Virus record (IMG/VR): IMGVR_UViG_3300025769_000937
Location: 1 to 22,259 of that record
Direction: 5' to 3' (one strand)
Length of the DNA: 22,259 nucleotides
Source of the DNA: a virus
This document shows, one piece after another, positions 1 to 22,259 of this stretch. The notes under the pieces are model-generated. The model was not told the DNA's origin and searched no databases. It worked only from the letters and a program-made list of their open reading frames with translations. The position numbers were made by a program, and so were the translations under genes. Each line of letters opens with the position of its first letter. Position 1 is the first letter of the stretch.

Positions 1-1
1 C

Positions 2-31
2 AGTTCGGGTGTTTTAATGACATCTGTTTGA
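2..31 (+). CDS. Possible 3' end of an upstream gene (partial)
   Basis: The first bases can be read in frame 2 as SSGVLMTSV followed by a TGA at 29-31. The next gene starts 32 nt later behind a strong ribosome binding site, so a gene ending here fits the dense operon. In podovirus gene orders the capsid gene often lies just upstream of the connector genes, but nine residues cannot identify it. Frame 1 also stays open to a TAG at 37-39, so the frame choice is uncertain. Confidence 0.3.
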   Translation, partial: SSGVLMTSV

Positions 32-51
32 AAACGTAGTATGGTGACACA

Positions 52-57
52 AAGGAG
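52..57 (+). promoter_or_regulatory. Strong Shine-Dalgarno for the first complete gene
   Basis: AAGGAG lies 6 nt upstream of the ATG at 64. It is one of the strongest ribosome binding sites in the window and supports translation of the small 69-residue gene despite its unusual composition. Confidence 0.75.
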
Positions 58-63
58 ATTACT

Positions 64-273
64 ATGCCTAAGAAATTAAAAATGGTTGAAAAGAACGGCG
101 AGATGGTTCCGTTCTATGCTGCGGACGGCGTTGGTAAAATGAAATACGGCGGACGCGTAAAGATGATGGGCGGCGGTGCAGTTCGTGGTTACATGAATGG
201 CGGGAAGATTACGCGCTACAAATATGGCGGTTGTGTTGAGAAAAAGACCAATCAAAACCCACATATGAGTTGA
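64..273 (+). CDS. Small basic Gly-rich phage protein
   Basis: This 69-residue protein is strongly cationic and glycine-rich. From about residue 26 it carries spaced short motifs in which Tyr or Met precedes Gly-Gly and is followed by Lys/Arg (KYGGRV, MMGGGAV, YMNGGKI, KYGGCV). There is no signal peptide or clear globular domain. Comparable small YGG/MGG-rich proteins occur in marine phage virion operons as far as I recall, with no assigned function. Its position between a likely capsid-side gene and the adaptor gene suggests a minor virion or DNA-binding component, which is inference. The start is set by the AAGGAG 6 nt upstream. The next gene starts 4 nt after its stop. Confidence 0.7.
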   Translation: MPKKLKMVEKNGEMVPFYAADGVGKMKYGGRVKMMGGGAVRGYMNGGKITRYKYGGCVEKKTNQNPHMS

Positions 274-277
274 TACA

Positions 278-943
278 ATGACAACATCAGGTTCCCGCGA
301 TTTCAACATGGATGTCGGTGAGATCATCGAGGAGGCGTATGAACGCTGTGGCCTCGAAGTTCGCACTGGCTATGATGCACGAACAGCGCGTCGGTCTTTA
401 AACATTATGTTTGCTGACTGGGCTAACCGTGGTCTAAACCTATGGACGGTTAATCAAGGCACGATTACCCTGACACAAGGTCAAGCACAAGAAACGCTTA
501 CTTCTGATGTTGTCGATGTTCTAGAAATGGTTCTTCGTAGAGATAACACGGACTATGAGATAGAGCGGATTAGCCGTGGCGAGTATTTAACTCTGCCAAA
601 TAAAACTACGCAGGGCAGACCAAGCCAGTTTTACTTTGATCGGCAGATAGATCCGGTGATTAACTTGTGGTCTGTTCCAGAGAACTCGACCGATCAGATC
701 GTTTACTATTACGTTCGCAGAATCGAGGACGCAGATGCTTTGGTTAATACTACTGATATGCCTTTTCGTTTCTATCCTTGTATGGTGGCGGGGTTAGCGT
801 ACTATCTGTCCATGAAACGTGCGCCGGAAAGAGCGCAACTTTTAAAAGTTGTGTATGAGGAAGAGTTCCAACGCGCAGCAGATGAAGATGAAGGCCGTAC
901 TCCACTAAAGTTACAGCCTAGCATTCAGTACTTGAGGGTCTAA
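278..943 (+). CDS. Putative head-tail adaptor / connector protein
   Basis: This 221-residue protein has the layout of podovirus adaptor proteins that sit under the portal (P22 gp4, T7 gp11 and phage SU10 adaptor type). An N-terminal helical region (about 10-55, with RRSLNIMFADWANRGLNLW) is followed by a beta-rich middle, containing GRPSQFYFDRQ and an INLWSVPE strand near 125-137. A helical C-terminal part contains YYLSMKRAPE. The size matches the usual 190-230 residues. Its place just before a second adaptor-like gene and well before the nozzle gene fits head-completion duty. It overlaps the next gene by one base (TAATG at 941-945). No strong Shine-Dalgarno precedes its ATG, so it may depend on coupling to the upstream small gene. 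The call rests on fold-pattern resemblance, not a family hit. Confidence 0.6.
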   Translation: MTTSGSRDFNMDVGEIIEEAYERCGLEVRTGYDARTARRSLNIMFADWANRGLNLWTVNQGTITLTQGQAQETLTSDVVDVLEMVLRRDNTDYEIERISRGEYLTLPNKTTQGRPSQFYFDRQIDPVINLWSVPENSTDQIVYYYVRRIEDADALVNTTDMPFRFYPCMVAGLAYYLSMKRAPERAQLLKVVYEEEFQRAADEDEGRTPLKLQPSIQYLRV

Positions 944-1266
944 TGGCATACGCATCGGGAAAACATGCCTGGGGAATATCTGATCGGTCAGGTCGCCGCT
1001 ATCGTTTGCGCGATATGCGACTTGAGTGGACAGGTGCGCTCGTTGGCCCCGATGAATATGAACCAAAGCACCCACAGTTGTTTCCCCCCAAGGTGGGACC
1101 GGACCCTCAAGCACTGAGAAACCCCAGGCCGGAACCTAACTTAACGGAAGAGCGAAGCATTCAGTGGAGTTGGAATCCTGTTGGAGGACCAACGGACAAC
1201 CCTTTTGTGACTAATCGTTTGAAGATGACAGGTTCGGTTGGAACAGTTACAGTGAGTACGACATGA
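943..1266 (+). CDS. Small conserved phage structural-type protein with GSVGTVTV C-terminus
   Basis: This 107-residue protein starts MAYASGKHAWGISDRSG and contains a Trp/Pro-rich middle (EYEPKHPQLFPP), a pattern I recognise from small conserved proteins of marine phages without assigned function. It is poor in helix-forming runs and rich in Pro and Arg. Its last residues read GSVGTVTVSTT. This resembles the C-terminus of the gene at 11811-12107 and the repeat core of the protein at 6501-7268, suggesting a common beta-strand tag. It is coupled on both sides: TAATG with the adaptor gene upstream and ATGA (1263-1266) with the next gene. A neck or connector component is a reasonable guess from context only. 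Confidence 0.65.
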   Translation: MAYASGKHAWGISDRSGRRYRLRDMRLEWTGALVGPDEYEPKHPQLFPPKVGPDPQALRNPRPEPNLTEERSIQWSWNPVGGPTDNPFVTNRLKMTGSVGTVTVSTT

Positions 1267-1913
1267 GTTTTACATACGGTGAATTAAAACAAGCGTTGCA
1301 GGATTATACGGAGAATGATGAAACGTCTTTCGTAACTAATCTTCCTATATTCATTAGAACCGCAGAAGAACGGATCTTGAAAAACGTACAGCTTAGTTTG
1401 TTTCGCAAGAACGCATTAGCAACTGTGACGGCATCCAATAAATACTTGGCATGTCCTTCAGACTTTCTAGCCCCCTTTTCACTAAGTTTAGCGGGAACTG
1501 ACGGCGATAAGTTTTTTATTGAGTTTAAAGATGTTAGTTTTTTGCAGGAGTATACGCCTGACGCTACTACAACCGGATCACCTCGTTACTACGCGCAATT
1601 TGATGTAGACACTTTTATCTTGGCTCCAAGCCCAGACACAGCATATACCGCAGAGCTACATTATTTTTATCGACCGCAAAGCCTCACAGCGTTGTCTGAT
1701 AGTGGGACAACTTGGTTGAGTATTAACGCAGAGATGGCAATGCTGTATGCTTCATTAATAGAAGCGTATATCTATATGAAGGGCGAACAGGACGTAATGG
1801 CAATGTATAACCAGCGTTTTCAAGAAGCTCTGATGGGTATTAAGATGCTTGGCGAAGCAAAAGAAACAACTGATGAATACCGAACTGGTAAAGTTATAAG
1901 GCAGAAACAGTAA
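1263..1913 (+). CDS. Second putative adaptor protein (SU10 adaptor-like)
   Basis: This 216-residue protein opens with a helical segment (YGELKQALQDYTENDET), then LPIFIRTAEERILKNVQL. Next come a beta region with YLACPSDFLAPFSL and a GSPRYYAQFDVDTFILAPSP strand-turn-strand. It ends with ELHYFYRPQSL and a helical tail (LYASLIEAYIYMKGEQDV). This order, and especially the hydrophobic strand ending in a Pro-x-Pro turn followed by an aromatic strand, is typical of phage SU10-type adaptor proteins. Together with the gene at 278-943 the operon encodes two proteins of this general architecture, so stacked connector rings are plausible. The start is the ATG of an ATGA overlap and the stop overlaps the next ATG (TAATG). 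Confidence 0.6.
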   Translation: MSFTYGELKQALQDYTENDETSFVTNLPIFIRTAEERILKNVQLSLFRKNALATVTASNKYLACPSDFLAPFSLSLAGTDGDKFFIEFKDVSFLQEYTPDATTTGSPRYYAQFDVDTFILAPSPDTAYTAELHYFYRPQSLTALSDSGTTWLSINAEMAMLYASLIEAYIYMKGEQDVMAMYNQRFQEALMGIKMLGEAKETTDEYRTGKVIRQKQ

Positions 1914-2209
1914 TGTTTAAAATAAACCTAGACGTACCTCAACATGAGAACTTAGTGGACATCAGAACCACTGAGGGTCGTGGGTTTACCCCAGATGAAC
2001 TTTCGGAACAATGTGTCCAAAAGATCATATCGGTCTCCGATAATGCCCATCCGGGGGTTAGAGACCAAGCCCGTGCTTTTTCAAAGCACATTGAAAAGCT
2101 GATTGCATATTATATGCGACAAGCTATTCGCAGTGACCGCACAACTGTGTATAATGCACTTAATGATGCGGGACATCCCGAACTGGCTGAACTCATAAGG
2201 AGACTATAA
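1913..2209 (+). CDS. Conserved small phage protein, function unknown
   Basis: This 98-residue, mostly helical protein contains TTEGRGFTPDELSEQC near residue 19 and ends with a highly regular helical stretch (SDRTTVYNALNDAGHPELAELIRRL). The TEGRGFTPxE and AGHPELAELIRRL patterns are familiar from marine phage genomes, where the gene sits beside the adaptor genes, but I know of no assigned role. There is no signal peptide or membrane segment. It starts at a TAATG overlap with the preceding gene. Its 3' end carries AAGGAGA, which serves as the ribosome binding site of the next gene. Confidence 0.7.
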   Translation: MFKINLDVPQHENLVDIRTTEGRGFTPDELSEQCVQKIISVSDNAHPGVRDQARAFSKHIEKLIAYYMRQAIRSDRTTVYNALNDAGHPELAELIRRL

Positions 2210-2210
2210 C

Positions 2211-2660
2211 ATGGCCTTTACTGGAAACTTCATGTGTACTTCTTTCAAGAAAGAGCTTCTTGAAGGTGGGCATAACTTTCTTAACTCAGGTGGCGACACC
2301 TTTAAACTAGCATTGTACGACAACAATGCATCATTTACAGCGGCTACAACAGATTACACAACAACTAACGAAGTTTCTGCTTCAGGTTCGTATTCTGCTG
2401 GTGGCGGTACTTTAACTCGTGTTGATCCGGCTTCGTCTGGCACAACTGCGTTTACTGATTTTGATGACCTTACCTTTACGTCAGCAACAATCACTGCGCG
2501 TGGTGCGTTGATCTATAACACAACCGAAGGTGCTGGGACAGGCACAACAAACACTGTTGTGGTTCTAGACTTTGGTTCAGATAAAACTTCTACGGCTGGA
2601 GACTTCCAGATTGCGTTTCCAACAGCGGACGCTTCAAATGCGATCATCCGTATCGCTTAA
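2211..2660 (+). CDS. Putative minor structural (beta-rich) protein
   Basis: This 149-residue protein is rich in Thr, Ser, Gly and Ala, with alternating hydrophobic and polar residues typical of beta-sandwich virion proteins. It begins MAFTGNFMCTSFKKELLEGG, then FKLALYDNNASFTAATTDY, and ends DFQIAFPTADASNAIIRIA. This N-terminus is common in marine phage virion operons. A role as decoration or tail-associated protein is inferred from composition and from its place between the connector genes and the first fiber gene. AAGGAGA lies close upstream of the ATG, one nucleotide after the previous stop. No catalytic motif is visible. Confidence 0.65.
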   Translation: MAFTGNFMCTSFKKELLEGGHNFLNSGGDTFKLALYDNNASFTAATTDYTTTNEVSASGSYSAGGGTLTRVDPASSGTTAFTDFDDLTFTSATITARGALIYNTTEGAGTGTTNTVVVLDFGSDKTSTAGDFQIAFPTADASNAIIRIA

Positions 2661-2686
2661 CTGTAGATAATTAGGAGATTGTTGCG

Positions 2687-4624
2687 ATGGCTCTTGTTGT
2701 AAAAGATCGTGTAAAAGAAACCACCGCGACGACAGGACAAGGAACTCTGACTTTGGCTGGTGCCGTTTCAGGGTTCCAATCCTTTACGTCTGCGCTGTCT
2801 GACGGGGATACGACATATTATGCTATCTTTGAAACCAGCACTAACGAGTGGGAAGTTGGACTTGGTACGTTTACAGCATCGGGTACAACACTAGCCAGAA
2901 CAACAATCCTAGAAAGCTCAAACGCTGGATCAGCTATTAACCTAACGGCTGGTGCAGCAGATGTGTTTATCACACAGCCTGCCGAAAAGGCAGTGTATCT
3001 GGATGCAAGTGATAACGTCACTTTTGCAGGCGATTTAACTGTAGACACAAACACACTGTATGTTGACAGCACAAACAATCGTGTTGGCATTGGGACGACT
3101 TCGCCAGCCACTCAAGCAAGTGTGCAAAACGCATCAACATCTCTTGGTTTAGAAATAGACACTACATCAGGTTTTGCTTCTGGCCCAACTCTTCGTGGAT
3201 ATTATCGTACAGGTAGTGCGTACAAGCCTATAGCAATGTCAGGTAGCACTGTGCATTTTGGGATAAATGACGTTGAAAAAATGCGCATTGACAGCGGCGG
3301 TAATGTTGGGATTAACACTTCCTCTGCCGTTCCTTTGGATGCAAATGCACAGCTTTTAGCCATTCATGGCGATGCTGTAGGGGCTGAGAGAGCGCAAATT
3401 AAACTGACGACTACAACCAGCGGTCAAGCGGCTGGCGATGGATTTTATATAGCTGTAGATGATAGTGCAGCTTATATCTCTCAAAGAGAAAACCAACCCT
3501 TAATTATTTCGACTAATGCCACAGAACGCATGCGCATCGACAGCAGCGGTCAGGTTGGCATTGGGACGAGTTCGCCTAGTAGTGCATTAGACGTAGACCA
3601 GTCACAAAATGCTGAAACAAATATAGAGTTAACAAACACAAATACAGGTTCTTCGGCACAGGTACGCACAAAGTATACGACTGATGGCGGTTTGTTTACG
3701 GTAGGTAAAACAAGTGACGCACATGCCTTTGGTGGGGATGCGTATATTTATAATGTGGACAACACAAATATTCGGTTTGCCACTAACGACACAGAACGCA
3801 TGCGCATCAACAGCAGCGGTAACGTGCTGGTGGGGACTACTGATGATAGTGTCTACAATAACAGCGGCTCTGGCACAGGAATTAACCTTCAGAACTTTGG
3901 TAACATTGCAGTAGCCAGAGATGGTAATGACTGCATGGTTCTCAATCGCCTTAACTCTGACGGTGCCATTGCATTGTTCAACAAAGACGGCACCACGGTG
4001 GGTAGTATTGGGAGTGTTAGCGGCTCAACTGCTTATATAGATGGTGGCTCTGGGTTTAGCGGCATTCAGTTTGGTGGGGATGGCCTTGTTCCACGAGATA
4101 ATGGTGGATTAGCAGATGCTACATCAGATTTAGGCACTTCATCATACCGCTTCAGAGACCTCTACCTCTCTGGCTCTGCATATGCAAATGCTTTGGTGCA
4201 TGATGGTGACACCGACACTTATGTTGGGTTTGAGACCAATCAAGTAAACCTTCGCGCTGGCAACGTAGAAATGTCTTACAATGCCAATGGTTTGTTTCTT
4301 AATGATGGGTCTGTGCGTGAAGATTACGATGCTCTATCAGGAACAAGCCCAACATGTAATGTAAACAGTGGTGGCGCATTTAGCCTATCAATGTCAGGCA
4401 ACACTACATTCTCATTTACCAGCCCAGCAAGTGGTTACTCTACAGGCTTTGTCCTACAGCTAACGGGCAACGGCTCAACGGTCACATGGCCTAGTTCAGT
4501 AGATTGGGCTGGCGGCACTGCTCCTGATGCACCTGCTAGTGGTGAAACTGATATACTTGTGTTCTGGACGAGGGACGGCGGTACTACGTGGTACGGCTTC
4601 CAAGCTGGAGATGCAATGGCATGA
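2687..4624 (+). CDS. Tail fiber protein 1 (cassette 1)
   Basis: This 645-residue trimeric-fiber-like protein has four visible regions. Residues 1-105 form an N-terminal domain (MALVVKDRVKETTATTG to FITQPAEKAVYL) of the type that anchors marine phage fibers to the tail. Residues about 110-390 form a shaft with recurring RMRIDSSGxVGIGTSSP-type units near 132, 199, 283 and 373. Residues 482-526 hold LGTSSYRFRDLYLSGSAYA and DTYVGFETNQVNLRAGN, a common fiber motif. Residues about 547-645 are a terminal module (YDALSGTSP to GGTTWYGF) also found at the end of the fiber at 7278-8402. Its stop lies inside an ATGA overlap with the downstream beta-propeller gene, and the terminal codons carry that gene's GGAG. 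TAGGAGA precedes the start. Confidence 0.85.
   Translation: MALVVKDRVKETTATTGQGTLTLAGAVSGFQSFTSALSDGDTTYYAIFETSTNEWEVGLGTFTASGTTLARTTILESSNAGSAINLTAGAADVFITQPAEKAVYLDASDNVTFAGDLTVDTNTLYVDSTNNRVGIGTTSPATQASVQNASTSLGLEIDTTSGFASGPTLRGYYRTGSAYKPIAMSGSTVHFGINDVEKMRIDSGGNVGINTSSAVPLDANAQLLAIHGDAVGAERAQIKLTTTTSGQAAGDGFYIAVDDSAAYISQRENQPLIISTNATERMRIDSSGQVGIGTSSPSSALDVDQSQNAETNIELTNTNTGSSAQVRTKYTTDGGLFTVGKTSDAHAFGGDAYIYNVDNTNIRFATNDTERMRINSSGNVLVGTTDDSVYNNSGSGTGINLQNFGNIAVARDGNDCMVLNRLNSDGAIALFNKDGTTVGSIGSVSGSTAYIDGGSGFSGIQFGGDGLVPRDNGGLADATSDLGTSSYRFRDLYLSGSAYANALVHDGDTDTYVGFETNQVNLRAGNVEMSYNANGLFLNDGSVREDYDALSGTSPTCNVNSGGAFSLSMSGNTTFSFTSPASGYSTGFVLQLTGNGSTVTWPSSVDWAGGTAPDAPASGETDILVFWTRDGGTTWYGFQAGDAMA
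3521..3820 (+). repeat. Spaced 30-bp direct repeats in the fiber 1 shaft
   Basis: Two copies of a 30-bp unit, at 3521-3550 and 3791-3820, begin acagaacgcatgcgcatc and differ at one base. They encode TERMRIDSSG and TERMRINSSG and similarity continues about 10 bp upstream. A third, more diverged copy lies near 3276-3310. A separate repeat of about 23 bp encoding VGIGT(T/S)SP occurs at 3083 and 3554. They are the DNA trace of a repeated shaft unit and could allow shaft-length change by recombination. Confidence 0.8.
4607..4610 (+). promoter_or_regulatory. GGAG ribosome binding site inside the fiber 1 3' end
   Basis: GGAG lies 10 nt upstream of the ATG at 4621 and supports that start rather than the in-frame ATG at 4588, which has no good site and would place 33 bases of overlap inside the conserved fiber module. 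The second cassette has GGAG at exactly the same distance from its overlapping ATGA. Confidence 0.65.
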
Positions 4625-6012
4625 GTTTAATGGTAAAAAAGTTAGGCATGGCAGCGGCAGGTGCAAATACAGAAGCACCTGTTGGAGATTACTTTGCTGT
4701 ATTCAATAATAATGGAACATCTCCTTGGACTGATGCAGAGTTTTGTATAGATGTAACAACAGATAGCAGAAACCAAGTCTATTCTCTTTGGGGTGTGGGT
4801 GGTAGTACGAGTTATAATATCATCGTTCTGAAACAAGATGAAAATGGGAGCATCCAGTGGAAACGGTACTTTAGCTGGGGAGCGTCAGGGGCTGGTTGGA
4901 CTCCTACGGCTGTTCGCTGTGATAGCTCTGACAGACCACATGTTTTATTTTGGAATCAAAGTGGGCCACCTCAAAGTGGCGAATTGCACTGCTTAAACCC
5001 ATCTACTGGAGCTACGAACTTTTCAACGCGCTGGACGGATACTGACCAATCAGGTGGTTATAGTGGGTTTCAGTTTTATCAATCCTATTTAGCTGCGCAA
5101 TTAATGGAGATAGATAACGACACTTTGTATATGTGTGGTAACGCGTACCCTTCTCCAACTACACGAAAAAACCTAAGCCTTATTTATTCCATAGGATCAA
5201 GTAGCTACACATTAGAAGTCGCAACTGAAATAGGGCCAGACTCAGATAATAGTAGTCCAGATACTTTGGCCTGTGGAACGTACAATGGCAACTTAATCGC
5301 AATAGTTGTTTTGTACGGTGAGAGGGGTATTGTTACACATAATGATTCTGGAACCCAACAGGGTAATACTCTCAACCTTAGTAGTTATGGTTCTAGTTCT
5401 AGTTCTTCTTACATCGACAAAAACACGGGCAATATTTACTTAATAGACTTCGCCAATAGTGAAGTAGATTTCCTTGTTGTTAAGTATAACTCGTCTGGCA
5501 CAAAGCAATGGGAGAAGAAGTTTACAGAAAATACAACTTATGTATCTCGTGTTTTGTACTATTATAATGGTCTAACTGTAGATGCAGATGAGAACGTATA
5601 TGTAAACTTTACTGCTGAAAAAAATTATTGGCGAAATTGCGTTATGAAGCTCAACTCTTCAGGTACTTTGCAATGGGTTCAGCCTATTACGTGGAGTCAA
5701 AACACAGATATATTTGCACAGCGTATACACATTGATCAATCAGGGAGCTTGTACGCTACAAGTTCTAGCAGGGGCGCATTAATAAAGTTTCCTTCAGATG
5801 GTTCTCTAACAGGGAGCTGGAGTGGTTTTGGTTCTTATAGTTTAACCTTGGGCAATGACAATTGGGTTACAGAAGGCTCTAATAATAAGTGGAGTAATTT
5901 GTCTTCTTTAGGAGCTATCTATGTTTCAGGAACTCAAACTCCTCGCAGCCTTACCCCTCTAACAAACAACAGCGGCCCTACTACCAACCCTGCCACAAAT
6001 ACACTTAGTTAA
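4621..6012 (+). CDS. Beta-propeller adhesin-like protein 1 (cassette 1)
   Basis: This 463-residue protein starts MSLMVKKLGMAAAGA and is built of beta-propeller-like blades with an NSSGxxQW signature: IIVLKQDENGSIQWKR (67-82), LVVKYNSSGTKQWEKKF (285-301), VMKLNSSGTLQWVQP (341-355) and a degenerate IKFPSDGSLTGSW (388-400). Between them lie strands such as VDADENVYVNF and IDQSGSLYATS. This resembles the SBBP/PQQ-like propeller-repeat families. It overlaps the fiber gene by ATGA, so the two products are probably made together. A matching fiber-propeller pair lies downstream. I infer a fiber-tip or receptor-binding role. No enzyme active site is visible. The Ser/Thr/Asn-rich tail (after about 440) looks disordered. 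Confidence 0.75.
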   Translation: MSLMVKKLGMAAAGANTEAPVGDYFAVFNNNGTSPWTDAEFCIDVTTDSRNQVYSLWGVGGSTSYNIIVLKQDENGSIQWKRYFSWGASGAGWTPTAVRCDSSDRPHVLFWNQSGPPQSGELHCLNPSTGATNFSTRWTDTDQSGGYSGFQFYQSYLAAQLMEIDNDTLYMCGNAYPSPTTRKNLSLIYSIGSSSYTLEVATEIGPDSDNSSPDTLACGTYNGNLIAIVVLYGERGIVTHNDSGTQQGNTLNLSSYGSSSSSSYIDKNTGNIYLIDFANSEVDFLVVKYNSSGTKQWEKKFTENTTYVSRVLYYYNGLTVDADENVYVNFTAEKNYWRNCVMKLNSSGTLQWVQPITWSQNTDIFAQRIHIDQSGSLYATSSSRGALIKFPSDGSLTGSWSGFGSYSLTLGNDNWVTEGSNNKWSNLSSLGAIYVSGTQTPRSLTPLTNNSGPTTNPATNTLS

Positions 6013-6023
6013 CGGAGACTAAA

Positions 6024-6488
6024 ATGTATGTAAAAGTTACAGACGGTGAGATAGATCAGTTTCCTTACACACTTGAAAGTCTGCGTGAGGATAACCCTAC
6101 CACCTCATTTCCTAAAAACCCCTCATCTGATCTTTTAGAGAGTTTTGGGTTGTACACGGTAAATCCTGTGCCAATGCCAACGATTGATGAGAGAACGCAG
6201 TTTATTGCTCAAAATAGCCAACCTCATTTAGAGGATGGTCAATGGTTTCGTGGTTGGACGGTAACAGATAAAACAGCGGATGAGATTTCAGACTATGATG
6301 CTTTTATGGGAGACAGGATGCGTACTCGTCGTAATGAACTCTTAGAAAAGAGTGATTGGACACAGGTTCCTGATAGCCCATTATCCGACGCGGACAAGGC
6401 GGCATGGGCCACGTATCGACAAAGTCTGAGAGATATCTCCAGCCAAGAAGGGTTCCCCAATTCAATAACTTGGCCCACCTCACCATAA
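6024..6488 (+). CDS. Tail fiber assembly chaperone-like protein
   Basis: This 154-residue protein has a C-terminal region (about 98-154) with RMRTRRNELLEKSDWTQVPD, then DADKAAWATYRQSLRDI and ITWPTSP. That is the hallmark of the phage tail assembly chaperone family (Phage_tail_APC type), whose members help fold or trimerise fibers. The N-terminal half begins MYVKVTDGEIDQFPY and has a GQWFRGWTVTDKT strand. It sits between the two fiber/propeller cassettes, so it could serve either or both. Some members of this family are fused to fibers or become virion components, so a structural role is an alternative. GGAGA precedes the ATG, 12 nt after the previous stop codon begins the gap. Confidence 0.75.
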   Translation: MYVKVTDGEIDQFPYTLESLREDNPTTSFPKNPSSDLLESFGLYTVNPVPMPTIDERTQFIAQNSQPHLEDGQWFRGWTVTDKTADEISDYDAFMGDRMRTRRNELLEKSDWTQVPDSPLSDADKAAWATYRQSLRDISSQEGFPNSITWPTSP

Positions 6489-6500
6489 CAGGAGCATACG

Positions 6501-7268
6501 ATGTTCGGCTTTACTCCATTTTCACAGTCAAGTTTTAGCGATGACGGTGTCGTTGACCTATCTGTTAGTGTCACAGGGGTAGAGGGAACAGGCGAAGTTG
6601 GCACAGCCACCGCTAAAAACGTCATCACAGTTAATGTTACAGGTCTTGAAGGCACAGGTAATGTAGGAACATCTGTAGCTACTGGCGGAGCTAATACTCC
6701 ACAAACAGGTATAGAAGGCACTGGTGAGGTTATGACAGGTTCTCCAACGATTGTTGGGGATGCGAATGTTTCTGTCACTGGGATCGAAGCCACAGGCGAA
6801 GTTGGTATAGCAGAAGCTAAGATTGTTGCCTTTGCACAGGTCACAGGGGTCGAAGCCACTGGTGAGGTTGGTGATGCGACAGTAGGAGCGGGTGCGGTTG
6901 TTTCTCCAACGGGTGTTGAAGGTACAGGTAATGTAGGCAGTGCAACAGCCACAGGTTCAGGTGTTGCCCCTGCAACTGGAATAGAAGGCACTGGCGAAGT
7001 TGGAAGCGTTGTTGTCAATAGTGACGCGAACGTATCAGTCACAGGGGTCGCAGGAACAGGTGAAGTTGGTGACGCAACATCTGCTGTAAACATAACCGCA
7101 AACGTAACAGGGGTAGCCGCGTCTACAGGTGTGGGTCAGGTCTCTATCGTAATCAATGCAAATGTATCTGTAACAGGTGTAGCTGGCACTGGTGAGGTGA
7201 CATCTCCTGTTGTTTGGGGTAGAATCGTTCCAAGCCCGAATACCATTTGGACAGAAATAGCCGCGTAA
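6501..7268 (+). CDS. Repeat protein built of ten ~22-residue TGxEGTGEVG units
   Basis: This 255-residue protein has a short N-terminal cap (MFGFTPFSQSSFSDDG), ten repeats over residues about 22-236 and a C-terminal cap (VVWGRIVPSPNTIWTEIAA). Each repeat has the form (V/A)xVTG(V/I/L)(E/A)(G/A)TG(E/N)VGxxxV. It is strongly acidic, has almost no Lys/Arg, and the strand-turn pattern suggests a beta-solenoid or elongated rod. Similar repeats occur in marine phage structural proteins as far as I recall, with no firm function. Its place between chaperone and second fiber suggests a fiber or decoration component. GGAG precedes the start. A long antisense frame here mirrors the repeats and is not a gene. 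Confidence 0.8.
   Translation: MFGFTPFSQSSFSDDGVVDLSVSVTGVEGTGEVGTATAKNVITVNVTGLEGTGNVGTSVATGGANTPQTGIEGTGEVMTGSPTIVGDANVSVTGIEATGEVGIAEAKIVAFAQVTGVEATGEVGDATVGAGAVVSPTGVEGTGNVGSATATGSGVAPATGIEGTGEVGSVVVNSDANVSVTGVAGTGEVGDATSAVNITANVTGVAASTGVGQVSIVINANVSVTGVAGTGEVTSPVVWGRIVPSPNTIWTEIAA
6564..7208 (+). repeat. Ten imperfect tandem repeats of about 66 bp
   Basis: The array encodes the ten protein units of the gene at 6501-7268. DNA copies are diverged at synonymous positions (for example cacaggggtagaggga versus aacaggggtagccgcg), so the array is old or kept by protein selection, not a recent expansion. Units 2, 3 and 9 deviate most (an insertion in unit 3, GVAASTGVG in unit 9). Confidence 0.85.
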
Positions 7269-7277
7269 GGAATAGTC

Positions 7278-8402
7278 ATGCCCAGCACATATTCACAAAA
7301 CACAGGTATCGAACTCATAGACAACGGCGAACAGTCGGGTACATGGGGCGATACAACAAACACAAACTGGGAAATTGCAGACCGCGCAATAAACGGCGTT
7401 GGCACTATTGACCTATCTAGCTCTGGTGCAGCCCATACACTGTCAACTACAGACGGCACACTGTCTGACGGCATGTATCGTGTATTAGTTTTGAGTGGTG
7501 CAACAGAAGCATGTACTATTACTATCGATCCAAGTAACGCTGCTAAGTTTTACATTGTAGATAACGGTACGAGTTATTCTTGCACGTTCACACAGGGTTC
7601 AGGCGGTAACGTAACAGTTCTTTCAGGAGATACCGCACTTATTTATGCGGATGGTGGTGGGGCTAGTGCTGCTGTTGTGGATGTAACATCAACGCTTCCT
7701 GTTCTTCAAACCGCAAACAATCTATCTGATGTGACAAATGCATCTACAGCGCGAACCAACCTTGGTGTGGCTATCGGAACAGATGTTCAAGCGTATGACG
7801 CTGGATTGCAATCTATTTCAGGCTTAACAACTGCCGCAGATAAGATGATCTATGCAACTGCGTCAGACACATATGCGGTTACTGATCTAACGTCTTTTGC
7901 TAGAACTATCTTAGACGATGCCGATGGCGCAGCGGTAGTGGCGACACTTGGAATAACAGCATCCATCGCAGAGCTAAACTATAACGACATTACAACCCTT
8001 GGCACTTCTCAAGCATCTAAAGTTGTAACAGCCGATGCTTCAGGGGATGTGTATGTTTCTGAAGAGTTGAAGGCAAAGAGTTACAATGAGACAGTAGACG
8101 CTCTCTCTGGAACAACTCCATCTGTAGACTGTGAAGCGGGTAACTTTTTTACACTTACAACGTCGGGCAATACGACCTTTACGTTTAGTAATCCACCTGC
8201 CACAGGCACGGCTTACGCCTTTGTTGTTAAAGTTGTAGGTGGTGGTTCTTATACATTAACGTGGCCTGCCTCTGTTGTTTGGCAAGGTGGCGGCACTGTT
8301 CCTGACTATCCGTTGAGCGGTGAGACTTATATGTACGGTTTTATCACCCACGATGGTGGGACAACTTGGTATGGATTCTTGTGTGGAGCTGATTTCCAAT
8401 GA
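7278..8402 (+). CDS. Tail fiber protein 2 (cassette 2)
   Basis: This 374-residue protein has an N-terminal domain (1-130) beginning MPSTYSQNTGIELIDNGEQ followed by SGTWGDTTNTNW, a familiar phage-fiber N-terminus different from that of fiber 1. A shaft (about 147-226) has NNLSDVTNASTARTNLG, AYDAGLQSISGLTTAADK and ARTILDDADGAAVVATLG, widespread short fiber repeats. The C-terminal module (about 274-374, VDALSGTTP to GGTTWYGF) matches the end of fiber 1. The stop is within an ATGA overlap with the second beta-propeller gene. The shaft is much shorter than that of fiber 1, so the two fibers should differ in reach. Start by ATG 9 nt after the previous stop, with AAGGA upstream. Confidence 0.85.
   Translation: MPSTYSQNTGIELIDNGEQSGTWGDTTNTNWEIADRAINGVGTIDLSSSGAAHTLSTTDGTLSDGMYRVLVLSGATEACTITIDPSNAAKFYIVDNGTSYSCTFTQGSGGNVTVLSGDTALIYADGGGASAAVVDVTSTLPVLQTANNLSDVTNASTARTNLGVAIGTDVQAYDAGLQSISGLTTAADKMIYATASDTYAVTDLTSFARTILDDADGAAVVATLGITASIAELNYNDITTLGTSQASKVVTADASGDVYVSEELKAKSYNETVDALSGTTPSVDCEAGNFFTLTTSGNTTFTFSNPPATGTAYAFVVKVVGGGSYTLTWPASVVWQGGGTVPDYPLSGETYMYGFITHDGGTTWYGFLCGADFQ
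8385..8388 (+). promoter_or_regulatory. GGAG ribosome binding site inside the fiber 2 3' end
   Basis: GGAG sits 10 nt before the ATG at 8399, in the last codons of the fiber gene. Position and spacing match the site at 4607-4610 in cassette 1, supporting a conserved coupled arrangement. Confidence 0.65.
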
Positions 8403-9877
8403 GTTGGCTTGCAACTGTTGCTTTATCTTCAGATACAGAAGCTGGTGATTGGATGGCGAATGCCTCTTATCACAACAACACAGTTGATTTCTTTGACAAT
8501 GCTGTAGGCGGCTTGAAGGTAGACGGTAATAGCAGATGCATTTTTGCTGGGACAGGCGCACCTGGGTTGGGTGTTGGCTGCTTGAGTCCATACGGCACAA
8601 TCACAGGTATAGCTGGAAGCAATGGCTTTACAGTGTCTGGAGGCGGCACTTATAGTCCACAAGCATATCTAATGAAAAACAGTAGTGACAATATCTACGG
8701 TCTTTACTCGTTGACGTATGATAGCCCAGTGCCAGGAACTACCACTGAGGGATTTACGATTTTATCTTTCAACTCAACTACTGGTGCATCAACAGTATAT
8801 AACTATGGACGCGCAGACTATAGTTTCTCTGATAGTCCATTTACTCAAATGACAAGCGGTGCATTTGATGGCAGTGATAACTTTTATGGGTTTGGTCGAA
8901 TAAGACGCGCGGGATCGTATGAGTATCCCTTTTTAGTGAAGTATAACTCTTCAGGAGTTGTTCAGTGGACTAAAGGATTGCAGCCAAGTGAGTACATATA
9001 TTCAGGTAATGGCTACGCTGACAATATAAGCAAGCTCTTAGTTGATAGCAGTGGCAATTCGTATTTTGTTCTTAGGCGTAATCTCACTTCTCCACCTAGT
9101 ACTGATTATATACTGCTGAAGTACAATTCTAGTGGTGTTCAGCAATGGGTAAGGGAGTTAGACAATGGTCTAAATATGGCTGGGCTTCAGGTAACAGATG
9201 GAACCAATATATACATCTTAAATGCAAGTGGGGTGTTGATTGCAGTAAGCTGCTCTACTGGGGCGGTTTCATGGGAACGTACTATATATAATTCTGACTT
9301 CACATCTTTTAATGGAAATAACGCATCCGCAGTTTTATATGACGGTTATCTTTACTGTAGTTTTCATACCTCAAGTGGTAGCCATGTAATCGCAAAAGTT
9401 AGCACTTCAGGAACTTTAGACTGGGGTAGAGAAATATCTGTTCCATTTCCACCTGTTGGCACTGGGTTTCAAACTGGCGTTATTGGTGACGTTGATGACA
9501 ACAAGATGTATTTCTATTTTGAAGGGCCAACTTCTCAAAGTGTTACTACCTTTAAGTTGCCTACTGATGGAAGCAAGACGGGAACTCACACATTTCCAAA
9601 CTTAATTAGTTATGGCGGTAGTGAGCCGTATAGCTACACATTAGTTGAGTTTGACATTTTGTACGCAGATAAAAGCCTTATAGCTGCAACAACTTCTGGG
9701 CAGTCTACCACAAGCACTACTTGGAGTGACTTTACTCCGACGATAGGTTGGACAAAAGCAGACGTTACTAAAGTGGAGTTTGACGTAAGTCTTTCACAAG
9801 CTGACGTGCAAACGTATCGCGCACCAAGTAATATCTATAACCCTGTTACCATAGCAGAAAAACGAGATATAAACTGA
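8399..9877 (+). CDS. Beta-propeller adhesin-like protein 2 (cassette 2)
   Basis: This 492-residue protein is the counterpart of the product at 4621-6012. Blades with the NSSG/TSG-xx-W signature are at PFLVKYNSSGVVQWTKGL (177-194), YILLKYNSSGVQQWVREL (237-254), LIAVSCSTGAVSWERTI (280-296), VIAKVSTSGTLDWGREI (330-346) and TTFKLPTDGSKTGT (383-396). The last matches IKFPSDGSLTG of propeller 1. The first 50 residues differ from propeller 1. The C-terminal region (about 440-492) lacks blades and may dock to the fiber or tail. No catalytic motif is seen. The gene is coupled to fiber 2 by ATGA, and I infer a host-surface binding role from this arrangement and from the parallel cassette. Confidence 0.75.
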   Translation: MSWLATVALSSDTEAGDWMANASYHNNTVDFFDNAVGGLKVDGNSRCIFAGTGAPGLGVGCLSPYGTITGIAGSNGFTVSGGGTYSPQAYLMKNSSDNIYGLYSLTYDSPVPGTTTEGFTILSFNSTTGASTVYNYGRADYSFSDSPFTQMTSGAFDGSDNFYGFGRIRRAGSYEYPFLVKYNSSGVVQWTKGLQPSEYIYSGNGYADNISKLLVDSSGNSYFVLRRNLTSPPSTDYILLKYNSSGVQQWVRELDNGLNMAGLQVTDGTNIYILNASGVLIAVSCSTGAVSWERTIYNSDFTSFNGNNASAVLYDGYLYCSFHTSSGSHVIAKVSTSGTLDWGREISVPFPPVGTGFQTGVIGDVDDNKMYFYFEGPTSQSVTTFKLPTDGSKTGTHTFPNLISYGGSEPYSYTLVEFDILYADKSLIAATTSGQSTTSTTWSDFTPTIGWTKADVTKVEFDVSLSQADVQTYRAPSNIYNPVTIAEKRDIN

Positions 9878-9891
9878 GGAGACTGTACAGG

Positions 9892-11811
9892 ATGCCACTA
9901 ACAAAGTTACAGTTCCAACCCGGTATTAACAAAGAAACGACATCTTATTCGAACGAAGGTGGCTGGTTTGATTGCGATAAAGTTCGTTTCCGTGCAGGGT
10001 TCCCAGAAAAGATAGGTGGCTGGACAAAAGTTTCAGTTAAATCTTTCCTTGGTAGTTGCCGTGCGTTGCACCCTTGGAGAGCGTTAGACCTTTCCAATTA
10101 CATTGGTGTCGGCACACATCTTAAATATTATATTGAAGAGGGTCAGGGGTATTATGACATAACGCCTATTCGTGCGACAACTTCCGCAGGAGATGTAACC
10201 TTTTCTGCAACAAATGGGTCATCAACAATTACTGTATCTGATACAGCACATGGGGCTGTTTTAGGAGATTTCGTTACATTCAGTGGCGCAGTTAGCCTTG
10301 GCGGCAATATAACAGCAGATGTTCTTAACCAAGAGTATAACATCATAGAAGTAGTTGATTCGGACAGTTACAAGGTGACAGCAAGAACTGCCGACACAAG
10401 CATACCAGATATCACTGTTGACGGTCAGCTTTCTCCCACTCCTGTGACGGCAAATAGTTCAGATACTGGAAATGGTGGCTCTTCAGTTGTTGGTGCTTAT
10501 CAGATTAATGTTGGCCTAGATACATCTGTTTTTGGGACTGGCTGGGGTGCAGGTGCTTGGAGTCGTCAAGGCTGGGGCGATCCTGCTGTTATTGACCCAA
10601 TTAAAGACACTTTACGTCTTTGGGAGCATGATAACTTTGGTGAGGATTTAGTTTTAAATGTCCACAATGGCGGTGTTTATTATTGGGATAAATCCAATGG
10701 GCTGGCAACTCGTGCAGTTGCTTTGGGTGACTTAGCTGGGGCATCGGGTACGCCTACCATAGCGACAAAAACCTTGGTGTCAGATGTTGATCGCCATGTA
10801 ATTGCTTTTGGATGCGATCCATTGAACGATGTCGGTGTGCAAGACCCGTTGTTGATCCGTTTTTCAGATCAAGAGAATGCCGCTGATTGGACACCAACAA
10901 CTACAAATACAGCAGGTGATTTACGTCTGGGTTCTGGGTCAAAGATCGTTACAGCCATCGAAACCAGACAGCAGATTCTAGTTTTTACAGATGTATCTCT
11001 CCACGCGATGCAATACATTGGCCCACCCTTCACATTTGGGATCAACATGATCTCAGAAAACATCACAATCAGAAGTCCTATTGCGGTGGCTGCGGTTGAA
11101 GACACTGTGTACTGGATGGGGAAAAATGAGTTTTACGTCTATAATGGTGGGGTTCAGACGCTGCCTTGTTCTGTTCGTGATTATGTGTTTTCAGACTTCA
11201 ATGCTCAACAAGCAGAAAAATGCTTTGCTGCGGTGAACTCGTCTTTCTCAGAGATTTGGTGGTTCTATCCATCTTCTGGCTCAGACAATAACGATAGATA
11301 TGTTGTATACAACTACCTGCAAAACATCTGGTACTATGGAACACTAACCAGAACGGCATGGATTGATCGGGGTGTTGAAGAAAATCCAATAGCTGCTGGC
11401 AGAGATGGCTACCTTTACAACCATGAAACAGGGTTTGATGATGGAAGTACTAGCCCTGTTACCGCCATATCTGCCTACATTGAGTCTAGTCAATTAGATT
11501 TAGGTGAGGGGGATCAGTTTAGTTTTGTTAGAAGGTTGATACCTGATCTAACCTTTAGGTCTTCTACTGCAACCACACCAACTGCAAACTTTACTCTCAA
11601 AGCGCGGAATTTCCCTGGTGGAGCTTATCTTCAAAGCAATGCTAAATCTGTTGAAAAAACAGCATCTGTTCCTGTAGAGCAGTTTACACAAGATGCTCAT
11701 GTCAGGTTGCGGGGTAGATCAATAGCGATTAGGGTGGATAGTAATATGACTGGCACGGGTTGGAGACTTGGCTCTCCTAGAATAGATGTTAGAAGCGATG
11801 GAAGACGCTAA
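9892..11811 (+). CDS. Putative tail nozzle / stub protein (P22 gp10-like)
   Basis: This 639-residue protein is the best candidate for the main tail-tube or nozzle protein. It begins LTKLQFQPGINKETTSYSNE, with GGWFDCDKVRFRAGFPEKI following. Its middle (about 361-433) has ILVFTDVSLHAMQYIGPP, then IRSPIAVAAVEDTVYWMGKN and EFYVYNGGVQTLP, a pattern typical of P22 gp10-type propeller nozzles. It ends WRLGSPRIDVRSDGRR. Residues about 100-190 (GSSTITVSDTAHGAVLGDFV to VVDSDSYKVTA) look like an inserted beta-domain. The role is sealing DNA in the head and forming the distal tail. It follows the second propeller gene by 14 nt with GAGGAGA, and its stop overlaps the next ATG (TAATG). Length is above P22 gp10 because of the insert. 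Confidence 0.7.
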   Translation: MPLTKLQFQPGINKETTSYSNEGGWFDCDKVRFRAGFPEKIGGWTKVSVKSFLGSCRALHPWRALDLSNYIGVGTHLKYYIEEGQGYYDITPIRATTSAGDVTFSATNGSSTITVSDTAHGAVLGDFVTFSGAVSLGGNITADVLNQEYNIIEVVDSDSYKVTARTADTSIPDITVDGQLSPTPVTANSSDTGNGGSSVVGAYQINVGLDTSVFGTGWGAGAWSRQGWGDPAVIDPIKDTLRLWEHDNFGEDLVLNVHNGGVYYWDKSNGLATRAVALGDLAGASGTPTIATKTLVSDVDRHVIAFGCDPLNDVGVQDPLLIRFSDQENAADWTPTTTNTAGDLRLGSGSKIVTAIETRQQILVFTDVSLHAMQYIGPPFTFGINMISENITIRSPIAVAAVEDTVYWMGKNEFYVYNGGVQTLPCSVRDYVFSDFNAQQAEKCFAAVNSSFSEIWWFYPSSGSDNNDRYVVYNYLQNIWYYGTLTRTAWIDRGVEENPIAAGRDGYLYNHETGFDDGSTSPVTAISAYIESSQLDLGEGDQFSFVRRLIPDLTFRSSTATTPTANFTLKARNFPGGAYLQSNAKSVEKTASVPVEQFTQDAHVRLRGRSIAIRVDSNMTGTGWRLGSPRIDVRSDGRR

Positions 11812-12107
11812 TGTCTAGAAACCTTGCCATACCATACTTTCCCAATGCGCCACGGGAATATAATCAGCAGTATATCTCTGAAGTTGTCAGAGCATTTTCT
11901 GTTTATGTGCAGCAAGTGCAAAACCCTGGGGAAGGGCGCAACACATTCGGTGTGTTCACCAATTTACAGACAGACGACTCTGGTTTAGAAACAGGGGCTA
12001 TCTTTAATCACGGTGGATATGTTAAGATAACGCAACTAAATACGCCACATGCTCGTGGATCAGCAGGAACTGGTGCTGTTGGATCCGTAACTGTGACAAC
12101 TACATAG
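11811..12107 (+). CDS. Small conserved virion-operon protein with GAVGSVTV C-terminus
   Basis: This 98-residue protein has an N-terminal helical half (REYNQQYISEVVRAFSVYVQ) and a Gly-rich beta half (ETGAIFNHGGYVKITQ). It ends GTGAVGSVTVTTT, matching the core of the repeats at 6501-7268 and the C-terminus of the gene at 943-1266. No known domain is recognised. It is coupled to the nozzle gene by TAATG, so its product likely acts with the nozzle, for example as a tail-tip or fiber-attachment component. That is inference from position and the shared motif. Confidence 0.65.
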   Translation: MSRNLAIPYFPNAPREYNQQYISEVVRAFSVYVQQVQNPGEGRNTFGVFTNLQTDDSGLETGAIFNHGGYVKITQLNTPHARGSAGTGAVGSVTVTTT

Positions 12108-12114
12108 GTGACAT

Positions 12115-12348
12115 ATGTCTGACGAAACAGTAATCACAATGCCAGATGGTGGCCGCTGGAAACCCGCTACCTCTGAAGACAAGTTACAGTGCCACAACTG
12201 TGATAACCTAGTGGACACACCAGAGGAAGTTGCTTCGTATCCTGATGGTAACTGCCCAAACTGCGGAGAGTCTTGGACGGGTGAAACTAAACGGCACACT
12301 AAGATTACAGTGACTATGCCGCAATCTATGGGAGGAGGCACGTTATGA
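12115..12348 (+). CDS. Small zinc-ribbon protein in the tail operon
   Basis: This 77-residue acidic protein has two CxxC knuckles, CHNC at residues 26-29 and CPNC at 47-50, separated by 17 residues. That is the layout of a treble-clef or zinc-ribbon metal site. The ends carry related strands, VITMPDGGRW near the start and ITVTMPQSMGGG near the end. Zinc ribbons usually bind nucleic acid or protein, or simply stabilise a small fold. Its location between nozzle and ejection-type genes argues for a virion or assembly role rather than transcription control, but the sequence does not decide. AGGTGA precedes the start and the stop overlaps the next ATG (ATGA at 12345-12348). Confidence 0.7.
   Translation: MSDETVITMPDGGRWKPATSEDKLQCHNCDNLVDTPEEVASYPDGNCPNCGESWTGETKRHTKITVTMPQSMGGGTL
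12331..12338 (+). promoter_or_regulatory. Strong ribosome binding site for the first ejection-type gene
   Basis: GGAGGAGG lies 6 nt upstream of the ATG at 12345. It is the most complete Shine-Dalgarno in the window, inside the codons for MGGG of the zinc-ribbon gene, and suggests high expression of the protein at 12345-13091. Confidence 0.75.
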
Positions 12349-13091
12349 TTCAAGCTATTCTTGCTCCACTTATTAGTTCTGCCCTTGCTTCCGCTATACC
12401 TGCGAGTGCGGCGGGTCTTGCTGGTCTTAAAGCGGCATTAGGAAGCAATATTCTTGGACCTGCATTGGTATCAGGTATTGGTTCTCTTCTGACAGGGGAC
12501 GATCTAAAAGGCGCACTCAAATCTGCCGCTCTAGGCGGCGTTGGTGGAGCGTTAAACGTAGGTGGAGGTCTAGGCGGAGCAGCAGCCAAAGAGGGCGTAA
12601 AAGGCGCACTTTCAGAAGAAGTTGCTCGACAAAGCCTTGGAGAAATTATTCAAGACAAAGGTCTTGGTGCAGGTATCGCCAGCCTTACAGGCAAAGAAGG
12701 TTTGCTATCCCCTGGTAATCTAATCCTTGCAAGTATGTTTATGCCACAAAAAGATGCTCCAAAGCGAGAGCCTTGGATGGGTGGTGGATACTATGGTCCA
12801 GGGGGCAGGTACGTTCCTGCAAGTCGCGTTCTTAATCGTGCCGAGGGCGGTCGTATCGTGGGTCCAGGAACTCCGACAAGCGACTCGATCCCTGCAACTA
12901 TTTATCAAGATGGACAACCTGTGGGAGAGGCTGCACTTTCTACACAGGAAGTGGTACTATCTCACAAAGACTTAGCGGCGATGGATCCAAATGGAGACTA
13001 CGAACGCGCGTCAGAAATTATTGGTAACGCAAAGAACGGTGACCGTGCCAAGGCGGCAGCGGAACTGTACTTAAAGATGCGAAAGGCTTAG
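12345..13091 (+). CDS. Putative ejection-type virion protein with Gly/Ala-rich hydrophobic N-terminus
   Basis: This 248-residue protein has an N-terminal half (1-130) of Gly, Ala, Leu and Ser with long hydrophobic stretches (ILAPLISSALASAIPASAAG; LGPALVSGIGSLL), suited to membrane insertion. Residues 145-170 are Gly/Tyr-rich (WMGGGYYGPGGRYVP), and 173-184 read GPGTPTSDSIPA. The GPGTxTSDSIPA motif recurs in phage virion proteins encoded beside ejection proteins. The C-terminus is helical. It is the first of four genes that together look like an internal-virion or DNA-ejection module. A signal peptide is unlikely because there is no basic start. Membrane penetration at infection is inference from composition. 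Confidence 0.6.
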   Translation: MIQAILAPLISSALASAIPASAAGLAGLKAALGSNILGPALVSGIGSLLTGDDLKGALKSAALGGVGGALNVGGGLGGAAAKEGVKGALSEEVARQSLGEIIQDKGLGAGIASLTGKEGLLSPGNLILASMFMPQKDAPKREPWMGGGYYGPGGRYVPASRVLNRAEGGRIVGPGTPTSDSIPATIYQDGQPVGEAALSTQEVVLSHKDLAAMDPNGDYERASEIIGNAKNGDRAKAAAELYLKMRKA

Positions 13092-13095
13092 TGGT

Positions 13096-14520
13096 ATGGG
13101 CAGAAGTTCAGGCGGCGGCACACAGCAGGTTGTCAAGGATATACCGGAAGAAGCAAAACCGTATCTTTACGGTGCTGGAGACAGGTATCTTTCTCAAGAA
13201 GATTACGACGCATTAACTCCAGAGCAACAAGCTGAAATTGAAACGGTAGACGGAAAGTATCTTAACCCTGATTATATCCAGGGTTTGCTGCCTCGCGCCC
13301 AAGAGTTGTTTACGGGCGAAATGCCAGAGTATCAAGTTGCAGGTTTTACTCCAGATCAGGAAAGAGCCTTTGAGTTAGGGCGAGAAGGAATCGGGGCGTA
13401 TAAACCTTTCTTGGAGCGTGGATCTCGTGCCTTGGGCAGAGGTATTAGGACTGTTGAAGGTGCGATAGACGAGACGAAACGACTAGCAGGACAAATCCCT
13501 GGGGAAATTAGACCAGGACAAGAGGCACTGCGAAGAGCAGCGGGAGAGGTTCGAACCGCAGGAGAAAGAGCGGCACAAGAAACTCGTGACGCTGCTTCTA
13601 TGGCAATGCCCTTTCAACAAGAAGGGATTGCAGCTATCCGTCGCGGACAAGAGTTCTTGGGCGGTGCGGCTCAAGCATATGATCCTGCTTCGGCTCAAGC
13701 ATATATGGATCCTTTCCAACAACAAGTTGTTGACGCAACACTTTCAGACTTAGAACGTGCATATGGTCGTCAACGGTCGCAGGCAGAACAGCAATTAGCA
13801 GCTAGTGCTGTTTCTCGCGGGGCTTTTTCAGGAGAAGCAGGTCGTCGTCGTGCAGAGCAGCAAACGCTTGATCCAATGCGCGAACAGTTTGAGCGCAACA
13901 TTGCAAGCACAGTTGCTGGACTTCGTAGCCAAGGCTATCAGACTGCACAACAGCAAGCACAGAACGCATTTGAACAGCAGCAACGCCGTCAGATGGGCGT
14001 GGGTCAATTGTTCGGACAACTCGGAACTCAGACCGGGGCACTTGGCACTTCCTTCGGGCAACTTGGATTACAGGGGGCAGGTCAAGCGGGACAACTCGGA
14101 ATGCAAGGGGCAGGTCAAGCGGGACAACTTGGTTCGCAAGCTGCTCAACTCGGATTGCAAGGGGTTACTACTGGTCTTGGCGCACAGCAACAAGTTGCAG
14201 GCATGGGTCAGGGTCTTGGTTCCCTTGGTATGCAGTCGGCGCAGATGGGCGGTATGGCACAGCAGATGGCACAATCGGATGTTAACCTATTGTCACAGTT
14301 GGGTGCGCAGCAGCAACGTCAGCAGCAGGCAGAGTTTGATATGGCTCGTGCTAATCAAATGCTACCGTATCAGCAGGTTGGCTTCTTCTCTGATGTCATT
14401 CAAGGTGCGCCAATCGGAACAGCGCAGACTTCCTTTATGCCAGGGCCGTCGCCGTTCCAGCAGGCAACAGGGGCAGCTATCGCATATGGTGGTTTGAATA
14501 GAGCAGGGGTATTTAGCTAA
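13096..14520 (+). CDS. Gln/Gly-rich internal virion (DNA transfer-like) protein
   Basis: This 474-residue protein contains helical regions (about 90-300) with AQAYDPASAQAYMDPFQQQV and then an ERAYGRQRSQAEQQLAASAV stretch. The YMDPFxxxVxxxxLxDLER pattern is typical of phage proteins annotated as DNA-transfer or internal virion components. Residues about 300-395 are a low-complexity Gly/Gln/Leu region (GQLGLQGAGQAGQLGMQGAG) with a 33-bp tandem repeat underneath. It lacks long hydrophobic segments. It lies 4 nt after the preceding gene and ends in a TAATG overlap with the next. Function is inferred from the position within the ejection-type block. Long frames on both strands over 13800-14500 are composition artefacts. 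Confidence 0.6.
   Translation: MGRSSGGGTQQVVKDIPEEAKPYLYGAGDRYLSQEDYDALTPEQQAEIETVDGKYLNPDYIQGLLPRAQELFTGEMPEYQVAGFTPDQERAFELGREGIGAYKPFLERGSRALGRGIRTVEGAIDETKRLAGQIPGEIRPGQEALRRAAGEVRTAGERAAQETRDAASMAMPFQQEGIAAIRRGQEFLGGAAQAYDPASAQAYMDPFQQQVVDATLSDLERAYGRQRSQAEQQLAASAVSRGAFSGEAGRRRAEQQTLDPMREQFERNIASTVAGLRSQGYQTAQQQAQNAFEQQQRRQMGVGQLFGQLGTQTGALGTSFGQLGLQGAGQAGQLGMQGAGQAGQLGSQAAQLGLQGVTTGLGAQQQVAGMGQGLGSLGMQSAQMGGMAQQMAQSDVNLLSQLGAQQQRQQQAEFDMARANQMLPYQQVGFFSDVIQGAPIGTAQTSFMPGPSPFQQATGAAIAYGGLNRAGVFS
14068..14133 (+). repeat. 33-bp tandem repeat, two copies, plus degenerate flanks
   Basis: Units 14068-14100 and 14101-14133 share caggtcaagcgggacaact and encode LQGAGQAGQLG and MQGAGQAGQLG. Partial units (SQAAQLG, TSFGQLG) flank them. 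The high identity of the two central copies, compared with diverged flanks, suggests a recent duplication by slippage or recombination. Confidence 0.85.
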
Positions 14521-16280
14521 TGTCTGTGATGAAGCGTAAGTTGTTTAACCGCGAAGCAAGAGACGAGCTTCGTCGGATGGGTGGCATCATGGCTTCATCG
14601 GAGCCGTTGATGATGGCGGCACAAGGGTATGCGCCTGGTGGGCAGGTTTCCACAGACATGTACGTTATTAGTGTCCCTGGAGTTTTGACGAATGTCGGAG
14701 AGTATCTGACGGTTAGCTCACAAACGCTTCAAAGATTGAACGACTTAATGCCTGATGTAATGATGAGGGCGGCTCAAGGCGAAAACAACGGATTTGTATC
14801 CGATGTCGAAAGCGCAAGTCGAAGAAATGCTGCGGTAGTTCGAGCAGCACGACCTGGTGATGCCGTGGTTCAAACGCGATTGAACCGCATGTCTCAGCCC
14901 TCGGAACCTGCACCTGTTCCTACAGATGATAGAACTATTCGGGATATTGTACGTGAGGGTCTTGCATCTTCGTACAGTGTGGGACCGCTTGAAGCTCTTG
15001 CAAATCAAATCGCGGCCCAAGGTCCGGCTCCAAGTCCCACTGCTTATGGTGATATCAAACCTGGTCAGGGCTATGATGCGGCAAGTTTGTTTGGCGACGG
15101 AAACATCTTCACAAACCAAGGGACACGGGCAGGTGGGCCACCTATGCCTACAGTGTCTGAGCAATTGATGAATCAAGGGTTCATAGGTGGTGACATTGAT
15201 CCAAGCGATATAAACATGCCTCGCCCTGTTACCATAGGAGATTATGGACGCACATCGGTAGGCCCGAATGCAAGCGAAATACAACGCATGAATGAGATGT
15301 TGGATGTCGCAGGTATTGGTCCGGCAACAGGCTATCAATCTGGTCCGGCAACGACGACACGAATTGGTGATGAGGTTGACGAAACAGTAGTTGCTTCTGG
15401 AGTGAAACGTGGGGACCGTAGAGACAAACCAGAGGTTAGAAGAACACTTCGCGAAATAATAGCAGGTGTTCTTCCTGAATCCAGTGGTGAAGGGGTAGAT
15501 GCAACTCGTCGTAGACAGTCCACGGTAACGCCCGAATCCGCAGACGCCGCAGGAGAAATAGAGGAAGACGTTGTTGAAGAAGAAACAACACCCCAAACAT
15601 TCCCTGATCTTTCAGAGATCGATGACGGCACGGGAACTGACTTTACTGTTATCCCTAAGAAGGCTGACAAAATTTTACCTGAGATTAAAAAAGATCTTGA
15701 AAAGGCCGACACAGAAGAAAAGTTTGACAGTGTCTTTGATAAGTACGTTGAGAAGTTTACTAAAATCTTAGGCGAAGATCCGAAGGAAGCAGAAAAAGAT
15801 CAGGGGTTTGCTATGGCAATCTTTGGTGCAACGCTTGCTTCAACCGGAGACTTTGGACAGGCAACAGCAAACATGCTTGAGACACTTCGTGGTGATGCCG
15901 CGACCCGTCAGGAACGCAAAGACAAGATCAAGATGCTGGCGTTGCAGGCAGGTCTTGATGAACAAAAAGAATCTCGTGCTCAAACCGCGCTTCTTGATAA
16001 AGAAAATCGCGCCCTTACGAACGCAATTAAACTCGCCGCTGCAAAGGCTTACATCGAAGGACAAAACGATAACGAGGCGGTTGATAACATTGTAAAAGTT
16101 GTTAACACTTTTGCTGGCACTGGGGCAGGGATAGAGAAAGCAATAGAAATTGCTACTCGAAATAGTAACATCCCAGAAGAAGTAATGAAAGAAGTGTACA
16201 AACAGTTCGGAATTACACCTCCTTCTGTTGATCAAAAAACTCCAACGGGTGGGGCACAATCTTTAGACGATATTCAGTAA
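14520..16280 (+). CDS. Putative internal virion protein, function unknown
   Basis: This 586-residue protein starts MSVMKRKLFNREARDELRRM, followed by GGIMASSEPLMMAAQGY. The GGIMASSxxLM motif recurs in marine phage virion operons. The N-terminal 280 residues are Pro/Gly/Asp-rich and probably extended. An acidic stretch (AAGEIEEDVVEEETTPQTF) lies near 340-365. The C-terminal 200 residues are helical and charged (AMAIFGATLASTGDFGQATA, then a Lys/Arg/Glu-rich helix). It lies between two large virion-type genes with TAATG upstream and a 9-nt gap downstream, so I place it in the ejection module. An ATG at codon 4 is an alternative start. No enzyme motif is visible. Confidence 0.6.
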   Translation: MSVMKRKLFNREARDELRRMGGIMASSEPLMMAAQGYAPGGQVSTDMYVISVPGVLTNVGEYLTVSSQTLQRLNDLMPDVMMRAAQGENNGFVSDVESASRRNAAVVRAARPGDAVVQTRLNRMSQPSEPAPVPTDDRTIRDIVREGLASSYSVGPLEALANQIAAQGPAPSPTAYGDIKPGQGYDAASLFGDGNIFTNQGTRAGGPPMPTVSEQLMNQGFIGGDIDPSDINMPRPVTIGDYGRTSVGPNASEIQRMNEMLDVAGIGPATGYQSGPATTTRIGDEVDETVVASGVKRGDRRDKPEVRRTLREIIAGVLPESSGEGVDATRRRQSTVTPESADAAGEIEEDVVEEETTPQTFPDLSEIDDGTGTDFTVIPKKADKILPEIKKDLEKADTEEKFDSVFDKYVEKFTKILGEDPKEAEKDQGFAMAIFGATLASTGDFGQATANMLETLRGDAATRQERKDKIKMLALQAGLDEQKESRAQTALLDKENRALTNAIKLAAAKAYIEGQNDNEAVDNIVKVVNTFAGTGAGIEKAIEIATRNSNIPEEVMKEVYKQFGITPPSVDQKTPTGGAQSLDDIQ

Positions 16281-16289
16281 AGGTGATCA

Positions 16290-19200
16290 ATGCCTACGTT
16301 CCAAGAACTTGAGACTCTAGCCCTTGATGCCTACAACAGTGGAAATGTTGAACGCGCTAAAAAATTAAAAGAGCGTGCGTTAGCACAGCAAGAATACGAA
16401 CGGTTAGAAGTTGAAGCACTTGATGCTTGGAATAGTGGCGAAGAAGAAGAAGCTAAAAAACTCAAGAAACAAGCCCTAGATACGGTAGCTCCTTTTGAAG
16501 AAGGCCGTTTAGTGGATGTAGGAAGAGGTATTCTTACGGCTCCTGTTTCTATTGCACAAGGTATCATGGAGTTTGGTGCAGCCGGATTAGATATTTCTTT
16601 AGGCACGGAGTACTCTCGTCCTATGTCAGAGGCGTTTGAAGCGTTTAAAGAAGACTACGATTTAAATCCAAACACCGCCGCTGGAGAAGTTACCGAAGAA
16701 CTTATAGCTTTTGGTCTAGGATTTATTCCGATTGCAGGTTGGCTCGGTCGTGCAAGTTCCGTGGCCCGAGGCACACAGAAAGCTAAAGCATCAAGTAAGT
16801 TCTTTAAAGCGGCAGATAGGTTTGGAGAATCTAAGACAGGGAAAGCACTTCTTAAAAACAGGGCGCGATTAGCAGGGACCACGGCTCTTGCAACTACAGG
16901 CTATGAAACACTTGTTACACCGGATGGTCGTGCAACTCTTTCCGATAGTTTTGACATCTTACCGGATGCCTTGAAAACGGTTGATACATCTGAGATGTCT
17001 GGGTCAGACTTAGCATACAACCGTCTTGCAAATAAACTTCGTAGAGGTGTTGAAGGCGGATTGGCAAGTATAACATTCGACGCAGGTCTTCCTGTGGTGG
17101 GAGCCGCTGCGCGAGGCGTGGGGCAAATCCCTGGTGTTTCAGAAGTCTCTTCTTTAACAGGTCGTGCCCTTGTTAATATCTACGGCAGAGCAGCCGATTT
17201 AACAGGGAAAATACCTGGAGCGCAGACACTAAAAGATAAAGCTAACTATTGGTTTAAACCAGGTGGTACAGCTTCTTCCGACATCATAGAAGAGACATTA
17301 GATGCTCAAGGGTTTATTGATAATCGAGTAAAACGTGCAGTTGACTTATTTAGAGGTTGGGAAAAAGCAACTAATCAGTTTTTTTCTGCGGTCGATTTGC
17401 CAAAGAAGTCCGGTCGTAAGCGTAGAGAAATAGAAGAGGATTTAATGAAAGCCTTTACAGGCTTTGATTTTAAAGACGCAACAAAAAGAGTTTCTTTCAT
17501 TGAAGAAAAGTACGGCAAAAAAGCGGGGACGGCTTTTAGAAAAATGCTGGACGAAAATTTCCGTCAACAAGATGAAATGATCACGGAACTCGAAACACGG
17601 ATCGCTCAAGCTAAAGCCGAAGGGGCACCTCCTAACAAACAAATGGTCGAGGCCATTGATATAATGAAAGAACAACGCGCATCTCAGAGAGGATATCTGC
17701 GTCGTCGTTTTGAAATGTATAAAAACCCAATCAAATATTATTCTGAACTCGAAGGTGCAAATCTTACTGAACTGCCTTTGTACAAAGAAGCATTGCAACA
17801 AATGCAAGATACTGTGTTTGCGAAACAATACACTCCAGAACAAGTCGAAGAGCTTTTAGGACGCAGACCAGCGGAATTGTTTCAACCAGATGGATCCCCT
17901 ACTTCTGTCCCATTGTCGGATGACCTAATCAGAGAAATAGCAGAGAAACGCTTACTGAACTACATTGGTTTAGATGTATCAGAAGAAGGAATGACTGTTC
18001 AAAAAGCCATTCGTAATGCGTTAGATAAAGCTAAGGCTATGAACAAACGCGGCGGAGATGTAATTATGCCTGGTCGCGTTTTAAGTATAACCGATGATAT
18101 GTTTATCACTCGTGTTAAAGAACTCGACGGTATGCCTAAAGTCATGGAGTTAATGGGCGAGATACGAGATCCTAAAGCTGCATTTATGCAAACGGCGGAA
18201 GACACAGCAAAAACTTTTGCATCCCTTCGAACATATCGGGGCATGGCTCAAGACTTTGCAAAGGGCGGTATGCCTGCGTTTAGAGCGTTGCAAGAAGGAG
18301 AGCTTCCCTTAATTGTTCGTGACCCATTCAACCCCAATCTTGAAGACAGGTTGTCTTTTCAAGACTCTGGGGAAATTACAGGGGACATACAATCTGCTTT
18401 AGAAGATACGCTTTTGAGTAGAGGGTATGTAAGACTGGATGCGGATGAAACAGGGCAGTCTTTATTTGATGGGATCTTTGGAGATTTATCTGGGTCGTAT
18501 GTTCTTCCCAGTGTAAAAGAAGCGTTACTTACCCCCGCTCGTTTGCAAATCGATGCGTTAGGAGAGGCAGTGGCCACGGCGGCTGTCCTCAAAGGTCAAG
18601 CGCAGCGCATGACTATTATTCCAAACCTCGCGTCACAGTGGCGAAACATTCTTGGTAACGGTATAGCTCTGGCTAACAACGCAAATTTCCATCGTGACAT
18701 GGACTTTGTTGATAGCTTTAGAGTTGTTGCGGCAAACACTGACAATTTAAGCGAGGAAGGTATTCGTCGTTTATCTGATGAGCTTGGGTCTTTGGGCGTA
18801 ATGGACAGCAGCTTGATTACCAGAGCCTTAAAAGACTTTAGAGATTTTGCTAGAGATAAGGGCGGTGTCGCAGAATTTACTTCAAATCTTGCAGAAAGAG
18901 CTTCTAGTTTAGTGCCCTTCATGCGGCAGTTGGAAAGTCTATACGGAAACTCTGATTCTTTTTTCAAAGTGATGGCGGTGTTTGGAGAACAAGGCAAGAT
19001 AGCAAACGCTGTAGGTAAACTAGGCATTGATCCTAAAGGTGAAGTACCTCGTGAATTATACGATGTAATCCGTTCTAGCTTCCTAGAAAATGGATTGGCT
19101 AAACGAGTGACTTCTAAATCTCTCGACGAATCATTCTCTAACTTTATTCTCACAACCTCTGGAGACATTGTAAAAGATACAATGCCTGTATATTCGCGAG

Positions 19201-20816
19201 TTGGAAAACTTGTAAAACGTCTTGACGCAATTCCCGTCTTTGGTGCCTTCACATCATTTGCCTCTGAAAACATTCGTAACGCAGTCAACACAGTGTCACG
19301 AGGCATTAAAGAACTTTCGTTTAAGATAGATGTAGATGAGTTTGCTGATGCTATGCTTGCAGCAAAACCAACATTAACAAGAGAACAAGCTGAAGCGCAG
19401 GCTAAAGCCTATGAAAGATACATTCGAGGCATCGGATCACAACGCTTGTTGTCTTATACTGCTACGTCTTATTATCTTCCTACCGCAATCACTAAAGCCT
19501 CGATGCTTGCAACTGGGACCACGGAAGAAGAACTAGAAGCAGCGCGTGTCTTATCCGCAGACTTCTACGATGGTGCTGCTCTTGGCGTTCTTAGCAACGA
19601 CGGTCGTGGCAACATGGAGTTGTTTAATCAGAGTTACATCTTCCCACATAGTTTTGTTCGCGACCCTGCTGTTGCTGCACTACAAGCATACAATGAGGCT
19701 GGGGAGCTTAATAAGAGTCAGGCCAATCAAATCCTTAATGGAGTGTGGGGTGCAATGAAAGGTTACACAGAACCATTCGCGGGGGAATCTTTGTTCGCAG
19801 AAAGAGTTCGTGACGTTCTTCCCACCTCTTGGATTGGTCGCGGCGGGAATACTCCTACGGGTGCTACGATCTATCGGGAAGGGGAATCTCTAGGTGACAA
19901 AGTTTCTAAATCTGTTGCGCACGTTTTGGGTGGGTATGTCCCTGGCTACATGAACTTAGCCTTCCGTGAACGGAGAGGAGAGTTTGAAGCAGGGCCGTTG
20001 GTTCGAGGACTTACAGGAGAACCTGGACGCAGAGGAGAAACGTATCGATCTGAAGAAGAACTTGCTCGAATCTTTACAGGTTTGTCTCCAATTAAAATCA
20101 ACAATCGTACAAACTTTAACTTTGCTGGTGGTGAATACCAATCAAAAGCTCGTCCTTTGAAAACGGCAGCTAACTCAGAAATCACCCGTCCTGATGCAAC
20201 CATTCCTGAAACTCTTGAGGCATGGAGTTCTTATCTTGATAACTTGTACCGTGTACAAAGCGAGTTGTACTACAAAGTACTAGCTGCAAGGGAAATGGGA
20301 ACACCAGATGATGTGATTCGATCACAATTAAAAGAAGCTAATCTTGGGAATGCAGAGATTGCTGCAATAATGGAAGGCGAGTTTCGTCCAGGAAACATTG
20401 CTAAACAAACCGTGCAAGGGTTTATCAGAGATTTGATAAACGAAGATAAAAAGTTTCTTGTCGATGAAAGACCATGGGGAGAATACATTTCTATGGCGAT
20501 GGATCGGCAGTTTGAGAAACTGTCCCCAGAGTTAGCAAAACAAGATAGACAAGCAAGACTAGAAGAACGTCAGGCACTCAAAGCCAAAGAGGCACAAGAA
20601 GCTAATCTTGGATTAGAAACACCGTTGCCGGAAGAAACTGTTCAGGCTCCAGTCGCTGCGCCTCAAGCTAATGTTCCACAGGTTACAGCACCTGCACCAC
20701 AAGCTCCGGCTCAACAGCAACAGAACATCATGTCTCGTATCCCGTTCCTTGGATCAAATCCAGTGGACGCGCTGCGGAACCTAGAGATTCTGCAACGCCT
20801 TGGTGGTGGTCAGTAG
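16290..20816 (+). CDS. Very large virion protein, putative DNA ejection protein (1508 aa)
   Basis: This is the largest gene in the window, at the end of the virion operon. The N-terminus (6-64) holds two helix-hairpin units of 32-residue period (ALDAYNSGNVERAKKLKERA and ALDAWNSGEEEEAKKLKKQA), like single TPR-type hairpins. Next come two hydrophobic segments near 85-105 and 137-152. Most of the rest is charged helical sequence. A Pro/Ala/Gln linker near 1453-1478 precedes a 30-residue helical tail (VDALRNLEILQRLGGGQ). The size and position resemble large internal virion proteins such as T7 gp16 (1318 residues), but I see no lytic transglycosylase or other catalytic motif. A toxin-like or polyvalent protein is an alternative. 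AAAGGTGAT precedes the ATG at 16290. Confidence 0.6.
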   Translation: MPTFQELETLALDAYNSGNVERAKKLKERALAQQEYERLEVEALDAWNSGEEEEAKKLKKQALDTVAPFEEGRLVDVGRGILTAPVSIAQGIMEFGAAGLDISLGTEYSRPMSEAFEAFKEDYDLNPNTAAGEVTEELIAFGLGFIPIAGWLGRASSVARGTQKAKASSKFFKAADRFGESKTGKALLKNRARLAGTTALATTGYETLVTPDGRATLSDSFDILPDALKTVDTSEMSGSDLAYNRLANKLRRGVEGGLASITFDAGLPVVGAAARGVGQIPGVSEVSSLTGRALVNIYGRAADLTGKIPGAQTLKDKANYWFKPGGTASSDIIEETLDAQGFIDNRVKRAVDLFRGWEKATNQFFSAVDLPKKSGRKRREIEEDLMKAFTGFDFKDATKRVSFIEEKYGKKAGTAFRKMLDENFRQQDEMITELETRIAQAKAEGAPPNKQMVEAIDIMKEQRASQRGYLRRRFEMYKNPIKYYSELEGANLTELPLYKEALQQMQDTVFAKQYTPEQVEELLGRRPAELFQPDGSPTSVPLSDDLIREIAEKRLLNYIGLDVSEEGMTVQKAIRNALDKAKAMNKRGGDVIMPGRVLSITDDMFITRVKELDGMPKVMELMGEIRDPKAAFMQTAEDTAKTFASLRTYRGMAQDFAKGGMPAFRALQEGELPLIVRDPFNPNLEDRLSFQDSGEITGDIQSALEDTLLSRGYVRLDADETGQSLFDGIFGDLSGSYVLPSVKEALLTPARLQIDALGEAVATAAVLKGQAQRMTIIPNLASQWRNILGNGIALANNANFHRDMDFVDSFRVVAANTDNLSEEGIRRLSDELGSLGVMDSSLITRALKDFRDFARDKGGVAEFTSNLAERASSLVPFMRQLESLYGNSDSFFKVMAVFGEQGKIANAVGKLGIDPKGEVPRELYDVIRSSFLENGLAKRVTSKSLDESFSNFILTTSGDIVKDTMPVYSRVGKLVKRLDAIPVFGAFTSFASENIRNAVNTVSRGIKELSFKIDVDEFADAMLAAKPTLTREQAEAQAKAYERYIRGIGSQRLLSYTATSYYLPTAITKASMLATGTTEEELEAARVLSADFYDGAALGVLSNDGRGNMELFNQSYIFPHSFVRDPAVAALQAYNEAGELNKSQANQILNGVWGAMKGYTEPFAGESLFAERVRDVLPTSWIGRGGNTPTGATIYREGESLGDKVSKSVAHVLGGYVPGYMNLAFRERRGEFEAGPLVRGLTGEPGRRGETYRSEEELARIFTGLSPIKINNRTNFNFAGGEYQSKARPLKTAANSEITRPDATIPETLEAWSSYLDNLYRVQSELYYKVLAAREMGTPDDVIRSQLKEANLGNAEIAAIMEGEFRPGNIAKQTVQGFIRDLINEDKKFLVDERPWGEYISMAMDRQFEKLSPELAKQDRQARLEERQALKAKEAQEANLGLETPLPEETVQAPVAAPQANVPQVTAPAPQAPAQQQQNIMSRIPFLGSNPVDALRNLEILQRLGGGQ

Positions 20817-21019
20817 TCAGCCTCGATTGTCAGCTTGATTCCGTTTCCCCCGAACAGCTTTATAAGCTCGTCCGCAAAGGCTTCGGTCTCTTTGATCACC
20901 TCGTCGTCGTTTGTCATGGTCGCAAGGTTAAGTGTGACCCCGATAAACTCCATCAGAGATTCGACCTGCATAGGATGCATTTCTCTTAGACCTAAAGATT
21001 TGAACTCTTTCTCAAACAT
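20810..21019 (-). CDS. Small acidic protein downstream of the DNA polymerase
   Basis: This 69-residue, mostly helical protein reads MFEKEFKSLGLREMHPMQ, then MEFIGVTLNLATMTNDDE and ADELIKLFGGNGIKLTIEAD. No family is recognised. It starts at a TAATG overlap with the polymerase stop (shared base at 21019), with GGGGAG 10 nt upstream inside the polymerase 3' end, so translation is very likely coupled. Its TGA stop at 20810-20812 lies inside the end of the plus-strand operon. The genetic link to the polymerase suggests a replication-associated accessory role, which is inference only. Confidence 0.7.
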   Translation of the reverse strand: MFEKEFKSLGLREMHPMQVESLMEFIGVTLNLATMTNDDEVIKETEAFADELIKLFGGNGIKLTIEADY

Positions 21020-22259
21020 TATTCAATGTCTCCCCAATCATTCTGGATATCTACGTCAATCTTCGAGGGAACTTTGAGAGGCACTCCTGTCTCCATGATC
21101 TCCTTGATTTTGTCGGCCTGCTCTTGGCTCTCTATGTTAAAGCATAACTCATCATGGACCGTGAGCATAGGAGTAAGTCCCTCATTATAGCAGTCAAGCA
21201 TCGCTTTTTTTGTTTGATCTGCCGCCGAACCTTGGATCAATCTGTTTAACGCTTTGTAAGTAAACGCTCTTTTGATCAGTGGTCCGTATTCCTTTTGTGC
21301 TTCGTCATGTGGCAGAGGTTTGCCCATACCAAATTGCTTTGGTTCCCACAGTGGGAAACGACACTTGCGGCCTAGCAGGGTACGGATCTGCCCCTGCTTC
21401 GAGGCACGTTGGCTTGCCATCTCCGCAAGCGATTTAACAAACGGAACCTTGGCTTCGTGCTTGTCCATCAACGCCCGTGCATCATCCTTTGATATGTCCA
21501 ACTGGTTGGATAGTTTGCCAACGCCCATGCCATACATGATACCAAGGTTCACGGTCTTGGCTTCCTTGCGACTGATGCCTGCTAAGTCAGCGACCATCTG
21601 GTGCAGGTCAACATCGCCAGTGTTAAACTCATTAACAATATCATCGACCATGTCGTGCCTGTTTACGCCGCCGACTGATGCGGCGAAGTGAACAAGGAGT
21701 CTTGGCTCTTGGCTTGAGTAATCGAACGATCCCCACTTGTACCCTTCGTCTGGAATAAAGAGGCCACGGATCAGTTTTTTTATTTCCTTATCTCTAGCGG
21801 GGATTTGCTGGAGATTAGGATTGGAGCTAGAAAACCGACCCGTGACAGTGCCACCTTCATCTCTTCGAGTAGAGTGGAGTTCTGTATGGATACGTCCATT
21901 GTGCGCGTGTCGGAGTATGCTGTCAATAAAAGTCGAGTCTGCCTTGTCAAACTCTCTTAGCTTGACAAGTGCCTGACAAACCTTCGCAGGGTGATTCGCA
22001 AGGAAGTCTTTTGTGAAACTTGGCGCACCTTTCTCTGTCTTTGGGTACGGCATTTGTAGGTGGTCGAACATCTTCTGGATCGATGCTGATGCCCAGATGT
22101 CTACCTCTTGCCCTGCTTCCCTGTGGATAAAGTCACGCAGCACACTTGTCTTCTCACGGATCAGCTTCTTGTTCTGCTCCGCCTTGTCCAGATCAACCTT
22201 CACGCCGTTGGTCCGCATGTCCAAGAGACATGGAATAAGTCCGGTCTCCAGATGCCATA
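21019..22259 (-). CDS. polA: Family A DNA polymerase, C-terminal (polymerase) part, 5' end outside window
   Basis: The reading frame is open to the window edge: before the TTG at 22224 it continues WHLETGLIPCLL in frame, so the start lies outside. Counting from that TTG, palm and fingers motifs are clear. Motif A is GSFDYSSQEPR (165-175), with D168 as a catalytic aspartate and E173 in the steric-gate position. The O-helix is RKEAKTVNLGIMYGMG (219-234), and motif C is TVHDELCF (355-362) with D358. TGRFSSSNPNLQQIP (128-142) is also typical. The position equal to Phe762 of E. coli Pol I is Leu227. It replicates the phage genome. The exonuclease domain, if present, is outside. The stop overlaps the next gene by one base. 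Confidence 0.95.
   Translation of the reverse strand, partial: WHLETGLIPCLLDMRTNGVKVDLDKAEQNKKLIREKTSVLRDFIHREAGQEVDIWASASIQKMFDHLQMPYPKTEKGAPSFTKDFLANHPAKVCQALVKLREFDKADSTFIDSILRHAHNGRIHTELHSTRRDEGGTVTGRFSSSNPNLQQIPARDKEIKKLIRGLFIPDEGYKWGSFDYSSQEPRLLVHFAASVGGVNRHDMVDDIVNEFNTGDVDLHQMVADLAGISRKEAKTVNLGIMYGMGVGKLSNQLDISKDDARALMDKHEAKVPFVKSLAEMASQRASKQGQIRTLLGRKCRFPLWEPKQFGMGKPLPHDEAQKEYGPLIKRAFTYKALNRLIQGSAADQTKKAMLDCYNEGLTPMLTVHDELCFNIESQEQADKIKEIMETGVPLKVPSKIDVDIQNDWGDIE
21030..21035 (-). promoter_or_regulatory. GGGGAG ribosome binding site for the 69-residue minus-strand gene
   Basis: On the minus strand GGGGAG lies 10 nt upstream of the ATG at 21019, inside the last codons of the polymerase gene (NDWGDIE). 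It supports the TAATG-coupled start of the small gene. Confidence 0.65.

Follow-up and report, generated by a model that had tools for sequence, protein, structure and literature searches.

The window analyzed here, a 22,259-base stretch of DNA from a marine virus (IMG/VR record IMGVR_UViG_3300025769_000937), covers the structural region of a phage of the short-tailed type. On the + strand, it encodes, in this order, a first fiber (f1), a propeller-type protein (p1), a Phage_tail_APC protein, a tandem-repeat protein, a second fiber (f2), and a second propeller-type protein (p2); we denote each fiber together with the propeller-type protein that follows it a cassette. A PHROGs search with the gene at 9892-11811 gave phrog_3287, a virion structural protein (E = 6e-76); this gene also resembles proteins of the stabilization type from Pelagibacter phages HTVC023P/HTVC027P and Roseobacter phages CRP-901/902, among others. 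The features of the two cassettes are as follows:

2687..4624, +, fiber 1 (f1), 645 aa, with its own N-terminal attachment part, a long repetitive shaft, and a C-terminal module (PHROGs tail fiber matches)
4322..4621, +, C-terminal module of fiber 1, end GFQAGDAMA (class A)
4607..4610, +, GGAG, predicted Shine-Dalgarno sequence within a conserved Gly codon of fiber 1, 10 nt before the p1 ATG (codon bias in relatives)
4621..4624, +, ATGA stop/start overlap of fiber 1 and p1
4621..6012, +, p1, putative tip protein, 463 aa, with the modeled propeller at residues 22-397 (4684-5811)
4621..4674, +, proposed docking segment of p1, MSLMVKKLGMAAAGANTE (motif common to tips with unrelated bodies)
6024..6488, +, tail fiber assembly chaperone-type gene (Phage_tail_APC, Pfam PF16778, E = 6e-24)
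6501..7268, +, tandem-repeat structural protein with VTGVEGTGEVG units, between the cassettes (homologues in 114 fetched loci)
7278..8402, +, fiber 2 (f2), 374 aa, with an N-terminal part unlike that of fiber 1 and the same C-terminal module (sequence comparison)
8088..8399, +, C-terminal module of fiber 2, end GFLCGADFQ (class C)
8385..8388, +, GGAG, predicted Shine-Dalgarno sequence within a conserved Gly codon of fiber 2, 10 nt before the p2 ATG
8399..8402, +, ATGA stop/start overlap of fiber 2 and p2
8399..9877, +, p2, probable tip protein, 492 aa, of the same broad propeller family, whose start MSWLATVALSSDTEAGDW may represent a diverged docking segment (a relative in L003 is 71% identical and has the same junction)

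The only significant similarity between the two fibers is at their C-termini, where residues 538-641 of f1 align with residues 264-370 of f2 (57 of 107 positions identical, 53%, E = 7e-29). The original prediction, made from the DNA sequence, that both fibers end in a homologous module of about 100 residues is thus borne out, with a module length of ~107 aa; all of the coordinates that it gave proved correct, and so did its statements that the N-terminal and shaft parts of the fibers are unrelated (their comparison yielded only noise) and that DNA identity is low (the best match between the cassettes spans 47 bp at 74%, E = 0.007). AF2 modeling of the module from 107 aligned sequences produced a confident structure (pLDDT = 90.8), and both copies match the phrog_9017 profile (f1, E = 1.1e-9; f2, E = 1.2e-10; PHROGs). 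Among viral fiber proteins (BFVD), 189 close structural relatives were detected at E = 0.001 or better, and in a scan of viral contigs, the module had at least 540 relatives. Searches of solved structures yielded no convincing sequence relatives of the module and structural similarity to phage spike and connector domains that is too weak to name a fold family (Z-scores of 6-8); the similarity to the N-terminal domains of CBA120 TSP4 (Z-scores of 6.6-6.9) and to T4 gp9 (Z-score = 6.3) is tied with other matches and falls below the safe level.

The junctions of the two cassettes are identical in design beyond chance. As had been predicted, p1 and p2 both start within an ATGA overlap (at 4621 and 8399), with GGAG exactly 10 nt ahead of the ATG. 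The GGA of this GGAG is the codon of a conserved Gly located five residues from the fiber end. Among relatives of the module, this Gly is encoded by GGA or GGG in 52 of 53 ATGA junctions vs 30 of 58 non-overlapping junctions; elsewhere in these modules, 356 of 1,372 Gly codons are GGA or GGG (p = 2e-28, a statistic that ignores relatedness). The bias concerns GGA and GGG taken together: a test of GGA only against the non-overlapping junctions was not significant (p = 0.40). In a set of 12 ATGA fibers less than 70% alike, 11 keep Gly at this position, and 9 read GGGG or GGAG. This codon bias indicates that the Shine-Dalgarno sequence of the downstream gene is written inside the last codons of the fiber gene, and its embedding in a conserved Gly codon explains the identical junctions.

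The original prediction called for tabulation of the genes that follow the module in other phages, and we read 198 non-redundant module ends collected by the relatives scan and a pattern scan; class A ends were partly pattern-collected, and the frequencies given here are not population frequencies. In class A, the fiber ends in WYGFxAGxAM(A/G/S), and the next gene starts with MSxxxKLLQAAAGxGG, followed by a body of many kinds. All 131 class A ends precede genes that fall outside a by-eye list of non-tip neighbors, the most common spacings of the tip start being -4 (50 of 129) and -1. In class B, the fiber ends in DAAA, and the next gene is more often of another type (32 of 40). A pattern scan for class C, to which f2 belongs, detected no new fiber of this class with a confirmed module beyond the lineage of f2. 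Over the 198 ends, the next gene is usually a tip gene, and a propeller in only ~30% of cases, as estimated from cluster sizes (21, 19, and two of 3, among 151 tips that fall into 44 body clusters). A Pfam scan of 113 tips identified DUF7483 in 28, laminin-G in 8, and glycine-rich domains (Gly_rich_2) in 6, and many of the tips matched propeller families.

That the tip gene accompanies the module rather than the other end of the fiber becomes apparent from the 89 fibers that have the N-terminal part of f2: the 42 that carry the module precede tip-type genes (in one case, the contig ends there), whereas the 47 without it are followed, on inspection, mostly by unrelated genes, with a few tip-like exceptions, among them L275, L278, and L170. 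Counting against the tip reading, two module-bearing fibers (L146 and L312) appear to precede chaperone-type genes directly. Fiber-tip fusions, which would be direct proof of partnership, were sought and none was found, all 252 module matches ending their own reading frame.

The feature common to the tips is their N-terminus. The first ~18 aa, MSxxxKLLQAAAGxGG, are shared across unrelated bodies, and a blunt rule for this motif selects 114 of 132 class A neighbors and 9 of 42 class B neighbors, compared with 16% of control open reading frames (p = 1e-63 vs control). When half of the class A tips were used to train a profile, it detected 66% of the held-out half at a false-positive rate of 1%, and among its top "false" control matches, several plainly carry the same motif. 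With the caveat that pair statistics are inflated by relatedness among phages, the fiber end correlates more strongly with the N-terminus of the tip (Mantel r = 0.29; maximum in permutations, 0.14) than with its body (0.16), also where bodies are unrelated, and where fiber ends are at least 95% identical and the bodies non-homologous, the first 20 aa of the tips are 61% identical, against a background of ~27%. Identity at third codon positions within the segment is 0.37-0.43 vs 0.33 by chance, at 30-60% amino acid identity; these near-saturated positions argue for selection on the protein and not for a recent patch of DNA. One and the same N-terminus is found with different continuations in L045, L049, L070, and L083 (MSLTSKLTTIAAAG) and also in L047 and L079.

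The segment of p1 carries the KLxxAAAGxGG motif and contains a short predicted helix (residues 3-12) of low pLDDT in the monomer, with no Trp in residues 1-21. The p2 N-terminus lacks this motif and scores 1.7 against the tip profile, vs 15.7 for p1. It has Trp at positions 3 and 18, and no three-helix attachment domain was recognized in it by Pfam. Its start, MSWLATVALSSDTEAGDW, is close to that of the L003 counterpart, MSWLTTVALSSDTEANDW, and so may represent a docking segment that has diverged; with a motif-negative tip, cassette 2 is at best a divergent example of the system.

Both downstream proteins contain the NSSGxxQW blades noted in the original prediction (NSSGTKQW and NSSGTLQW in p1; NSSGVVQW and NSSGVQQW in p2). 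The direct similarity between p1 and p2 is weak (27% over 71 aa, E = 2e-4), and profile searches place them together with ~26 other proteins, mostly of 440-500 aa, in one family of ~28 tip propellers from the fetched loci. Nearly all other members of this family start with a segment of the docking type; those of loci L234 and L247 start with MSIARKLQQTTN. In the AlphaFold2 model of p1, residues 22-397 form a propeller (pTM = 0.80), with low confidence for residues 1-21 and 428-463. The model is similar to the CylK propeller (Z-score = 33 over 335 residues) and to a 7-bladed designed propeller (Z-score = 26); thus, p1 models as a propeller of the 7-bladed type. For p2, a propeller fold is supported by homology, that is, membership in the profile family and a match to Pfam PQQ_2 above the cutoff (32.7 vs 27.6 bits). 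No isolate homologues of p1 or p2 were detected in the phage collection, where a related tip propeller gave partial matches only.

A fiber with a separate tip adhesin is a known kind of arrangement. In phages S16 and T2, gp38 has been experimentally proven to be a separate adhesin that caps the trimeric gp37 via its N-terminal part, and its variable distal part determines the host (PMC6851490, PMC12892980). The original prediction knew of no described system of exactly this design; this T-even pair is a functional analogue, and the junction itself we did not find described in the papers searched. Like gp38, p1 and p2 are encoded directly downstream of a fiber gene, here with ATGA overlaps at 4621 and 8399. 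By this analogy, p1 would be a tip, and p2 would probably be one as well. Unlike gp38, with its three-helix domain that contains three conserved Trp (113 aa exchanged in PP01/T2 chimeras), the tips here share a segment of ~18 aa; unlike the polyglycine sandwich of gp38, the body is a predicted propeller in p1 and a PQQ_2 match in p2, with Gly_rich_2 bodies in 6 of 113 other tips. Neither p1 nor p2 matches gp38 in Pfam.

Two further systems are similar in part. Like Alteromonas phages V22 and A5 (gp26-gp27 and gp8-gp9), the cassettes would be two-gene host recognition modules of marine phages that are common to unrelated phages; in V22 and A5, the downstream protein is small, binds weakly, and is missing from the final complex (PMC7289586, PMC10579305), whereas the one encoded here is large and variable and comes with its own chaperone-type gene. 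Like the branched tailspikes with T4 gp10-like docking domains (phiKp24, CBA120 TSP4), one receptor-binding protein would dock on another, in one case through a proposed short N-terminal peptide (PMC9700779); these tailspikes dock near the N-terminus of the primary spike, whereas the seat proposed here is the fiber C-terminus. The tail fiber C-termini of phrog_9017 and phrog_7760 represent the same C-terminal module and are listed as tail fiber only, with no link to a downstream tip recorded.

Taken with these comparisons, the data make it probable that each cassette is a two-component fiber with an exchangeable tip adhesin that works like gp37-gp38 of T2 and S16, outside that family. Each cassette would produce a tail fiber of the trimeric type, and a tip protein made on its own would sit on the C-terminal module of this fiber. 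Translation of the tip from the overlapping ATGA start, with the Shine-Dalgarno sequence in the last codons of the fiber, would ensure that fiber and tip are made together. The first 15-20 residues of the tip, a short hydrophobic/Ala-Gly segment, would attach to the fiber end, and the remainder, here a beta-propeller, would face the host and bind a surface glycan or protein. Of this scheme, the data show the gene order, the common module, the propeller of p1 (as a predicted model), an N-terminal segment conserved across unrelated bodies, the codon bias, and the co-occurrence with the module; we infer physical docking, its stoichiometry, the presence of the tips in the virion, and receptor binding. 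The tip would probably be the part that grips the host, an interchangeable bit on a widespread fiber platform. Since docking would need only the short segment, the body could be freely swapped, and phages could gain new tips. The two-component adhesin of the original prediction, with several cassettes per genome and a separate protein most likely seated on the shared fiber end, is thereby retained, and its proposal that the propeller as such docks on the module is not: a propeller is the next gene in ~30% of relatives, and what the tips share is the N-terminal segment. The occurrence of the module mostly without a downstream propeller runs against propeller-specific docking and in favor of the general tip reading. 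Propeller-specific docking was accordingly rejected, other folds together being more common after the module. The two cassettes may still confer two receptor specificities, as the original prediction proposed.

On balance, we favor a broader proposal, that marine phages use a plug-in adhesin platform in which the module with its built-in translation signal and a peptide of ~18 aa make dozens of unrelated folds interchangeable, among them several propeller families, DUF7483, laminin-G, and glycine-rich domains. In the literature searched, mostly without subscription journals, we found no description of a peptide-type docking segment, an embedded translation signal, such a wide choice of folds, or a propeller tip. 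Most receptor-binding proteins of uncultured marine phages lack annotation. A recognizable junction (module, embedded Shine-Dalgarno sequence, ATGA, and KLxxAAAGxGG) would allow their rule-based identification in metagenomes and suggests what DUF7483 and many "hypothetical" proteins probably do. Should a peptide of ~18 aa suffice for docking, phages could exchange host-recognition parts in the form of cassettes, and host change of marine phages would become directly testable in isolates, for example, Roseobacter phages CRP-9 and CRP-4.

The tips could instead be secreted or virion-bound enzymes, such as glycan depolymerases, held by the fiber and not pure adhesins. Propellers include sialidases and lyases, some of which p1 matches, and in Salmonella phage SPN3US and Vibrio phage D506, the gene after the module encodes a protein of 900-1000 aa that does not resemble the marine tips, carries the annotation "tail protein," and has no Pfam match. 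Nevertheless, no catalytic signature was found in p1 or p2 by Pfam search, and lectin propellers match p1 equally well, so that we regard an enzymatic role as unlikely.

In the main rival to the tip reading, the downstream proteins would act as chaperones of fiber assembly, or as transient caps, of the T4 gp38, V22 gp27, and A5 gp9 type, which assist folding of the module and leave afterward. They occupy the same gene position as these known chaperones; V22 gp27 is needed for fiber function and absent from the final complex (PMC7289586), and related Alteromonas chaperones have been proposed to be transient caps (PMC10579305). This function is disfavored, and we consider it quite improbable: p1 and p2 have 463 and 492 aa compared with ~22 kDa for the known proteins, tip bodies are very diverse and of adhesin-type folds, and a separate Phage_tail_APC gene is already present 3' of p1 (6024-6488), a homologue of which follows 84 of 116 tips. 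Searches of p1 and p2 against chaperone families in Pfam and PHROGs produced no match at E up to 1.

Even less probable is attachment of the downstream proteins elsewhere in the virion (capsid or tail hub), with the overlap reflecting mere operon packing: marine phage structural genes are tightly packed, and other gene pairs in the window overlap as well (943, 1263, 1913, and 12345), but the tip gene co-occurs with the module and not with the fiber N-terminus, the tip N-terminus correlates with the fiber end, and the codons at the embedded Shine-Dalgarno sequence are biased.

Returning to the two fiber-tip pairs of the window, they were acquired separately. The original prediction offered duplication or double acquisition, and only the latter agrees with the data. 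Tandem duplication inside this genome, consistent with the shared module, junction, and broad propeller class, is highly improbable and was rejected because the modules and the propellers are each nearer to sequences of other phages: the f2 module ranks only 42nd closest to that of f1 (52%; the closest, from L012, is 84%), the f1 module ranks 34th closest to that of f2 (whose nearest match outside its lineage is 68%), p1 and p2 are 18% identical, each being closer to tips of other phages, and the fiber N-termini and shafts are unrelated. The L003 relative shares 87-94% identity with the window across fiber 2 and the genes that come after p2. Its cassette 2 is conserved (87% for f2 and 71% for p2), whereas the shaft, end, and tip of cassette 1 are replaced together: the shaft differs, the fiber end is of class B, and two WD40-like tips follow one another. 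Because L003 keeps cassette 2 and differs in cassette 1, cassette 1 is the variable one.

Two genes with a one-base overlap are present at 1664-4026 of the locus from the cultured Pelagibacter phage HTVC011P. The second encodes a protein with a DUF7483-type body, one of the types found in tips, the separately encoded proteins downstream of module-bearing fibers, and the pair likely represents the same fiber-tip layout. Two further phages encode a module-bearing short protein upstream of an annotated "tail protein":

Salmonella phage SPN3US, 3737-7228 of its locus: module-bearing short protein, then "tail protein"
Vibrio phage D506, 3635-6909 of its locus: module-bearing short protein, then "tail protein"

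These "tail proteins" (900-1000 aa) differ from the marine tips and showed no Pfam match; in D506, the two genes are also joined through an ATGA junction.

In L003, a relative of the window phage, two WD40-like propeller tips (1482-2507 and 2518-3591) lie in tandem downstream of fiber 1, and both start with an AAAG-type segment. In two other loci, L312 (from 4195) and L146 (minus strand, near position 989), a chaperone-type (Phage_tail_APC) gene seemingly follows the module-bearing fiber directly, with no tip between them; these could be natural tip-less variants.

The protein encoded at 6501-7268 of the window consists of tandem VTGVEGTGEVG-like units and has homologues in 114 fetched loci, frequently adjoining fibers or located between them. 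The record's right end holds a minus-strand reading frame (21019-22224) that is opposite in direction to the structural genes and resembles family A DNA polymerase as judged by eye.
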